DNA from: Polycyclovorans algicola TG408
GTDB lineage: Bacteria; Pseudomonadota; Gammaproteobacteria; Nevskiales; Nevskiaceae
DNA: 64,000 nucleotides
Assembly (NCBI RefSeq): GCF_000711245.1
Contig: NZ_JOMH01000001.1
Coordinates: forward strand, 2,102,830-2,166,829
Direction: 5' to 3'
The position numbers and the translations under genes were made by a program. This document shows, in pieces, positions 1-64,000 of this stretch. The notes below the pieces were generated by a model. The model saw only the letters and a program-made list of their open reading frames with translations, did no database searches and was not told where the DNA came from. Positions within the stretch are counted from its first letter, which is position 1. Every line of letters starts with the position of its first letter.

Positions 1-315
1 GATTTTGGTCATTTCTGACCCGCCCTCTTCGCTGGGCATCAGGCGCGCGAACTCCTTATGCAGCGACTCGCGCTTTAAAGTCAGCAGTTGGTGCCGGGCA
101 ACGGCGCGTTGCTGAACCTGTTCGCTGAACTGAGGGAACATGCGGTCTTCAATTTGTTCACGTACGCCCTTCAGTTCGTGATCGATCTTGTAAATGTCAG
201 ATTTAAGCTCTTGCGCCGCCTGCACTAACGCATGCTCGGCGGCAAAGTGGCTGCGCCGCACTGACTGCAGAAATCGCAGCTTGTCGTCTACCTTGATTCG
301 TTGTTGCGGGGTCAT
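1..315 (-). CDS. Hypothetical coiled-coil protein, C-terminus cut by window edge
   Basis: An open frame starts with ATG at 315, preceded by a good AAGGAG ribosome site 8 bases upstream, and runs off the left edge after 105 codons without a stop. The product is charged and heptad-like, rich in Glu, Gln, Arg and Leu, and begins MTPQQRIKVDDKLRF. It reads as a helical, probably coiled-coil protein. It follows the 356-655 gene by 40 bases on the same strand and so probably belongs to the alpA transcript. I do not recognise the family. The reading frame and ribosome site are what support it; function is unknown. Confidence 0.6.
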   Translation of the reverse strand, partial: MTPQQRIKVDDKLRFLQSVRRSHFAAEHALVQAAQELKSDIYKIDHELKGVREQIEDRMFPQFSEQVQQRAVARHQLLTLKRESLHKEFARLMPSEEGGSEMTKI

Positions 316-355
316 GTCTTGTTACTCCTTGGCTTCAGATGGGTGCTACTCGGGG

Positions 356-655
356 TCAGTTGCTGAGCAGTCCTTCCATGTCGGAAATGCTGTTGGCGAT
401 TTCTTTGGCCGCTGCCAAGATGCAGCCGCCATGTTCTTCGATGGCTTCGCCCAGACACCCCAATTGCGCGTCAATCGCGTCGGCTAGATACAGCTTCGAG
501 GTCGCAATGATCATCGCGGCCATCAGGGCTGTGCGGTCTTGTGGCTGAAGGGTGTTGAATATCGCCGCTGCATCGTTGTGCGCGGCGATGGCAATAGCGA
601 TGGCGCTTGCCTGAGCACTGGCGCGCTGAATGCGTCCTTCATCATCGTGGCTCAC
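356..655 (-). CDS. Hypothetical protein of integrative element
   Basis: A 99-residue protein that starts with MSHDDEGRIQRASAQ and is very rich in Ala and Ile, with an alternating Ala/Ile run around residues 16-25. It has no signal peptide and no recognised motif, and looks all-helical. The start codon overlaps the alpA-like gene by four bases (ATGA), so the two are translationally coupled. Its place directly after an AlpA regulator in an integrative element suggests an accessory element protein, but no function can be assigned. Confidence 0.6.
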   Translation of the reverse strand: MSHDDEGRIQRASAQASAIAIAIAAHNDAAAIFNTLQPQDRTALMAAMIIATSKLYLADAIDAQLGCLGEAIEEHGGCILAAAKEIANSISDMEGLLSN

Positions 656-900
656 AGCAGGCCCCGGCCCATGGCCAGACGCGCTTCAATCCACGCATTG
701 ACCTCGCGCGCGTCCCAGGCCACTGACTTGCCTAGTAGAGGCACACTGCGAGGAAAGTCGCCCCGCGCCATTTGTGCGTAAACGCTGGATCGGCTGAGGC
801 CGGTGCGCTGGCAAACCTGATGAATGCGCCACAGCGCAGTCGGCTGTGACGACGGCCCAGAAAATGACTCTGAGGCAACCGTTTGGGTGGTGCTTTGCAT
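652..900 (-). CDS. AlpA-family helix-turn-helix regulator
   Basis: An 82-residue protein with an AlpA/MerR-like winged helix from about residue 23 to 78. The pattern is WRIHQVCQRTGLSRSSVYAQ, then a Phe-Pro-x-x-Val-Pro-Leu wing and a Trp-x-x-x-x-Val-x-x-Trp-Ile end typical of phage AlpA (PF05930). AlpA of the CP4-57 prophage activates the integrase needed for excision; relatives act as excisionases or transcription factors in P4-like elements. It is the first gene of a leftward set that includes 356-655 and 1-315. A perfect palindrome at 1003-1020 lies upstream and is a plausible operator. The precise role here is inferred from family. Confidence 0.85.
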   Translation of the reverse strand: MQSTTQTVASESFSGPSSQPTALWRIHQVCQRTGLSRSSVYAQMARGDFPRSVPLLGKSVAWDAREVNAWIEARLAMGRGLL

Positions 901-1002
901 CTCGTGTCCTCATCAATGCCCATGAGTGCAGCGGGGCGATGGGGACACGTTAGAGAGTGGGTAAAGCGAAAAAACCTCTCAAAAGTTCAAAGTTTTGACG
1001 AG

Positions 1003-1020
1003 TTGTGCGCGTGCGCACAA
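1003..1020. promoter_or_regulatory. Perfect palindrome upstream of alpA-like gene
   Basis: TTGTGCGC-GT-GCGCACAA has two perfect 8-base arms around a 2-base spacer. It lies between the end of the 1053-1880 gene and the alpA-like start at 900, in the only intergenic gap of this part of the element. Size and symmetry fit an operator for a dimeric helix-turn-helix protein. Which protein binds it cannot be told from sequence; AlpA or an element-encoded repressor outside the window are candidates. Confidence 0.5.
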
Positions 1021-1052
1021 ATAAGCGAATTGCTTGGTTTGTTCGCGTGTGG

Positions 1053-1880
1053 TCACCTTTTTAACCTCGCGCTTCTGAGCTGACGCACTCGCTGAGCACC
1101 CCAATTCTCATTTTCACCAAACACCGCGCGCACCAGAACGGCTACTTCTTCGTCATGGAACTTTTCGAAGCGCGCTTTCATGCGAAGACTAAGCCGCCGC
1201 GAGAACAGCGCACTGTGGGGGTCAGCACCCTTGGCCTGAATTTTGTTGGCTTGCACCTCTGCGCCCTTTTCGCTCATTTCGCGGAGCGACTTTGCGACTG
1301 ACCGCATCAAGTCATGCAGCGTTACCGAAGGCCCATTCGGGCTGGCATCTGAGACCGAACGAAAGAGAGTTTGATCGATAATAATGGCGTCAACGGGCAT
1401 CCCAAGGTCATGACGAAGCTGTGCCGCCTTAGCGGGTTCGGAGGCCTCAAGGTCACGTCCGATGTGGCCAAGCGCGAGCGCCACGCCATAGCCAATTACT
1501 GGCTCCATTCGATCAGACACCCGTTCGAGCGCCTTAGCGACCTCACCCAGTGCCTTCGCGTCAGCCGGATTGCAGTCCCACGGTTGAGGTGTGTCCACGC
1601 TGCAATAAACGTCCCTGATGAACTCTTCAGACCAGTGGGTGTGAACGGGGCTTTCGGATAGGCCTGCGCCCACCGCATCCTTTGCTAGGCACTGCCACAC
1701 ACGATCCATCTCAGATGGATTGACCAGCTCACCACCCGTTGCCAGCGCAGCGCGCACGCGCGCGTACCAATTCACTTCCTCGCCTTGTTTCGCAACTTTG
1801 GCGTCATTGAACTCCGCAACATGAGCTTTCAGCTCGGAAGGGCAGTGCACTAGCGCTGTTTGGCGTCGACCTGATGTCAT
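1053..1880 (-). CDS. Unknown 275-residue protein coupled to higA
   Basis: I do not recognise this 275-residue protein. It has no signal peptide or membrane segment. The middle (about residues 95-160) is helical and acidic, and the C-terminus is strongly basic (ends VRQLRSARLKR). Its ATG overlaps the higA stop by four bases (ATGA), so it is translated from the higBA message. The tight coupling raises the possibility that it is a third component or a co-regulated cargo protein of the toxin-antitoxin locus. Nothing in the sequence shows an enzymatic motif. Confidence 0.7.
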   Translation of the reverse strand: MTSGRRQTALVHCPSELKAHVAEFNDAKVAKQGEEVNWYARVRAALATGGELVNPSEMDRVWQCLAKDAVGAGLSESPVHTHWSEEFIRDVYCSVDTPQPWDCNPADAKALGEVAKALERVSDRMEPVIGYGVALALGHIGRDLEASEPAKAAQLRHDLGMPVDAIIIDQTLFRSVSDASPNGPSVTLHDLMRSVAKSLREMSEKGAEVQANKIQAKGADPHSALFSRRLSLRMKARFEKFHDEEVAVLVRAVFGENENWGAQRVRQLRSARLKR

Positions 1881-2176
1881 GCTGCTCGCCGCTGCACGTG
1901 GCGCACGATCTCGGGCCGCGTTGGCAGTGTTTTAAGGTCGTATGCAGCCTGCAAGGCCAGCCACGATTCTGCATCTCCGCCAAAATAGCGTGCCAGGCGT
2001 TCGGCGGTGTCAGCGGTAACGGCGCGTCGTTCTTTCACGATTTCATGAATGCGCGTTGCAGGCACCGCCAGAGCGTTGGCCAGTGCATTAACGGACAGCG
2101 CCAGGGGCACGAGAAAGTCTTCGCGCAAAATCTCACCGGGGTGCACCGCTCGCATTTGATTGATGGGTTTGTTCAT
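1877..2176 (-). CDS. higA: HigA-type antitoxin (XRE family)
   Basis: A 99-residue HigA. After a short lead comes the family hallmark VHPGEILREDFL at about residues 11-22, then an XRE helix-turn-helix with Leu-Ala-Val-Pro-Ala-Thr-Arg-Ile recognition region, and RAVTADTAERLARYFG further on. HigA antitoxins neutralise the HigB mRNA interferase and repress their own promoter by binding a palindrome. It lies 9 bases downstream of higB, in the toxin-first order usual for higBA, and its stop overlaps the next gene. A palindrome at 2477-2491 is the likely operator. Confidence 0.92.
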   Translation of the reverse strand: MNKPINQMRAVHPGEILREDFLVPLALSVNALANALAVPATRIHEIVKERRAVTADTAERLARYFGGDAESWLALQAAYDLKTLPTRPEIVRHVQRRAA

Positions 2177-2185
2177 GAGGTTGCT

Positions 2186-2464
2186 TCAGTGGTAATCGAC
2201 GATTTCCACGTCGGTGGGGCCTGCGTCGGTCCAGATAAAGCACAGGCGAAACTGACCATTCACGCGGATGCTGTATTGACCCGCTCGATCACCCTTGAGT
2301 GACTCCAACTGATTGCCGGGTGGCGAGCGCAAAAATTCCAGCGTCCGCGCCGCATCCAACTGCGTGAGCTTGCGTTCCGCAACGCCCGCGAAGGCTCGAA
2401 ATCGAGCGGGCGCTTTGCCTTCAAACAATGCCCGTGTGTATTTGCAGCGGAAGGACTGGATCAC
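2186..2464 (-). CDS. higB: HigB-type RelE/ParE toxin
   Basis: A 92-residue RelE/ParE-superfamily toxin of the HigB group (PF05015). Diagnostic features are the early Phe-x-Cys-Lys-x-Thr region, the Arg-Lys-Leu-x-x-Leu-Asp-Ala-Ala helix and the terminal strands with SLKGDRAGQYSIRVNGQFRL, followed by Ile-Val-Asp-Tyr-His. HigB toxins cleave mRNA on the ribosome. Length is normal for the family and the basic surface residues (Arg, Lys) are intact, so it should be active. It is transcribed first, with the HigA gene directly downstream. Confidence 0.92.
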   Translation of the reverse strand: MIQSFRCKYTRALFEGKAPARFRAFAGVAERKLTQLDAARTLEFLRSPPGNQLESLKGDRAGQYSIRVNGQFRLCFIWTDAGPTDVEIVDYH

Positions 2465-2470
2465 AGAGTT

Positions 2471-2500
2471 AGACTATTACGCGACGCGTAACGCCGTCAA
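2471..2500 (-). promoter_or_regulatory. higBA promoter with embedded operator palindrome
   Basis: On the minus strand TTGACG (2500-2495) and TAGTCT (2476-2471) are separated by 18 bases and make a plausible sigma-70 promoter 7 bases upstream of higB. A perfect inverted repeat, TTACGCG-A-CGCGTAA at 2477-2491, fills most of the spacer. A dimer bound here would block RNA polymerase, as expected for HigA autorepression. The promoter boxes are by eye; the palindrome is exact. Confidence 0.55.
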
Positions 2501-2571
2501 CGCTCGGGGATTGTCCGTCGCTGTGTAGACAAGCCCCTGCGTGTTCCATGGCGGGCCAAATCGCACATTGC

Positions 2572-2694
2572 AATTCCCCGTTCCCCACGGGGACGGGGAA
2601 CACAAAAATCTCTGACGGGGAACGGAAAAGACGTTTTTATTCAATAGGCTGCAAGCCAATTCCCCGTCATCCCCGTGTTCCCCGTGCTTTTTGC
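2572..2694. repeat. Cluster of GGGGAAC/GGGGA repeats between higB and int
   Basis: This non-coding gap holds many copies of ACGGGGA or its complement TCCCCGT. At 2575-2601 they form a long imperfect hairpin (TTCCCCG-T-TCCCC paired with GGGGA-CGGGGAA). Further copies occur near 2615-2625 and between 2660 and 2690. The repeats lie just downstream of the integrase stop, so the hairpin could end transcription of int, or the copies may bind an element protein. The density of one heptamer is seen directly; function is not known. Confidence 0.5.
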
Positions 2695-2706
2695 AGTGAC
2701 TACAGG

Positions 2707-3927
2707 TTAAGAGGCCATTTTCCGCATCGTCACCACCTTGGAATCACCCCGCGCGAGGCGGTCCAGGTAGTCGGCCCAGGCTTGCATCATCTGGCGCCGC
2801 GCGGCCAGGTGTTCGGCCCGGTTATAGGCGGCCTTCACCTTGTTGCGTTCGGCATGGGCAAGCTGGCGTTCAATGACATCGGGCGGCCAACCCATTTCAT
2901 TCAGTGCGGTGGACGCCATAGATCGAAAGCCGTGGCCGGTCATCTGGCCGGTGGTGTACCCCAGGCGCCGCAGTGCGCCCAACACGGTGTTCTCGCTCAT
3001 AGGCCGCGTGCGGGTGCGGACGCTTGGGAACACGTATTGCCCGCCGCCGGTCAGCGGCTGCAACTCTCTCAGGATCGCAACCGCCTGGACGGCAAGGGGG
3101 ACGATGTGAACAGCCCGCGATTTCATCTTGCCCGCAGGGATGCGCCACTCTGAGGCGTCGAAGTCAATCTCGGACCATTCGGCACGCCGCAGCTCGCCAG
3201 GGCGAACGAACACCAGGGGCGCCAGCTTGAGGGCGCACAGCGTGACGAATGATCCCTTGTACGAATGCAGCACCCGCAGTAGCTCGCCCATGGCCTTGGG
3301 GTCGGTGACGGCGGCGTGGTGCGTTTCCTGTGCTGGGGCGAGGGCGCCACGCAAAGATGTCGTTGGGTCGCTCTGCGCTCGCCCGGTGGCCACGGCATAC
3401 CGAAACACCTGCCCGCAGTTCTGTAAAGCGCGGTGGGCGGTATCGAGCGCGCCACGGCTTTCGACCCGGCGCAGGGCGGCCAGCAGCTCGGGTGGGGTGA
3501 TGTCGGCAATCGGGCGCCTGCCAACCCAAGGGAACACGTCACGCTCAAAGCGACGTTCGATGCGTTCTGCATGCTCGGGTGTCCACGATGCCCGGTACTT
3601 GGTCAGCCACTCCCGCGCGATGGCTTCGAAGCTATCGGCATCAGCCGACACCATCGCGGCCTTGGCCGCCTTTCGCTTTTCGCTGGGGTCGATACCAGCG
3701 GCAATGTCCTTGCGTGCCTGGTCGCGAGCATCACGGGCAGCTCGCAGGGAAACGTCAGGGTAGGTGCCCATGGACAACAGCTTTTCCTTGCCGCCAACCC
3801 GGTACTTCAGCCGCCACCATTTGCCGCCCTTGGGGGTGACCAAAAGAAACAGGCCGCCGCCGTCTGAAAGCTTCAGGGGCTTTGGGCCGGGCTTGGCGTT
3901 TCGGGCTGCGGTATCGGTCAGGGGCAT
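2707..3927 (-). CDS. int: P4-type tyrosine recombinase (integrase)
   Basis: A 406-residue site-specific recombinase. Residues 1-90 form the DUF4102/Arm-DNA-binding domain (LSDGGGLFLLVTPKGGKWW). A SAM-like core-binding domain follows at about 105-190, then the catalytic domain at about 205-380. The catalytic residues are visible: Arg in RPGELRRAEW, Lys in GKMKSRAVHIVPL, His and Arg in HGFR, His in QLAHAERN and the Tyr nucleophile in KAAYNRAEH. It should catalyse integration and excision at the tRNA-Cys site. The gene starts only about 170 bases from the tRNA 3' end, as usual for tRNA-targeted elements. Confidence 0.95.
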   Translation of the reverse strand: MPLTDTAARNAKPGPKPLKLSDGGGLFLLVTPKGGKWWRLKYRVGGKEKLLSMGTYPDVSLRAARDARDQARKDIAAGIDPSEKRKAAKAAMVSADADSFEAIAREWLTKYRASWTPEHAERIERRFERDVFPWVGRRPIADITPPELLAALRRVESRGALDTAHRALQNCGQVFRYAVATGRAQSDPTTSLRGALAPAQETHHAAVTDPKAMGELLRVLHSYKGSFVTLCALKLAPLVFVRPGELRRAEWSEIDFDASEWRIPAGKMKSRAVHIVPLAVQAVAILRELQPLTGGGQYVFPSVRTRTRPMSENTVLGALRRLGYTTGQMTGHGFRSMASTALNEMGWPPDVIERQLAHAERNKVKAAYNRAEHLAARRQMMQAWADYLDRLARGDSKVVTMRKMAS

Positions 3928-3930
3928 GAC

Positions 3931-3969
3931 TGGGGGTAACAGGTTTCACCCATGTGGGCGTTACCCCCA
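3931..3969. promoter_or_regulatory. Nested inverted repeat just upstream of integrase
   Basis: TGGGGGTAAC (3931-3940) is repeated inverted as GTTACCCCCA (3960-3969), and a smaller inverted repeat CCCA-TG-TGGG sits between them. A third related copy, GCTACCCCCA, follows at about 3972. The array begins four bases from the integrase start codon. It may be an operator for autoregulation or a set of arm-type binding sites for the integrase's N-terminal domain. The repeats are exact; the role is inferred. Confidence 0.5.
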
Positions 3970-4033
3970 AAGCTACCCCCATTTAACGCTGGCTGCCAGT
4001 GGATGACAGCGGACAAGCACGGACCTCAGAAAG

Positions 4034-4060
4034 CAAAAAACCCTGCATCTAACAGGGTTT
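4034..4060 (-). terminator. Rho-independent terminator after tRNA-Cys
   Basis: On the minus strand AAACCCTG and CAGGGTTT form an 8-base stem around a 7-base loop, followed by a run of T. It is 34 bases past the 3' end of the tRNA-Cys gene and should end that transcript before the integrative element. Confidence 0.8.
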
Positions 4061-4094
4061 CATGGACTTCCGTGGACCTACTCGGATGGTCAAA

Positions 4095-4168
4095 TGGAGG
4101 CTGGGGTCGGAATTGAACCGGCGTACGCGGATTTGCAGTCCGCTGCATAACCACTCTGCCACCCAGCC
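4095..4168 (-). tRNA. tRNA-Cys (GCA)
   Basis: A 74-base cloverleaf with encoded CCA. The acceptor arms GGCTGGG and CCCAGCC pair fully, the anticodon stem-loop reads GGACT-GCA-AATCC and the T-loop is TTCAATT. One C:A mismatch in the T-stem also occurs in other gammaproteobacterial tRNA-Cys genes as I recall them. The integrase lies beyond its 3' end, which makes this the probable insertion target. Confidence 0.95.
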
Positions 4169-4204
4169 GCTGAAGCGGTGTCACCAGAGACAATGCCCTG
4201 AGAC

Positions 4205-4229
4205 AAAAAAGCCCCGATACTTCGGGGCT
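4205..4229 (-). terminator. Terminator-like hairpin between tRNA-Gly and tRNA-Cys
   Basis: On the minus strand AGCCCCGA and TCGGGGCT form a perfect 8-base stem with a 4-base loop followed by TTTTTT. It sits seven bases past the tRNA-Gly CCA and 37 bases before tRNA-Cys. It should stop most transcripts after tRNA-Gly, yet the short space before tRNA-Cys shows no clear promoter, so it may instead act as a partial terminator or processing site. Confidence 0.7.
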
Positions 4230-4235
4230 GATTCT

Positions 4236-4311
4236 TGGAGCGGGTAACGAGGCTCGAACTCGTGACCTCGACCTTGGCAAGGTCGCGCTCTACCAACTGA
4301 GCTACACCCGC
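4236..4311 (-). tRNA. tRNA-Gly (GCC)
   Basis: A 76-base cloverleaf with encoded CCA. The acceptor GCGGGTG pairs with TACCCGC, the D-arm reads TAGCTCAGTTGGTAGAGC, the anticodon loop is TTGCCAA and the T-loop TTCGAGC. In many gammaproteobacteria tRNA-Gly and tRNA-Cys are consecutive genes downstream of pgsA, the same order as here. Confidence 0.97.
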
Positions 4312-4514
4312 TACGTGGCGCGCATTATAGGCCGCCAGATCATTCCGTCAACCGGTTTTTTGCAGATGGGGATCATCCGACTAGATTAATCAGCCCTGTG
4401 GGTGGTCGGGTCATCGGTCAGGTCGTTATTCTGGCTTTGCGTCCTCGCGCACAGGCCCTCACGGCCTCGCCAATTAGGTCAAACCACGCGCCGTCATCAA
4501 GGAGCGAGTTCATT

Positions 4515-5327
4515 TTGAAAAGCATCATCGCCGTGCTGGGTCTGGCCGGCCTGCTTTACTTTCACAACGCTGCGGCGCAAGACCCGGTGGACCGGGCGCT
4601 GGGGACTGCCGAGCGGGCGCAGCGCGATGCCGCAGCGTCGCAGCAACGCATTGATCAACTGGATGACCAGACCCGCGCATTGCTGGAGCGCTACCGCGCC
4701 GCAACCTGGCAGGCGCAGCAGTTGACCGTGTTTGCCGACCAGCTCGAAGCCATCGCCGAGCGGCAGGAAGAAGAGAAGGCCTCGCTACGTCGCCAGATCG
4801 ACGCCATGCAGCGCACCGAGGCCGAGTTGATGCCTTTGATGCTGCGCATGCTCGATGCCTTTGACGCGCTGATCGCGCGTGATCTGCCGTTTCTCGAAAC
4901 CGAACGTGAAGAACGTCTGGCACAAGTCTCGAGTTTGATGAGCGACCCCGACGCCTCGCTGGCGCAGAAGTACCGCCGACTGCTGGAGGCCTACCAGATC
5001 GAGATTGACTACGGCCAGGGGCTGGACGCCGAGCGCGGCCAGATTGGTGAGCGCACCGTCGACATTCTCCGTGTCGGTCGGCTGGCGCTCTACGGCCTGA
5101 CCCTGGACGGCCGAGAGGCGTTTCGCTGGGACCGCGAGGCAGGTGATTGGCAGGTGGCCGATGCCGGGTTGCGACGCACCATCCGCCAGGGCCTGCGCAT
5201 GGCGCGTGACACCGCACCGATTGCATTGCTGCGCCTGCCGGTGGTTGCGCCCGTGGCGGTGCAGGCCAACACACCGCCCGAGGGCGACATGCCATTGGAT
5301 GAAAGCGATGCGGAGGACCCGCCATGA
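4515..5327 (+). CDS. DUF3450 protein, first gene of TonB-TPR operon
   Basis: A 270-residue exported protein of the DUF3450 family. I place the start at TTG 4515 because AAGGAG (4499-4504) precedes it at 10 bases and the product then begins with a clean signal peptide, MKSIIAVLGLAGLLY, cleaved near Ala-Ala-Ala-Gln. Upstream in-frame codons would add a non-signal leader. Residues about 25-130 are a long Gln/Glu/Arg-rich coiled coil. DUF3450 genes regularly precede TtpC-exbB-exbD-tonB sets in gammaproteobacteria; the protein is thought to be periplasmic, with no biochemical role known. It overlaps the next gene by four bases. The 203 bases before it (4312-4514) hold no gene. Confidence 0.85.
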   Translation: MKSIIAVLGLAGLLYFHNAAAQDPVDRALGTAERAQRDAAASQQRIDQLDDQTRALLERYRAATWQAQQLTVFADQLEAIAERQEEEKASLRRQIDAMQRTEAELMPLMLRMLDAFDALIARDLPFLETEREERLAQVSSLMSDPDASLAQKYRRLLEAYQIEIDYGQGLDAERGQIGERTVDILRVGRLALYGLTLDGREAFRWDREAGDWQVADAGLRRTIRQGLRMARDTAPIALLRLPVVAPVAVQANTPPEGDMPLDESDAEDPP

Positions 5328-6688
5328 GCCGCATCACCCGGTTCACCAGGCTGCGCTGGGTTGGCGCCGCCGCGCTGCTGGTGGTCACGCCGCTGCTGGG
5401 TGCCCAGGCCCCGGACCTCAATGCGTTGTTGCGCGAGGTCGAAGAGGCGGCCCGGCAGGGCGGCGAGATCAACCGTGAGCGCGAGGCGCGCTTTGTTCGC
5501 CAGCGCTCCGAGCAGCAAACCCTGCTTCGCGAGGCCGAGGCCGAGCAGAAAAGCGCGCAGGCCCGCATCGACGCCATTCGCGAGGACTTCGAAGCCCAGC
5601 AGGAAGAGATTCAGGCGCTCAAGGCGCAGTTGCGTGACAACGTCGGCGAGCTGGATCAGATGTACGCTGGCATTCGCCAGACCGCCAGCGATCTGCGCGG
5701 CACCGCCAGCGAGTCGCTGATCACCGCCCAGACGCCGGAGCGGCTTGACCTGCTCGACCGCCTCGCTGATGGCCGCGAGCTGCCCGAGATCGACGATCTG
5801 GAAGCGCTCTGGATCACCCTGCTGGAACAGGCCGTCGAAGCCGGGCGCAGCGTCCGGTTCGATGCCGACGTGGTGCAACCGGATGGCGACGCGCAGCGGC
5901 AGTCGGTGGTGCGGGTCGGTCCGTTCACCGCCATGTCACAGGGTCGTTACCTCAGCCTTGACGGCGACGGCCGGCTCATCGCTCTGCCGCAGCAGCCGTC
6001 GTGGGCGTGGACACGCACCGCCTCGGCGTTCGAAGAAGCCGAATCGGGCACGGAATTGGCGATGATCGATCCGTCGCGCGGCTCGCTCTTACGGGTTGAA
6101 GGCGAGCGCCCGGACCTGCTGGAGCGCATTCGCCAGGGCGGCGCCGTCGGCCTGCTGATTCTGGTCATCGGTTTCATCGGCATCGTCATCGCCCTTGTCC
6201 AGTGGCGTTATCTGGCCACTGCCGGCAGCCGCATGCGGCGTCAGTTGGCCGACCGCGAAAACCCGAAACCCAACAACCCGCTGGGCCGGTTGCTGTTGAC
6301 GTTCAGCAATGACACGGCCCCACCGCAAGACGCCGAGCTGATCGAGCTGCGACTGTCGGAGTCGGTGCTGAAAGAGACCCCGCGCATCGAACGCGCCCAG
6401 TCGCTGGTCAAGCTGTTTGCTGCAGTGGCGCCGCTACTCGGGCTGCTGGGCACGGTGACCGGCATGATCGCCACCTTCCAGGCCATCACCGTGTTCGGCA
6501 CGGGGGATCCGAAACTGATGGCCGGCGGCATTTCCCAGGCGCTGGTGACCACGGTGCTGGGGTTGGTGGCGGCCATTCCGCTGCTGTTCCTCAACTCGCT
6601 GCTGGTGGCACGCGCCAAGGTGTTGATCCAGATGCTCGACGAGGCCTCGGCGGTGATGCTCGCCGACCGCATGGAGCGCCTGCCGTGA
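5324..6688 (+). CDS. TtpC-like MotA/TolQ/ExbB protein with periplasmic arm
   Basis: A 454-residue inner-membrane protein. It has an N-terminal signal (residues 1-27), then a long coiled-coil periplasmic region (about 28-140) and a second extracytoplasmic region to about 260. A membrane segment follows (GLLILVIGFIGIVIALVQW), then a C-terminal MotA/TolQ/ExbB domain with FAAVAPLLGLLGTVTGMIATF and a last segment. This is the layout of TtpC, which is required in Vibrio for TonB2-type energy transduction. It is followed by a normal-length ExbB, so the complex has two ExbB-like proteins. Overlap with both neighbours is four bases. Confidence 0.88.
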   Translation: MSRITRFTRLRWVGAAALLVVTPLLGAQAPDLNALLREVEEAARQGGEINREREARFVRQRSEQQTLLREAEAEQKSAQARIDAIREDFEAQQEEIQALKAQLRDNVGELDQMYAGIRQTASDLRGTASESLITAQTPERLDLLDRLADGRELPEIDDLEALWITLLEQAVEAGRSVRFDADVVQPDGDAQRQSVVRVGPFTAMSQGRYLSLDGDGRLIALPQQPSWAWTRTASAFEEAESGTELAMIDPSRGSLLRVEGERPDLLERIRQGGAVGLLILVIGFIGIVIALVQWRYLATAGSRMRRQLADRENPKPNNPLGRLLLTFSNDTAPPQDAELIELRLSESVLKETPRIERAQSLVKLFAAVAPLLGLLGTVTGMIATFQAITVFGTGDPKLMAGGISQALVTTVLGLVAAIPLLFLNSLLVARAKVLIQMLDEASAVMLADRMERLP

Positions 6689-7224
6689 TCGACTGGCTGC
6701 TCGAACCGTGGCTGACCTTGCTCGCCTTTTTCGAAACCGGCGGTCAGGTGCTGCTGTTGATCTTCGCCGCTGCGGTGCTGCTGTGGATGCTGATCCTCGA
6801 GCGCGCCTGGTTCTTCTGGCGGGTGCTGCCCAAGGTCGAGCGCGACGTGCACGCCCACTGGTTTGGCCGTGCCGAGCGCAGCTCGCTGGGTGCGCGGCGC
6901 ATCCGCGAGGCATTGCTTGATCGCATCAAGCTGTCGATGAGCCGCACTCTGCCGACCATCCAGGTGATGATTGCCATCTGTCCCATGCTGGGCCTGCTGG
7001 GCACCGTCACCGGCATGATCCAGGTCTTCGACGTGATGGCGCTCAAGGGCACCGCCGATGCCCGCGCCATGGCCAGCGGCGTGTCGCGCGCCACCATTCC
7101 GACCATGGCCGGCATGGTGGTGGGGCTGTCGGGTCTGTTCTTCATCAACCGCTTTCAGGCGCGCGTGCGGCGCGAGTCGGAGCGTTTTGGCGACACCTTG
7201 AGCGTGCGCGAGGTGACGGCATGA
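6685..7224 (+). CDS. exbB: ExbB proton-channel component
   Basis: A 179-residue MotA/TolQ/ExbB family protein starting at GTG 6685. The first membrane segment is at about residues 18-40, and the two others carry the family signature MIAICPMLGLLGTVTGMIQVF and TIPTMAGMVVGLSGLFFINRF. With ExbD it forms the proton channel that energises TonB. The start overlaps the TtpC-like stop (GTGA) and its stop overlaps exbD (ATGA), so stoichiometric synthesis by translational coupling is likely. Confidence 0.92.
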   Translation: MIDWLLEPWLTLLAFFETGGQVLLLIFAAAVLLWMLILERAWFFWRVLPKVERDVHAHWFGRAERSSLGARRIREALLDRIKLSMSRTLPTIQVMIAICPMLGLLGTVTGMIQVFDVMALKGTADARAMASGVSRATIPTMAGMVVGLSGLFFINRFQARVRRESERFGDTLSVREVTA

Positions 7225-7631
7225 AGATCAAACGCCACGCGCCGCCCAGCGAAGATTCCGGCATCGACCTGACGCCGATGCTCGATGTGATTTTTATCAT
7301 GCTGATCTTTTTTATTGTTACCACCTCGTTCATCCGCGAGGCCGGCATCGAGATCAACCGGCCCAGCGCCGAGACCGCCGAGCGCGAAGAGCGCACCAAC
7401 ATCCTCATCGCCATCTCGCCCGAGGGCGAGATCTGGATTGACCGTCAGCAGGTCGACATTCGCGGCCTGCGCGCCGTGGTGCAGAAGCTGCGCAGCGAAG
7501 ATCCGCAAGCCTCGGTGGTGGTGCAGGCCGACCGCGATGCGCGCGCCGGCCTCATGGTCGAGGTCATGGACCAGGCGCGTCTCGCCGGCGTGCGCGACGT
7601 CGCCATCGCCGCCACGCCTCGGGCCAACTGA
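7221..7631 (+). CDS. exbD: ExbD energy-transduction protein
   Basis: A 136-residue ExbD/TolR protein. It has a short cytoplasmic N-terminus, then a single membrane helix containing the essential Asp in DLTPMLDVIFIMLIFF, then a periplasmic domain that ends in ARAGLMVEVMDQARLAGV. The Asp is the protonatable residue that couples proton flow to TonB movement. Gene order exbB-exbD-tonB and the one-base overlap with tonB show they form one complex. Confidence 0.93.
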   Translation: MKIKRHAPPSEDSGIDLTPMLDVIFIMLIFFIVTTSFIREAGIEINRPSAETAEREERTNILIAISPEGEIWIDRQQVDIRGLRAVVQKLRSEDPQASVVVQADRDARAGLMVEVMDQARLAGVRDVAIAATPRAN

Positions 7632-8374
7632 TGGCCCAGCCGACACCACTGGCGGGCACGCTGCTCGATGACGGCAGCGGCCGGCGCCTGCTGCTGGCCT
7701 CGGTCGGCGCGCTGGGCGTTGCGGTGGCGCTGTTCTTGTGGATGTCGTGGATGACGCGCTCACCGGAAGCGCCGCTGGACGCGCAGCGGCGTAGTCCGCC
7801 GGTGGAGATCGTCAAACCGCCTGAGGAAGAACCCGAGACGGTGGCGTCGATGTTCAGCCCCGAGGCCGAGCCACCCCCGCCACCGGCCGCCCCGCCGGCC
7901 CTGTCGGCACCCAAAGCGCCGCAGGTGAACGTTCCGACGCTGTCGGTCAACGCCGCGCCAATGGGCGACATTGCTGTGGCCGTCAACTCGGGCATCAGCA
8001 CCGGGGTCGGCCTCGCCAATGCCGGTGCCTTCGCCGGTTTTGCCGGCGCCGGCAGTGGCACCGGTGCGGGTGGCAGCGGCACCGGTCGCGGCTTCAGTGG
8101 CCGGCCGCTGGTGCCCCTGTCGACCGCGCGACCGCAGATGCCGGAATGGGCCTGCGACAAAGGCCTGCGCGGCTGGGTCGAAGTGATGTTCACCGTCATG
8201 CCCAGCGGTCGCGTGCAGAACGTCAAACTGATCGACGCCGAGCCGCGCGGCGTGTTCGAAGCCGCCGCGATCGAGAGCATCGGCAACTGGATTTACGAGC
8301 GCGGCAAAGTGGCGCGTGAGGTCAAGCAGCGCGTGCCGATGAATCCTGAAGATTGCGCCTACAACTGGCGATGA
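7631..8374 (+). CDS. tonB: TonB energy transducer
   Basis: A 247-residue TonB-like protein. A membrane anchor lies at about residues 18-38, followed by the acidic Glu-Glu-Glu-Pro-Glu region, a Pro-rich spacer (PEAEPPPPPAAPPALSAP), a Gly/Thr-rich linker at about 130-155 and a C-terminal TonB domain from about 165 (VEVMFTVMPSGRVQNVKLID). Two Cys flank this domain, in WACDKG and PEDCAYNW, and may form a disulfide. It is dedicated to this operon; a TonB-dependent receptor gene is not present in the window. Confidence 0.88.
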   Translation: MAQPTPLAGTLLDDGSGRRLLLASVGALGVAVALFLWMSWMTRSPEAPLDAQRRSPPVEIVKPPEEEPETVASMFSPEAEPPPPPAAPPALSAPKAPQVNVPTLSVNAAPMGDIAVAVNSGISTGVGLANAGAFAGFAGAGSGTGAGGSGTGRGFSGRPLVPLSTARPQMPEWACDKGLRGWVEVMFTVMPSGRVQNVKLIDAEPRGVFEAAAIESIGNWIYERGKVAREVKQRVPMNPEDCAYNWR

Positions 8375-10959
8375 GCGTGCGCCTTCAAGCCCTCATCAAA
8401 AGCCTGCTGGTGCTCATGGCTGTCTGCGCGTCCACCCACACTGCCGCGCAGCAATACCGCAGCGAAGTGCGCGAGCTGGAAACGCCGCCCGACGAAATTC
8501 AACAAACGCCTGAGGCGCTGCTCAAACAGACCACGGACCCGTACCAGCGGGCGCTGCTGCTGCGCGAGATGGCGATGAAGGCGGCCAAGGACGGCGACAA
8601 CGCACGTGCCGCCGAGCTGCTGAATCAGGCACTGGAGACCGACGCCCTGTCCGGGCCTGCGGCCGAACAGATGCGTGAAATGCTGGGGCAGGTACTGATG
8701 GCCGGCGGTGATTTCAAGCGCAACCAGCCGGCACTGGAGGCCCAGGTGAAGCGCGGTGATGCGCCACCCGAAATTCGCGTTGCGCTGGCGGCGGCTTACC
8801 TGCAGGACCGTCGTCATCGCGACGCCATCCCGCTGCTGCGCTCGGCGATCAACGATGTGGAGAACGCCGACATCACCTGGCGTCGCGCCCTGATGGGCGC
8901 CTACCTCGCCACCGACCAGTTCAAGGATGCATTGCCGCTGCTGGAGCAACTGGTGCGCGAGGCGCCGGAGGTACGCGACGACTGGGCGCGGCTGGCGGCG
9001 CTGTACCTGCGCGTCGGCAACAAACGACGCGCGGCGGCGACCCTGGAGCTGGCGCAGCGGCTCGGCTTCATGAATGACGCCAATGACCGGCTGCGGCTGA
9101 TCGGGCTCGCGGCCGAACTGGGCGCGCCTTTCGAGGCGGCCTCGCTGTTGCAAGGCTGGATCGATGACCGGCAGTTGCCCGACGACCGCGGCAATCGTCG
9201 CCTGCTGGCACAGTTGTTCGTCGCCGCTCGCGAAGCGCAGTTGGCCATGCCGGCACTGGGTCGCGCGTTGCAGGATGGCCCTGACGCCGAGCTGTTGCGG
9301 GTGCTGGCGCAACTGCAGATGCAGACCGAGCGCTACGGCGAGGCTGCGCGCTCGGTCGAGCAGTTGATTGCGTTGGAAGGCCCGGCGCCCGAGACCCTGA
9401 TGACCTTGGCCACCGCGCAGTATCAGCAAGCGTCGGTCGACGATGCGCTGGCCAATTTTCGCCGCGCGGCCGCGCGGCCGGGTGAGCAGGCGGCGCTGGC
9501 CCGTGAGTGGGTCAAATATCTGGAGTCGGGGCGGGCGCGCGAGTTGGCGATGACGGCTGCGGCCGAGCGCCGCGAGCGCGTGGTCGAGGATGTGCAGTTG
9601 GCCTCACGACTGGGGTCGGGCGATGGTGCGATTCCAACGCTGGAAGGTGGGGGTGAACGGCAGGCGCGTGCCGCCGCCGAGTCATCGTCCGGACCGCGCT
9701 TCACCCCGGTGGGCGCCGAGCGTGCCGGCAATGCCAGCGGTGAGATCCCGCCTTGGACGGGCGGCATCACGCCCCAGCGTCGCCCGGCCGGATTTGTCGA
9801 CGGCGAGCCGCTGCCCGATCCGTATGCCGACGATGCGCCGTTGTTCGTGATCACCGCCGACAACATGGACCGGCACGCCAAACGGCTGACGCCTTCGCAT
9901 CGGCATCTGCTGAAAAACGTGCCCGGTTACCGGCTGCCGGTGTACCCGACGCGGCGCTCGGTGAGCTATCCGCAGGCGATCTATGACGCCACGGCCAAGA
10001 ACGCCGAGACCGCCACGCTGGACAGTCCGGATGCCCTGAAAGGCGCGCGCCTGGGCTTTCCGTTCCCGCGGCCCGAGACCGGGGTCGAGATCATGTGGAA
10101 CCACCGCACGCGGTATCGCGGTGATTCGGTCGACTTTGAAAACCAGCAGGCGGTGGTGCTGAAAAGCGGTGCGCTGTCCAGCCAGCACAAGCAGGGTTTT
10201 CGGGTCAACTTTCGCTACGGCAACATCCGCGACCCGGCCGATCCCAAGACCGAGAACTACGTCGCGCTGGGCATCACCCAGTTGTCGCCCATGGGGCGCT
10301 CGCCCGACGTCGTGTCGCTGTTCCACGAGACGTTGGATTCCGAGCGCCAGCCGCGCAATATCTGGGTGTTGCTGGCCAGCGCCGGGCGCATGTTCCGCGT
10401 GCCGCCGGTGGGCTACGACCAGCCGTTTCCGGGCTCGGATGGGCTGGAGTTCATCGACATGGTCGACATGTACAACGGCGCCTTCGACCGTTACGTGTGG
10501 CGGCTGGAAGGCAAGCGCGAGATGTATATCCCGTACAACGCCTACCGGCTCAACCTGCCGCCGTTGAAGAACGCCGACCTGCTGCAGCCGCTGGCCTTCG
10601 ACCCTGAGCACACCCGCTATGAGCTGCATCGGGTGTGGGTGATCGAGGCCACCGAGCGCGGCGGCCAACGCCACAGTTTCGGCAAGCGGGTGTTTTACGT
10701 TGATGAAGATTCATGGACGGTGGTCATGGTTGAAAGCCACGACCGCAAGGGCGAACCCTGGCGCTTCCAGGAAGGGCATCTGGTGGCCGAATACGACATC
10801 CAGGCGGCCTGGGCGCGGCCGGTGATCACCTATGACCTGAAGGACGGGCGTTATTTTGCCAACCGGCTGTTTGCCGAGTCTGAGCACTTCGATTACGGGC
10901 TGAAATTTTCCACCAACGAGTTTCTGCCGGCGTCGGTACGTCGCTCCTACAGCCGGTGA
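8371..10959 (+). CDS. TPR protein fused to DUF1329 domain
   Basis: An 862-residue exported protein starting at ATG 8371, which overlaps the tonB stop (ATGA) and begins a signal peptide ending near Thr-Ala-Ala-Gln-Gln. Residues about 45-400 are TPR-type helical repeats, like the TPR protein that usually closes DUF3450-TtpC-TonB loci. From about residue 444 a full DUF1329 domain follows, recognisable from FTPVGAERAGNASGEIPPW, then WNHRTRYRG and the terminal TNEFLPASVRRSYSR. DUF1329 is normally a free-standing periplasmic protein of about 450 residues with a LolA/LolB-like fold, often beside RND transporters. Here the frame is continuous, so the fusion appears real. It links a TonB motor to a possible lipid- or hydrophobe-binding domain; the substrate is unknown. 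Confidence 0.85.
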   Translation: MSVRLQALIKSLLVLMAVCASTHTAAQQYRSEVRELETPPDEIQQTPEALLKQTTDPYQRALLLREMAMKAAKDGDNARAAELLNQALETDALSGPAAEQMREMLGQVLMAGGDFKRNQPALEAQVKRGDAPPEIRVALAAAYLQDRRHRDAIPLLRSAINDVENADITWRRALMGAYLATDQFKDALPLLEQLVREAPEVRDDWARLAALYLRVGNKRRAAATLELAQRLGFMNDANDRLRLIGLAAELGAPFEAASLLQGWIDDRQLPDDRGNRRLLAQLFVAAREAQLAMPALGRALQDGPDAELLRVLAQLQMQTERYGEAARSVEQLIALEGPAPETLMTLATAQYQQASVDDALANFRRAAARPGEQAALAREWVKYLESGRARELAMTAAAERRERVVEDVQLASRLGSGDGAIPTLEGGGERQARAAAESSSGPRFTPVGAERAGNASGEIPPWTGGITPQRRPAGFVDGEPLPDPYADDAPLFVITADNMDRHAKRLTPSHRHLLKNVPGYRLPVYPTRRSVSYPQAIYDATAKNAETATLDSPDALKGARLGFPFPRPETGVEIMWNHRTRYRGDSVDFENQQAVVLKSGALSSQHKQGFRVNFRYGNIRDPADPKTENYVALGITQLSPMGRSPDVVSLFHETLDSERQPRNIWVLLASAGRMFRVPPVGYDQPFPGSDGLEFIDMVDMYNGAFDRYVWRLEGKREMYIPYNAYRLNLPPLKNADLLQPLAFDPEHTRYELHRVWVIEATERGGQRHSFGKRVFYVDEDSWTVVMVESHDRKGEPWRFQEGHLVAEYDIQAAWARPVITYDLKDGRYFANRLFAESEHFDYGLKFSTNEFLPASVRRSYSR

Positions 10960-10961
10960 GG

Positions 10962-11423
10962 TCAGGCCTTTTCGGGTTGTGCGATGACGCGGTCGATCAG
11001 TTTTGCGAAGTCGGGCAGGATGCGTGCCACCTCGGACTCGGCATTGCCGCGAAAGCGCGCGTAGGTTTTGCGAATCAGGTCTGACGAGCCTTCGACGCGG
11101 CGGTCGGCCACGGCAATCATGCCGCTGATGGCCTCGTCGGCATGACGGAGCATCGCGCTACCAAAGGTTTCGGCGGTGCCGCCCTGTTGCAGGTGCTGCT
11201 GGAACAGCGGGTTCAGCGCCTCGGCAAAACCCGGCATCAGTTCATTGGATGCGCGGCGCGCCGCCCCGGGCTTGGCCGCCTTGATCATCGCGTAGCCGGT
11301 ACGGTAGGCCATGCCGGTGAGACCGCTGCGGTCGGCAATGGCTTTTTCCAACAGCGCAGCACCGCCGGCAATCAGGGCTTCGCGTTTGGGTGAGGCCAGT
11401 AGAATCTCGGTCAACGTGGTCAT
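10962..11423 (-). CDS. Conserved hypothetical protein (DUF6918-like)
   Basis: A 153-residue all-helical cytoplasmic protein that starts MTTLTEILLASPKREAL and is built of two similar halves rich in Ala and Arg. The opening pattern, with a GLTGMAYRTGYAMIKAAKPG stretch at about 35-54, resembles a family I remember as DUF6918, of unknown function. It is convergent with the TPR-DUF1329 gene, with only two bases between stops, and divergent from the ABC1 kinase, with 11 bases between starts. The divergent pair may share a promoter region lying within the coding starts. Confidence 0.7.
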   Translation of the reverse strand: MTTLTEILLASPKREALIAGGAALLEKAIADRSGLTGMAYRTGYAMIKAAKPGAARRASNELMPGFAEALNPLFQQHLQQGGTAETFGSAMLRHADEAISGMIAVADRRVEGSSDLIRKTYARFRGNAESEVARILPDFAKLIDRVIAQPEKA

Positions 11424-11434
11424 AAGGGGATGCA

Positions 11435-12853
11435 GTGGGAGATCAAGATGAGTCTGAAAGACGCGGCGCGAAATCTACCATGACGTCGCTCAAGACCAGG
11501 CCATTCGAGCGCAACCTGGCGCTCACCAAGCTCGGCCTGGGTACCGGCGGCCATTTCATTGCCCACAGCATGGCCAACGTGTTTCGCGGCGCTGAGGGCC
11601 GCAAGACTGCCGACCAGGCGTTCTACGTCGAGCGCGCCACCGAACTGGCCGATGCGCTGGGGCAGCTCAAGGGCAGCGTGATGAAGGCCGGGCAGATGTT
11701 GTCGCTTTACGGGCAATATTTTTTGCCGCCAGAAGCGGTGGCGGTACTGTCGGGCTTGCAGGACGACACCCCGGCCGTCGACTGGCGCGTGGTCGCCCCG
11801 GTGCTGGAGCGTGCCATCGGACGTCACCGTATGGCCGAACTGGATATTGACACCGTGCCCATGGCCGCCGCCTCGCTGGGTCAGGCACACCGCGCGCGGC
11901 GCAAGCGGGATGGTCTGGAACTGGTCATCAAGATTCAGTACCCCGGCGTTGCCGATGCCATCGAGAGCGATATTCGTAGCCTGTCACGGTTGGTCGGGCT
12001 TTCGCGACTGGCGCCCAAAGGGCTGGACCTTGACCCGGTATTCAACGAAGTGCGCGAGATGCTGCACCGCGAGGTCGATTACGACAGCGAGGCCAACTTC
12101 ACCAGCGAATTTCAGAAACGGCTGGCCGACGATCCACGTTTCGTGGTGCCACGGGTGATCGGCGATTACAGCAATGACCGCGTGCTGACGACGACCTATG
12201 AGTCGGGTGTGTCGGTGCGGCATGCCGATATCCAGTCGCTCAGCCAGGACCGCCGTGACCGACTGGGCGCGCATTTTCTCGAGCTGTTTCTGACCGAGTT
12301 CTTTGACTGGGGCATGGTCCAGTCGGACCCGCATTTCGGCAATTACCGGATTCGCCCGCGCGACGGCGGCGAAGACCAGATCGTGCTGCTGGATTTTGGC
12401 GCCACCAAGCTGTTCGGCCGGGGCTTCATCGAGTCGTACAGCAACATCGTGATGGGGGCGTTGTCGCGCGATGCCGATCAGATTTTTCGTGGCGCCATCG
12501 ACATTGGCCTGATGGACAAGCGCTTTCCGCCGCAGGTGATGAATGCGTTCGCCGAGTTGTGCATGCAGATCGTCGAACCCTTCGAGGCGCTCGACAGCGG
12601 CCGCATCCCAGCGCACCTGCTGACGCCCGACGGCCTTTACCGTTGGCATGAATCCGACCTGCCGATGCGCGTCGGACGTATCGCTTCGCGCAATGCGCTG
12701 TCGGTGCATTTTCGCGTGCCGCCGCGCGAAATCATTTTTCTGCACCGGCGGCTGGCCGGGGTGTTCGTCATGTTGTCGGCGTTGCGCGCCGAGTTGGCAT
12801 CGCGCGACCAACTGTTGCCGGTGGTGTCGGCGCTGGCCTCCGACGAAGATTGA
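11435..12853 (+). CDS. ABC1/UbiB-family atypical kinase
   Basis: A 472-residue UbiB/ADCK-like protein. Visible motifs are KGSVMKAGQMLSLYG (the KxGQ motif) at about 75-90, AAASLGQAHRA replacing a P-loop, the ATP-binding Lys in LVIKIQYPGV, the catalytic-loop equivalent DPHFGNYRI and DFGATK. The family acts in ubiquinone biosynthesis or lipid homeostasis as ATPases. This is not canonical UbiB, which is longer and carries C-terminal membrane helices, so a different role is likely. GTG 11435 has AAGGGG six bases upstream; ATG 11480 is an alternative start with a weaker ribosome site. Confidence 0.85.
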   Translation: MGDQDESERRGAKSTMTSLKTRPFERNLALTKLGLGTGGHFIAHSMANVFRGAEGRKTADQAFYVERATELADALGQLKGSVMKAGQMLSLYGQYFLPPEAVAVLSGLQDDTPAVDWRVVAPVLERAIGRHRMAELDIDTVPMAAASLGQAHRARRKRDGLELVIKIQYPGVADAIESDIRSLSRLVGLSRLAPKGLDLDPVFNEVREMLHREVDYDSEANFTSEFQKRLADDPRFVVPRVIGDYSNDRVLTTTYESGVSVRHADIQSLSQDRRDRLGAHFLELFLTEFFDWGMVQSDPHFGNYRIRPRDGGEDQIVLLDFGATKLFGRGFIESYSNIVMGALSRDADQIFRGAIDIGLMDKRFPPQVMNAFAELCMQIVEPFEALDSGRIPAHLLTPDGLYRWHESDLPMRVGRIASRNALSVHFRVPPREIIFLHRRLAGVFVMLSALRAELASRDQLLPVVSALASDED

Positions 12854-13066
12854 CGCGGCCTGGATGTCGGCAGAAAGGTTGCCTCAGCGCATTGAGGCAT
12901 CGGGAAGACGCAGCCTGACTTGACCGGTGACGGCGGCTTTTTGGTGCGCGGCGACGGTTTGTGCGCATTTGCCCGCAGCGTTGAGCACAAGTTGCCCGAC
13001 ACCCCCCACGGTTGCCTGTCGCACGAGTGTCGGTTATTGTTAGTTCACATATAAATTACTTAAAAA

Positions 13067-13594
13067 ATGAAAGGCGCAGACCGTTTACGTCAAGTGGCCA
13101 TCAGCACCCCGCGAATGGCGGTGGCGCTCCCCGAGCTGTCGATGCCGGGCACCGAAATGGTCCGCCTGTTGCGAATTTGCGAGTACGGCCTGGGCGCCTA
13201 TTTCGAGCCGGTCTTCCGCTTGCTGGGGCTCACCGAGCACCATTTTCACGTGCTCTGCCTGTTGATGGCCGAAGACAGTGGTGCGGCCTCGCCCAGTGAG
13301 CTCAGCGAGATGGTCGGGACCAGCCGCGCCAACATGACGCGGTTGCTTGAGCAGTTGGCCAAGGCCGGGTACGTCGCCCGCGAAACCCATCCACTCGATG
13401 GCCGTCGCCAAATCATCAAGATCACCGTCAAGGGGCGGGCCAAAGCGCTGGACACCGCGCCGCGCCTGCGTGGGCCCATCGAGGATGCGTTTTCTGACCT
13501 GAGCGACGACGAGTTTCGAGTGCTCGTACGGCTGTTGCGAAAACTGATTCTGTCGCTTGACAAGCAACCGTTGCGCGGACGGGTCGCCGCCTGA
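13067..13594 (+). CDS. MarR-family transcriptional regulator
   Basis: A 175-residue MarR protein. The winged helix spans about residues 55-130 with SPSELSEMVGTSRANMTRLL as the recognition region and the wing THPLDGRRQIIKITVKGRA carrying the conserved Asp-x-Arg. Helices at both ends form the dimer interface. The 213 bases before it contain an AT-rich tract (about 13030-13066) that stands out from its surroundings and probably holds the promoter. No good ribosome site precedes ATG 13067. It is followed by the membrane-protein set at 13626-15519, which it may control. Confidence 0.88.
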   Translation: MKGADRLRQVAISTPRMAVALPELSMPGTEMVRLLRICEYGLGAYFEPVFRLLGLTEHHFHVLCLLMAEDSGAASPSELSEMVGTSRANMTRLLEQLAKAGYVARETHPLDGRRQIIKITVKGRAKALDTAPRLRGPIEDAFSDLSDDEFRVLVRLLRKLILSLDKQPLRGRVAA

Positions 13595-13625
13595 TCTCAG
13601 AACAAGGGTTCGAGGAGGAGACCCC

Positions 13626-13883
13626 GTGCCGAAGAAGGCCATTCACGACAAGACCGGTGAGGTGACCACCATCACCCTCATTCGAGCCAAAGCGAAGAAC
13701 ACGAGGGTCTATGGACGTCGACCGAATGTGCGTTCTTGGAGGGAGCGAGCGATGGCAGACGCGTCAAGTCCGCATCACAGCGTCGATCTGGTGCCAGAAG
13801 CGTGCGACGACGGCCCTGTCGCCCTGACACCGCCTCGGCAAGAGGTTTTTCTGCAGTTCCAATGGAGTGAGCGCAATGGATGA
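13626..13883 (+). CDS. Small hypothetical protein with strong ribosome site
   Basis: GTG 13626 lies five bases after a near-perfect GGAGGAG (13614-13620) and opens an 85-residue frame that ends at TGA 13883, overlapping the start of the next gene by eight bases. The product is basic at first (MPKKAIHDKTGEVTT), then neutral, with no membrane segment. The ribosome site and the overlap argue for a real, translationally coupled leader gene in the MarR-oxidase-like set, but composition gives no family. A longer in-frame reading from 13557 has no ribosome site. Confidence 0.45.
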   Translation: MPKKAIHDKTGEVTTITLIRAKAKNTRVYGRRPNVRSWRERAMADASSPHHSVDLVPEACDDGPVALTPPRQEVFLQFQWSERNG

Positions 13884-14625
13884 ACAAACCAAGATTTTCT
13901 ACCAAAGATGGTCGATTTACCTCGGCCCGATTTTCGTCATCACCTTCGTGATCTTCTGGGCGTGGATGGGCAAGAACCTGCCGCCGCCGCACCCGGACTG
14001 GCCGGCTGAGGCATTTACCGATCGCTATGTCAACGATCTGGCGTCCATCCGTGTTGGCTTTCTGGTCGCGCTGGTCACCATCTGTTTCTACCTACCGTGG
14101 ACGGCTTACGTGACCACGCGGATGAAGCGCATCGAGACCGGCCCTTACCCGGTGTTGTCGTACCTGCAGCTGATGGGCGGCGCGCTGACGGTGATGGTGG
14201 TGTCCATCAGCATGTGGTGCTGGGTGGTCGCGGCGCAGCGGCCGGAACGCCTGCCGGAGATCACCCAGATGTTGACCGACGCCGGCTGGTTGATGAATGA
14301 CACCGTGTACATGTGCACCACCTTGCAGATGTTTGCGATGGCACTGTGCTTCCTGTCGGACAAGAAGGGCGCGAAAAACCCGGTCATGCCCAACTGGGCC
14401 TGCTACCTGACCATCTTCTGCGGCGCCACCTTCTTCCCTGCCAGCCTGACCGCGGTGCTCCGCGACGGCCCATTTGCCTATGACGGCTTGATCGGCTTCT
14501 GGCTGCCGTATCCGGCATGGCTGATCTGGATGTTTGTTGCCAGCTACTACCTGGTGAAAGACCTCAACCGTCGGGTTCGTGACGGCGAGGACGATGCGGC
14601 AATCACCGACGAAGCGGCGACGTGA
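13876..14625 (+). CDS. Membrane protein next to oxidase III/IV-like genes
   Basis: A 249-residue protein with about six membrane segments (for example IYLGPIFVITFVIFWAWMG, RVGFLVALVTICFYL and GFWLPYPAWLIWMFVASYYL) and a charged C-terminal tail. I chose ATG 13876 because GGAG lies eight bases upstream; GTG 13867 is possible. I do not recognise the family. It directly precedes a heme-copper oxidase subunit III-like and a subunit IV-like gene, and several Trp/Met/His residues lie in or near the membrane segments. A role in the same membrane complex is inferred from position only. Confidence 0.7.
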   Translation: MDEQTKIFYQRWSIYLGPIFVITFVIFWAWMGKNLPPPHPDWPAEAFTDRYVNDLASIRVGFLVALVTICFYLPWTAYVTTRMKRIETGPYPVLSYLQLMGGALTVMVVSISMWCWVVAAQRPERLPEITQMLTDAGWLMNDTVYMCTTLQMFAMALCFLSDKKGAKNPVMPNWACYLTIFCGATFFPASLTAVLRDGPFAYDGLIGFWLPYPAWLIWMFVASYYLVKDLNRRVRDGEDDAAITDEAAT

Positions 14626-14653
14626 GTCTGCGCCGAGCCGACGGGCGCCTCGT

Positions 14654-15250
14654 ATGACGACAGACGCTCAACATACGGCGATGCCCGCTACCCCTCCACG
14701 CCGCCACTTGCCCGGCGTGGAGGGGGTGTGGGTGTTCGTGTTTGCCGACATGGCGGTGTTCGCGGTGATGTTTGGCGCGTTCATGTGGGACCGTCAGCAC
14801 AATCTCGAAGTGTTCGAGGTCAACCGGCAACTGCTGAATGTCGATTTCGGCGGCATCAATACGCTGATTCTGCTCACCAGCTCGATGCTGGTGGTACTGG
14901 CCATCGCCGCGCTCAAGCAGGGTCGCACCCGGCTCGCACCCCCGTTTCTCGCGCTGGCGCTGGCCTGCGGGGTGACGTTCATCGTGCTGAAGGTCATCGA
15001 ATACCGCGAGAAATTCGATGCCGGTATTTCCATGCTGAGCAACGATTTTTTCATGTATTACTTCGTCATGACCGGCATGCACCTCGGCCATGTCGTGGTC
15101 GGCACGGTGATTCTCGCTGCGCTGTGGGCCAAGTCCCGGTCGGCCCAACCCGGCGGCAGCCTCTCCGCTTACGAGGGCGGCGCCACCTATTGGCACATGG
15201 TCGACCTGCTGTGGGTCTGCCTGTTTCCGCTGCTGTACCTGGTGAGGTGA
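14654..15250 (+). CDS. Cytochrome oxidase subunit III-like (CyoC/NorE) protein
   Basis: A 198-residue protein with five membrane segments in the heme-copper oxidase subunit III pattern: WVFVFADMAVFAVMFGAFM opening the first helix, NTLILLTSSMLVVLAI, then a TGMHLGHVVVG helix and the closing YWHMVDLLWVCLFPLLYL. The His and Glu of the family are present. Subunits I and II are not encoded nearby, as in the NorE accessory type. ATG 14654 is chosen since the longer frame adds a basic non-family leader. Subunit IV follows after five bases. Confidence 0.85.
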   Translation: MTTDAQHTAMPATPPRRHLPGVEGVWVFVFADMAVFAVMFGAFMWDRQHNLEVFEVNRQLLNVDFGGINTLILLTSSMLVVLAIAALKQGRTRLAPPFLALALACGVTFIVLKVIEYREKFDAGISMLSNDFFMYYFVMTGMHLGHVVVGTVILAALWAKSRSAQPGGSLSAYEGGATYWHMVDLLWVCLFPLLYLVR

Positions 15251-15255
15251 TCGCG

Positions 15256-15519
15256 ATGAACCGTGCCTTCGTAACGGTTGTGGCGGTTTGGCTGCTGCTG
15301 ATGGTCAGCACTGCCGCCTCCACCTGGTGGTTCTCGCAGCCGATGTTCGCGCCCAAGGTCGCCACGGTGCTGGTGATGATCGTCGCGGCGGTGAAGGTCG
15401 CATTGGTGATGTCGCATTTCATGGAACTCAGGCGCGCACCACGGGCGTGGCAGGCGGCTGGGGCCATCTGGATCGTCGGCGCCGCCGCCTCGGTGATGAC
15501 CATCTACCTGATTTTTTGA
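15256..15519 (+). CDS. Cytochrome oxidase subunit IV-like (COX4_pro) protein
   Basis: An 87-residue protein with three membrane segments. The central part holds the prokaryotic subunit IV signature VKVALVMSHFMELRRAP (PF03626). It starts at ATG 15256 behind AGGTGA and ends the operon. CyoD- and NorF-like small subunits assist oxidase or nitric oxide reductase assembly. With no catalytic subunit in the window the partner is unknown. The 268 bases after it (15520-15787), before the convergent isocitrate dehydrogenase gene, contain no convincing gene or terminator. Confidence 0.82.
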   Translation: MNRAFVTVVAVWLLLMVSTAASTWWFSQPMFAPKVATVLVMIVAAVKVALVMSHFMELRRAPRAWQAAGAIWIVGAAASVMTIYLIF

Positions 15520-15787
15520 CGTGTGGTGCCGTCGTCAGCGTCCCATACGGCGTTGCGCCTTCGTCATTTGGAATAACCAGATTTCCTCAGTCGCGCCTGA
15601 AGACCGGCTTACGATGCGCGAAGCATGGGTGCGGGAACGGTCGCCCTGGCGAAAAACAGCCGGCAACGCAGTGCGACCAATCGTGTTCAGTGGCCCTGGC
15701 TCTAGCCGAATGCAGTCAAGCCAAGCCTGGGCTGCGGCCCTGGCCACGGGCCGGTGCGCGACGGTCCCGTGGAGGCCACAACGCTGA

Positions 15788-18019
<2,232 letters not shown>

Positions 18020-18391
18020 GTTCGGGTTCCTGGCTGCGCGATGGGGCGCCTGTCCGGTCATGATGCGCGGGGTCCGTTCCGTCAGACCCGTCGCGTGCAT
18101 CACCGAAGGCACGCCTCGATTCTAGGGTGCGGGCCGACTTGCTGCAGTCCCGACCTTGGTCCGGTTCGGCTTGCCAACCTCAAATGCGGGCGCCAAGTGC
18201 GTGATCGGCTTGGCGGATGTTGTACGGCCTTGGTCGCGCTGACAAAGTTGTAAGCTTGCTTACGAAATGCGTAAACTTGCGTGCCGTTTGAAAACGACGC
18301 TGGTCACTGCCCGGCATGTCCGCGCACGGCACGCTCATCGACCTGGGCGCTCATTGCCCGCTCACCCCCCGACGCATCAACAGGAGTCCGC
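18020..18391. promoter_or_regulatory. Divergent promoter region with palindrome at 18251-18264
   Basis: This 372-base gap separates the divergent icd and HMGS-like/thiolase genes and contains no gene. The perfect inverted repeat GTAAGC-TT-GCTTAC at 18251-18264 is followed by a related half-site, CGTAAACTTGCG at 18271-18282. The size suits a TetR- or GntR-type operator for the thiolase operon. No regulator gene adjoins it, and no promoter boxes are clear. Confidence 0.5.
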
Positions 18392-19852
18392 GTGGCAGAA
18401 CAATCAATCATCGGCATTACCTCCTTCGGCGCCTTCATCCCGCGCCGTCGCCTGCAGCGTTCGGCGATTGCCGCCGCGCACAGTTGGGGCTTTCCCGGCC
18501 TGAAAGGCCAGGCCAAGGGCGAGCGGTCGATGTGCAGTTGGGATGAAGACGTCATCACCATGGCGGTCGAAGCCGGGCGCGACTGCCTGCGCGGCATGAA
18601 CGCGGCCTCGGTCACCGGCCTGACGCTGGCCAGCACAACCGCGCCCTATGCCGACATCAACAATGCGGTGTTCGTCAACGCCGCGCTGCAATTGCCGGCG
18701 GGTGCCGGTGCGGCTGAGTCATCGGGCTCCACCCGCGCCGGTTTGAGCACGCTGATTGCTTCCTGTCGTGGCGCGTCCGCCGACGGCACAGCGCTGGTGC
18801 TTGCCTCCGAGCAGCGCAAGGCCAAGCCGGCGAGCGTGCTGGAGATGCAGGTCGGCTGCGGCGCCGGGGCGTTGGCGGTGGGTGCGGGCGACGATGTGAT
18901 CGCCCGGTTCCTCGGCGCCGAGACGGTGTCGGTGCCGTTCATCGACCATTTCCGCAAATCCGGCAGCGACTTCGACTATGGCTGGGAAGAGCGCTGGATT
19001 CGTGACGAAGGCGTGGCCAAAATCATACCGGCGGCGGTCAAGCGCCTGCTCGAAAAAACCGGGCTGAGCCCCGAGCGCATTGCCCACTTCGGGCTGTCGG
19101 GCGGGCCGGCCAAGTCGGACGCCGCCGTCGCCCGCAAGCTCAAGCTGGCGCCCGACGCGCTGCTGCCGGGCTTTGCCGAACAGGTGGGCGGTACCGGCAC
19201 GGCGCAACCGCTGCTGCTGCTCATTTCTGCCTTGGAGCGCGCCCAGCCGGGCGAGGTGATCGTCATCGTCAGCTTTGCGCAAGGCTGCGAAGTGGTGGCG
19301 TTTGAAATGGGCAACGCGCCTGCGGTGGCCGGTCGTCGCGGCCTGGCCGGGTCAATTGCCCAGCGCATTGAAGAAACCACGTACCTGAAGCTGCTCTCCA
19401 ACGACGGTCAGATTGACCTCGACTGGGGCATGCGCGCCGAGACCGATCACAAGACCGCGCTGACGCAGTTGTACCGCGTGTCGGACCAGATCTTCGGCTT
19501 CGTTGGCGGTGCGTGCAGCGCCTGCGGGCAGATTCAGTTTCCGCGCAGCCCGACCTGCGTCAATTGCGGCGAGACCGACACCCAGAAGCCCTACTCGCTG
19601 GTGGACGCGCCCGCCAAGGTCGCGACCTACACCGCCGACTGGCTGCAGTATTCACCCGCACCGCCGCTGTACATGGGCCTGGTGCAGTTCGATGCTGGCG
19701 CCCGCGTTTTGATGGAGATCGTCGACGTGGGGCCGGGCGGCATCGAGGTCGGCACGCCGCTGGCGATGACCTTCCGCAAGAAGGAGCGCGACAAGCTGCG
19801 CGGCTGGGATCGCTACTTCTGGAAAGCAGCTCCGACCTCTGAATCGAGCTAA
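18392..19852 (+). CDS. HMG-CoA-synthase-like protein fused to DUF35 zinc ribbon/OB domain
   Basis: A 486-residue protein starting at GTG 18392 behind CAGGAG. Residues 1-350 have the thiolase-like fold of the archaeal/bacterial HMG-CoA synthase family (ITSFGAFIPRRRL near the start). Residues from about 360 form a DUF35 module with a zinc ribbon, CSACGQ and CVNCGE, and an OB fold. By eye alignment the catalytic Glu, Cys and His of HMG-CoA synthase are replaced (STTAPYAD, ESSGSTRAG and SGGPAKSD at those places), so the synthase half is probably non-catalytic. In archaea, thiolase, HMG-CoA synthase and DUF35 form a channelling complex; here two parts are fused and the thiolase is the next gene. 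Confidence 0.82.
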   Translation: MAEQSIIGITSFGAFIPRRRLQRSAIAAAHSWGFPGLKGQAKGERSMCSWDEDVITMAVEAGRDCLRGMNAASVTGLTLASTTAPYADINNAVFVNAALQLPAGAGAAESSGSTRAGLSTLIASCRGASADGTALVLASEQRKAKPASVLEMQVGCGAGALAVGAGDDVIARFLGAETVSVPFIDHFRKSGSDFDYGWEERWIRDEGVAKIIPAAVKRLLEKTGLSPERIAHFGLSGGPAKSDAAVARKLKLAPDALLPGFAEQVGGTGTAQPLLLLISALERAQPGEVIVIVSFAQGCEVVAFEMGNAPAVAGRRGLAGSIAQRIEETTYLKLLSNDGQIDLDWGMRAETDHKTALTQLYRVSDQIFGFVGGACSACGQIQFPRSPTCVNCGETDTQKPYSLVDAPAKVATYTADWLQYSPAPPLYMGLVQFDAGARVLMEIVDVGPGGIEVGTPLAMTFRKKERDKLRGWDRYFWKAAPTSESS

Positions 19853-19864
19853 GGACATCAGATC

Positions 19865-21067
19865 ATGGCATCAGGCATCAAGGACAAGGTCGCGATTCTC
19901 GGGATGGGCTGTTCGCGCTTCGGCGAACGCTGGGACTGCGGCACCGAGCACCTGCTCAACGAGGCGTTTCTGGAAGCGCTGTCCGACGCCGGCATCGAGC
20001 GCAAGCAGATCGAAGCCGCGTGGTACGGCTCGGCGCTGGACCGGGTGAACGTGGGCAACTCGGCCATTCCGCTGGCCACCGCGCTGCGGCTTGAGGGCAT
20101 TCCGGTCACGCGCGTCGAAAACATGTGCGCCACCGGCACCGAAGCGCTGCGCGGCGCGGTGTATGCCGTGGCTTCCGGCGCGGCCGACATCGCGCTGGCC
20201 ATCGGCGCCGAAAAGCTCAAGGACTCGGGTTACGGCGGCTTGCCGGTGCAGTCCAAGGGCACGCTCAACGACCTGTGGATGCCCTACGGATCCGCGCCTG
20301 CAGGCTTTGCGCAGTTGGCGGCCGGCTATCGCGCCAAGTACGGCGTGTCCAAGGCCGATCTGAAGCAGGCCATCGGCCGCGTGTCGTGGAAGAGCCACCA
20401 GAACGGCGCCAAGAATCCCAAGGCGCATCTGCAGAAAGCGGTGGAGATGGACACCATTCTCAACGCGCCGATCATTGCCGATCCGCTGGGCGTGTTCGAC
20501 TGCTGCGGCGTGTCGGACGGCGCCGCGTGCGCCATCGTGACCACGCCGGCCATCGCCCGCAGCCTCGGCAAGCGCGACCTGGTCACGGTCAAGGCCTTGG
20601 CCCTGTCAGCCAGCGCCGGGCGCGAGCAATCCACCAACCAGTGGGACGGCAGCTACGTGCAGAACACCCGCAACGCGGCCAAGGCTGCCTATGCCGAAGC
20701 CGGCATCACCAACCCGCGCAAGGAACTCTCGGCGCTGGAAGTACACGACTGCTTCTCGATCACCGAGCTGGTGACCATGGAAGACCTGGGCGTTTCAGAA
20801 GATGGGCAGGCATGGAAAGACGTGATGAACGGCGTGTTCGACGCCGACTGCGAGATTCCCTGCCAGATCGACGGCGGCCTGAAATGCTTCGGCCACCCCA
20901 TCGGTGCCTCCGGCCTGCGCATGGTCTATGAGCACTATCTGCAACTGACCGGCCGCGCCGGTCCGCGTCAGCTCAAGAACCCGACGCTCGGGCTGTCGCA
21001 CAACCTCGGCGGCGTGCCTTACAACGGTGTGTGCGGCATCAGCATCGTGGGGCTTGAAGGCCGCTGA
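19865..21067 (+). CDS. SCP2-type thiolase / acetyl-CoA acetyltransferase
   Basis: A 400-residue thiolase of the SCP-x/archaeal type. Catalytic residues are visible: the nucleophile Cys88 in ENMCATGTEAL, the His of HDCFSITE, the His of CFGHPIGASG at about 343 and the second Cys in NGVCGIS at about 390. The set is complete, unlike in Ltp2-type aldolases that lack the Cys, so true thiolysis or Claisen condensation is expected. It lies 12 bases after the HMGS-like/DUF35 gene, whose DUF35 part probably shares its CoA site. Substrate is unknown; an acyl-CoA of a catabolic pathway is likely. A terminator follows at 21086. Confidence 0.9.
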   Translation: MASGIKDKVAILGMGCSRFGERWDCGTEHLLNEAFLEALSDAGIERKQIEAAWYGSALDRVNVGNSAIPLATALRLEGIPVTRVENMCATGTEALRGAVYAVASGAADIALAIGAEKLKDSGYGGLPVQSKGTLNDLWMPYGSAPAGFAQLAAGYRAKYGVSKADLKQAIGRVSWKSHQNGAKNPKAHLQKAVEMDTILNAPIIADPLGVFDCCGVSDGAACAIVTTPAIARSLGKRDLVTVKALALSASAGREQSTNQWDGSYVQNTRNAAKAAYAEAGITNPRKELSALEVHDCFSITELVTMEDLGVSEDGQAWKDVMNGVFDADCEIPCQIDGGLKCFGHPIGASGLRMVYEHYLQLTGRAGPRQLKNPTLGLSHNLGGVPYNGVCGISIVGLEGR

Positions 21068-21085
21068 TTCTCAAGCCGTACTGGC

Positions 21086-21127
21086 AACAAAAAAGCGCCC
21101 GGCATTTCGCCGGGCGCTTTTTTGTTG
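21086..21127. terminator. Bidirectional Rho-independent terminator
   Basis: GCGCCCGGC and GCCGGGCGC pair around a 5-base ATTTC loop. The stem is flanked by AAAAAA and TTTTTT and extended by CAACA/TGTTG. It lies between the convergent thiolase and ankyrin genes and can stop both transcripts. Confidence 0.92.
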
Positions 21128-21134
21128 CCAGCCG

Positions 21135-21797
21135 TTACTGCAGGCCGTTGTCGAGCAGTTGCGCGACCTCCAGATGGCCGCGCTCGCGGGCCAGGTCGGC
21201 AGCGGTCTTGTCGTCTTCGGTCTTCAGCGTGCGGTCGACGCCGCGGGCCATCAGCAGGCGAACCAGGCCGGTGAAGTCGCGTGAGGCAGCGAGGTGCAGT
21301 GCGGTGACGCCGCTACCGCCCACGTGATGCACATCGGCGCCAAACCCAATCAGTAAAGGCGCCATCTGCTCGCCGGCCGGGCCGGCGATCGCGGCGTGCA
21401 TCGGCGTGTTCTGCATCGGGTTTTCGCTAATTGAGTCGATGGGCGCGCCGAGGCCGATCAAGGTCAATAGCGCGTCACGCTGGCCGAAGAAGGCGGCAAG
21501 GTGCAGCGGCGTCCAGCCATCGACGCTGTGGCGGCGGATGGCATCGGGCTCATCGAGCACATGGCGTGCGACAGCAAAGGTGTCGTCCAGTGCAACGGCC
21601 TCGTGCAGGCTCAGCGGTCGGTAGGCGCGTAGCAGCTCGGCGATTTCCTGCGCGCCGTTGTAGAGCGCGAACATCAGCGGACTCAGCCCACCGGGCAACG
21701 GGTCGGTGGCCTGGGACTCATCACGTTCCAGCGCGGCGCGCGCGGCCGGGGTGTCGCGATTCTGGATCGCGTGCATCAGGGGTCTAACGTCGGACAT
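21135..21797 (-). CDS. Ankyrin-repeat protein
   Basis: A 220-residue protein made of ankyrin repeats of about 33 residues. Clear units include GWTPLHLAAFFGQRDALLTL, NTPMHAAIAGPAGEQMAPLL, VTALHLAASRDFTGLVRLL and a last KTAADLARERGHLEVAQLL. There is no signal peptide, so it is probably cytoplasmic. Ankyrin proteins bind other proteins; the partner is not shown by context. The glutathione S-transferase gene ends six bases upstream in the direction of transcription, so the two are likely co-transcribed. Confidence 0.88.
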   Translation of the reverse strand: MSDVRPLMHAIQNRDTPAARAALERDESQATDPLPGGLSPLMFALYNGAQEIAELLRAYRPLSLHEAVALDDTFAVARHVLDEPDAIRRHSVDGWTPLHLAAFFGQRDALLTLIGLGAPIDSISENPMQNTPMHAAIAGPAGEQMAPLLIGFGADVHHVGGSGVTALHLAASRDFTGLVRLLMARGVDRTLKTEDDKTAADLARERGHLEVAQLLDNGLQ

Positions 21798-21803
21798 GTC
21801 GGT

Positions 21804-22418
21804 CTACTTGGCAGCAGGCGGCTCAGTCGCCTGCATGGAGGGGCGGGCTGCGAAGGCGTCGAACCATTCAATGAGCGACGGCGCGCGCTGACGCCAGTTG
21901 AGATAGGGCATGCGCAGATCCAGATAGGCCAGCGCGATACCGGTGTTGAGGTTGGCCACCGTGGGCACAGCGACAGGGTCGCCCAGCGCATTGGCTTCGA
22001 GTTCGAGCATGTCGAGCGCGCGTTCGATGGCGTGTGACAGTCGGTCCAGGGCAGCGGGGTAGATGATGCTCTCGGGACGACGCTTTTCGAGCACGCTGGC
22101 CACGGCGGCTTCGAGAATGCCTTCGGCGATGGTCGCGCGCCGCGCGGCAGCCCACCGCGCCGACTCGGTCGGCAGGCGATTGTGCTGCGTGGTTTGCAGC
22201 CATTCGATGATCAGCTTGGAGTCGGGCAGGGCCAGACCCTCGTCGGTGATCAGCGTCGGGATGCGCGACAGCGGATTGGCTGCCAGCAGCTCGGGCGGCG
22301 GTGCGGCGGCAAACGGGTCGGTGATGATTTCTTCGACCCGCTCGGCCAGCCCCATTTCGTGCAGGGCAACGCGGACCTTGCGGGCAAACGGCGACGTGGC
22401 GTTACAGAAGAGCTTCAT
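21804..22418 (-). CDS. Glutathione S-transferase family protein
   Basis: A 204-residue GST. The N-terminal thioredoxin-like domain starts MKLFCNATSPFARKVRV, with the Ser of SPFARK as the likely glutathione-activating residue. The cis-Pro is in SRIPTLIT and the glutathione-binding DSKLIIEWL follows. The helical C-terminal domain (from about 85) ends in the usual N-capping region. It probably conjugates glutathione to electrophiles or has a reductase role in xenobiotic metabolism, which would suit the catabolic character of the strain. It is upstream of the ankyrin gene on the same strand. Confidence 0.92.
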   Translation of the reverse strand: MKLFCNATSPFARKVRVALHEMGLAERVEEIITDPFAAAPPPELLAANPLSRIPTLITDEGLALPDSKLIIEWLQTTQHNRLPTESARWAAARRATIAEGILEAAVASVLEKRRPESIIYPAALDRLSHAIERALDMLELEANALGDPVAVPTVANLNTGIALAYLDLRMPYLNWRQRAPSLIEWFDAFAARPSMQATEPPAAK

Positions 22419-22480
22419 CAGGCGGTCTCTGGGCAGGGGCGGAATTTGTCAGGCCGGCTATGACAGCCTGGCCGCAGGGT

Positions 22481-23530
<1,050 letters not shown>

Positions 23531-23573
23531 TTACACTTGGGGGGTCCCGTCCATTTTCAAGCAAGGTGCGCTG

Positions 23574-25460
23574 ATGGCGAATGCCGATCAAGCCTCAAAG
23601 TCGTGGCTCCGACGTCTTTTTGATGGACTGTGGACGGTGGTTTCGACGCTCTACAAGACCCTGATCATGCTCGGTCTGGTGCTGTTTCTGGTATCGCTAT
23701 GGTTCATCTGGCGCGGTCCGGGTCTCTCGACCCAGGTTGAAGACAACGTTGCCCTAATTGTCGCGCCCAGTGGCGCCCTGGTCGACCGGATCGACATTGA
23801 TCCGCGCTGGGCGTTGTTCGACCAGTTGGCCGGCGCGCCGCCGCCGCAGACCGCGATGCGGGATGTCATCACCGCCTTTGAGCGTGGTGCCGAAGGTTCA
23901 CGCATCAACTTCGCGGTGCTCAAGCTCGACGACGTGACCTCGCTGGGGCTCGCCCAGGGCGCCGAGCTGATTCAGGCCATTGAACAGTTCCGCGCCACCG
24001 GCAAGACCGTGGTGGCTTACTCGGCGTGGTACGACCAGGCGTCTTACCTGCCGGCCAGCCATGCCGATGAAATTGTTATCGATCCGATGGGCATGCTCGC
24101 CATTGAAGGGCTGTCGAGCTATTCCAACTTCGTCAAAGGCCTGACCGACAAGCTGGGCGTCAATGTCAATGTGTTTCGCGTCGGCGAATTTAAATCGGCG
24201 GTCGAGCCGTTCATCCGTCAAGACATGTCGGACGAGGCCAAGGTCGCCAACCGCGCCTGGCTGGAAAGCCTGTGGGGTCGCTACGGTGTCAACGTGGCCG
24301 AGGGCCGCGACCTGCAAGACGATGCCGTTCACCAGTTTGTCGAGACCCTGCCGGCGCGCATGGAGGCCGAAGGCGGGCAGGCGGCAGAGATCGCCCTTCG
24401 CGCCGGCCTGGTCACCCATGTTGAGACCTTGCACGCGTTCCGGGCCCGCATGAAAGAGCGCGTCGGTGAAGACGCCGAGCACGGCAGCTTCCGCCAGATT
24501 CACTTTCAGCAATACCTCGCCGCCACCGAGTCACAGCGTCAGGCCGACCTGTCCGCCGGCACACCGCCCGGTGTGATTGCCCGCGTGGTGGTGCAGGGCG
24601 AGATCGTCAACGGTCAGGGCGATGTCGGGGTGTCGGGCGGCGATGCGGTCGAAGACCTGCTGATGGCGGCGCAACTCGACGAGTCGGTTCGGGCGGTGCT
24701 GCTCCGGGTCGACTCACCCGGCGGCAGCGTCTGGGCATCCGAGCAGATGCGGCGCGGCGTCGAGCAGCTCAAGGCAGCCGGCAAGCCGGTGGTGGTGTCG
24801 ATGGGCAATGTCGCGGCCAGCGGCGGCTACTGGATCTCAATGAACGCCGACCGCATCTTTGCGCTGCCAGAAAGCATCACCGGCTCGATTGGCATCTTCG
24901 GTCTGTTGCCGACGTTCGAGAACAGCCTTGAGAAAATCGGTGTGAGTACCGACGGTGTCGGCACCACCTCGATGGCGGGCGCGTTTCGCCTTGACCGACC
25001 GCTGGGCGACAGCGCCAAGCGTGTCATCCAGGCCGAAATCGAGCGCGGCTACGACGACTTCATCAACAAGGTGGCCGAGGCGCGCGGCCAGACACCCGAG
25101 GCCATCGATTCGGTCGCGCAGGGCCGCGTCTGGAGTGGCGAGGCTGCACTCGACAAAGGCCTGATCGATGCGTTCGGCACCGAGGCAGACGCCGTTGCCG
25201 AGCTGGCGTCGCTCGCCGGACTGGACGACTGGGAACTGGTCGAATGGACCGATGTGCGCGACCTGTTCCAGTTGCTTTTCGACCAGTTCTTTGGCGGGCT
25301 GACCGGCATGGTGCGGGCGTCACTGATTCCCCAAAGCTGGCTGCAACTGTGGGCGCCCGTCGAGCGTGCGACGACCCCGTTGCTGCGCCTGAGCGACCCG
25401 CGTGGCCAGTACGCGCACTGTGAATGTGGTGTGGCCATCAGCACCCGCAGCGGGTACTGA
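23574..25460 (+). CDS. sppA: Signal peptide peptidase SppA, long (67K) type
   Basis: A 628-residue tandem SppA like the E. coli protein (618). A membrane anchor (TLIMLGLVLFLVSLWFIW) lies at about 30-48. The catalytic Lys207 is in VGEFKSAVEPF of the first half and the Ser416 nucleophile in GNVAASGGYW of the second half, matching E. coli K209 and S409. It forms a periplasm-facing tetramer that degrades cleaved signal peptides. The C-terminus beyond about 560 is a little longer than in E. coli. The next gene's frame overlaps its end. Confidence 0.95.
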   Translation: MANADQASKSWLRRLFDGLWTVVSTLYKTLIMLGLVLFLVSLWFIWRGPGLSTQVEDNVALIVAPSGALVDRIDIDPRWALFDQLAGAPPPQTAMRDVITAFERGAEGSRINFAVLKLDDVTSLGLAQGAELIQAIEQFRATGKTVVAYSAWYDQASYLPASHADEIVIDPMGMLAIEGLSSYSNFVKGLTDKLGVNVNVFRVGEFKSAVEPFIRQDMSDEAKVANRAWLESLWGRYGVNVAEGRDLQDDAVHQFVETLPARMEAEGGQAAEIALRAGLVTHVETLHAFRARMKERVGEDAEHGSFRQIHFQQYLAATESQRQADLSAGTPPGVIARVVVQGEIVNGQGDVGVSGGDAVEDLLMAAQLDESVRAVLLRVDSPGGSVWASEQMRRGVEQLKAAGKPVVVSMGNVAASGGYWISMNADRIFALPESITGSIGIFGLLPTFENSLEKIGVSTDGVGTTSMAGAFRLDRPLGDSAKRVIQAEIERGYDDFINKVAEARGQTPEAIDSVAQGRVWSGEAALDKGLIDAFGTEADAVAELASLAGLDDWELVEWTDVRDLFQLLFDQFFGGLTGMVRASLIPQSWLQLWAPVERATTPLLRLSDPRGQYAHCECGVAISTRSGY

Positions 25461-26259
25461 TGACCTTGGTGCCGATGCGCCCCGTCGCCGGTTGGCAGCG
25501 TTGACGATGGTGGCGATCGACCAGGGTGAAGGACCGGTGGTGGTGTTGATCCACGGCCTGGGCGCCAATCACGAAGACTGGCGTCACGTCGTGCCGCTGT
25601 TGGCCGAAGACCACCGCGTGCTGGCGGTTGATCTGCCGGGTTTCGGTAACACGCCGCCGTTGCTGCGACCGACCGGCGTTGCCGACTACGCCGATGCCGT
25701 GTGGCAGACGATGGACCATGCAGGCGTCAATTCGCTGGCCGCCATCGTCGGCCATTCGATGGGCGGCGCCGTGGCCATCGAGGCCGCCTTGCGTCAGCCG
25801 CAGCGGGTCGCGCGTTTGTGCGTCCTCAATTCGATGCCCGCCTTCAAACCGCAGACGCTCGGCGATCATTTTGAAGTGTTCTACCGTCGCTTCATGGTGC
25901 GCACGCTGGGGCCGCGCCGGCTCGCGAGGGTCAGCGCGCTGCGCATGTTTCCGGACCCGGCAGACGACGCGTTGCGTGCGCCGGTGATTGCCCGGGGCGG
26001 TGAAAACCGGGTTGGTCCCTATCTGGACGCCCTGAATGCGCTGGTCGGTTGGGACGCCCGCGACCGGCTGACGGCGTGGCGCAAGCCGCTGTTGTGGCTC
26101 GCATCGGAGTACGACTATTTCGAGTTTGAGCCGATCCGCGACCTGCGCTTGGTCATGCCGCAGATGCGTCTGCGGTGCTTCCCCGGTGAGCGTCACGGAC
26201 TGCCGATGGCTCGCCCCGGCGCGGTGGCGGCGCAGATCAGGGCCTTGCTGCAATTATGA
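25402..26259 (+). CDS. Alpha/beta-fold hydrolase
   Basis: An alpha/beta hydrolase with the oxyanion-hole VVVLIHGLGANHEDW, the nucleophile elbow GHSMGGAVA (Ser), Asp in SEYDYFE and the late His in GERHGLPMA. The arrangement is that of esterases and lipolytic or C-C hydrolases; substrate is unknown. The frame opens at GTG 25402 inside sppA, giving 285 residues, but ATG 25507 (250 residues, starting MVAIDQGEGP) would fit the family just as well and avoid the 59-base overlap. No good ribosome site precedes either. It overlaps murI by four bases. Confidence 0.85.
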   Translation: MASTRTVNVVWPSAPAAGTDDLGADAPRRRLAALTMVAIDQGEGPVVVLIHGLGANHEDWRHVVPLLAEDHRVLAVDLPGFGNTPPLLRPTGVADYADAVWQTMDHAGVNSLAAIVGHSMGGAVAIEAALRQPQRVARLCVLNSMPAFKPQTLGDHFEVFYRRFMVRTLGPRRLARVSALRMFPDPADDALRAPVIARGGENRVGPYLDALNALVGWDARDRLTAWRKPLLWLASEYDYFEFEPIRDLRLVMPQMRLRCFPGERHGLPMARPGAVAAQIRALLQL

Positions 26260-27062
26260 ATGTGCGCCCTGACGCGACGGCCCCCATCGGCGTCTTCGAC
26301 TCGGGTGTCGGCGGGTTGAGTGTGCTGCGCGCGCTGCAGGCGCAACTGCCGAACGAGCAATTCGTCTATTACGCCGACACGGCATTCTGCCCCTATGGCG
26401 GGCGCGACATTGCCGCCATTCGTGCCCGTGCTGAAACGGTCAGCGCCGAGCTGATCGCGGCGGGCGTCAAGCTGATTGTGGTGGCCTGCAACACCGCAAC
26501 CATCGCTGCCATCGCCCACCTGCGTGCGCGATTCGACCTGCCGTTCGTGGGCATGGAGCCTGGTGTAAAGCCGGCGGCGGTGGCCAGCCGCAGCCGCCAC
26601 ATCGGGGTATTGGCGACGGTCAGCAGCCTCGCTGGCGAGCGCTTCCAGGCCCTGGTCGACGCCCATGCCCGCGGCGTCACGGTGCACACCCGCGCGTGCA
26701 GCGGTTGGGTGGAGTGGGTTGAGTCCGGTGACCTGACCTCAGTCGCGTGCGACACCATGTTGCGTGGCGACGTGCAACCCCTTTTGGACGCGCACTGTGA
26801 CGTGTTGGTGCTGGGCTGTACGCACTTCCCGTTTCTGGTTCCAGCCTTGCGCGAAGTCGTCGGCCCCGACGTCGAACTTCTCGACACCGGACCCGCCGTG
26901 GCGCGGCAGGTCGAACGGGTGCTCATGGCGGCCGACGCGCGCAACGATTCAACGGTGAGGGGCGGTGTCACCTGGCGCTGCAGCGGCTCAGCCGAGACCT
27001 TCAGGCAGCAGCGGTGGATGCTGGGGTTCGGAGAGGGGCAGCCCGGTTTGCAGGCTCGGTAG
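26256..27062 (+). CDS. murI: Glutamate racemase
   Basis: A 268-residue MurI. It begins with the family GVFDSGVGGLSVLRAL, followed by the two catalytic Cys in VVACNTATIAA and VLGCTHFPFL, and the substrate loop YYADTAFCPYGGR. It makes D-glutamate for peptidoglycan. The ATG overlaps the upstream hydrolase stop. The C-terminal 30 residues, rich in Gln and Gly, run into the repeat-rich spacer after the gene and may be dispensable. Confidence 0.95.
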   Translation: MNVRPDATAPIGVFDSGVGGLSVLRALQAQLPNEQFVYYADTAFCPYGGRDIAAIRARAETVSAELIAAGVKLIVVACNTATIAAIAHLRARFDLPFVGMEPGVKPAAVASRSRHIGVLATVSSLAGERFQALVDAHARGVTVHTRACSGWVEWVESGDLTSVACDTMLRGDVQPLLDAHCDVLVLGCTHFPFLVPALREVVGPDVELLDTGPAVARQVERVLMAADARNDSTVRGGVTWRCSGSAETFRQQRWMLGFGEGQPGLQAR

Positions 27063-27090
27063 CGCGCAGTTGGCAGGCCGGGTCGCGCGA

Positions 27091-27127
27091 GCTTGTAGGC
27101 TGGGTCGAGCGCAGCGAAACCCAGCAG
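27091..27127. repeat. REP-like palindromic repeat unit
   Basis: The inverted repeat GCTGGGT (27099-27105) and ACCCAGC (27119-27125) surrounds a CGAGCGCAGCGAA core. This form is a widespread intergenic repeat of proteobacteria. A degenerate half-unit with GGCCGGGTCGCGCGAGC lies just before it at about 27077. It sits between the convergent murI and nadC genes, a typical location, and may act as a weak terminator or RNA stabiliser. Confidence 0.6.
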
Positions 27128-27139
27128 CCCAACGGCCGG

Positions 27140-28000
27140 TCAGTCGAAACGCATCGACAAATCGACGGCGTGAACGTGCTTGGTGAGGCCGCCGATGGAG
27201 ATGCGGTCGACACCGGTTTCGGCGATGGCGCGCACCGTCTCCAGCGTTGCGCCGCCGCTGTACTCCAGCAGGGTGCTGCCGCCGGCTGCGCGGTGTTGTC
27301 GGGTCAGTTCGACGGCGGTGCGCAGGTCGGCCAGCGAAAAGTCATCGACCAGCAACACGTCGACGTTGTGGGCCAGTGCCATGTGCGCCTCTTCGAGGGT
27401 CTCGGCCTCGGTCATCAGTGGTACGTCCGCATCGAGGGCACGCGCAGCGCTGATGGCGTTGGCGATGCCGTTGGCGGCACGAATGTGGTTTTCCTTGATC
27501 AAAATGCCGTCGAACAGGCCGATGCGGTGGTTGTGTCCGCCGCCGCAGCGCACCGCATATTTTTGCGCGGTGCGCAGGCCGGGCAGGGTTTTGCGGGTGT
27601 CGACGATGTGCGCTTCGTTACCGGCAACGGCCTTGACGAATTCACGGGTGCGGGTGGCCGTACCCGACAGGGTTTGCAGGAAGTTCAGCGCCGTACGTTC
27701 GCCGGTGAGCAGCGCGCGTGCCGGGCCGGCGAGGGTGAACAGCACGGTGCCAGGCGTGACCTCGTCGCCTTCTGCGACCGCCCATTCGAGACGAACCGCG
27801 GCTGACAGGTGGGCAAACGTTGTATCGACCCAGGCGCGACCGCAGATTACGGCGGCGTCACGGCTGATGACGCGAGCGCGGGCCGGCGCGTTGTCGGTGA
27901 GCAGTGCGGTCCAGTCTTGACCGCCCTGGTCCTCGTCGATGGCGCGTGCCACGACGGTGTCCAGATCATTGACGTAGTCAGGCAACCAAACGCTGGTCAC
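27140..28000 (-). CDS. nadC: Quinolinate phosphoribosyltransferase
   Basis: A 286-residue NadC. The type II PRTase signature is visible in RVVDTRKTLPGLR-like HIVDTRKTLPGLRTAQKYAV, with GGGHNHRIGLFDGILIKENHI and the closing GVDRISIGGLTKHV. It forms nicotinate mononucleotide from quinolinate, completing de novo NAD synthesis with NadA (40166). I start it at GTG 28000, four bases after the argF stop, because the upstream frame would extend into argF. It is thus the second gene of an argF-nadC transcript. Confidence 0.95.
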   Translation of the reverse strand: MTSVWLPDYVNDLDTVVARAIDEDQGGQDWTALLTDNAPARARVISRDAAVICGRAWVDTTFAHLSAAVRLEWAVAEGDEVTPGTVLFTLAGPARALLTGERTALNFLQTLSGTATRTREFVKAVAGNEAHIVDTRKTLPGLRTAQKYAVRCGGGHNHRIGLFDGILIKENHIRAANGIANAISAARALDADVPLMTEAETLEEAHMALAHNVDVLLVDDFSLADLRTAVELTRQHRAAGGSTLLEYSGGATLETVRAIAETGVDRISIGGLTKHVHAVDLSMRFD

Positions 28001-28004
28001 CGGC

Positions 28005-28898
28005 TTATTTCCACAACCATTCGAGCAGGGCCATCTGCGCCCAGAGGCGGTTCTCGGCCTCGTCCCAAACCACCGATTGCGGGCCATCGATGACGTCGGC
28101 ACTGACCTCTTCGCCGCGATGGGCGGGCAGGCAGTGCATGAACAGCGCGTCGCGCTTGGCCTTGGCCATCAGCGTGCTGTCGACCTGATAGGCGGCGAAG
28201 GCCTTGAGGCGGCGCTGGGTTTCAGCTTCGTGGCCCATGCTGGTCCAGGTGTCGGTGACCACCAGATCGGCGTCGCGTACGGCGGCTTCAGCGCTGCCGA
28301 CCAATTCGACCGGGCCACCGGTTTCGCGCACCACCGCAGCATCTGGCCCAAACCCCACGGGGCAGGCGATGCGCAGGGTGAAATCGAGCAGGCGTGCTGC
28401 CTCGATCCAGGAGTGGCAGACGTTGTTGCCGTCACCCACCCAGGCGACGGTGCGGCCGCGCGGATCGCCGCGATGCTCGGTCCAGGTCTGCAGGTCGGCG
28501 AGTAGTTGGCAGGGGTGGTGCAGCTCGGACAGACCGTTGATGACCGGCACCCGTGACAGGCGGGCAAGTTCAACCTGATCGGCCTGCGAGTTGTTACGAA
28601 TCATGATGGCGTCGCACATGCGCGACAGCACGCGGGCGGTGTCGGCCAGCGGTTCGTCGCGGCCGATCTGGGTGCTGCCGGCCTGCAGGAAAAGCGCGTG
28701 CCCCCCGAACTTGGCCATGCCCGACTCGAAGCTGACCCGGGTGCGCGTCGAATTCTTGGTAAAGATCATCGCCAGGGTGCGCCCGGCAAACGGCCGCGCG
28801 GCAATGGGTGGCGCGGCTTTCAGAGCGGATGCGCGGCGCAGGACCTGCCGCAACTCGTCGGCGCTCAGGTTCGACAGCTTCAACAAATGGCGGGTCAT
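28005..28898 (-). CDS. argF: Ornithine carbamoyltransferase
   Basis: A 297-residue OTCase. Carbamoyl-phosphate binding residues are in KNSTRTRVSFE, HHPCQLLADL follows at about 128, and the ornithine-binding HCLPAHRGEEV is near residue 255. It makes citrulline for arginine biosynthesis. The length is that of the anabolic enzyme. No carbamoyltransferase neighbours or arginine-deiminase genes adjoin it, consistent with an anabolic role. Confidence 0.96.
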   Translation of the reverse strand: MTRHLLKLSNLSADELRQVLRRASALKAAPPIAARPFAGRTLAMIFTKNSTRTRVSFESGMAKFGGHALFLQAGSTQIGRDEPLADTARVLSRMCDAIMIRNNSQADQVELARLSRVPVINGLSELHHPCQLLADLQTWTEHRGDPRGRTVAWVGDGNNVCHSWIEAARLLDFTLRIACPVGFGPDAAVVRETGGPVELVGSAEAAVRDADLVVTDTWTSMGHEAETQRRLKAFAAYQVDSTLMAKAKRDALFMHCLPAHRGEEVSADVIDGPQSVVWDEAENRLWAQMALLEWLWK

Positions 28899-28926
28899 GG
28901 GCCGTCGCTCACGGGTCGAATGAAAT

Positions 28927-28952
28927 GAAAAAGGCCGCGCCAGAGCGCGGCC
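28927..28952 (-). terminator. Rho-independent terminator of sodB
   Basis: On the minus strand GGCCGCGC and GCGCGGCC form a perfect 8-base stem with a 4-base loop, followed by TTTTT. It is 24 bases past the sodB stop and before the argF start, so it isolates sodB. Confidence 0.85.
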
Positions 28953-28975
28953 TTTGAAGCCAACATTGTCGCTGA

Positions 28976-29551
28976 TCAGCCGAGATTCTTCTCGACAAAG
29001 TCCCAGTTGACCAACGCCCAGTAATGTTCGAGGTAGGTCGGACGGGCGTTGCGGTAGTCAATGTAGTAAGCGTGCTCCCACACATCGGCGGTCAGCAGCG
29101 GCTTCTTGCCAGCGGTCAGCGGATTGCCGGCGCCGGTGGTGGTGGTGATTTCCAGGCTACCGTCGCTGTTCTGCACCAGCCAGGCCCAACCGGAGCCGAA
29201 GGTGCCGATGGCCGCTTCGGTGAACTGCTTCTTGAAGTCGTCGAGACCACCGAAGGCCTTGACCAGCGCGTCGGTGACTTTCTTACCGGGCGTGGTTGGC
29301 GTCGGTGACAGGCCGTTCCAGAAAAAGGTGTGGTTCCAGACCTGGGCGGCATTATTGAAAATCTTGCCACTCGATTTCTTGACGATGTCTTCGAGGCTGG
29401 CGTTTTCAAATTCGGTGCCGGCAATCAGCTTGTTGCCATTGTCCACGTAGGCCTTGTGATGCTTGCCGTAGTGGTATTCCAGCGTTTCCTTGGACATGTG
29501 CGGCGCGAGGGCGTCGAGGGCATAGGGCAATTCGGGAAGGGTCAAAGCCAT
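28976..29551 (-). CDS. sodB: Iron superoxide dismutase
   Basis: A 191-residue Fe/Mn-type SOD. Metal ligands are His27 in EYHYGKHH, His in WNHTFFWNG, and Asp and His in DVWEHAYYIDY. The AAQVWNHTFFW sequence, with Gln before the second ligand, is the iron-type signature. It dismutates superoxide in the cytoplasm. Monocistronic, with its own terminator; divergent from anbu. Confidence 0.97.
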   Translation of the reverse strand: MALTLPELPYALDALAPHMSKETLEYHYGKHHKAYVDNGNKLIAGTEFENASLEDIVKKSSGKIFNNAAQVWNHTFFWNGLSPTPTTPGKKVTDALVKAFGGLDDFKKQFTEAAIGTFGSGWAWLVQNSDGSLEITTTTGAGNPLTAGKKPLLTADVWEHAYYIDYRNARPTYLEHYWALVNWDFVEKNLG

Positions 29552-29732
29552 GGCATTGAGTCTCTTGATTGGTGCGGGCGGAAATAGCTGGCGAAATCAG
29601 TCATCAGGCCAGTGCGGCGCATGAGGTTAGGGGACCAAACGGTGTTTTTCAACCGATGATGCTTGGGATGGTTGAACGTGGCACAGCGTATGCTAATGGA
29701 CCTGAACGCGTCCGGTTTCGAGACCCCCTGCA

Positions 29733-30554
29733 ATGACTTACTGCCTTGCCATCCGTGTCAATGACGGCTTGGTTTTTGCGGCCGATACGCGCACCAGTGC
29801 GGGTCTCGACGACGTGCGCACCTACAACAAGATGCATCACTTCGAGGTGGCGGGCGAGCGTAGCTTCGTGATGCTGTCGGCGGGAAACCTTGCAACCACC
29901 CAGTCGATTTTGGTGCAGCTGGAGCGCGACTGGAGTGCCAGCGACGGTCGCAATTCGCTCAAAACCCTGTTTCACATGTTTGACGTGGCCGAATACGTGG
30001 GCCAGGTCTCGGTTAAGGCGCAGCGTGAAGCGGCGCACGGCAACACCACCGGCGACTTCCGTTCCACGGTGATTCTAGGGGGGCAGATTCTCGGCGAAGC
30101 GCCGGCGCTGTACCTCATCTACCCCGAAGGCAACTGCATCTCTGCCAGCCCCGAGACCCCGTACCTGCAAATCGGTGAGCACAAGTACGGCAAGCCGATT
30201 CTCGACCGCATTATCCGCCCGGCCACGCAGATCGAAGACGCGGCGCGCTGTGCGCTGGTGAGCCTCGATTCAACGATGAAGTCCAACCTGACGGTGGGTC
30301 CGCCGTTGGACGTGGCCATCATTCGTCGCGATTCGTTCCGTATGGACCATCGCCTGCGCCTGGATCTGGACACGCCGTTTTATGCCGACCTGAAGCGGGC
30401 GTGGGGCGAGCGTCTGGAGCAGGTTTTCGGCTTGTTGCCCAAGTTTGACTGGGAGGTGCCAGCCGCTGCCTCTGCAGGCGTGCCGACCATGGCGCAGCCG
30501 CAACAGCAACAACAGCAGGTCGTGCCGCCGGTGGTGCCGCGCTTCGAGAATTGA
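29733..30554 (+). CDS. anbu: Anbu-type bacterial proteasome homologue
   Basis: A 273-residue Ntn hydrolase of the Anbu (BPH) group. After Met removal Thr2 of MTYCLAIRVNDGLVFAADTR is the expected nucleophile, and Asp and Lys of the proteasome catalytic set are in ADTRTS and YNKMHHF. The core ends at about 245, followed by a Gln/Pro-rich tail with six consecutive Gln. Anbu forms helical or ring assemblies of uncertain peptidase activity. In other bacteria it occurs with alpha-E, ATP-grasp and transglutaminase-like genes; the first two follow here on the opposite strand, convergent with eight bases between stops. Confidence 0.93.
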   Translation: MTYCLAIRVNDGLVFAADTRTSAGLDDVRTYNKMHHFEVAGERSFVMLSAGNLATTQSILVQLERDWSASDGRNSLKTLFHMFDVAEYVGQVSVKAQREAAHGNTTGDFRSTVILGGQILGEAPALYLIYPEGNCISASPETPYLQIGEHKYGKPILDRIIRPATQIEDAARCALVSLDSTMKSNLTVGPPLDVAIIRRDSFRMDHRLRLDLDTPFYADLKRAWGERLEQVFGLLPKFDWEVPAAASAGVPTMAQPQQQQQQVVPPVVPRFEN

Positions 30555-30561
30555 GTCGGGC

Positions 30562-31491
30562 TTAGGCCTTGAAGTAGGCGTCCGCCAGGGTTACGTCCAG
30601 CGCAGCCAGCCCCGCCTGCAGGTCATTCATGACCCCATGCAGATTGCCGGTGACCAGTGCCAGCGGGTCGAGGTCCTGGATGCGGCCCAACAGGCGCTCG
30701 CAGTGGCGCAACACGGCATCGTTGCCCGGCAATGAGCGCAGTTCGGCGCGGGCAACCGTGAGGCTGAAAGACATGCTGCGCGGAAAGTCGGGGTTTTGCA
30801 GCAGGAAGCGCAGCACGCGGGTGCCGGTGATGCGGCCACGGCCGTAGCGGCGATACATGTGGTACGCCGACAGGCTGTGCAGCACCGCCATCCACTGGCT
30901 GTTGCGGAACGGGCTCGGCGCCGTGGCGTCATCAATGGCGAGCAGCGGGCTGGAGCGCACGTCGATGATGCGGCTGGTCATGTCGGCCTGCTCAATGGCC
31001 TGGCCCAGGCTCAGGAAGCAGTGCGCCAGGTCACGGCTCATGGCGGTGTTGAGCAGACCGTTGATGGCCATGCAGCCGTCAATGACCCCATCAAGCACGC
31101 GCTGACGGGACAACCGGTTGTGCGCCGAAGTGCCCTCAAGCTGCAGGCGGTAGTGCAGGCTGTTCAGGCGCTCCCAGACATCGCGCGGGACCCGATCACG
31201 CAGGGAGCGCAGCAGGCTGCGCGCACGATTGATGCAGTAGAACGCCGAAACCGGCGAGGTCAGGTCGACCACCAGCCGCTCGATGGCCGCGTATTCACCG
31301 CCGTCGGATTCAAGCTCGATGTCGAGCAGTGGCTTGCCGGTGACGGCGACGATGGGCCCCCAGCCGACCTCGACCTCGCGCGGTAGATCCAGCAGGAAAT
31401 GAGCATGGGCGCTGACCAGTCGCGCAGTGTTCTCGGCGCGGCGAAGGTAGCGGGCGAACCAGTAGAGATCATCGGCGACACGCGAGAGCAT
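30562..31491 (-). CDS. Alpha-E domain protein (DUF403)
   Basis: A 309-residue all-helical Alpha-E protein. Family features are the opening MLSRVADDLYWFARYLRRAENTAR (shown here as 20-residue start MLSRVADDLYWFARYLRRAE) and internal His/Glu-rich helices such as SLGQAIEQADMTSRIIDVRS. It partners a circularly permuted ATP-grasp ligase in loci linked to Anbu; the pair may make a peptide-like modification. The ATG overlaps the ATP-grasp gene's stop (ATGA), showing coupled translation. Confidence 0.9.
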   Translation of the reverse strand: MLSRVADDLYWFARYLRRAENTARLVSAHAHFLLDLPREVEVGWGPIVAVTGKPLLDIELESDGGEYAAIERLVVDLTSPVSAFYCINRARSLLRSLRDRVPRDVWERLNSLHYRLQLEGTSAHNRLSRQRVLDGVIDGCMAINGLLNTAMSRDLAHCFLSLGQAIEQADMTSRIIDVRSSPLLAIDDATAPSPFRNSQWMAVLHSLSAYHMYRRYGRGRITGTRVLRFLLQNPDFPRSMSFSLTVARAELRSLPGNDAVLRHCERLLGRIQDLDPLALVTGNLHGVMNDLQAGLAALDVTLADAYFKA

Positions 31492-32951
31492 CAGGCGTTC
31501 CCCCCGCTGTCGACCACCCAGGTGTCTTTGGCGCCACCGCCCTGACTGGAGTTGACCACCAGTGACCCACGCACCATGGCCACGCGGGTCAGGCCGCCCA
31601 TGGTCACGTCTTCATGGCCGGCTCGCGACAGGATGAAGGGCCGCAGGTCGAGGTGGCGGGGTTCGACACTGCCATCGGCCATCAGGATCGGGGCTGTTGA
31701 TAATGACAGTGTCGGCTGCGCCATGTAGTTGCGCGGATTGGCACGGATCAGGTCGGCGAAATGCGCACGCTCATCGGCGGTGGAACGTGGGCCGATCAAC
31801 ATGCCATAACCACCGGACTCATTCGCCGGCTTGACCACCAGCTTGTCGAGATTGGCGATCACGTGGTCGCACTCCTTGCGGTCCATGCAGCGAAAGCTCG
31901 GCACATTGGGCAGCTTGGCGTCCTCGCCAAGGTAGTACTTGATCATTTCCGGCACGTAGCTGTAGATCACTTTGTCGTCGGCCACGCCCGCACCCGGCGC
32001 ATTCGCAATGGCGACCTTGCCCTTGAGCCAGGCGCGCATCAGGCCGCGGACACCCAGCATCGAGTCTTCGCGAAACGCCTCGGGATCGATGAACAGGTCG
32101 TCGACCCGGCGGTAGACCACATCGACGCGGGTGGCACCATCCACTGTTCGCATATACAAACAATCATCGCTGTCGACATACAGATCCGGGCCGATGACCA
32201 ACTCAATGCCCATTTGCTGCGCCAACCAGGCGTGTTCGAAGTAGGCGCTGTTGTAGATGCCCGGTGTCAGCAAAACGATGGTCGGATCATCGCCCTGGCG
32301 GGGACTGAGGTCGGCGAGCGTCTCGAACAAATGCGTTGCGTAGTCATCCACCGGCAAAATATTGATGGCTTTGAACAGCTCCGGGAAGACCCGCTTGCTG
32401 ATCATTCGGTTCTCGACCATGTATGACACCCCGCTGGGGACCCGCAGGTTGTCTTCCAGTACGAAGAGCGTGCCATTGCCGTCTCGAACGAGATCCGAAC
32501 CGCAGATGTGCGCCCACAGATCACCCGGCGGACGGTGTCCGACGCACTGCGGTCTGAAGTTGACCGAATCGGCGAGCACCTCGGGTGGGACCACGCCGGC
32601 CTTGAGGATGCGCTGGTCGGCGTAGATGTCGGCGATGAAATGGTTCAGCGCCCGGGCGCGTTGGCGCAGACCTTCGGCGGTGCGCATCCATTCACGCGAG
32701 TCGATGACGCGGGGAATGATGTCGAATGGCCACGCGCGGTCGACGTTTTGCCCTTCGGTGTAGACCGTGAAGCTGATGCCCATGACGCGAATCGCGAGCT
32801 CTGCGGCCAGACGGTGCTGTTCGAGCTCTTCAGCCGATTTGCCTCGCAAATGGTCGACGAGTGCCGCCGCCGCGCGACGCGGGGTGCCGTCGGCTGCAAA
32901 CAGTTCGTCGTAGGTGAGGTCTGCCGGGTACTGCTGCCAGTCAAGGGCCAT
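31491..32951 (-). CDS. Circularly permuted type 2 ATP-grasp protein
   Basis: A 486-residue protein of the DUF404/DUF407 ATP-grasp family. Typical blocks are RALNHFIADIYADQRIL, GHRPPGDLWAHICGSDLVRD, EDNLRVPSGVSYM, GIYNSAYFEHAWLAQQMG and LVVKPANESGGYGM, the last near the nucleotide site. Such enzymes are predicted carboxylate-amine ligases. ATG 32951 gives the normal N-terminus (MALDWQQYPADLTYDELF); the longer frame to 33077 is rejected. It forms one transcript with the alpha-E gene. Confidence 0.92.
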   Translation of the reverse strand: MALDWQQYPADLTYDELFAADGTPRRAAAALVDHLRGKSAEELEQHRLAAELAIRVMGISFTVYTEGQNVDRAWPFDIIPRVIDSREWMRTAEGLRQRARALNHFIADIYADQRILKAGVVPPEVLADSVNFRPQCVGHRPPGDLWAHICGSDLVRDGNGTLFVLEDNLRVPSGVSYMVENRMISKRVFPELFKAINILPVDDYATHLFETLADLSPRQGDDPTIVLLTPGIYNSAYFEHAWLAQQMGIELVIGPDLYVDSDDCLYMRTVDGATRVDVVYRRVDDLFIDPEAFREDSMLGVRGLMRAWLKGKVAIANAPGAGVADDKVIYSYVPEMIKYYLGEDAKLPNVPSFRCMDRKECDHVIANLDKLVVKPANESGGYGMLIGPRSTADERAHFADLIRANPRNYMAQPTLSLSTAPILMADGSVEPRHLDLRPFILSRAGHEDVTMGGLTRVAMVRGSLVVNSSQGGGAKDTWVVDSGGNA

Positions 32952-33094
32952 GGTTGAAAATTGTTCGTGTTGTGGCGTGTCGCTAGCAAAGCATGGGCCA
33001 TTACTTGCGAGAAAGTCACCCGAGGGTGGTGGAGTGGCGAAGCGTCGTACCGCACTATAGTCGCCACTGGCTGCCACTCACCTGAATTTTGACG

Positions 33095-33526
33095 ATGAAA
33101 ACCGCCATGCCGCGCTGGCTCACCGTGCTGATCCTGCTGGCCGCTGCCGCATTCTGGTGGGTCGATTCTTCCGAGCTTGCGCGTCCGGGCATCAACGACA
33201 CGTCGGTGGCCAACCGGGTCGAGACCGGGTCGTCGTCGGTCAATGTGTCAGCGGGGTTTTTGCCGCGCGAGGCGCTGCGTACGGTGGACCGCATCATCGC
33301 CGGTGGGCCGCACCCCTATCCGCAGGACGGCACGGTCTTCTTCAACCGCGAGGCACTGCTGCCCGACCGGGCGCGCGGCCATTACCGTGAGTTCACCGTT
33401 GACACACCGGGGCTGGACCATCGCGGCGCGCGCCGTATCGTCACCGGCGGCAACCCGCCGCGCCACTGGTATTACACCGATGACCATTACCAAAGCTTCC
33501 GGGCCTTCGAGGTGACCTCGCCATGA
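33095..33526 (+). CDS. Secreted or anchored barnase-type ribonuclease
   Basis: A 143-residue guanyl-specific ribonuclease (N1/T1/barnase family, PF00545). Residues 1-26 are a signal or membrane anchor (RWLTVLILLAAAAFWWV). The catalytic domain at about 60-140 has the barnase-like general base Glu in HYREFTVDT, Arg in RGARRIVTG and the general acid His in YYTDDHYQSFR. It should cut RNA after guanine in the periplasm or outside. A barstar gene overlaps its stop, giving cytoplasmic protection. Confidence 0.9.
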   Translation: MKTAMPRWLTVLILLAAAAFWWVDSSELARPGINDTSVANRVETGSSSVNVSAGFLPREALRTVDRIIAGGPHPYPQDGTVFFNREALLPDRARGHYREFTVDTPGLDHRGARRIVTGGNPPRHWYYTDDHYQSFRAFEVTSP

Positions 33527-33909
33527 GTCTGCTGCAAGTCGACGATCTGCCCGCCCTGCGCAGCCGTTTGCGCGACGCCGGGGTGGCCGCCATCGAGCTG
33601 GACCTGAGCGGTTGCGACAGCAAGGCCAGCCTGATGCAGCGCTGCGCAGCGCATCTGCAGTTGCCCGCCGGCTTTGGTCATAACTGGGACGCCCTCAACG
33701 ACGCGCTGCGCGAAGGTCTGCTGGCACAGCATGCGCAGCGCGGACTCGGTGTGGTCATCATCACCGGTAGCGAGACGCTTTCGCGTGCCGCGCCGGCGGT
33801 GGTTTCGACCCTGCAAGCGCTGTTGCTTGAGCTCACCACGAGTTTTGATTCCGAGACCTGCCTGGCCTACTGGGTCGCGCCGGCGTCGCGCGGCGGGTCT
33901 CCCCGATGA
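33523..33909 (+). CDS. Barstar-family ribonuclease inhibitor
   Basis: A 128-residue barstar (PF01337). The diagnostic helix-turn is in LQLPAGFGHNWDALNDAL, near barstar's interface, with acidic residues Asp-Leu-Ser-Gly-Cys-Asp ahead of it. It lacks a signal peptide and should bind the cognate RNase inside the cell. The ATGA overlap with the RNase gene ties inhibitor to enzyme production. The extra C-terminal 12 residues are not conserved in barstar. Confidence 0.92.
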   Translation: MSLLQVDDLPALRSRLRDAGVAAIELDLSGCDSKASLMQRCAAHLQLPAGFGHNWDALNDALREGLLAQHAQRGLGVVIITGSETLSRAAPAVVSTLQALLLELTTSFDSETCLAYWVAPASRGGSPR

Positions 33910-34685
33910 ACATTGGCCTGCTGGTCATCGGAGACGAGATTCTCAGCGGCAAGCGCGAAGACCGGCACCTGCCCAAGGTCATCGCGCTGCTCGCCGAGCG
34001 CGGGCTGGCGCTGGCCTACGCGCGGTTCATTGGCGACGACCGCGCTGCCATCGCCGCCGCGATGCGTGAGGCGCGCGCGGCGGGGGATCTGCTGCTGTCT
34101 TGCGGCGGCATTGGCGCCACACCGGATGACTGCACCCGGCAAGCCGCGGCAGCCGCGTATGAGCAGCCCCTGCAGCGCCACCCCGAAGGCGAGGCGCTGA
34201 TCCTCGCCGAATACGGCGCGCGGGCCTTGCCCAATCGGGTGTTGATGGCCGACTTTCCGCGTGATGCCCGGTTGATTCCCAACCCGGTCAACCGGGTCGC
34301 GGGATTCTCGGTGGGGGACCTGCACTGCGTTCCAGGCTTTCCGGAAATGGCCTGGCCGATGCTGGTCTGGGTGCTCGACACGCTGTATCCGCATCTGCAT
34401 CACCACGCCCCACAGGTGGAATACCGCTTGCGGGTCATGGGCACGGCGGGCGAGGGCGATCTGCTGGACCTGATGGAGGCGACACTGGCTGCGCACCCCG
34501 GCCTGAAGCTGTCGAGCCTGCCGTGTCGCGGCGATGCCCGGCGGGCACGGCACATCGAGTTTGGGTTCAAGGGCTCGGAGGCATTGGCCCGAGCGGCATT
34601 CACCCACTTTTTGGCCGGCCTCAGCAATGACCCCGCCGTGACCGAAATCCAGTTGATCGACGCGCCACCAGAGCCGTCGGTGTAG
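33906..34685 (+). CDS. CinA/MoaB-like molybdopterin-binding domain protein
   Basis: A 259-residue COG1058 protein with the molybdopterin-binding (MoCF) fold: LLVIGDEILSGKREDRH at the start, LLLSCGGIGATPDDCT for the cofactor-site loop, and the VPGFPEMAWPMLVWVLDTL block. It corresponds to the N-terminal half of CinA without the amidase (PncC) domain. Bacterial CinA N-terminal domains hydrolyse ADP-ribose and related nucleotides; activity here is inferred. It overlaps the barstar stop by four bases, an unexplained linkage. Confidence 0.88.
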   Translation: MNIGLLVIGDEILSGKREDRHLPKVIALLAERGLALAYARFIGDDRAAIAAAMREARAAGDLLLSCGGIGATPDDCTRQAAAAAYEQPLQRHPEGEALILAEYGARALPNRVLMADFPRDARLIPNPVNRVAGFSVGDLHCVPGFPEMAWPMLVWVLDTLYPHLHHHAPQVEYRLRVMGTAGEGDLLDLMEATLAAHPGLKLSSLPCRGDARRARHIEFGFKGSEALARAAFTHFLAGLSNDPAVTEIQLIDAPPEPSV

Positions 34686-34688
34686 GGC

Positions 34689-35570
34689 TCAAATCGGCGA
34701 CGGTGCGACACGCTTGCGGCCGGCGCTGAGACTCAGGCCCACGCACAGGCTGATCACCAGGGCGGCGCCGAGCAGGGCCCGCAGGCTCAGGGTTTCTTGC
34801 CAGATCAGCCACGCCAATGCCGCCGAGACCGGCACCGACGCATAGCTGAAGGTGCCCACCCACGCCGCCGGGGCGCTCCCGTAGGCGCGGGTCATGCACA
34901 GCTGCCCCAGGGTGGCCACCGCCCCGGCGCCGATCATCAGCAGTGCCTGCATCGGGGTCGGTGTCACCCAGGCCCAGAACAGCGGCACGGCCGAGATCAG
35001 GCTGGCAATGAGCGCGAAATACATGACGATGCGCGGTGCCGGTTCGGTGTCGGAAATGCGCCGAATGCCGACCATCGCCACCGCGCCGAGAAATCCGGAT
35101 GCGGCGCCGATCAGGGTGCCGACCAGCGAGCCGCCGCCGAGACCACGCGGGTCCACCATCAATGCGATACCGACGAAGCCCAGTGCCACTGCTGCCCAGA
35201 CCGTGGCGCCGGGACGCTCGCCCAACCACGCCCAGGCGATGAAGGGAATGAACAGCGGCATGGAGTACGTCAGCAGCATGGCCTTGGCCAATGGCACCGT
35301 GCCCAGGGCGTAGAAAAAGCAGTACATGGCAGCGATACCAAAGCCGGCGCGCAGCAGATGGCCGCCCCAACGACGGGTCGCCAGCGCCTGTTTGACGCCC
35401 AGTCGCAGTGCCCAAGGGGTGAGAATGACCAGCCCGATGATGCAGCGGGTGAAGACGATCATCTCGTTCGGCATGCCGGCCGACGCGGCCTTGATCAGCG
35501 CACCCATCAGCGAAAAGGCAATGGCGGCTTGGAGGGCGAAGTAGGCGCCCTGGCGGGGGTTGTCTGGCAT
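34689..35570 (-). CDS. EamA/DMT-family transporter
   Basis: A ten-helix transporter of the drug/metabolite superfamily with two EamA repeats, each with the pattern AIAFSLMGALIKAAS or AASGFLGAVAMVGIRR and a later YALGTVPLAKAMLLTYSMP-type helix. It exports an unknown metabolite or amino acid. I set the start at ATG 35570 (293 residues), near the first helix; the frame is open to 35645 and would add 25 basic residues. No ribosome site is clear for either. It is convergent with the CinA-like gene. Confidence 0.85.
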   Translation of the reverse strand: MPDNPRQGAYFALQAAIAFSLMGALIKAASAGMPNEMIVFTRCIIGLVILTPWALRLGVKQALATRRWGGHLLRAGFGIAAMYCFFYALGTVPLAKAMLLTYSMPLFIPFIAWAWLGERPGATVWAAVALGFVGIALMVDPRGLGGGSLVGTLIGAASGFLGAVAMVGIRRISDTEPAPRIVMYFALIASLISAVPLFWAWVTPTPMQALLMIGAGAVATLGQLCMTRAYGSAPAAWVGTFSYASVPVSAALAWLIWQETLSLRALLGAALVISLCVGLSLSAGRKRVAPSPI

Positions 35571-35694
35571 GCGGCGCGCAGCATGCCGATTTAACCTTGG
35601 CCCGTCGAGCCAAAACCGCACCATCAGGCCTTGAAAGCGGGTCATTACGCCCCACTCATTCGACTTGACTCACAGCCCCTGCGGAGCCGCTTCG

Positions 35695-36030
35695 ATGCCG
35701 ATCTATGAATATCAGTGCGCCCGTTGCGGCGTGACCCGTGAGGTGCTGCACAAGATCAGCGAAGTCCCGAAGGTCGAGTGTGCCCATTGCGAGGGCGAAG
35801 TGCTGCAGCGGCTTGTCAGTGCTGCGGCCTTTCGGCTCAAGGGCGGCGGCTGGTACGAAACCGACTTCAAGTCCGACAAGGACAAGCAGCGCAACCTCGC
35901 CGGCGACAGCGGTGGCGACGCCGCGCCCACATCAACCGCAGCCGCCGACAAGCCTGCCGCCAAGGCCGAGCCCAAACCGAGTGCGCCCGCAGCAACACCC
36001 GCCGCCGCACCTGCGGCCGGCGCCAGTTGA
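35695..36030 (+). CDS. FmdB-family zinc ribbon protein
   Basis: A 111-residue FmdB/regulatory zinc ribbon. The N-terminal MPIYEYQCARCG and CAHCEGEV supply a two-Cys-pair zinc ribbon, followed by AAAFRLKGGGWYETDFK, the family's signature. The last 45 residues are low-complexity Ala/Pro/Lys. In many gammaproteobacteria fmdB precedes DUF502 and aspS as here. Function is unknown. Confidence 0.93.
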   Translation: MPIYEYQCARCGVTREVLHKISEVPKVECAHCEGEVLQRLVSAAAFRLKGGGWYETDFKSDKDKQRNLAGDSGGDAAPTSTAAADKPAAKAEPKPSAPAATPAAAPAAGAS

Positions 36031-36115
36031 ATCTTTTTGCCGATTGCCCGGACCCTGACCGTTCAGTTTTGGTGCGAGACACTGCGCGACCGTCAACCCG
36101 TTTATCGTGAGGCCC

Positions 36116-36817
36116 ATGTTTAGAACCCGACTGCAGTCGCTGCTCAGACGTTGGTTCGTCGCCGGTCTGCTCGTGTGGCTGCCGTTGGGCGCAACCTTTC
36201 TGGTCGTGCGGGTGCTGGCAGGCGTGCTCGACACCAGCCTGATTCTGGTGCCCACCGACTGGCGGCCCGCGATTCCCGGCATCGGCATCGCGCTGTCGCT
36301 GTTGGTGATTTTGCTGACCGGTGCGCTGGCGGCCAATTTCATCGGCCGTCGTGCACTGGGATGGGGCGAGTCGCTGCTCAACCGCATCCCTTTGGTGCGT
36401 TCGGTCTACGGCGGCATCAAAAAGCTCACCGAGACGGTGTTCTCGGAAAACTCGACCGCTTTCCGCCAGCCGATTCTCATCCAGTACCCGCGCAAGGGCA
36501 TTTGGTCGATCGCCTTCGTGACCAGTGAACCCACGGGCGAGATCCAGGACAAAACCGAGCACACGGTGCTGACCTGTTTTGTGCCGACCACCCCCAACCC
36601 CACGTCCGGCTTCATCGTCATGGTGCCGAGGGCCGAAGTCACCTGGCTCGACATGACGGTTGAAGAGGCCATGCGCCTGATCATTTCGCTCGGTGTGGTC
36701 GCCCCGGACGTGATCGCCAAAAAGGACCCTCTGGCGGCCATTGACCCTGTGTCAACCGCGGAAGCGGCGCACACCGATGCCGACCGTGGCGGCACTGAAA
36801 GCGAGCGGCCGCGTTAA
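36116..36817 (+). CDS. DUF502 membrane protein
   Basis: A 233-residue DUF502 protein. It has two membrane segments at about 14-35 and 58-80, with the conserved GWLPLGATFLVV-like WLPLGATFLVVRVLAG and PLVRSVYGGIKKLTETV motifs. The cytoplasmic or periplasmic rest ends acidic. DUF502 sits between fmdB and aspS in many gamma- and betaproteobacteria; its role is not known. ATG 36116 follows a GTGAGG ribosome site; GTG 36107 is possible. Confidence 0.92.
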   Translation: MFRTRLQSLLRRWFVAGLLVWLPLGATFLVVRVLAGVLDTSLILVPTDWRPAIPGIGIALSLLVILLTGALAANFIGRRALGWGESLLNRIPLVRSVYGGIKKLTETVFSENSTAFRQPILIQYPRKGIWSIAFVTSEPTGEIQDKTEHTVLTCFVPTTPNPTSGFIVMVPRAEVTWLDMTVEEAMRLIISLGVVAPDVIAKKDPLAAIDPVSTAEAAHTDADRGGTESERPR

Positions 36818-36877
36818 ACTAGCGGGCTCACTGCGCCCATGCGCCCGTTTCTTCGTTTTCCGGTCCACCAGAACACC

Positions 36878-38680
36878 ATGCGCACTCATTACTGCGGCCA
36901 CGTGACGGCCGCGCTCGTCGATCAATCCGTGACCGTTTGCGGCTGGGTTCACCGTCGGCGGGACCATGGCGGCGTGATTTTTATCGACCTGCGTGACCGC
37001 GAGGGCCTGTTGCAGTGTGTGTTCGATCCCGACCGCGCCGACGTTTTTGCGCTCGCCGAGCGGCTGCGTTCCGAGTACGTCGTGAAAATCACGGGCCGCG
37101 TTCGGCGTCGTCCCGAGGGCACCAGCAACGCACTGCTCAGCAGTGGCGAGATCGAAATTCTCGGCACCGATCTGGTCGTTCTCAACAAGGCTGAGACCCC
37201 ACCGTTTCATCCCGACGACGAGACCGTGGGAGAAGACACGCGACTCAAGTACCGCTACATCGACCTGCGTCGCCCGCAGATGCAGCGCAACCTCAAGTTG
37301 CGGCACTCGGTGGTGCAGAAAATTCGCAGCTTCATGGACGAACAAGGCTTTCTCGATGTCGAGACGCCGATCCTGACGCGCGCCACGCCGGAAGGCGCCC
37401 GCGACTATCTGGTGCCGTCGCGCACCCATCCCGGACAGTTCTTCGCCCTGCCGCAGAGCCCGCAGTTGTTCAAGCAATTGCTGATGATGTCGGGCATCGA
37501 CCGCTACTACCAGATCGCCCGCTGCTTCCGCGACGAAGATCTGCGCGCCGACCGACAGCCCGAGTTCACCCAGCTCGACGTCGAGACCTCGTTCATGGAC
37601 ATGAACGCGATCATGGCGCTGATCGAGCGGCTGGTTGTCGAGCTTTGGCAGGACGTACTGAATGTCGACCTTGGCAAGTTGCCATTGATGTCGTACGGCG
37701 AAGCGATGGCGCGCTTTGGCTCGGACAAGCCCGATCTGCGCAACCCGCTGGAGCTGGTCGACATCAAGGATCTGGTCGCCGACGCCGAGTTCAAGGTGTT
37801 TGCCAACCCCGCCAACGACCCCAAGTGCCGGGTCACCGTGCTGCGGGTGCCCGGCGGTGGCGAGAAGTTGTCACGCGGCGAGATCGACAAGTACACGGCC
37901 TTCGTCGGCCTGTATGGCGCGCGTGGCCTGGCGTGGATCAAGGTCAACGACAAGGCCGCCGGCCGCGATGGCCTGCAGTCCCCCATCGTCAAGAATCTGT
38001 CCGACGCCGCGCTGGCCAGTATTCTTAGACGTAGCGGTGCGCAGAACGGCGACATTCTGTTCTTTGGGGCCGACAAGGCGCAGGTGGTCAGCGATGCGCT
38101 AGGCGCGCTGCGACTCAAGGTCGGCAACGACCTGAAAATCACCGAAAGCGGCTGGAAGGCGCTGTGGGTCGTCGACTGGCCGATGTTTGAATGGGACGAC
38201 CGCGACGGTGGGCGCTGGATCAGCCCCCACCATCCGTTCACCGCGCCCAAGGTGGACTCGGCTGACGATCTGCGGAACGCCCCCGGCGACGCGGTGTCGC
38301 AGGGCTACGACATCGTGGTCAACGGGGTGGAGCTGGGCGGCGGATCGGTGCGTATTCATCGTCCCGAGATTCAACAGGCGGTCTTCGAATTGCTGGGCAT
38401 CAGCGCCGACGAACAGCGCGAAAAGTTTGGCTTTTTGCTGGAGGCGCTGTCTTACGGCGCGCCGCCGCACGGCGGATTGGCCATCGGCATCGACCGGATG
38501 GTGATGCTAATGGCAGGCGGGCAGTCGATTCGGGACGTGATCGCCTTCCCCAAAACCCAGACCGCTCACTGTCCACTGACCCGCGCGCCCGGTGCCGTGG
38601 AATTTCAACAGTTGAGAGAATTGCAGATTCGCTCAACCGTCAAACGTGAAGGGGAGCATTCCCCCGGAGAAGCAAGCTGA
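36878..38680 (+). CDS. aspS: Aspartyl-tRNA synthetase
   Basis: A 600-residue bacterial AspRS. The anticodon-binding OB fold (residues 1-105) contains [24 protein letters not shown]. The class II core has [20 protein letters not shown], motif 2 [18 protein letters not shown] and motif 3 [13 protein letters not shown]. The bacterial GAD insertion lies at about 290-420. It charges tRNA-Asp. The longer frame from 36839 is unlikely since ATG 36878 gives the normal N-terminus MRTHYCGHV. Confidence 0.98.
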
Positions 38681-40137
38681 TGAAGGTTCAAGCTCGGCAG
38701 TACTTCAATACCTCAGCACTGCGGTTGATGGGCGCCGCCCTGGCCGCACTGGCGCTGGCCGCCTGCGATGTCGGCGAGGGCACACGGCCCATTTCGATGA
38801 CCTTGCTCGACGGTAATACCGGCCAGGACGAGATCATGCTCAATCAGTGTTTCGAGGGCTCGGTTGCCGCGGTGGTTGAATTTTCCAACGGGCAGGCTGC
38901 CAATTTTCTGCAGCAGGGCGGCTTTCCGCGGCCGGTGGAGCTGACCTCCAGTGACGAGTCCGTCGTTCGGGTCAGTGATGGCACATTGGAGGTGCCGCTG
39001 CTTGAAAATCAGGCCTATTTCCGCGGCGCGCTGATTCCCGTCGCGCCCGGTACCGCCACCATCACGGCGCGCTACTCCACGTTCGAAGAGCAGATCGAAG
39101 TCACCGTGCAGGTGCCCGAGAGCATCGAAATTCGTCCTGGCACGCAGACCGTGGCGCGCGGCGGATTTCAGGGTTTTGACGCGTTTGCCGTGTTGGACGG
39201 GGTCGAGCGGGGGGTGACGTCGCTGGTGGTCTGGTCGTTGGAAGATGCCAACGGCAATGAAGTGGACACCGAGCAGGCCGAAATTTCTGCCGACGGTCTG
39301 TTTGCTGGTCGCGAGGTGAGCGGCCCCTTCACCGTTAACGGGCGTTTGACGGCCTGCGCGACGCCTGATCTGCTGCCCCCCACGTTCGAGCCGGAGGATC
39401 TGCAGGCGCAGGTCAGCGTCAAGGAGCCCGAGTCACTCATCATCGAACGCCTCGGCGCGGAAGTTGACGACGAGGGCATGCCGCCGCCGCCGGTCGTTGC
39501 CGGGACTTTTCAATTATTCCGCGCGTTTGCAACCTTCGCCGATCCGGCCGATGGGCGTCACGATGTGTCACAGCAGGCGACCTTTGACGTCATCGAGCCC
39601 GGGTTGGGCGAAGATGAAGTTTCGACCAAGGCAGTCTTTCTGGCGTCTCTGGGAACCGGGTCATTGCAGGCCTTGTCACCAACCGACCCCGACAATCCCT
39701 TGCAGGTGCGGGCGCGCTTCGGCGACGAAGAGGCCGATGAAGAGCTGACCAGTAACTCGCTGCCGGTCGAAATTGTCGAGGCGACGCTCGAAGCCATTCG
39801 CATCAGCCCTGACGATGCAACGGTGGGGGGTGGGTTTGCCGAGAATTTCGTCGATTACCGCGTCGACGGCGACTACCGACTCGAGGATGAGTCAGTGTTG
39901 ACGCTCGACATCACCCGCCAGGTGACGCTCAGCAGCTCCGACACGGCCGTGGCGCAGGTGACGACCGGCGTCGACAGCCCCGGTCGTGTGATCGGAGTGG
40001 CCCTCGAGCCTGCCTGCGCGCGCATCACCGCCGAGATCTTGGCGGTGCCGGGGGTTGCCAGCAGCTTGCTGACGGACCAGACCCGGCTGTTCGTGATCGA
40101 CGACACCGTCGATTGCGAGCCGGAAGCAGCGCCCTGA
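38680..40137 (+). CDS. Lipoprotein with Ig-like domains
   Basis: A 485-residue exported lipoprotein. The lipobox is LALAAC at about residues 24-29, with Asp at +2 of the mature protein, which in E. coli would signal retention in the inner membrane. Ig-like (BIG2-type) segments can be recognised from VAPGTATITARYS, SADGLFAGREVS and VTLSSSDTAVAQVTTG. Many acidic residues. It starts inside the aspS stop (TGATG) and is read together with it, an unusual neighbour. Binding partner unknown. Confidence 0.82.
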   Translation: MKVQARQYFNTSALRLMGAALAALALAACDVGEGTRPISMTLLDGNTGQDEIMLNQCFEGSVAAVVEFSNGQAANFLQQGGFPRPVELTSSDESVVRVSDGTLEVPLLENQAYFRGALIPVAPGTATITARYSTFEEQIEVTVQVPESIEIRPGTQTVARGGFQGFDAFAVLDGVERGVTSLVVWSLEDANGNEVDTEQAEISADGLFAGREVSGPFTVNGRLTACATPDLLPPTFEPEDLQAQVSVKEPESLIIERLGAEVDDEGMPPPPVVAGTFQLFRAFATFADPADGRHDVSQQATFDVIEPGLGEDEVSTKAVFLASLGTGSLQALSPTDPDNPLQVRARFGDEEADEELTSNSLPVEIVEATLEAIRISPDDATVGGGFAENFVDYRVDGDYRLEDESVLTLDITRQVTLSSSDTAVAQVTTGVDSPGRVIGVALEPACARITAEILAVPGVASSLLTDQTRLFVIDDTVDCEPEAAP

Positions 40138-40165
40138 CGTCACTGTTGTTACCGGAGGTCCTCTG

Positions 40166-41263
40166 ATGGCCGCACAACTGAAACTCGACGCCTTCAACTT
40201 GATGGAGGACGGTGTCTGTGACGCGCGGATTCGCGCCGCCAAGGCCATCCTCGGGGATCGGCTGTGCATCCTCGGCCACCACTATCAGCGCGACGAGGTG
40301 TTTCAGCACGCCGATTTCACCGGCGATTCCTTGAAACTGTCACGGCTGGCCGCCGAAACCACCGCCGAGTACATCGTTTTCTGCGGCGTGCATTTCATGG
40401 CCGAGGTCGCCGACATCGTCACCGGCGGCACGCGCAACGTGATCCTTCCCGATCTCGCGGCAGGCTGTTCGATGGCTGACATGGCCAACCTGATCAAGGT
40501 GCGCCGCTGCTGGAAAGAGTTGTCTGAGGTGTTTGACCCGGACACCACCGTGACCCCGGTGACCTACATCAATTCGGCCGCCGACCTCAAAGGCTTTTGC
40601 GGCGAGCACGGCGGCATTGTCTGCACCAGCTCCAACGCCCGTGCGGTGCTGGAGTGGAGCTTTGCGCGCCGCGAAAAGGTGCTGTTCTTCCCCGACCAGC
40701 ATCTGGGCCGCAACACGGCGGTGACCATGGGGATCGGTCTGGATGAAATGGTGGTCTGGGATTTCACCAAGCCCATGGGCGGCGCCACGGTCGAGCAACT
40801 GAAGCGCGCCAAGCTGATTCTGTGGAAGGGGTTCTGTTCGGTGCACCAGATGTTCAAGCCCGAGCACATCGACGCGTTTCGCGCCCGTGTGCCCGGCGGT
40901 AAGGTCATTAGCCACCCCGAAAATTCCTATGAGGTGTGCCAACAGTCGGACGAGATTGGCAGCACCGAAGCCATCTTGCGAACGGTTCGCGCCTCGGCGC
41001 CGGGGACGCATTGGCTGGTGGGGACCGAGCTGAATCTGGTGAACCGCCTTGCCGACGAGATGCGCCCCAAGGGTGTGACCGTCGAGTTCATGAGCTCGAC
41101 CATCTGCATGTGCTCGACCATGTTTCGCACCGACCCGCAGCACCTGGCCTGGGTGCTCGACAACCTTGTCAGCGACCAGGTCGTCAACCGCATCCGCGTA
41201 CCCGGGGTGGTGGCCCAGCCCGCCCGCCTCGCGCTGGACCTGATGCTTGAAGTGGTTGACTGA
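40166..41263 (+). CDS. nadA: Quinolinate synthase A
   Basis: A 365-residue NadA. Family blocks are LGHHYQRDEVFQHADFTGDS near the start and the three 4Fe-4S Cys in LAAGCSMADMA, WKGFCSVHQMF and TICMCSTMFR. The enzyme condenses iminoaspartate with dihydroxyacetone phosphate to quinolinate. It is preceded by a good GGAGG ribosome site. Together with NadC (27140-28000) it covers two steps of de novo NAD synthesis; nadB is not in the window. Confidence 0.96.
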   Translation: MAAQLKLDAFNLMEDGVCDARIRAAKAILGDRLCILGHHYQRDEVFQHADFTGDSLKLSRLAAETTAEYIVFCGVHFMAEVADIVTGGTRNVILPDLAAGCSMADMANLIKVRRCWKELSEVFDPDTTVTPVTYINSAADLKGFCGEHGGIVCTSSNARAVLEWSFARREKVLFFPDQHLGRNTAVTMGIGLDEMVVWDFTKPMGGATVEQLKRAKLILWKGFCSVHQMFKPEHIDAFRARVPGGKVISHPENSYEVCQQSDEIGSTEAILRTVRASAPGTHWLVGTELNLVNRLADEMRPKGVTVEFMSSTICMCSTMFRTDPQHLAWVLDNLVSDQVVNRIRVPGVVAQPARLALDLMLEVVD

Positions 41264-41321
41264 ATCAACGGCGTGGCTGGTGACCGGCGACGCATCCCCT
41301 GCGTCCGGCGCGGCACGATAC

Positions 41322-41349
41322 GAGTCACGAATCACTCATCACAAATCAC
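41322..41349. repeat. Four tandem heptamers (NNRTCAC) before glyA
   Basis: GAGTCAC, GAATCAC, TCATCAC and AAATCAC follow each other without gaps from 41322 to 41349, ending 12 bases before the glyA start. The array is too short to be a known family. It may bind a regulator or be a slippage-derived variable repeat. Confidence 0.5.
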
Positions 41350-41361
41350 GGTAAAAACGAC

Positions 41362-42645
41362 ATGTTCATCAACGCTCCCTCTATCACTCAAGCCGATCCC
41401 GAACTCGCCGCTGCACTGTCGGCCGAGGCTGCACGGCAGGAAATTCACATCGAGCTGATCGCCTCCGAGAACTACGCCAGCCCGGCGGTCATGGAAGCCC
41501 AGGGCGGCGTGCTGACCAACAAGTACGCCGAGGGTTACCCCGGGAAGCGCTACTACGGCGGCTGCGAACATGTTGACGTTGCCGAACTGCTGGCCATTGA
41601 TCGCCTCAAGCAGCTGTTTGATTGCGACTACGCCAACGTGCAGCCGCACTCGGGCGCGCAGGCCAACGCGGCGGTGTTTCTCAGTCTGGTCAAACCCGGC
41701 GATGTGGTCATGGGCATGAACCTCGCCCAGGGCGGTCACCTGACGCACGGTCACCCGGCCAATTTTTCGGGTAAGCAGTACCAGATCGTGCCCTACGGCA
41801 TCGACACCGAGACCGGCCTGATCAATTACGACGAGATGGAGCGGCTCGCCCTCGAGCACAAACCCAAGCTGTTGATTGGCGGGTTCTCGGCCTATTCGCG
41901 TGTCAAGGACTGGGCACGGATGCGGCAGATCGCCGACAAGGTGGGCGCCTGGTTCTGGGTCGACATGGCGCACATCGCCGGGTTGGTTGCGGCGGGTGAA
42001 TATCCCAGCCCGTTGCCGCACGCCCATGTGGTTACCTCGACCACGCACAAGACGCTACGCGGTCCACGCGGCGGCATCATTCTCAGCAAGGGCCAGAGTG
42101 ACGACTTCAACAAGAAGCTCAACTCTGCCGTGTTTCCCGGCATTCAGGGCGGCCCGTTGATGCACGTCATTGCGGCCAAGGCGGTGGCCTTCCGTGAAGC
42201 GCTGGCACCGGAGTTCAAGACCTACCAGAAGCAGGTTGTCGCCAACGCCCGCGCCATGGCGCAGGTCTTCCTCGACCGACACTACAAGGTCGTGTCGGGC
42301 GGCACCGACAACCATTTGTTCCTGCTTGATCTGGTCGCCAAGGACGTCACCGGCAAAGATGCCGAGGCCGCGCTCGGCCAGGCGCACATCACCGTCAACA
42401 AGAATTCGGTGCCCAACGACCCGCGCTCGGCATTCGTGACCTCGGGTCTTCGTATCGGCTCGCCAGCGTCGACGACGCGCGGCTTCAAGGAAGCCGAAAT
42501 GGCCCAGGTTGCGACCTGGATAGCCGACATTGTCGACGCGCTCGCGGCAGGCAACGCCGATGCCGTGACGGCGCGCGTGCGCGGCGAGGTCGAAGGACTG
42601 TGTGGCCGCTTCCCGGTTTATCGGGCGCTGGCAAAAGCGGCCTGA
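41362..42645 (+). CDS. glyA: Serine hydroxymethyltransferase
   Basis: A 427-residue SHMT. It shows [39 protein letters not shown], the PLP-binding Lys in [15 protein letters not shown], and [18 protein letters not shown] near the end. It interconverts serine and glycine with tetrahydrofolate and feeds one-carbon units. It begins the run of nrdR and riboflavin genes, with 116 bases before nrdR. Confidence 0.97.
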
Positions 42646-42761
42646 CCGGGTTCAGGACGCGAGTGTCGGGCATGGCGCATGACCCATCACCCTGGTCGCC
42701 GGACGGGGCAGTCATCGACGCCGACGCCCGATGCTGTCGCGCCGGTTCCGGCACTTAAGTC

Positions 42762-43328
42762 ATGCAATGTCCGTTCTGCAAAGCGGCCGACACCCGGGTC
42801 GTCGACTCGCGTCTGGCCGAAGATGGCACGCAGGTGCGTCGCCGTCGTGGCTGTGAGGCCTGCGACGCGCGCTTCACCACCTTCGAGCGCGCCGAATTGC
42901 CGGTCCCGTTGATCAAGAAACGCAGCGGTCGTGCCGAAGCGTTTGACGAGGCCAAGTTGCGGCGCGGTATTGGCAGTGCGGTCTACAAGCGCCCGGTGCG
43001 TACCGAAGATGTCGAGCACGCCATCGACCGACTGCTCAACCGGCTGCGCACCTCCAAGGACCGCGAAGTGGAGTCCGGGCATTTGGGCGAATGGGTGATG
43101 TCCGAACTGCGCGACCTAGACCATGTCGCCTACGTTCGCTTTGCGTCGATCTACCGCCGCTTCGAAGACGTCAACGCCTTCCGCGACGAGATCGAGCGGC
43201 TGCAACGCCTGCCGACACCCGAGCAGCGACGCCAGCAACTGCCGTTGATTGTCGCGGAGCCCTCCGGTCGCGCTGACCGGCCGATCAAGGCCGATGACGT
43301 CACCGGCACGGTGGACCCGAAGGCGTGA
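42762..43328 (+). CDS. nrdR: NrdR repressor with long C-terminal tail
   Basis: A 188-residue NrdR. The zinc ribbon ([17 protein letters not shown] ... [13 protein letters not shown]) is followed by the ATP-cone (about 49-139). NrdR represses ribonucleotide reductase genes in an ATP/dATP-dependent way. Usual length is about 150; here about 35 extra residues (from [10 protein letters not shown]) form a polar tail of unknown use. The stop overlaps the ribD start. The order nrdR-ribD is typical of gammaproteobacteria. Confidence 0.96.
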
Positions 43329-44401
43329 CCGACGTTGACCTTGGTTGGATGCAGCGTGCGCTGACCCTGGCGCGGCAAGGCTTGTGCAGCACCCAGCCCA
43401 ATCCGCGGGTCGGTTGTGTGGTGGTGCGCGATGGTCACCTGGTCGGCGAGGGCGCGCACCTGAAGGCCGGCGAGCCGCATGCCGAAATCCACGCCCTGCG
43501 CGCCGCTGGCGACACGGCGCGAGGCGCCACCGCCTACGTCACGTTGGAACCCTGCAACCACACCGGCAAGACGCCGCCTTGTGTCGAAGCGCTGATTGCG
43601 GCCGGCGTCAGCCGGGTCGTGTTTGCGGTCGAAGACCCCAACCCCCAGGTCGCAGGGCAGGGCGCCGCCCGCCTGCGCGCGGCGGGTATCGAGGCGCAAG
43701 GCGGGGTATTGGCGGCCGAGGCCGAGGCCTTGAATCGGGGTTTTTTCAAGCGCATGCGCCAGGGTGTGCCGTGGCTGACCGTCAAGCTTGCCGCCAGCGT
43801 TGATGGCCGCACTGCGATGGCCAACGGCCAATCGCAGTGGATCACTGGCGAGGCAGCCCGTGTGGATGTGCATCGTCTTCGCGCTGAGGCCGGCGCGGTC
43901 ATGGTTGGCGCCGGCACGGTGCTGGCGGACGACCCGGCGCTGACAGTGCGACATCTGAGCGCGCCACGCGTGCCCGACCGTATCGTCTGGGACGGTCGGG
44001 CGCGTTGCCCCGCCACCGCCAAGGTCTGGGCCGAGGACGGTGCGCGCCGCGTCTGGCTGACTGCCGCGGCGGTGTCGACGCCGCCCGGCGTGCGCAACCT
44101 CGTCATCGCAAAAGGCGCCGGCGGCGCGCTGGACCCGCAGGCGGTGATGGCGCAGTTGGGCGCTTTAGCGATCAACGAGGTGCTGGTCGAGGCCGGTGCC
44201 TCGCTCGCCGGGGCGCTGATTCAGTCCGGCGTGGTCGACGAGCTGATCATTTATCTGGCGCCGCGCCTGCTGGGCGACGAGGCCCGGCCGCTGGCGCACC
44301 TGCCGGGCTTGCAATCATTGGCCGGCTGTCCGCAGTTCCGCTTTGTCGAAGTCAGCCCGGTGGGTGACGACCTGCGCCTGCACCTTCAATCCAAACACTG
44401 A
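43325..44401 (+). CDS. ribD: Riboflavin deaminase/reductase
   Basis: A 358-residue bifunctional RibD starting at GTG 43325 (overlapping nrdR). The deaminase domain has the zinc set HAEIHAL and [11 protein letters not shown]. The reductase domain (from about 145) has [16 protein letters not shown] and [15 protein letters not shown]. It performs the second and third steps of riboflavin synthesis from GTP product. Confidence 0.97.
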
Positions 44402-44414
44402 CCGAGTCGATCTT

Positions 44415-45014
44415 ATGTTTACCGGCATCATCGAAGCCCTGGGCACCATCGCCGCCATCGAAACCGAGAGCGGTGACAAGCGCATGACCTTTGCCGCGCC
44501 CGGGTATCTGCACGGCGTGGCGCTGGGGGACAGCATCGCGGTTAACGGTGTGTGCCTCACCGCCACGTCGATGACTGACGACAGCTTCAGTGCCGATCTG
44601 TCGGTGGAAACCCTCACCGCCACCAGCGCCGCCGGGTGGCAGGTGGGTGACCGGGTCAATCTCGAAAAGGCCTTGACCATGGGCAAGCCGCTGGGCGGGC
44701 ACTGGGTGTCGGGTCATGTCGATGGCCTCGCCATCTTGGTGAGTTGCCTCGAAGAGGCGCGCTCCTGGCGGCTGCAATTTGAGGTCCCCGAGGCGCTGGC
44801 CCCCTACATTGCCCGCAAGGGTTCGGTGACGCTTGATGGCATCAGTCTCACCGTCAATGAAGTGGAAGGCCGTCGTTTTGGCGTCAATATCATCCCGCAA
44901 ACCTGGACTCACACCACCCTGGGGCAACGCGTCCCGGGCGACTCCGTTAACCTAGAAGTCGATCTGATGGCGCGCTATCTGGAGCGCCTGATGACCGCCC
45001 GGAACCCCGCATGA
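44415..45014 (+). CDS. ribE: Riboflavin synthase alpha chain
   Basis: A 199-residue riboflavin synthase. The two tandem lumazine-binding repeats start with [12 protein letters not shown] and [10 protein letters not shown], each with [12 protein letters not shown]-type motifs. It dismutates two lumazines to riboflavin. ATG 44415 is the family start. It overlaps the next gene by four bases. Confidence 0.96.
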
Positions 45015-46147
45015 ACACCGCTACCGCCCCTGCTACGCCGTTTAATACTCCCGCCGAGCTGATCGAAGCGCTCAAGGCCGGCCGCATGGTCATTCTCATG
45101 GATGACGAAGACCGCGAAAACGAAGGCGATCTGGTCATGGCCGCCGACGCGGTGCGCGCCGAAGACATCAACTTCATGGCGCGTTTCGGTCGCGGCCTGA
45201 TTTGCCTCACGCTGACGCAGGAAAAATGCCGGTCGCTGCGCCTGCCGCTGATGGTCAACGACAACACCAGCCCGTTTTCGACCAATTTCACCGTGTCGAT
45301 TGAAGCCGCCGAGGGCGTCACCACTGGTATTTCGGCGCACGACCGCGCCAAGACCGTGCAGGCCGCGGTAAAGCCCGACGCGCGCCCTGAAGACCTGATC
45401 CAGCCCGGACATATTTTTCCGCTGATGGCCCAGCCCGGCGGCGTGCTGACCCGCGCCGGCCACACCGAGGCGGGCTGCGACCTGGCGCGTCTTGCCGGGC
45501 GGACGCCGGCGGCGGTCATCGTCGAAATTCTCAACGAGGACGGCACCATGGCGCGCCGGCCCGACCTTGAGCGATTCGCCAAGACCCATGACCTGAAGAT
45601 CGGCACCATCGCCGATCTGATTCGCTACCGGCTGGACAACGAACACAGTGTCGAGCGGGTTGCCGAGACCCAGGTCGACACCGAGTTCGGATCATTTCAT
45701 CTGGTCACTTATCAGGACACCGTCGACAACACCATTCACCTGGCGCTGGTAAAAGGCGCGCCCAGCGGCGACAAGCCGACCCTGGTTCGCGTGCACTTGC
45801 GCAACACGCTGTCGGACATGATCAACGTGCGCAGCGAGCATTTTGGTTGGCCCCTGCGCTCGGCGATGCGACGCGTGGCCGAGGAGGGCGAGGGCATTAT
45901 CGTGGTGTTGCGCAAGCCGGTCAGCGCGCGCGAACTCGTCGGGCAAATCGTCGCCCTGAACAAGGCGCAGGTCGACGAGCATCACTCGGTCGCTGACCAG
46001 ACGCAGGTGCTGCGCACTTACGGTATCGGTGCGCAGATTCTGTCTGATCTCGGGGTGCGGCAAATGCGCGTACTCTCTGCGCCAAAGCGACTCCAGGGGC
46101 TCTCAGGCTTCAACCTTGAAGTCGTCGAATACGTCACCTGCGACTGA
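45011..46147 (+). CDS. ribB: RibBX: DHBP synthase with degenerate GTP cyclohydrolase II domain
   Basis: A 378-residue protein. Residues 1-205 are a normal 3,4-dihydroxy-2-butanone-4-phosphate synthase with [16 protein letters not shown] and [13 protein letters not shown]. The C-terminal half is GTP cyclohydrolase II-like in fold, but the three zinc Cys of RibA are absent, and the region reads [20 protein letters not shown] instead. This is the RibBX type seen in proteobacteria, whose X domain lacks cyclohydrolase activity. A separate ribA elsewhere in the genome is therefore expected. Confidence 0.93.
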
Positions 46148-46242
46148 GGAAGTGCTGAGTCGATCGTCGCGAGCGCAGCCGATTGATCAGTAGTTCCCCA
46201 AAGAATTTTTCGGCCGCTCACCCGCGCCATTGGAGCCTCACC

Positions 46243-46728
46243 ATGTTGAAATCCGGATACGACGCACCCGCAAGCCCCAAAGAAGGCGAATTTGATGACG
46301 TGCAGATCGCGTTGGTGGCGACGCGCTGGAATGTCGAAATTGTCGATGCCCTGGTCGAAGGCGCCCGCGAATGCCTGCTGGAGTGGGGTGTGGCCCCCGA
46401 GAGCATCGTCGAACATCGCGTGCCGGGGGCCTTTGAGCTGCCGCTGGCGGCGTCCCTGATTGCTGAATCGGACGACTTCGATGGCATTGTGGTGCTGGGC
46501 GCGGTGATTCGCGGCGACACGCCGCATTTCGAGTTTGTTGCAGGCGAATGCGCGCGCGGTCTGATGAGCGTGCAGATCGAAGAACAATTGCCGATTGGCT
46601 TTGGCGTGCTCACGGTCAACTCAGCCGAGCAGGCGCTGGAGCGCAGCCAGCCCGGCCCTGACAACAAGGGCTATGAAGCGGCCGCGGCAGTGCTGGAGAT
46701 GGTGCGACTGGCGCGGGACGTGCTGTGA
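46243..46728 (+). CDS. ribH: Lumazine synthase
   Basis: A 161-residue RibH. Conserved elements are VATRWNVEIVDALVEGA, HRVPGAFELPLAA and GAVIRGDTPHFEFVAGE with the catalytic His. It makes lumazine from DHBP and the RibD product. Start ATG 46243 matches the family; the 95 bases before it hold no gene. It overlaps nusB (GTGA). Confidence 0.97.
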   Translation: MLKSGYDAPASPKEGEFDDVQIALVATRWNVEIVDALVEGARECLLEWGVAPESIVEHRVPGAFELPLAASLIAESDDFDGIVVLGAVIRGDTPHFEFVAGECARGLMSVQIEEQLPIGFGVLTVNSAEQALERSQPGPDNKGYEAAAAVLEMVRLARDVL

Positions 46729-47177
46729 GCGCAGGCCAGCCGCCACCCAACCGGCGCAGCCTTGCGCGGCGCCTCGCCATGCAGGGGCTCTACCAGTGGC
46801 TCCTCAACGGCACCTCGCCGCTCGAACTGGTCAAGCAGTTTCGCGGGCAGGAAGAAGGGCTGGGGCGTGCCGACCCGGCCCTGTTCGAGCAACTGCTCAA
46901 CGGCACCGTCGAGGCGGCACCGGCGTTGACCCTGCAGCTGGCGCCGCATCTGGAACGCCCGGTGCATCAGCTAGACCCGGTCGAGCACGCGGTGCTGCTG
47001 CTGGGAGCTTACGAGCTGGTCAACGCCCCTGACGTGCCGTGGAAAGTCTGTGTCAATGAGGCCGTCAATCTGGCCAAGCTGTTCGGCGCTGAAGACGGTT
47101 ACAAATTCGTCAACGGGGTGCTGGATCGCCTCGCACGCGACGTGCGGCCTGCCGAGGCTGGGCGCCGCTCTGCCTGA
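46725..47177 (+). CDS. nusB: Transcription antitermination protein NusB
   Basis: A 150-residue all-helical NusB with the Arg-rich beginning NRRSLARRLAMQGLYQWL and the conserved NEAVNLAKLFGAEDGYKFVNGVLD. It binds boxA RNA with NusE in rRNA antitermination. It starts at GTG 46725 inside the ribH stop and overlaps thiL by one base, as in the classic ribH-nusB-thiL-pgpA order. Confidence 0.97.
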   Translation: MSAGQPPPNRRSLARRLAMQGLYQWLLNGTSPLELVKQFRGQEEGLGRADPALFEQLLNGTVEAAPALTLQLAPHLERPVHQLDPVEHAVLLLGAYELVNAPDVPWKVCVNEAVNLAKLFGAEDGYKFVNGVLDRLARDVRPAEAGRRSA

Positions 47178-48121
47178 TGGCGCTGGACGAATTCGGCCTC
47201 ATTCAGCGGTACTTCACCGGCCTGACAATGGGCACGCCTGATGTGGTGCTCGGAATCGGCGATGACGCGGCGGTGCTCGGCCTGCCCGCTGGCCACGAAC
47301 TGGTCTGGAGCATCGACACCCTGGTCGAGGGCGTGCATTTCGCGCCAGGCGCCGATCCCGAGGCGCTGGGCCATAAGGCGCTTGCCGTGAATCTGAGTGA
47401 CCTTGCGGCCATGGGCGCCGACCCGCACGGTGTCGTGTTGGCGCTGACCCTGCCGCAGCCTGATGAAGCCTGGTGTGAGGGCTTCGCCAAGGGCTTCGGC
47501 GCGCTGGCTGTCGCCTGTGGCATTCCCTTGGTGGGAGGCGACATGACCCGTGGGCCGCTGGCGGTCTGCGTCAGCGTGCTGGGCCGCGTGCCGACGGGCG
47601 GTGCCTTGCGCCGTGACGGTGCGCGTGTCGGTGATCGGGTGGCGGTGACCGGCCCGCTTGGCGATGCCGCGCTGGCCTTGCAGTTGGGCGATGCAGCACC
47701 GCTTGTCCTGCGCACAGCCCTGGACCGCCCGACGCCACACCTGGCCGCCGGCTGCGCCTTGCGCGAGATCGCCCATGCCGCCATCGATGTCTCTGACGGC
47801 CTGATGGCCGACCTGCAACATATCTGCACCGCCAGCGGGGTGGGTGCGACGATTCGGGTGGACTGCCTGCCGCAGTCCCCGGCGTTTGCGGCGCAGAAGA
47901 TTGCCACCGCCGCCGCGCTGCAGGCGGCAGGCGGCGACGATTACGTGCTGTGCGTCAGCCTCGCCCCCGAACGGGTCGCCGACGCGCAAGCCGCGCTGCG
48001 GGCTGCCGGGCTGCCACCGCTGCAGGTCATCGGTCACATCATCAAGGGCGACACGGCGACTCTCGTCGATGCAGCCGGCACGCCGGTGGCACTGGCGTCG
48101 TCAGGCTATCGTCACTACTGA
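47177..48121 (+). CDS. thiL: Thiamine-monophosphate kinase
   Basis: A 314-residue ThiL with GIGDDAAVLGL, the metal-binding VGGDMTRGPLAV, GDRVAVTGPLGDAALAL and IDVSDGLMADL. It phosphorylates thiamine monophosphate to thiamine diphosphate. Its ATG overlaps the nusB stop (TGATG); pgpA follows after 15 bases. Confidence 0.97.
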   Translation: MALDEFGLIQRYFTGLTMGTPDVVLGIGDDAAVLGLPAGHELVWSIDTLVEGVHFAPGADPEALGHKALAVNLSDLAAMGADPHGVVLALTLPQPDEAWCEGFAKGFGALAVACGIPLVGGDMTRGPLAVCVSVLGRVPTGGALRRDGARVGDRVAVTGPLGDAALALQLGDAAPLVLRTALDRPTPHLAAGCALREIAHAAIDVSDGLMADLQHICTASGVGATIRVDCLPQSPAFAAQKIATAAALQAAGGDDYVLCVSLAPERVADAQAALRAAGLPPLQVIGHIIKGDTATLVDAAGTPVALASSGYRHY

Positions 48122-48136
48122 ACGACCCCATATAAC

Positions 48137-48670
48137 ATGCAACCTTCCGACCCGCGTCCTCCCGCCCGAACAATTTTGACCTCGCCGGTACATTTGCTGG
48201 CGTTCGGCCTGGGCTCGGGCCTGTCGCCCAAGGCACCGGGCACGGTCGGCACGTTGGCGGCCGTGCCATTCGCCTGGGTGATGTTGCAGTGGCCGCTGGG
48301 CTGGGCACTGGGCGTGATCGTGATGGCCGCGCTGCTCGGAATTTATCTCTGCGGTGAAAGCGCGCGGCGGCTGGGCGTACACGATCACGGTGGCATCGTG
48401 TTTGACGAGTTTGTCGGCTACTGGATCAGTTGCCTGCCATTGATGCCTGCGGTGCTCGGGCTGAGCGGGTTTGCCGGCTCTGAAGCGCTTGGTCTGTTGC
48501 TGGCGTTCGCGCTGTTCCGCTTTTTTGACGTGCTCAAACCCTGGCCGATCAGTTGGTTGGACCGTCACGTTGATGGCGGGCTGGGCATCATGGTCGACGA
48601 CCTGCTCGCCGGCCTGTTCGCGGCCGTCGCATTCATTGCCGGCAGCCGGGCCTGGCACGCTTTGCTCTGA
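48137..48670 (+). CDS. pgpA: Phosphatidylglycerophosphatase A
   Basis: A 177-residue PgpA with four membrane segments. Conserved: GLGSGLSPKAPGTVGTL near the start, GIVFDEFVGYW and FRFFDVLKPWPISWLDRH, the acidic residues being the proposed metal site. It dephosphorylates phosphatidylglycerophosphate in the inner membrane. It ends the riboflavin-nusB-thiL operon. Confidence 0.96.
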   Translation: MQPSDPRPPARTILTSPVHLLAFGLGSGLSPKAPGTVGTLAAVPFAWVMLQWPLGWALGVIVMAALLGIYLCGESARRLGVHDHGGIVFDEFVGYWISCLPLMPAVLGLSGFAGSEALGLLLAFALFRFFDVLKPWPISWLDRHVDGGLGIMVDDLLAGLFAAVAFIAGSRAWHALL

Positions 48671-48703
48671 ATGCCGGGCGGTGTGACGGCATAATATCGG
48701 TCT

Positions 48704-49381
48704 ATGGAAGACGCCCTCACATCACTGCTTGCCAACAACCAGCGCTGGGCGACTGAAGCCACGCAGCGCGACTCGGAATTTTTCAGCCGTCTGGTCCGGC
48801 AACAACGACCTGAATATCTGTGGATTGGGTGCTCTGACGCCCGCGTGCCCGCCAACGACATCGTCGGGCTGTTGCCCGGCGAGTTGTTCGTGCATCGCAA
48901 TGTCGCCAACGTGGTGACGCACTCCGACGTCAACTGTCAGTCGGTGCTGCAGTACGCGGTGGACGTGCTCAAGGTCAAACACGTGATCGTCGTCGGCCAC
49001 TACGGCTGCGGCGGTGTGCAACTGGCGCTCAACGGACCGCGCAGTGGCGGGGTGGCGGACTTCTGGTTGGGGCACGTGCGCGACGTGATCGGTCGCCATC
49101 GCGAACTGATTGCCCGAATCGAAGACCCGCGCGCCAAGCTCGATCTGGTGGTGGAGCTGAACTCTCTCGAGCAGGCCCTCAACGTCTGCCATTCGGCGAC
49201 CTTGCAGGCGGCGTGGACACGTGGCCAGCAGGTCAGCGTGCATGCCTGGGCCTACGATTTGCACGATGGCCGCGTCAGAACGCTCGGGGTCTCAGTCAAC
49301 CAACCGGACGATCTCAAGGATTTGCGCGATCGCGTCCTGGCAAGAGTGACCGGCGAGCACCCGTCAATCAGCGAATCTTGA
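48704..49381 (+). CDS. can: Beta-carbonic anhydrase
   Basis: A 225-residue beta-class enzyme. Zinc ligands are Cys43 in WIGCSDARVPAND, His99 and Cys102 in VGHYGCGGV, with the Asp45/Arg47 dyad. It interconverts CO2 and bicarbonate, supplying bicarbonate for carboxylases. No signal peptide, so cytoplasmic. It is separate from the pgpA operon by 33 bases. Confidence 0.96.
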   Translation: MEDALTSLLANNQRWATEATQRDSEFFSRLVRQQRPEYLWIGCSDARVPANDIVGLLPGELFVHRNVANVVTHSDVNCQSVLQYAVDVLKVKHVIVVGHYGCGGVQLALNGPRSGGVADFWLGHVRDVIGRHRELIARIEDPRAKLDLVVELNSLEQALNVCHSATLQAAWTRGQQVSVHAWAYDLHDGRVRTLGVSVNQPDDLKDLRDRVLARVTGEHPSISES

Positions 49382-49401
49382 CGGCGTTGCAGTGCCATTC
49401 T

Positions 49402-49431
49402 TTGAGAAGAAGCCCCTGCTCGCCTTACAAT
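49402..49431 (+). promoter_or_regulatory. Candidate sigma-70 promoter of ETF-QO operon
   Basis: TTGAGA (49402-49407) and TACAAT (49426-49431) are 18 bases apart, 38 bases upstream of the ETF-QO start. The match to the consensus is good at both boxes. Confidence 0.55.
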
Positions 49432-49469
49432 AGGGGGCTAAGCCTTCCAAATAGAGAGATCTCCGGTCG

Positions 49470-51125
49470 ATGAGTATTGAACGGGATGTGATGGAGTATG
49501 ACGTGCTGGTCGTCGGTGCCGGGCCTGCGGGTCTGGGTGCGGCGATCCGCCTCAAGCAGATGGCCGCCGATGCCGGGCAGGAACTGAATGTTTGCCTGGT
49601 TGAGAAGGGCTCCGAGGTCGGTGCCCACATTCTTTCGGGGGCGGTCTTCGAGCCGCGTGCGCTCAACGAACTGTTCCCCGACTGGAAAGAAAAAGGCGCG
49701 CCGCTGCGCGCCGCCGTGACCGGCGACGAAATGCACATGCTGCGGTCGCCCGAATCGGGCTACAAGTTTCCCAACTGGATGGTCCCCAAGACCATGCACA
49801 ACGAAGGGAACTACGTGATTTCGCTGGGTAATCTGTGCCGCTGGCTGGGCGAGCAGGCCGAGGCGCTGGGCGTTGAGGTGTATCCCGGTTTTGCTGCACA
49901 AGAAACCCTGTTTAACGACGCTGGCGCCGTGGTTGGCGTGCAGATCGGCGATCTCGGTATCGACGTCAAGGGCGAGCAGAAGGCCGACTTCGCCCCCGGC
50001 ATGGAGCTGCGTGCCAAGTACACCCTGTTTGCCGAAGGCTGTCGCGGGCATCTGGGCAAGCGCCTGCTCAAGCAGTTCAAGCTCGACGAAGATGCCGATC
50101 CGCAGCACTACGGCATCGGCCTGAAAGAAGTCTGGGAAATCCCCGCCGAGAAGCACAAGCCGGGTCTGGTAGTGCATGGCGCCGGTTGGCCGTTGGACGA
50201 CGCCAACCCCGGTGGCTGGTTCCTATATCACGCCGAAGACCAGAAGGTGTTCGTCGGTTTGATTGTCGATCTTTCCTACGAAAATCCCTGGTTGTCGCCG
50301 TTTGACGAATTTCAGCGGCTCAAGCATCACCCGGTGCTCAAGGGTCATCTCGAAGGGGGCAAGCGCATCAGTTATGGCGCGCGTGCGCTGGCCAAGGGCG
50401 GCTTCAACTCGCTGCCGCACATGGTGTTTCCGGGCGGCGCCCTGATCGGTTGCGATCTCGGCACCATGAACTTCTCGAAGATCAAGGGCAGTCACACCGC
50501 ATTGAAGAGCGGCATGGTCGCAGGCGAAGCGTTTGCCAAGGCGCTGTTCAACGGTGCCGAGGGCGGCGACGCGCTGCAGGCCTTCCCCGAGGCGTTCAAG
50601 GCCAGTTGGCTGTGGGACGAGTTGTATCGCAGCCGCAACTGGGGCCCGGCGATGCACAAGTTCGGCACCTTGTTTGGCGGCGCCTTCAACTACATTGACC
50701 AGAACTTCTTTGGCGGCAAACTGCCGTTCACGCTGCACGACCGTACGCCGGACCACGCGACGCTGAAGACGGCGGCCGAGTCGAAGAAGATCGACTACCC
50801 GAAGCCGGACAACAAGCTCAGCTTCGACAAACTGTCATCAGTCTTCCTGTCTTCGACCAACCACGAAGAAGACCAGCCGGTGCACCTGAAACTCGCGGAC
50901 CCGAGTATTCCCCTCTCGCAAAACCTGCCGAAGTACGCCGAGCCCGCGCAACGTTATTGCCCGGCAGGTGTTTACGAGGTGGTGGGCGAGGGCGACAGTC
51001 AACGCTTCCAGATCAATGCGCAAAACTGCGTGCATTGCAAGACCTGTGACATCAAGGACCCCGCGCAGAACATCACCTGGGTCGCACCCGAAGGTACGGG
51101 CGGTCCCAACTACGCCGGGATGTGA
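49470..51125 (+). CDS. etfD: Electron-transfer flavoprotein:ubiquinone oxidoreductase
   Basis: A 551-residue ETF-QO. The FAD-binding VVGAGPAGLGAAIRL is near the start, the ubiquinone/membrane-surface region is in the middle, and the C-terminal 4Fe-4S Cys are in RYCPAGVYEV and NCVHCKTCDIKDP. It moves electrons from reduced ETF to ubiquinone at the inner membrane. The EtfBA genes follow, so the whole electron path from acyl-CoA dehydrogenases is encoded here. Confidence 0.97.
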   Translation: MSIERDVMEYDVLVVGAGPAGLGAAIRLKQMAADAGQELNVCLVEKGSEVGAHILSGAVFEPRALNELFPDWKEKGAPLRAAVTGDEMHMLRSPESGYKFPNWMVPKTMHNEGNYVISLGNLCRWLGEQAEALGVEVYPGFAAQETLFNDAGAVVGVQIGDLGIDVKGEQKADFAPGMELRAKYTLFAEGCRGHLGKRLLKQFKLDEDADPQHYGIGLKEVWEIPAEKHKPGLVVHGAGWPLDDANPGGWFLYHAEDQKVFVGLIVDLSYENPWLSPFDEFQRLKHHPVLKGHLEGGKRISYGARALAKGGFNSLPHMVFPGGALIGCDLGTMNFSKIKGSHTALKSGMVAGEAFAKALFNGAEGGDALQAFPEAFKASWLWDELYRSRNWGPAMHKFGTLFGGAFNYIDQNFFGGKLPFTLHDRTPDHATLKTAAESKKIDYPKPDNKLSFDKLSSVFLSSTNHEEDQPVHLKLADPSIPLSQNLPKYAEPAQRYCPAGVYEVVGEGDSQRFQINAQNCVHCKTCDIKDPAQNITWVAPEGTGGPNYAGM

Positions 51126-51179
51126 ATCGTCGTCACATCGCCGTGTTCCCAATCACTGAATTTCAACCCAGAGAGCCCC

Positions 51180-51926
51180 ATGAAAGCACTCGTTAGTGTC
51201 AAGCGTGCCGTCGATTACAACGTTCGTATCCAGGTCAAGCCGGATGGGTCAGGCGTGGTCACCGATGGCGTCAAGCATTCGATGAACCCGTTCGATGAAA
51301 TCGCCATGGAAGAAGCGGTCCGCCTCAAGGAAAAAGGCGTGATCACTGAAATCATTGCCGTCACCATCGGTGGCCAGAAGAACGAAGAAACCCTGCGGAC
51401 CGCGCTGGCCTTCGGTGCCACCCGCGCCATTCACGTCAAGGAAGACGGCGAAATCCAGCCGTTGACCGCCGCGCGTGCACTGGCGGCCGTCTTCAAGAAA
51501 GAAAGCGTCGATGTTCTGCTCTGCGGTAAACAGGCCATTGATGATGATGCCAACCAGACCGGCCAGATGACCGCCGCGTTGCTGGACGTGGCCCAGGCCA
51601 CGTTTGCTTCCAAGATCGAGATTGCCGACGGCAAGGCCACGGTGACCCGTGAAGTCGACGCCGGCCTCGAAACGCTGGACATCGATCTGCCGGCGGTGGT
51701 GACCACCGACCTGCGCTTGAACGAGCCGCGCTACCTCAAGCTGCCCGACATCATGAAAGCCAAGCGCGTGCAGATTGAAGCCGTCACCTTTGCTGATCTG
51801 GGTGTCGAGGCCGCGCCGGCAATCAAGGTGACCAAAACCGCGCCGCCGCCCTCACGGTCCAAGGGTGTCATGGTCAAGACGGTGGACGAACTGGTCGCCA
51901 TGCTCAAGCAGAAGGGCCTGGTCTAA
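51180..51926 (+). CDS. etfB: Electron-transfer flavoprotein beta subunit
   Basis: A 248-residue EtfB. It starts MKALVSVKRAVDYNVRI and carries NPFDEIAMEEAVRLKEKG, the AMP-binding GKQAIDDDANQTGQM and the recognition-loop leucine region PRYLKLPDIMKAKR. It partners EtfA and docks acyl-CoA dehydrogenases. Spaced 54 bases from ETF-QO and 61 from etfA. Confidence 0.97.
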   Translation: MKALVSVKRAVDYNVRIQVKPDGSGVVTDGVKHSMNPFDEIAMEEAVRLKEKGVITEIIAVTIGGQKNEETLRTALAFGATRAIHVKEDGEIQPLTAARALAAVFKKESVDVLLCGKQAIDDDANQTGQMTAALLDVAQATFASKIEIADGKATVTREVDAGLETLDIDLPAVVTTDLRLNEPRYLKLPDIMKAKRVQIEAVTFADLGVEAAPAIKVTKTAPPPSRSKGVMVKTVDELVAMLKQKGLV

Positions 51927-51987
51927 ACCGAACTATTGGCAGGGTCGCCGAGCACTGCTCGCCCCTGCATCACTGGAGTCACAAGTA

Positions 51988-52923
51988 ATGAGCAAAATTC
52001 TGATCGTTGCCGACCACGCAGACGGCAAACTCAACGGCGGCGTGGCCAAGGTCATGTCGGCTGCCCAGGCCATCGGCGGCGACGTCGACATCGTGGTCTT
52101 TTCGGACAACGGCAAGGCCGTGGCCGAGCAGGCTGCCAAGATCAACGGCGTCGCCAAAGCGCTGACCGTCGACAATGCGGCCAACGCCAACCTGATGGGC
52201 GCCGTGCTGGCGCCGCAGGTTGTTGAACTGGTCAAGGGCGGTTACACCCACGTGCTGTTCTGCGGTAACGCACTCGGCAAAGACACCGCCCCGCGCGTCG
52301 CCGCCCTGCTGGGCGTGCCGCAGGTGTCCGACATCATGGCCGTGCACGGCGCCAACAGCTTTGACCGCCCCATCTACGCCGGCAACGCCATCACCACGGT
52401 TGAAGTCCCGGAAGGGACAGTGATCGCCACCGTTCGCCTGGCCTCGTTCGATGCCGTCGCCGAAGACGGCAGTGCGGCGATCGAAGCCGCCTCGGTGTCC
52501 GCCGCACTACCCAGCCACACCCGCTACAAGGGTCTGCAGGCGCAGAAGTCGGACCGTCCCGACCTGCAGGGCGCCAGCAAGGTGGTGTCCGGCGGTCGCG
52601 CACTTGGCTCGTCGGACAACTTCAAGGTCATTTTCGACTTTGCCGACAAGATTGGTGCAGGCGTCGGCGCTTCGCGGGCGGCGGTTGACTCCGGCTACGT
52701 GCCCAACGACATGCAGGTCGGCCAGACGGGCAAGATCATCGCGCCCGAACTGTATGTGGCCTGCGGTATTTCTGGCGCCATTCAGCACCTGGCCGGCATC
52801 AAGGACGCGAAGACCATCGTTGCCATCAACAAGGATGCAGACGCGCCGATCTTCGAAGTGGCCGACATTGGCCTGGTCGGCGATCTGTTCACCATCCTGC
52901 CCGAGCTGCAGTCCAAGGTTTAA
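51988..52923 (+). CDS. etfA: Electron-transfer flavoprotein alpha subunit
   Basis: A 311-residue EtfA. It begins [18 protein letters not shown], and the FAD-binding C-terminal half holds [38 protein letters not shown] and [24 protein letters not shown] 51988 gives the family start. A terminator follows at 52938. Confidence 0.97.
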
Positions 52924-52937
52924 GCGCTCGCAAGCAA

Positions 52938-52973
52938 GACCCCTTCCTCGCGTTGCGGGGGAGGGGTTTTTTT
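52938..52973 (+). terminator. Rho-independent terminator after etfA
   Basis: ACCCCTTCC pairs with a GGGGAGGGGT stretch around a GCGTTGC loop, followed by seven T (52967-52973). It lies 15 bases past the etfA stop. Confidence 0.88.
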
Positions 52974-53116
52974 GTGGCGGCCGCTGGCTCGTCGCGGCTC
53001 CCGCGAGTGCTGACGCTGGCGGTCCGGTCAATGCCCAGTGTGCGGTCATCGCGCAAGCTCATGCGATAACCGAGTCGCTTGTCGTCCAAGCCTGAACATC
53101 CCCCAGGAGAAACCCC

Positions 53117-54142
53117 GTGAGCAAGCCGTCCCCGTTGGCCCGAAAGTTGTTGGACGCCCACGTCGCCTGGTGGGAAGACACGCTGGCCGATCCCGCCGTG
53201 CTTGAAGGCCGTATCCGTGCCCTGCTGGCTGCAGTCCTCGAAGACTTCACCCGCCTCAAGCTCAAAGACGTGGCAACGGCCGAGCAGGTGAAGAAAACCG
53301 CGCGCACCTACGCCATCGAGCTGGATCTGAAAGGCGGCCTGCCCGAACTGGTGCGCGGCGTCGCCAACGATCTGTACGACACACCGGCGCTGGACGACGC
53401 TCGTATTCAGGACGTGCTGCCAGAAGCGCATTTCATCGACATGCTCGACAAGGCGCTGGAGTTCGAATCGCTACGCGCCAAACTGGTCCACGCGATTCTC
53501 GCCAGCCCGTTCTACAAGACCTTTGCCTCAGACCTGCTGTATCGCGGCATTCGTGACTACGTCACCACACAGAGCGAAGTCGCCAACAAGATTCCCGGCG
53601 CTGGCTCGATGATGAAGCTGGGCAAGTCGGTGCTGTCACGCGCCAGGCCCGACCTGGAAAACTCCATGGAGCAGGGCCTGCGCAAGTACATCGCCCGAAC
53701 TGTCGGCAGCACTTCGGAGCGCTCGGCCGACCTGCTGCTGGCCAAGCTCGACAGCGACACCCTGCGCGGCATGGGTATGGAGATCTGGCACGACATCAAG
53801 CGATTGCCGGTGCGCGCGCTGCGCGACGACATCACCAAGACTGACATCGAAGACCTGTTCGTGCTCGGCTATGCCTACTGGGGTGATCTGCGCACCACCG
53901 CCGTACTGGGCGGCCTGCTCGACACCGGGATCGACAGTTTTTTCGTGCAGTACAACGAGGCCACCCTGGCCGCCCTGCTCGACGATCTGGGCATCACCGA
54001 AGAGATGATGATCATCGAGGCCATGCGCTACGCGCCGCCGGTGATCAAGACGCTGAAGAAAAAGAAAATGCTCAAGCCGCTGATCGAACGTGAATTGGCT
54101 GATTTTTATGCCTCGCCCGAGGTGGCGAAGATTCTGGGTTGA
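53117..54142 (+). CDS. Conserved hypothetical helical protein
   Basis: A 341-residue all-helical cytoplasmic protein that I do not recognise. It begins MSKPSPLARKLLDAHVAWWE, has a GIRDYVTTQSEVANKIPGAG stretch in the middle and ends in a Lys-rich helix (KTLKKKKMLKPLIERELADF). No signal peptide or membrane segment. It follows the etfA terminator with its own Shine-Dalgarno (CCAGGAG), so it is a separate transcript. The next gene is convergent. Confidence 0.8.
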   Translation: MSKPSPLARKLLDAHVAWWEDTLADPAVLEGRIRALLAAVLEDFTRLKLKDVATAEQVKKTARTYAIELDLKGGLPELVRGVANDLYDTPALDDARIQDVLPEAHFIDMLDKALEFESLRAKLVHAILASPFYKTFASDLLYRGIRDYVTTQSEVANKIPGAGSMMKLGKSVLSRARPDLENSMEQGLRKYIARTVGSTSERSADLLLAKLDSDTLRGMGMEIWHDIKRLPVRALRDDITKTDIEDLFVLGYAYWGDLRTTAVLGGLLDTGIDSFFVQYNEATLAALLDDLGITEEMMIIEAMRYAPPVIKTLKKKKMLKPLIERELADFYASPEVAKILG

Positions 54143-54196
54143 TCCGGGTTTGCCTGCCGTCTCCCGGCGCGCAATATCGAGGGGCGCCGCTGCTTG

Positions 54197-55960
54197 TCAG
54201 ACCTGTGCGCGCTTGCGCGGCCCTCTGACTTTCTGCCGATACACCAGTTGCGCGCGGGTCAGGCCCAGTCGCCTCGCGGCGGCGGCAAGGTTGCCTTTGC
54301 AGGCGGCAACGGTGCGGTCGATCAGCACGTCTTCGATCTCGTTGAGTGACGCGACGTGATCACCGCTTTGCGGCGCCTCGAGTCCACCCAGCAGTTGATC
54401 GACGCGGGTGCGAATGCGCTGCGCCGATTCGGGCGGCGTGCCTGACAACGGCGGGTCACGGTGCTGGCGCCCGAGTTTGCCGCCCGCGTCTAGCGTGAGG
54501 TCATCCAGTTCCAGCCGCTCGCCACCGGAAAACAGGTGCAGGGTGTCGATGGCGCCGCCGTCAGGGGCGAGGATCACGCCGCGCTCGATCACGTTTTCAA
54601 GTTCGCGGATGTTGCCCGGCCATGCGTAGCCCAGCAGCGCATCGACCGCGCGGCTGGTGAAGCCGGCGGCAGTGCGACCATGCAGGTCGCAATACTTGCG
54701 CATGAAATGGTTCATGAACACCGGGATGTCCTCGACGCGGTCGCGCAGCGCCGGCACATGCACCGGGAAGACGTTGAGACGGTAATACAGATCTTCGCGG
54801 AATCCGCCGTCCTTCACCGCCTTTTGCAGGTCCAGATTGGTGGCGGCGATCACCCGTACGTCGACCTTGAGCGTGCGGGTGCCGCCGACGCGCTCGATTT
54901 CGCGCTCTTGAAGCGCCCGCAGCAGCTTGCCCTGGGCAGTGTTCGACAGCGCGCCGATCTCATCGAGAAACAGGGTGCCGCCGTTGGCACGCTCGAAGCG
55001 GCCCTCACGGCTGTGGGTGGCGCCGGTGAAGGCGCCTTTTTCAACCCCGAACAGCTCCGACTCGATCAGGTCCTCGGGAATCGCCGCGCAGTTGATGGCC
55101 ACGAACGGCTGGCCGGCTCGGGGACTGATGCGGTGCAGGCTTTTGGCCAGCACCTCCTTGCCGACGCCGCTCTCGCCAAGGAACAACACGGTGGCGCGGG
55201 TATCGGCCACACGGCGAATCTTGTGGCAGGCGGCGTTGAAGCCGGCGGACACGCCCACCACATCGGCGCTGCCCAGCGGCGAGGGTGGGGCGGGCCACTC
55301 GGCTGAACCGACCGCGACCCCCGCCTTGGCCGACAGGCCGCCGGTGAGCTGGTCCGCGCGCAGATAGCCCAGTTCGGCCTCGGCATCATCCCACTGGTCT
55401 ACCGGCTTGCCGACGATGCGACACCGCTCGGCGCCTTGGCCGCGGCATTCCACTTCGCGAAACAGGATCGGCTGGCCCATGAAGCGGCTGATGAAGCCAG
55501 CGGCGTAGCCGACCTGCATCCAGCACACCGGCTCGGTGCCGATGCCGTAGATGCGGATGTGCTCTTCGGCTTCGGAGGAGCTCTCCCAGATGTATTCGCC
55601 ATGGAAATGTCCGGTTTCGACATCGGCTTCGGTGCGCACCGGGATGACCTTGCCGATGCCCTCAAGCATGTGCAGCTGCGGCCCGACGTGAATGGCATCG
55701 ACGGTGTCGTCGCGACCGCGCAGACGCTGCGCCAGTTGGGCGTCGTGGGCGCCCGAGTTGTGGCCCATGCGCGTCAGCAGCCCGCGTGCGCGCTCGGCGC
55801 CAAGGCTTTCAATCAGCTCCCGCCGCAACACCCCGAAGCCCGAGGCGTGCAGCAACAGCATGCGCTGGTCGTCAAGCCGAATGCGGCCGTCGCTGGGCGA
55901 AAAGTGAATGCGCGACACCAGGTCGGTGTTGTCGGGGAGTTGCGGGATCGGGGTCGGCAT
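54197..55960 (-). CDS. dmpR: XylR/DmpR-type sigma-54-dependent activator
   Basis: A 587-residue regulator. The effector-sensing XylR N-terminal domain (about 15-115) and V4R domain (about 120-185, with [17 protein letters not shown] and the Cys/His pattern) precede the AAA+ domain. There, the Walker [16 protein letters not shown], the sigma-54-contact [12 protein letters not shown] and the Walker [11 protein letters not shown] are intact. A Fis-type helix-turn-helix is at the end ([20 protein letters not shown]). Phenols or methylphenols are the probable effectors. It is divergent from the phenol hydroxylase operon. I prefer ATG 55960 over TTG 55972. Confidence 0.92.
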
Positions 55961-56153
55961 GGCGTGGTTCAACGGCTCGAATAGGAATGAAGCATTTCAT
56001 CTAGTTCTGGCTGGTGTCCACAAAAAATGAAGAAAATGATTTATTAATACCTTTCAAAACCCGACGGCCAGGTGGGCTTGATCATGCTGTTGCGTTGATA
56101 AAGTGCTGTTCCATCAATGGGTTAAGTGAAAGCATTGGGCGGTGTGAGCGAGC

Positions 56154-56168
56154 TGGCACGTCTGATGC
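56154..56168 (+). promoter_or_regulatory. Sigma-54 promoter of phenol hydroxylase operon
   Basis: TGGCACG-N5-TGC: GG at 56155-56156 and GC at 56167-56168 are ten bases apart, exactly the sigma-54 spacing. Transcription should start near 56180, about 60 bases before the first gene. Upstream, TTGATCATGCTGT and GTTGATAAAG (about 56080-56102) resemble half-sites of DmpR/XylR activator elements. This intergenic region (55961-56242) contains no other feature. Confidence 0.8.
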
Positions 56169-56242
56169 AATGTGGTTGGCACAAGCCCAAGGCGACGCGA
56201 CGCGAAACGTCCCAGTCGACCGCCGTGCACCGAGGAGAAATG

Positions 56243-56512
56243 ATGCGCAACACCGGCCCCAGAGCCCTGCTGGATGCCGCCGACGAACGGCCCCGCTACG
56301 TGCGGTTCGGCCGATTGACCGATCGCGGCTTTGTCGAGTTCTCGTTTGGTGTTGGCAGCCCCGATCTGATGACCGAGTTGGTCCTGCCCGAAGCGGACTA
56401 TCTCGAGTTCTGCCGGATCAACCGCGTGGTACATCTCACGCCGTCTGAGGCCGCCGCGTTGGACCGCGAGCAGGCCAAGTGGCGCTTCGGCCAGCCCGGC
56501 ATCACCGAATAA
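56243..56512 (+). CDS. dmpK: Phenol hydroxylase subunit P0 (DmpK-like)
   Basis: An 89-residue DmpK/PoxA-type assembly subunit. It has RYVRFGRLTDRGFVEFSFGV and LPEADYLEFCRINRV, as in family PF06099. DmpK is not catalytic; it is thought to help insert iron into the oxygenase. It starts at ATG 56243 after AGGAG; ATG 56240 is adjacent. It opens the operon. Confidence 0.92.
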   Translation: MRNTGPRALLDAADERPRYVRFGRLTDRGFVEFSFGVGSPDLMTELVLPEADYLEFCRINRVVHLTPSEAAALDREQAKWRFGQPGITE

Positions 56513-56547
56513 GGTATCCCCAAAAAAGAACGCATGAGGAGAACTCC

Positions 56548-57543
56548 ATGACCGTTGAGATTCGCACCACTGGCGTCAAGCCGCTGCGCAACACCTTCGA
56601 GCACATCGCCCGCCGGTTCGGCGACAAGCCGGCAACGCGCTATCAGGAAGCGTCATACGACGTCCAGCCGACCGTCAACTTCCACTACAAGCCGCTGTGG
56701 GACCCAGATCGCGAGATGTACGACGTGCGCCGTACCGAGGTCGTCATGGCCGACTGGTATGCCCTCAAGGACCCGCGCCAGTATTACTACGGCAACTACA
56801 CCACCACCCGCGCCAAGCAGCAGGACGCACAGGACCGGCAAATGGAATTTGTCGCCAGCAGGGACCTGGTACGCGCCTTGCCCGAGGGATCGGTCAAAAC
56901 CCTCATCGATTGCGTGATTCCGCTGCGCCACTACGAGTTCGGCGCCAACCTGAACTGTGCGCACATGGCGGCCTACGGGTTTGGCTCGATCTTCACCCAA
57001 GCGGCGATGATGGCCTCGGCCGACCGCCTCGGCATGGCGCAGCACCTTTCACGGATCGGCTTGCTGGCCGATGGCAACACCGGCGAGGCGCTTGCCGCAG
57101 CCAAGCAGCAATGGATGGCGTCGCCCGATTGGCAGGGCGTGCGCCGCGAGATGGAAAACCTGTTCGTGGTCGAGGACTGGTTCCGCTCCTTCGTGCTGCA
57201 GTTCGTGTGCGCCGACGGCCTGCTCTACCCGCTGGTCTACAACCGCTTCGACACTGCGTTTGCGCGCGAGAACGGGTCGGTGTTGTCGTCACTGTTCGAT
57301 TTCCTGGTTCGCTGGGACAAGGAATCCAACCGCTGGGTCGATGCCTGTCTCAAGGTCGTGGCCCAGGAAAGTGAGCACAACGCCGCGTTGCTGAAGGCAT
57401 GGATCACCCAGGGTCATGCCGAGTGGAAGGCCGCACTGGCGCCGCTGGCGGACCGGATGATGGGCGAGGCGGGCGGCGAGGCGCTCGAAGGCGTCTCGGA
57501 AGACTTCAAGGCCCGCGTCAACAAACTGGGCGTCGAGATCTAG
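56548..57543 (+). CDS. dmpL: Phenol hydroxylase subunit P1 (DmpL-like)
   Basis: A 331-residue subunit, the same length as DmpL. It starts MTVEIRTTGVKPLRNTFEH behind AGGAG. It is the beta subunit of the diiron hydroxylase (family of MmoB-type beta), with the diagnostic WYALKDPRQYYYGNYTTTRA and CVIPLRHYEFGANLN stretch. It pairs with the N and O subunits to form the hydroxylase. Confidence 0.95.
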   Translation: MTVEIRTTGVKPLRNTFEHIARRFGDKPATRYQEASYDVQPTVNFHYKPLWDPDREMYDVRRTEVVMADWYALKDPRQYYYGNYTTTRAKQQDAQDRQMEFVASRDLVRALPEGSVKTLIDCVIPLRHYEFGANLNCAHMAAYGFGSIFTQAAMMASADRLGMAQHLSRIGLLADGNTGEALAAAKQQWMASPDWQGVRREMENLFVVEDWFRSFVLQFVCADGLLYPLVYNRFDTAFARENGSVLSSLFDFLVRWDKESNRWVDACLKVVAQESEHNAALLKAWITQGHAEWKAALAPLADRMMGEAGGEALEGVSEDFKARVNKLGVEI

Positions 57544-57552
57544 GAGCGTCAA

Positions 57553-57828
57553 ATGAGCACTCAACCCGTTTTCATCGCTTTTCAGGCCAATAACGATACG
57601 CGGCCGATCATCGACGCCATCATGCAAGACAACCCCGGGGCCAAGCTCAACGAGATGCCCGCACTGGTGAAGATCGATTGCCCGGGACGGCTTGTTGTCC
57701 GGCGCGAGACCATCGAGGAGCACGCCGGGCGCGAGTTCGACCTGCGCGAGCTGCAGATCAACCTGATCTCGCTGGCCGGGGAGGTTGACGAGTCGGAGGA
57801 CGAATTCATCCTCGAGTGGAAAAGCTAG
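57553..57828 (+). CDS. dmpM: Phenol hydroxylase regulatory protein P2 (DmpM-like)
   Basis: A 91-residue MmoB/DmpM effector protein, with FIAFQANNDTRPIIDAIMQ and LVVRRETIEEHAGREFDLRE. It lacks cofactors and binds the hydroxylase to allow oxygen activation. Ribosome site GGAG and a nine-base gap from dmpL fit an operon. Confidence 0.95.
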   Translation: MSTQPVFIAFQANNDTRPIIDAIMQDNPGAKLNEMPALVKIDCPGRLVVRRETIEEHAGREFDLRELQINLISLAGEVDESEDEFILEWKS

Positions 57829-57899
57829 CGACGGGTACCCGATTCAGACCGAGATGGCGCGACCGCGCCTGCAAGAAAACTGCGAAAGGAGAACTGAAC

Positions 57900-59528
57900 A
57901 TGGCTGCAGACGGCAATTTCAAACCGGCAAAAAAGCTGAGCCTGAAGGAAAACTATTCCCTGCTGACGCGTGATCTGGGCTGGGAGCCGAGCTACCAGAA
58001 GAAGGAAGATATCTGGCGCAAGGTCGATTTCGAGGGCATCAAGATTCACGACTGGGACAAGTGGGAAGACCCGTTTCGGCTGACCATGGATGCCTACTGG
58101 AAGTACCAGGGCGAGAAGGAGAAAAAGCTCTACGCGATCATGGATGCCTTCCAGCAAGGCAACGGCCAGTTCAATGTGACCGATGCCCGCTATGTCCAGG
58201 CGCTGAAGGTGTTCATCAACGGGGTGTGCGAGCTCGAATACGCCTCGCACCGCGGCTTCAACATTCTCGGCCGTGAGTTTCCGGGTGTGGGTCCGCGCAT
58301 CGCAGCGCAGATGCAGTCGCTTGATGAGCTGCGGCACTGCACCACGCAGATTCATGGCATCAGCCATTACAACAAGTACTTCGAGGGGATGGACCGCTTC
58401 CCCCATCAGTTCGATCGGGTCTGGTACCTGTCGATTCCGAAATCGTTCTTTGAAGACGCCGTGACGTCCGGGCCCTTCGAGTTCATCGTGGCGATCAGCT
58501 TTGCCTTCGAATACGTGCTGACCAATCTGGTGTTCATGCCGTGGATGAGTGGCGCGGCCTACAACGGCGACATGAGCACGGTGAGCTTCGGCTTCTCGGC
58601 GCAGTCGGACGAAGCGCGTCACATGACTCTGGGCATCGAGGTCATCAAGTTTCTGCTTGAGCAGGACCCGGCCAACGTGCCGATCGTGCAGGGCTGGATC
58701 GACAAGTGGTTCTGGCGCGGTTACCGGCTGCTGGCGCTACTGGCGACGATGATGGATTACCTGCTGCCCAAGCGCGTCATGAGCTGGTCCGAGGCCTGGA
58801 GCATCTACTACGAAGAAAACGGCGGCGCGCTGTTTGCCGACCTCGCGCGCTACGGCATCCGCCCGCCCAAGCATGCCGACGTCACCATCAAGGAGAAGGA
58901 GCGCGTCAGTCACGAGATGTGGACCGTGTTCTACGCCAACCGCAACGCCATCGGCTTTCCGGTCTGGTTGCCCAGCGATGAAGAAATGGCGTGGTTCTCG
59001 GAGAAATACCCGAACACTTTCGACAAGTACTACCGCCCGCGCTACGAGTACTGGCGTGAGCTCGAAAAAAAGGGCACGCCGTATACCAATGCTGCGCTGC
59101 CGCAGCTGTGTCAGGTGTGTCAGTGGCCGTGTCTTTACACCGAGCCGGATGACCCGACCGAGTTCCTGCACCGTGAGACCGAATACCAGGGCGAGATCTT
59201 TCACTGCTGCTCTGACGGCTGCATGGACATCTTTAAGAACGAACCCGAGAAGTATGTCCACGCCTGGCTTCCGGTCAACCAGATTCACCAGGGCAACTGC
59301 TTTTTGCCCGACGTCGACCCCAGTGCCCCCGACTTCAACCCGATGGCCGAGGCGCTCAAGTACATGGGCATCCGTCCCGGAATCGACGGAGGCCTGTGGC
59401 GTGATCACCCGGATGCGCGACGCTGGGAAGAGTGGACCGGCCGTCCGGCCAACATTCATGAAGGCGCCTACACCGAGCACGTGCGTGATTCCACCACGGG
59501 TTCCGAGAAGACCAAGTCCGCCACCTGA
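57900..59528 (+). CDS. dmpN: Phenol hydroxylase large subunit P3 (DmpN-like)
   Basis: A 542-residue diiron oxygenase alpha subunit. Likely diiron ligands are Glu113 (ELEYASH), Glu143 and His146 (DELRHC), Glu204 (FAFEYV) and Glu238/His241 (DEARHM). A zinc-type Cys cluster CQVCQWPC and FHCCSDGC follows near 400-440. It hydroxylates phenol to catechol with O2. About 25 residues longer than DmpN, mainly in the C-terminal tail. Start ATG 57900 follows AAAGGAG. Confidence 0.96.
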   Translation: MAADGNFKPAKKLSLKENYSLLTRDLGWEPSYQKKEDIWRKVDFEGIKIHDWDKWEDPFRLTMDAYWKYQGEKEKKLYAIMDAFQQGNGQFNVTDARYVQALKVFINGVCELEYASHRGFNILGREFPGVGPRIAAQMQSLDELRHCTTQIHGISHYNKYFEGMDRFPHQFDRVWYLSIPKSFFEDAVTSGPFEFIVAISFAFEYVLTNLVFMPWMSGAAYNGDMSTVSFGFSAQSDEARHMTLGIEVIKFLLEQDPANVPIVQGWIDKWFWRGYRLLALLATMMDYLLPKRVMSWSEAWSIYYEENGGALFADLARYGIRPPKHADVTIKEKERVSHEMWTVFYANRNAIGFPVWLPSDEEMAWFSEKYPNTFDKYYRPRYEYWRELEKKGTPYTNAALPQLCQVCQWPCLYTEPDDPTEFLHRETEYQGEIFHCCSDGCMDIFKNEPEKYVHAWLPVNQIHQGNCFLPDVDPSAPDFNPMAEALKYMGIRPGIDGGLWRDHPDARRWEEWTGRPANIHEGAYTEHVRDSTTGSEKTKSAT

Positions 59529-59539
59529 GGAGCGTACCC

Positions 59540-59899
59540 ATGCCTGTCAAAGCCATCACCCCTGACTACCACGGCGAGTTCAAGGACGCGCAGCCCAAAT
59601 ACGGCGACCAGCAGTTGCTCAACATCTGTTGGGAAAAGCACACCATGACCGGCTGGCCCATGTGCCTGCCGTTGCCGCCACAGATGCCGTTCGGCGCGCT
59701 GATCAAGGAGGTCATGCCGATGGTGTTCGGCATGCACCCCGATTTCGAGAAAATCGACTGGGACACGGTCCAATGGTCGACCGCGAAGGGACCCTTCAGC
59801 CCCGACATGGACAAATCCATCGCCGACCATGGCCTCAAACACAAGGCACAGATCCGCTTCCGGACGCCGGGACTCGACGGCCACAACGGTGCGGGCTAG
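59540..59899 (+). CDS. dmpO: Phenol hydroxylase subunit P4 (DmpO-like)
   Basis: A 119-residue gamma subunit, the same length as DmpO, with MPVKAITPDYHGEFKDAQP and MTGWPMCLPLPPQMPFGAL (PF04663). It completes the (alpha-beta-gamma)2 hydroxylase. It starts behind GAGGAG, 11 bases after dmpN. Confidence 0.95.
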   Translation: MPVKAITPDYHGEFKDAQPKYGDQQLLNICWEKHTMTGWPMCLPLPPQMPFGALIKEVMPMVFGMHPDFEKIDWDTVQWSTAKGPFSPDMDKSIADHGLKHKAQIRFRTPGLDGHNGAG

Positions 59900-59910
59900 G
59901 ACCCTGGTCA

Positions 59911-60966
59911 ATGTCGTATGAACTGAGAATCGAGCCGCTGGGTGAAACCATCGAAGTGGCGGACGAGCAGACCCTGCTCGATGCCTGTCTGCGCGCCGGC
60001 ATCTGGTTGCCCCATGCGTGCTGCCATGGCCTGTGCGCCACCTGCAAGGTGCAGGTGATCGAAGGCGAGGTCGAGCACGGCGAGGCCTCACCGTTTGCGC
60101 TGATGGACTTCGAGCGTGACGAGGGCAAGACGCTCGCCTGCTGCGCCACGATGACCTCGGATGTCACCATCGAAGCCGACATCGACGAAGAGCCCGATGC
60201 CGAAAACATTGCGGTTGAGGATTTTCCGGGCCGGGTGGTGCGCATTGAGAACCTGACGCCGACCATCAAGGGCATCTGGATTGCGCTCGACAAGCCGATC
60301 CACTTCCAGGCCGGGCAATACATCAACCTCGAGATTCCATCGCTGGGGATCAGCCGACCGTTCTCGATTGCCAGCGCGCCGGGCCAGGGTGCGACCATCG
60401 AACTCAACGTGCGTATCGTCGCCGGTGGCGCCGGCACGACCTATGTCCATGAATCGCTGAAAGCGGGTGACGACGTCCGGCTTTCTGGCCCTTACGGCCG
60501 CTTCTTCGTCCGAAAGTCGGCCGATCTGCCGGTCATCTTCATGGCAGGCGGGTCGGGTTTGTCCAGCCCGCGCAGCATGATTCTTGATTTGCTGGCCGAA
60601 GGCTGCACCCGGCCGATCACGCTCGTATACGGGCAGCGCAGCCGTAAAGAGCTCTATTACCACGCTGAATTCAGCGCGCTGGCCGACAAGCACGCCAATT
60701 TCACCTATGTGCCGTCGCTATCGGATGAGCCCCAGGACACCGACTGGAGCGGCCTGCGCGGCTTCGTCCACGACGCAGCCAAGGCGCACTTCGACAATGA
60801 TTTCCGTGACCACAAGGCCTACCTGTGCGGGCCACCGGCGATGATCGATGCCTGCATCACCACCCTGATGCAGGGTCGGCTGTTTGAGAACGACATCTAC
60901 ACCGAGAAGTTTCTGTCGGCCGCCGACGCACAGCAGGTCAGGAGTCCGTTGTTCAGAAAGCTCTGA
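59911..60966 (+). CDS. dmpP: Phenol hydroxylase reductase P5 (DmpP-like)
   Basis: A 351-residue reductase. An N-terminal 2Fe-2S ferredoxin domain has Cys37, Cys42 and Cys45 (CCHGLCATCK) and the late Cys in LACCATM. An FAD domain with SRPFSIASAPG and an NAD(P)H domain with FMAGGSGLSSPRSMIL and the terminal NDIYTEKFLS follow. It passes electrons from NADH to the hydroxylase. Length matches DmpP (353). The usual next gene dmpQ is absent. Confidence 0.96.
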   Translation: MSYELRIEPLGETIEVADEQTLLDACLRAGIWLPHACCHGLCATCKVQVIEGEVEHGEASPFALMDFERDEGKTLACCATMTSDVTIEADIDEEPDAENIAVEDFPGRVVRIENLTPTIKGIWIALDKPIHFQAGQYINLEIPSLGISRPFSIASAPGQGATIELNVRIVAGGAGTTYVHESLKAGDDVRLSGPYGRFFVRKSADLPVIFMAGGSGLSSPRSMILDLLAEGCTRPITLVYGQRSRKELYYHAEFSALADKHANFTYVPSLSDEPQDTDWSGLRGFVHDAAKAHFDNDFRDHKAYLCGPPAMIDACITTLMQGRLFENDIYTEKFLSAADAQQVRSPLFRKL

Positions 60967-61014
60967 AGACCCGACGGACGCAGATCCACAACCGGCCAAT
61001 GGAGACAGGGCACC

Positions 61015-61458
61015 ATGACCGTTACTGAGATGGAGGCGTTTGTTCGCGCCTATTTCGAAGCCTGCAACACCGGGGACCCCGCGCATATCGCGACCTATTT
61101 CGAGCCCGACGCCGTGCACTATTTTCCGCCAGGCATGTATGGCGGGCCCTTTCGGGGCGCGCTCGAAATTGGCAAGCGCTGGCAGTATGCCGTCGAGAAC
61201 TTCGGGTCCTACTGGACGGTTGATCAGTTCATGGGCGAGCCAAGGTCGCGTCGTGCCGTGATCGAGTGGAGCCATTTCAAGCGCAAGCAGCACACCGTTC
61301 TGCGCGGTGATGAGTGGTATCGCTTCAGCCCGCGCGGCCTGATTGAGGAAATACGCGCGTATTACGCCTCGCCGCAGGACAAAACCCTGGCCGCACTCGA
61401 ACTGGGCGGATTCGACTATGCCGGGCGGGGTTATCCGCTGAACGCGCCGCCTATCTGA
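61015..61458 (+). CDS. NTF2-like/SnoaL-type protein
   Basis: A 147-residue protein with the cone-like NTF2 fold: FVRAYFEACNTGDPAHIATY, FEPDAVHYFPPGMYGGPFRG and WYRFSPRGLIEEIRAYYAS. Such proteins are small-molecule isomerases, dehydratases or lactonases, or binding proteins. It starts 48 bases after dmpP and probably belongs to the phenol operon, in the place where dmpQ and the catechol dioxygenase would be. Substrate unknown; a role on an aromatic intermediate is inferred. Confidence 0.85.
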   Translation: MTVTEMEAFVRAYFEACNTGDPAHIATYFEPDAVHYFPPGMYGGPFRGALEIGKRWQYAVENFGSYWTVDQFMGEPRSRRAVIEWSHFKRKQHTVLRGDEWYRFSPRGLIEEIRAYYASPQDKTLAALELGGFDYAGRGYPLNAPPI

Positions 61459-61487
61459 CCCGGCCGGCGCGGCCCGCCGAAACGGTT

Positions 61488-61895
61488 TCAGTTATCCGGT
61501 GCGCCCGCCTCGATCCAACGCTCGACCGCCTCAAGGTATTTGGCCGGGAACGGTTTCGGCGGGTCATAGACCGGCATGGCGCTGCCGCTGCCGCCCACCT
61601 CCAGATGTGTGCCGCGCAGCTTGTGCACCAGGTAACTGCCTTCGACATCGCCGGGCGCGACGCGGGGCAGCGGGGCGCCCTCGCTCGGTGACAGGAGATC
61701 GGCGTGCGAGTGTCGCCGGCCCAGATTCAGCCCGCCGTTCTCGGCGCCGGTCACATGGCAATACACACATTGACTGTTGAGCATGGGCTGGAGGTCGTCG
61801 GCAAAGCTCACGCCCTCGGGCTCTGCGGCCCCCGCGAGCGCGGTGAAACCGAGTGCCATGAGACCGCAGAGGATCGCCAGTGATCGGTCACGCAT
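61488..61895 (-). CDS. Periplasmic monoheme cytochrome c
   Basis: A 135-residue exported cytochrome. It has a signal peptide (residues 1-24, MRDRSLAILCGLMALGFTAL, cleaved near Ala-Gly-Ala-Ala), one heme site CVYCH at about 44-48 and a possible Met ligand in GSAMPVY. The type is like the small cytochromes of Planctomycete-cytochrome C (PSCyt1) domains. Its ATG overlaps the flavoprotein stop by eight bases, so it is probably the electron acceptor of that dehydrogenase. Confidence 0.85.
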   Translation of the reverse strand: MRDRSLAILCGLMALGFTALAGAAEPEGVSFADDLQPMLNSQCVYCHVTGAENGGLNLGRRHSHADLLSPSEGAPLPRVAPGDVEGSYLVHKLRGTHLEVGGSGSAMPVYDPPKPFPAKYLEAVERWIEAGAPDN

Positions 61896-63654
61896 CACTG
61901 ACGGCCTCCCCGGCCAGCCAGCCAAAGGTCAGCGCAGGTCCCAGCGTGCCGCCGCCGGCCCAGTACGCCTGACCTGCAGGGTGGGCCACGCAGTTACCGG
62001 CGGCGTAGAGCCCGGCGATGGCCTTGCCCTGGGCATCGAGCACCCGGCCGCTCGGGTCGACCACCGGGCCACCTTTGGTGTCGAGCGTGCCGGCGCCCAG
62101 GATCACCGCGTGATAAGGCCCCTTGTCGGCGATGGGGTGCATCATCCGGTTCGGGTAAGGGTTCTCGGCGGGCGCCGCGTTCATGAACTGGAAGGCGGTT
62201 TCAATGGCGGCTTCGCCACGTGAAAAATCCTCGTCCTTGCCGCTTTTCGCGAAGCCGTTGAAGCGGGCGATGGTGGCTTCAAGGTTCTTCAGAAAGGCGT
62301 CGTCTAGGGTGAATCCGCCGGTCTTGGCGGCGATGCCGGCAAGCCTTTCCTTGAGCTGCGCGGTCAGCGCTGCCAGCGAATCGGCCGAGATGATCTGCGA
62401 CAGGCGTGCATTGGCGGCGGGAATCGGGTCGTAGCCGGCATAGCGCTCGGCGGTGCGCCCATCCCAGATCATGAAGCCGAGCAGGTTGGGGTATTCGGCG
62501 CGGACCGCGTCCCAGTAAAAGTGGGCCTGGGTGCGCTCGTTGTACTGAATCTTTTCATTGACGAAGCGCTTTCCGTAACGGTTCACCTGAATCACGCTGT
62601 CACCCGGCGTGGACCATACGGTGGCGGCCGTGCTGGGCGTCTTGAGCGCCACCTCCACCGGAATCTGCCCCCACCAGGCGTGGCTCATGTTGCCCAGCGC
62701 GGCGCCGGCTCGGGTGGCGATGGGAATGAAGTCACCGGTGCTGCCGGGTGCGGCGCAACCGCCCCAGATGCGGCCGCGAAGATAGTCGCCCGCCAGCGCC
62801 GCGTTGTGGGTGAAGCCGCCGCTGCCAAACACCACACCCTTGCGGGCGCGGAACCGGGCCGGGGTCTTGTCGCCGCGGTCGACGGTGAGGCCGATGATCT
62901 TGCCTTGGTCGTCGCGGACCAGGTCCAGCACCTTATGGTCCAGCAGGATCTGCGCGGGTTTGTCTTTCAGGCCGTCGCTCATCAATTGCACCAGCCGGGG
63001 GCCAGCGCCGCCCTTTTTGGGCCAGACCACCGAGTCCGGATCATCGCTGCTGTCGGGCACCAGTGAGCGACCGCGATGCACCGTGTTCTCGGCGATATCG
63101 GCGTAGTAGTCGGGGTAGTCCTTCTCTTCCCAGGTGGCCCAGGGGATCGCCTTGAGGCCGCACTGGGTCTCAAGCGCCGTCACCACGCGCGCGCCGTGGT
63201 CATAGAAGGTGGCGATCAGATCGAACTCGGCCTGGGTCAGCCCCAGTCGCGCATCGCCTGCGGCATAGCGGGTCGGGTGGGCCAGACGGGCCATGTAGCG
63301 CAGCGCGTCGGGGCGTTCGTCCTTGACGCCCTTGGCCTGCAGGCCGGGGTTGTTGGGTATCCAGAACACGCCGCCAGACTTGACCGTGGTGCCGCCCTGA
63401 AACGGCATCTTGTCGAACAGGATGACGCTGGCGCCCTTGCCGACGGCGGCCAGCGCCGCCGAAAGTCCGGCGGCGCCGGTGCCCACGATCAGCACTTCGG
63501 CCTCGCCGTCCCAATGCATGTCGGCAGCGGCGTGGGCGGTGCCCATCGGCATCAGCGGTACGGCGGTTGCTGCGGCAAAGCCCTTCAGCAGATTGCGGCG
63601 CGCGAGTAACTGCGCGCTGCCGGCTTGCGGTTTATCCGATTGACCTTGGCTCAC
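61888..63654 (-). CDS. Tat-exported FAD-dependent dehydrogenase (KstD/fumarate reductase-like)
   Basis: A 588-residue FAD_binding_2 flavoprotein. A twin-Arg leader (ARRNLLKGFAAATAVPLMPM) exports the folded, FAD-bearing protein to the periplasm. VLIVGTGAAGLSAALAAVG is the FAD site, FGSGGFTHN follows, and the end GLYAAGNCVAHPAGQAYWAGGG resembles 3-ketosteroid-Delta1-dehydrogenase and fumarate-reductase flavoproteins. Substrate is unknown. GTG 63654 follows GGGGGAG; GTG 63678 is possible. It overlaps the cytochrome c gene, suggesting a two-component periplasmic dehydrogenase. Confidence 0.88.
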   Translation of the reverse strand: MSQGQSDKPQAGSAQLLARRNLLKGFAAATAVPLMPMGTAHAAADMHWDGEAEVLIVGTGAAGLSAALAAVGKGASVILFDKMPFQGGTTVKSGGVFWIPNNPGLQAKGVKDERPDALRYMARLAHPTRYAAGDARLGLTQAEFDLIATFYDHGARVVTALETQCGLKAIPWATWEEKDYPDYYADIAENTVHRGRSLVPDSSDDPDSVVWPKKGGAGPRLVQLMSDGLKDKPAQILLDHKVLDLVRDDQGKIIGLTVDRGDKTPARFRARKGVVFGSGGFTHNAALAGDYLRGRIWGGCAAPGSTGDFIPIATRAGAALGNMSHAWWGQIPVEVALKTPSTAATVWSTPGDSVIQVNRYGKRFVNEKIQYNERTQAHFYWDAVRAEYPNLLGFMIWDGRTAERYAGYDPIPAANARLSQIISADSLAALTAQLKERLAGIAAKTGGFTLDDAFLKNLEATIARFNGFAKSGKDEDFSRGEAAIETAFQFMNAAPAENPYPNRMMHPIADKGPYHAVILGAGTLDTKGGPVVDPSGRVLDAQGKAIAGLYAAGNCVAHPAGQAYWAGGGTLGPALTFGWLAGEAVSDA

Positions 63655-63688
63655 GGTGTTCTCCCCCGGTAGTGGCACGGTTTCATTG

Positions 63689-64000
63689 TTATTTCAGCGC
63701 GTCGGCGACCCGGTCGGCCTTCACCCAGTTGTCGAGCACGTGCAGGTTGTGGCGAATGAGCATTTCAGCGTCCTGCAGGTGCATCACGTCTTTGGCGCCC
63801 GACTCCAGTCCGCGCTGGATCCGTTCACAGTTGGTCACATCTTCGAGCACGACTTCGGCCCAGCGACAGGCGTAGTGCTCAAGCTGCAGGCGATGACGCA
63901 CCGATGCGGTTTTTGGAATGTAGATCCGCTGGGTCCACTTGGTGCGGTTGTAGGCCACCGGCCAGAACTCGTGGGTCCAGAAGCCACCGGTGGAGTAATC
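63689..64000 (-). CDS. Rieske oxygenase alpha subunit, C-terminal part (cut by window)
   Basis: The frame is open from the right edge to a stop at 63689, with no start inside the window (104 codons). The sequence starts DYSTGGFWTHEFWPVAYNRT and goes on through RHRLQLEHYACRWAEVVLE, NCERIQRGLESGA and EMLIRHNLHVLDNWV. This is the end of the catalytic SRPBCC domain of ring-hydroxylating oxygenases, in which the Glu/Arg pattern QRGLESGA is typical. The N-terminal Rieske domain and iron ligands are outside the window. It is 34 bases upstream of the Tat flavoprotein and probably co-transcribed with it. Confidence 0.8.
   Translation of the reverse strand, partial: DYSTGGFWTHEFWPVAYNRTKWTQRIYIPKTASVRHRLQLEHYACRWAEVVLEDVTNCERIQRGLESGAKDVMHLQDAEMLIRHNLHVLDNWVKADRVADALK

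Follow-up and report, generated by a model that had tools for sequence, protein, structure and literature searches.

The closest described relative of the locus analysed here is the TonB2 system of Vibrio, whose iron-induced operon TtpB2-TtpC2-ExbB2-ExbD2-TonB2-TtpD2 begins with TtpB2 and ends with the TPR protein TtpD2, an unfused protein of 425 aa that is required for TonB2-dependent uptake according to the cited passages (PMC6957404). TPR proteins or TPR fusions tied to ExbB/TolQ-type motors are also described for vWA transducers and PorE, and the passages concerned mention no LolA-like or DUF1329 domain, unlike the fusion reported below (PMC12204202). DUF1329, a Pfam family of unknown function, occurs in stand-alone carriers such as AmeB of Castellaniella and PP_0766 of Pseudomonas putida, which are single-domain secreted proteins with neither TPR nor TonB. 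In the excerpts cited, AmeB is reported to matter for growth on monoterpenes (PMC6394551), the use of Tween 20 by P. putida needs DUF1302/DUF1329 genes, and the DUF1302 and DUF1329 proteins were modelled touching each other and efflux partners (PMC10866462). Excerpts of two further papers report a 42-fold rise of an MMPL plus LolA-like domain protein on C28 alkane (PMC6304351) and an Aeromonas efflux pump that needs TonB (PMC8082627).

We analysed a stretch of 64,000 nucleotides from Polycyclovorans algicola TG408 (contig NZ_JOMH01000001.1, positions 2,102,830 to 2,166,829, forward strand), hereafter the window. It carries the same gene set as the Vibrio TonB2 operon in one run, TtpB first and the TPR protein last, but here the TPR gene encodes a protein of 862 aa with a LolA-like domain. 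The operon and its neighbours are as follows.

4398..5327, plus strand: TtpB (DUF3450; PF11932, 239.6 bits), true start probably downstream of the listed GTG
5324..6688, plus strand: TtpC, ExbB-like with a long N-terminal region (PF01618, 98.1 bits, residues 332-439)
6685..7224, plus strand: ExbB-type proton channel subunit (PF01618, 84.3 bits)
7221..7631, plus strand: ExbD (PF02472, 108.6 bits)
7631..8374, plus strand: TonB variant of 247 aa (TonB_C, PF03544, 34.9 bits)
8371..10959, plus strand: TPR-DUF1329 fusion gene
10962..11423, minus strand: DUF6918 gene, a conserved antisense neighbour (PF21893, 119.6 bits; downstream in 27 of 51 fused loci)
11435..12853, plus strand: ABC1/UbiB-type atypical kinase, a conserved neighbour (PF03109, 189.1 bits; downstream in 35 of 51 fused loci)

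The fusion gene, whose ATG overlaps the TonB stop, translates as a single open frame with no internal stop. Its product starts as a periplasmic TtpD-type TPR protein, continues through a short disordered linker and ends in a complete DUF1329 domain of LolA-like fold. Its parts, all encoded on the plus strand, are listed below.

8371..8451, plus strand: putative Sec-type signal region, residues 1-27 (sequence and alignment A3, read by eye)
8509..9615, plus strand: TPR superhelix, residues ~47-415 (Pfam TPR matches; helices in the AlphaFold2 model)
9583..9687, plus strand: low-confidence linker, residues ~405-439, overlapping the end of the last TPR helix (pLDDT under 50)
9688..10956, plus strand: complete DUF1329 domain, residues 440-862 (PF07044; structure prediction)
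10072..10956, plus strand: LolA-like core of the DUF1329 domain, residues ~568-862 (matches to 9tp6 and 4z48, below)

An earlier note on this DNA, made from the sequence alone, had claimed that a TPR protein runs in frame into a complete DUF1329 domain, and this was confirmed: PF07044 matched residues 493-856 with 363.5 bits (cut-off 23.1), covering profile positions 1-367 of 368, and TPR-type Pfam matches fell inside residues 68-365. Its placing of the DUF1329 domain from about residue 444 held for the conserved N-terminal region, which starts near residue 440, but not for the LolA-like core, which spans only residues ~568-862. AlphaFold2 modelled the whole protein as two confident domains (mean pLDDT 88) separated by a low-confidence stretch at about residues 405-439, and the prediction proposed in that note for residues 440-862 returned a pLDDT of 93 and a pTM of 0.93. 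Cys19 is not conserved (there is none in locus L120), so the signal region is not read as that of a lipoprotein. Moreover, no hydrophobic segment precedes the DUF1329 domain, indicating that there is no second signal peptide; the fused domain is thus a full-length member of the same Pfam family as AmeB and PP_0766 but lacks a signal peptide of its own and sits in a TonB operon. GC3 is 0.73-0.92 along the gene, and GC2 climbs to 0.58-0.70 around the linker (residues 361-480) because the make-up there is rich in Ala, Gly, Pro and Arg. Both parts have dN well below dS, with dN/dS figures of 0.086/1.01 (TPR) and 0.077/0.63 (DUF1329) against locus L040 and of 0.33/1.15 and 0.25/0.88 against L120, and the DUF1329 domain is under purifying selection.

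Of the 85 genomes in the order, 58 have one frame running over both domains, as do two genomes from a single other family (f117); in G069 and G054 the fusion is cut by contig ends. An assembly error or a recent stop read-through between two adjoining genes, which the earlier note had named as the way in which its claim might fail, is refuted by this spread and by a linker whose position is conserved although its sequence is not (residues 401-442, identity 0.54 and 0.32 between relatives), and we consider it vanishingly improbable. Separate, adjacent TPR and DUF1329 genes replacing the fusion were not seen in the loci read. Two candidate exceptions were rejected. The apparent DUF1329-only orthologue of G061 (402 aa, 60% identity, no TPR) lies where the contig ends, and an apparent unfused orthologue in G070 (contig C74) matches the second TonB operon of the congener G064 (loci L142 and L201, in which the unfused TPR last gene is 404 aa); the fusion was not found in G070. 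Beyond the order and f117, no further fusion was found in a sample of 369 genomes of the class (only G000, G060, G195 and G311) or among 398 genomes of the phylum (only G000). Both samples were drawn from larger groups, two candidates were scored per genome and the lists were limited by E-value, so that distant fusions could have been missed. Such a fusion is not named in the titles, abstract openings and passages that we surveyed of the open-licence literature on its component families.

The last gene of operons of this type had been said to be normally an unfused TPR protein, and in unfused operons it indeed measures about 390-490 aa. P. algicola itself has two more complete operons of the kind, in which the TPR genes are unfused (389 and 487 aa) and the TonBs are of the QYP type. 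Whether the fusion always follows TonB had been proposed as a check, and in all 59 loci in which TonB was found the TonB gene lies upstream on the same strand, directly adjacent in 49 and ~1.3 kb apart in 10. The run of genes from TtpB to the TPR gene recurs in relatives. Automatic detection of TtpB missed 5 of the 53 loci with 4.5 kb upstream, and in L166 the TtpB match was merged into the TtpC frame.

The earlier note had taken the TonB as ordinary, and this did not hold. Although it matches the TonB_C profile, and the profile of the variant matches 2k9k (TonB2) and 1u07, it is a distinct variant with two marked sites.

8120..8155, plus strand: TonB residues 164-175, STARPQMPEWAC, with QMP for the canonical QYP, and Cys175 (alignment A4; motif count)
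8345..8371, plus strand: C-terminal motif PEDCAYNWR, residues 239-247, with Cys242 (motif count; alignment)

The Tyr-Pro motif stands at the start of the TonB domain (PQYP in 1u07, PVYP in 2k9k), and its canonical Tyr is absent from all 59 fused-operon TonBs examined, where its place is taken by Met (48), Ile (10) or Phe (1). The C-terminal motif is conserved in 59 of 59 fused-operon TonBs and in none of five from unfused operons (control TonB loci, n = 10; L209, L212 and L213 unreadable by the motif pattern). The residues at the paired positions are Cys/Cys in 49 fused-operon TonBs, aromatic/aromatic in nine and His/Phe in one. We had also considered the tail as a longer extension and rejected this reading, since the five unfused-operon TonBs end 5-6 alignment columns before the window TonB and the fused-operon TonBs extend only 5-8 columns past them. 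E. coli TonB also carries residues beyond its last strand. With so small a gap in length, and with a tail present in E. coli TonB, the conserved motif rather than length is the distinguishing feature. In the class sample of 369 genomes, the four with the fusion, and no others, give scores of 143-170 bits for the TonB variant; the next best score is 76.6 bits. TonB has changed in step with the fusion. With a fused last gene of 862 aa, the window operon is classed as a variant of the TonB2-type (TtpB/TtpC/TtpD) energy system and not as a plain member. Its TonB also differs from Vibrio TonB2 in lacking the Tyr of the Tyr-Pro motif and in carrying the conserved C-terminal motif.

The gene set itself is that of TonB2, whose TPR subunit is needed for siderophore uptake in the passages cited (PMC6957404), and an ordinary TonB2-type system for iron or nutrient uptake could employ the DUF1329 domain as an accessory, for example to receive a hydrophobic siderophore or substrate after a TonB-dependent receptor. 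The genome encodes 18 receptor plug domains, and a TonB-dependent receptor has been proposed, in an excerpt of one study, for the uptake of long-chain alkanes (PMC6304351). However, no plug domain lies in the window, the nearest being about 136 kb from the operon, and the two operons with unfused TPR proteins and QYP TonBs could serve the receptors. Furthermore, in contrast to the iron-induced Vibrio operon, no Fur-like site was found upstream of the fused operons in a scan of little power with a 19-bp consensus: the best Fur-box-like site was no better than shuffles in any of 13 fused operons (at least 27 of 100 shuffles as good in each), and among five unfused operons the best result, in L186, was matched by 8 of 100. 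We hold the uptake of iron or nutrients to be a rather unlikely role.

Comparison of structural models bore out the proposal that the extra domain has a LolA/LolB-like fold. The core aligned with LolA3 of Porphyromonas gingivalis (9tp6) with Z 21.9 over 238 residues at 19% identity, and with the solved family member 4z48 with Z 19.5 over 236 residues. LolA and LolB gave Z of about 7-8 (P. gingivalis LolB 11.5) at about 4-11% identity, where a Z below 8 may reflect no more than a common arrangement. The fused domain adds an N-terminal region of about 130 residues to the fold that it shares with LolA3, LolA and LolB, and its likeness to the lipoprotein carriers LolA and LolB is one of fold only. 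RseB and MucB also occur among the fold matches, and the domain might accordingly be a sensor or regulator that informs the TonB complex of the state of lipids or lipoproteins and moves no cargo. These matches are weak (Z 5.6-6.1, against 19.5-21.9 for LolA3 and the DUF1329 structures), and we took the RseB/MucB and porin-like rows of the VIA-align comparison (Z 5.6-7.2) to reflect a common arrangement.

A midpoint-rooted tree of 71 DUF1329 domains places all 18 fused ones on one side of a branch (100/99). The group adjoining them (100/99) holds all 10 sampled stand-alone DUF1329s encoded downstream of fused operons (from nine loci) and the DUF1329 of an MMPL-DUF1329-DUF1302-YCF48 gene set of the same genome. 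The own-genome DUF1329 in L182 falls beside the fused domains, that of L181 was left out, and three distant own-genome DUF1329s aligned in part only. The closest stand-alone relative in the same genome thus belongs to a transporter gene set, which also speaks against the sensor role, and we regard that role as improbable.

DUF1329 proteins had been said to travel with RND exporters, and some stand-alone DUF1329 genes of this genome do sit with MMPL and DUF1302 genes. In 23 of 51 loci a stand-alone DUF1329 gene follows downstream of the fused operon. On the upstream side, 13 of 46 loci have an MMPL-type transporter, which in L128 is on the opposite strand and in four loci is accompanied by a LolA-like gene, and a DUF1302 gene occurs within about 7 kb of the operon in 4 of 60 loci. 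Beside the window operon, no MMPL, LolA-like or DUF1302 gene was found in the first 20 kb scanned, the MMPL/LolA pair being 75 kb off, and no MMPL, ABC1 or second DUF1329 gene was found near the fused operon of L193 (family f117). Across the 85 genomes, with 10 MMPL candidates scored per genome, the MMPL orthologue and the fusion occur together in 56, the fusion alone in two (G007 and G011), the MMPL alone in six (G061 and five others) and neither in 21. Since two closely related genera account for 16 of these 21, the co-occurrence represents few independent events. The orthologue count of 62 (63 before) excludes G070, whose only matches, of ~200 bits or less, look paralogous.

These neighbours also bear on another idea, in which the domain carries no ligand and serves as a structural spacer or adaptor between the TonB complex and a barrel of the outer membrane, such as DUF1302, to which it anchors the complex. 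The modelled contact between DUF1329 and the DUF1302 barrel in P. putida (PMC10866462, in the passages cited), the four loci with DUF1302 nearby and the TonB variant, which suggests a dedicated partner, fit such a role. On the other side, the fused form retains many of the residues that are conserved in stand-alone DUF1329 proteins (alignments A2 and A3), suggesting, from sequence alignment rather than a cavity calculation, that the barrel is still used. We give the spacer role little credence.

We favour, with a probability of roughly one half, the reading that the operon encodes an energy system of the TonB2 type whose specialised task is to act on a carrier of hydrophobic molecules in the periplasm. 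From the anatomy of the locus and its co-variation with TonB, we infer docking, cargo, direction, partner and energy coupling as follows. The TPR part would dock the carrier onto the TtpC/ExbB/ExbD/TonB complex driven by the proton motive force, and the flexible linker would allow the DUF1329 barrel to swing and to pass a hydrophobic molecule (a lipid, a fatty acid or ester, a hydrocarbon or a steroid) between membrane partners. In the inner membrane the likely partner would be an RND transporter of the MMPL type together with its LolA-like protein, and in the outer membrane a DUF1302 barrel. The altered C-terminal domain of TonB, with its own motif, would pull a partner specific to the system and not a general TonB-dependent receptor. 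Since the operon occurs widely across the order and was not picked out by any hydrocarbon trait, the cargo may be a housekeeping lipid. More tentatively, and with less than even odds, this TonB machine may serve no receptors at all, the proton motive force passing through the rebuilt receptor-contact region and the C-terminal motif straight to the tethered LolA-like carrier and its DUF1302 and MMPL partners, as a mechanically driven trans-envelope shuttle.

How hydrophobic molecules cross the periplasm, and which energy source drives the crossing, is an open question for most Gram-negative bacteria. Most of an order retains a natural covalent link between DUF1329 and a TonB energiser, and TonB has changed to match. 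This leads to a concrete hypothesis that can be tested, namely that pulling driven by the proton motive force loads or unloads a DUF1329 carrier, and Cys175, Cys242 and the lost Tyr of TonB may carry the specificity. Together, the fusion and the altered TonB suggest that these cells may use a TonB motor to move greasy molecules across the envelope.

A six-gene TonB operon in the window ends in a single reading frame that holds TPR repeats followed by a complete DUF1329 domain at the C-terminus (363.5 bits, profile positions 1-367 of 368):

Window 4398-10959 (+): six closely packed genes for DUF3450 (TtpB), TtpC (ExbB-like, its N-terminal region long), ExbB, ExbD, TonB and an 862-residue protein
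Window 8371-10959 (+): the 862-residue TPR-DUF1329 protein (the fusion)

This confirms the earlier note, which had proposed that the TPR protein closing a TtpB-TtpC-ExbB-ExbD-TonB set continues in frame into DUF1329. The N-terminus of the fusion is a Sec-type signal, read by eye as were all signal peptides here. Residues 28-32 (QYRSE), at the predicted mature N-terminus, form a conserved motif, with Gln28 and Tyr29 invariant in 16 aligned fused proteins, and are a candidate docking peptide. Window positions 13867-15519 hold a gene for a protein of no Pfam family, then genes resembling those of cytochrome oxidase subunits III and IV.

The AlphaFold2 model of the fusion, built from 51 aligned sequences that include five full-length fusions, shows a TPR superhelix and a beta domain, separated by a segment of low confidence near residues 405-439 (mean pLDDT 88, pTM 0.58); with so low a pTM, it does not fix how the two domains are placed relative to each other. 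Modelled alone, the DUF1329 domain reached a pLDDT of 93 and a pTM of 0.93. In structure comparison of the model, the C-terminal 295 residues matched P. gingivalis LolA3 at Z 21.9 (2.5 Å over 238 residues) and 4z48, a DUF1329 protein of solved structure, at Z 19.5, with LolA and LolB as weaker matches (Z mostly about 7-8).

The fusion is old and real. Its nearest named relative, in Polycyclovorans sp. SAT60, is 84% identical, and a single frame across both domains was found in 58 of the 85 genomes examined in the order, which represent families f1-f4 and a single genus of f6; an f5 genome (G061) carries the end part of a fusion at a contig edge. Among these 85 genomes, it was not found in 16 from f6 genera g17 and g21, nor in G070, nor in nine genomes of f1 that are 76-94% complete. 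In wider samples, it was detected only in G000 (the genome studied here), G060, G195 and G311 among 369 genomes of the class, G195 and G311 belonging to one family (f117) of another order, and only in G000 among 398 genomes of the phylum; both samples are partial, with many incomplete genomes and few candidates scored per genome, and absence there is weak evidence. Purifying selection acts on the TPR and DUF1329 parts alike, and the linker is more variable.

A maximum-likelihood tree, rooted at the midpoint, was built from 71 DUF1329 domains. Its 18 fused domains, including the cut G061 copy, form one side of a branch (support 100/99). The group beside them (joint branch 100/99) comprises 14 domains: all 10 sampled stand-alone DUF1329s encoded downstream of fusions, one from an MMPL-DUF1329-DUF1302-YCF48 set in the own genome (L182), and three from Polycyclovorans and Solimonas. 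The simplest reading is that one local duplication was followed by one fusion, with no second signal peptide.

The operon context was read in 60 loci with a fusion. In the 53 with 4.5 kb upstream, TtpC, ExbB and TonB always precede it on the same strand, ExbD does so in 51 and TtpB in 48. All 59 loci in which TonB was identified have it upstream on the same strand, and in 49 it is the immediate neighbour of the fusion. The other 10, which all belong to genus g3, have about 1.3 kb between the two genes, and the one such gap examined (L138, 6692-7939) contains a Na+/H+ exchanger gene. In five fused operons (L129, L130 and L140 of f3; L193 and L043 of f117), TonB comes after ExbB with no ExbD in between. 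One genome, G034, has two fused operons (L143, L144), one of them near wax ester synthase/DGAT and DUF1302 genes.

The own genome encodes two further complete TtpB-TtpC-ExbB-ExbD-TonB-TPR operons, L186 (contig C1, 366-384 kb) and L187 (2.678-2.694 Mb), whose TPR proteins of 389 and 487 residues lack DUF1329. The fused form is therefore not this genome's way for all TPR subunits; it is a specialised third system. L187 also has two ExbD-type genes (9581-10479, -).

The TonB of fused operons is itself a variant. Aligned against TonBs of five unfused operons, two of these near-identical, it has no Tyr in the Tyr-Pro motif (as a rule STARPQ[M/I/F]P versus QYP) and extends 5-8 columns further, ending with [D/E]-[C/Y/F]-x-x-[N/D]-[W/Y]. 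The Tyr-Pro motif is present in E. coli TonB (1u07) and in the solved TonB2 (2k9k), and the variant's profile match to both stops ahead of its C-terminal end. At the Tyr place, the 59 fused-operon TonBs have Met (48), Ile (10) or Phe (1) and never Tyr; the following Pro is replaced by Ser in L128 and L147. The residue after this motif and that in the C-terminal motif are Cys/Cys in 49, both aromatic in nine and His/Phe in one (L147). Because Cys/Cys occurs in L131 (f6) as well as in most of f1, while the f1 locus L128 has Tyr/Tyr, the two places change together. This pattern suggests that the C-terminal end may fold back on the domain, via a disulfide bond in most species. In a search of the 369 class genomes, the variant profile matched at full length with 143-170 bits in exactly the four fusion genomes, the next-best match scoring 76.6 bits. 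Of the runner-up TonBs, the seven that could be read carry [Y/W]P and lack the C-terminal motif, and three more were unreadable. Receptor Ton boxes pair at the end of the TonB domain, so a different partner would be expected when that end changes.

Neighbours were counted by their similarity to one or two reference proteins per family, and the counts depend on that choice. Of 51 loci with 4.5 kb downstream, 35 have an ABC1/UbiB-type kinase gene there, 32 a gene for DUF2505, 27 an antisense gene for DUF6918 and 23 a stand-alone DUF1329 gene. DUF1302, an outer-membrane barrel and companion of DUF1329 elsewhere, is encoded within about 7 kb, on either strand, in four of the 60 loci (L132, L143, L145, L166). 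In 46 loci with 7 kb upstream, an MMPL transporter gene is found in 13, on the opposite strand in L128; in four (three f4, one f6) it is paired with a LolA-like gene, the pair immediately preceding TtpB. MMPL transporters paired with LolA-like proteins include:

L127 (a relative's locus), 15433-18156 (-): MMPL transporter with a cyclic-nucleotide-binding domain at its C-terminus, paired with a LolA-like protein
L199 (own genome), 9029-11752: MMPL transporter paired with a LolA-like protein

MMPL matches occur in 63 of the 85 order genomes (E <= 1e-40). An MMPL orthologue and the fusion are together in 56 genomes, the fusion alone in two (G007, G011), MMPL alone in six, among them G061 with its cut fusion, and neither in 21; these genomes are related to one another, hence Fisher's test gives no meaningful probability. 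The genomes that inform this comparison are the g17/g21 group and G070, which lack both, and G064, a congener of G070 in which the two lie next to each other. Among the 56 genomes with both, the two share a contig in 28 and are no more than 15 kb apart in 16, versus about 0.4 expected by chance by our own estimate for 4-Mb genomes. The own-genome MMPL/LolA pair lies 75 kb from the fused operon. Just upstream of that operon, a tyrosine integrase gene (window 2707-3927, -) stands beside tRNA-Cys (4095-4168, -) and tRNA-Gly (4236-4311, -) genes. This could be the border of an integrated element, and its insertion may have moved the operon away from genes that once lay upstream.

According to passages of the cited work, Vibrio TonB2-driven uptake needs TtpD2 (PMC6957404), and by this analogy docking on the TonB energiser is the probable role of the TPR part. 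Other passages state that growth on Tween 20 depends on DUF1329 proteins (PMC10866462), that a DUF1329 protein matters for monoterpenes (PMC6394551), that DUF1329 deletion impairs phenanthrene growth (PMC13101534, citing Shetty et al.), that a Thalassolituus protein with MMPL and LolA-like domains is up 42-fold on C28 alkane (PMC6304351), and that TonB loss disables an Aeromonas efflux pump (PMC8082627). Together, this literature suggests a model in which the TonB machine would act on a tethered LolA-like carrier that cooperates with MMPL and DUF1302 partners. Since the system has been retained through most of an order, we lean towards a common lipid or fatty compound as its cargo rather than a particular pollutant.
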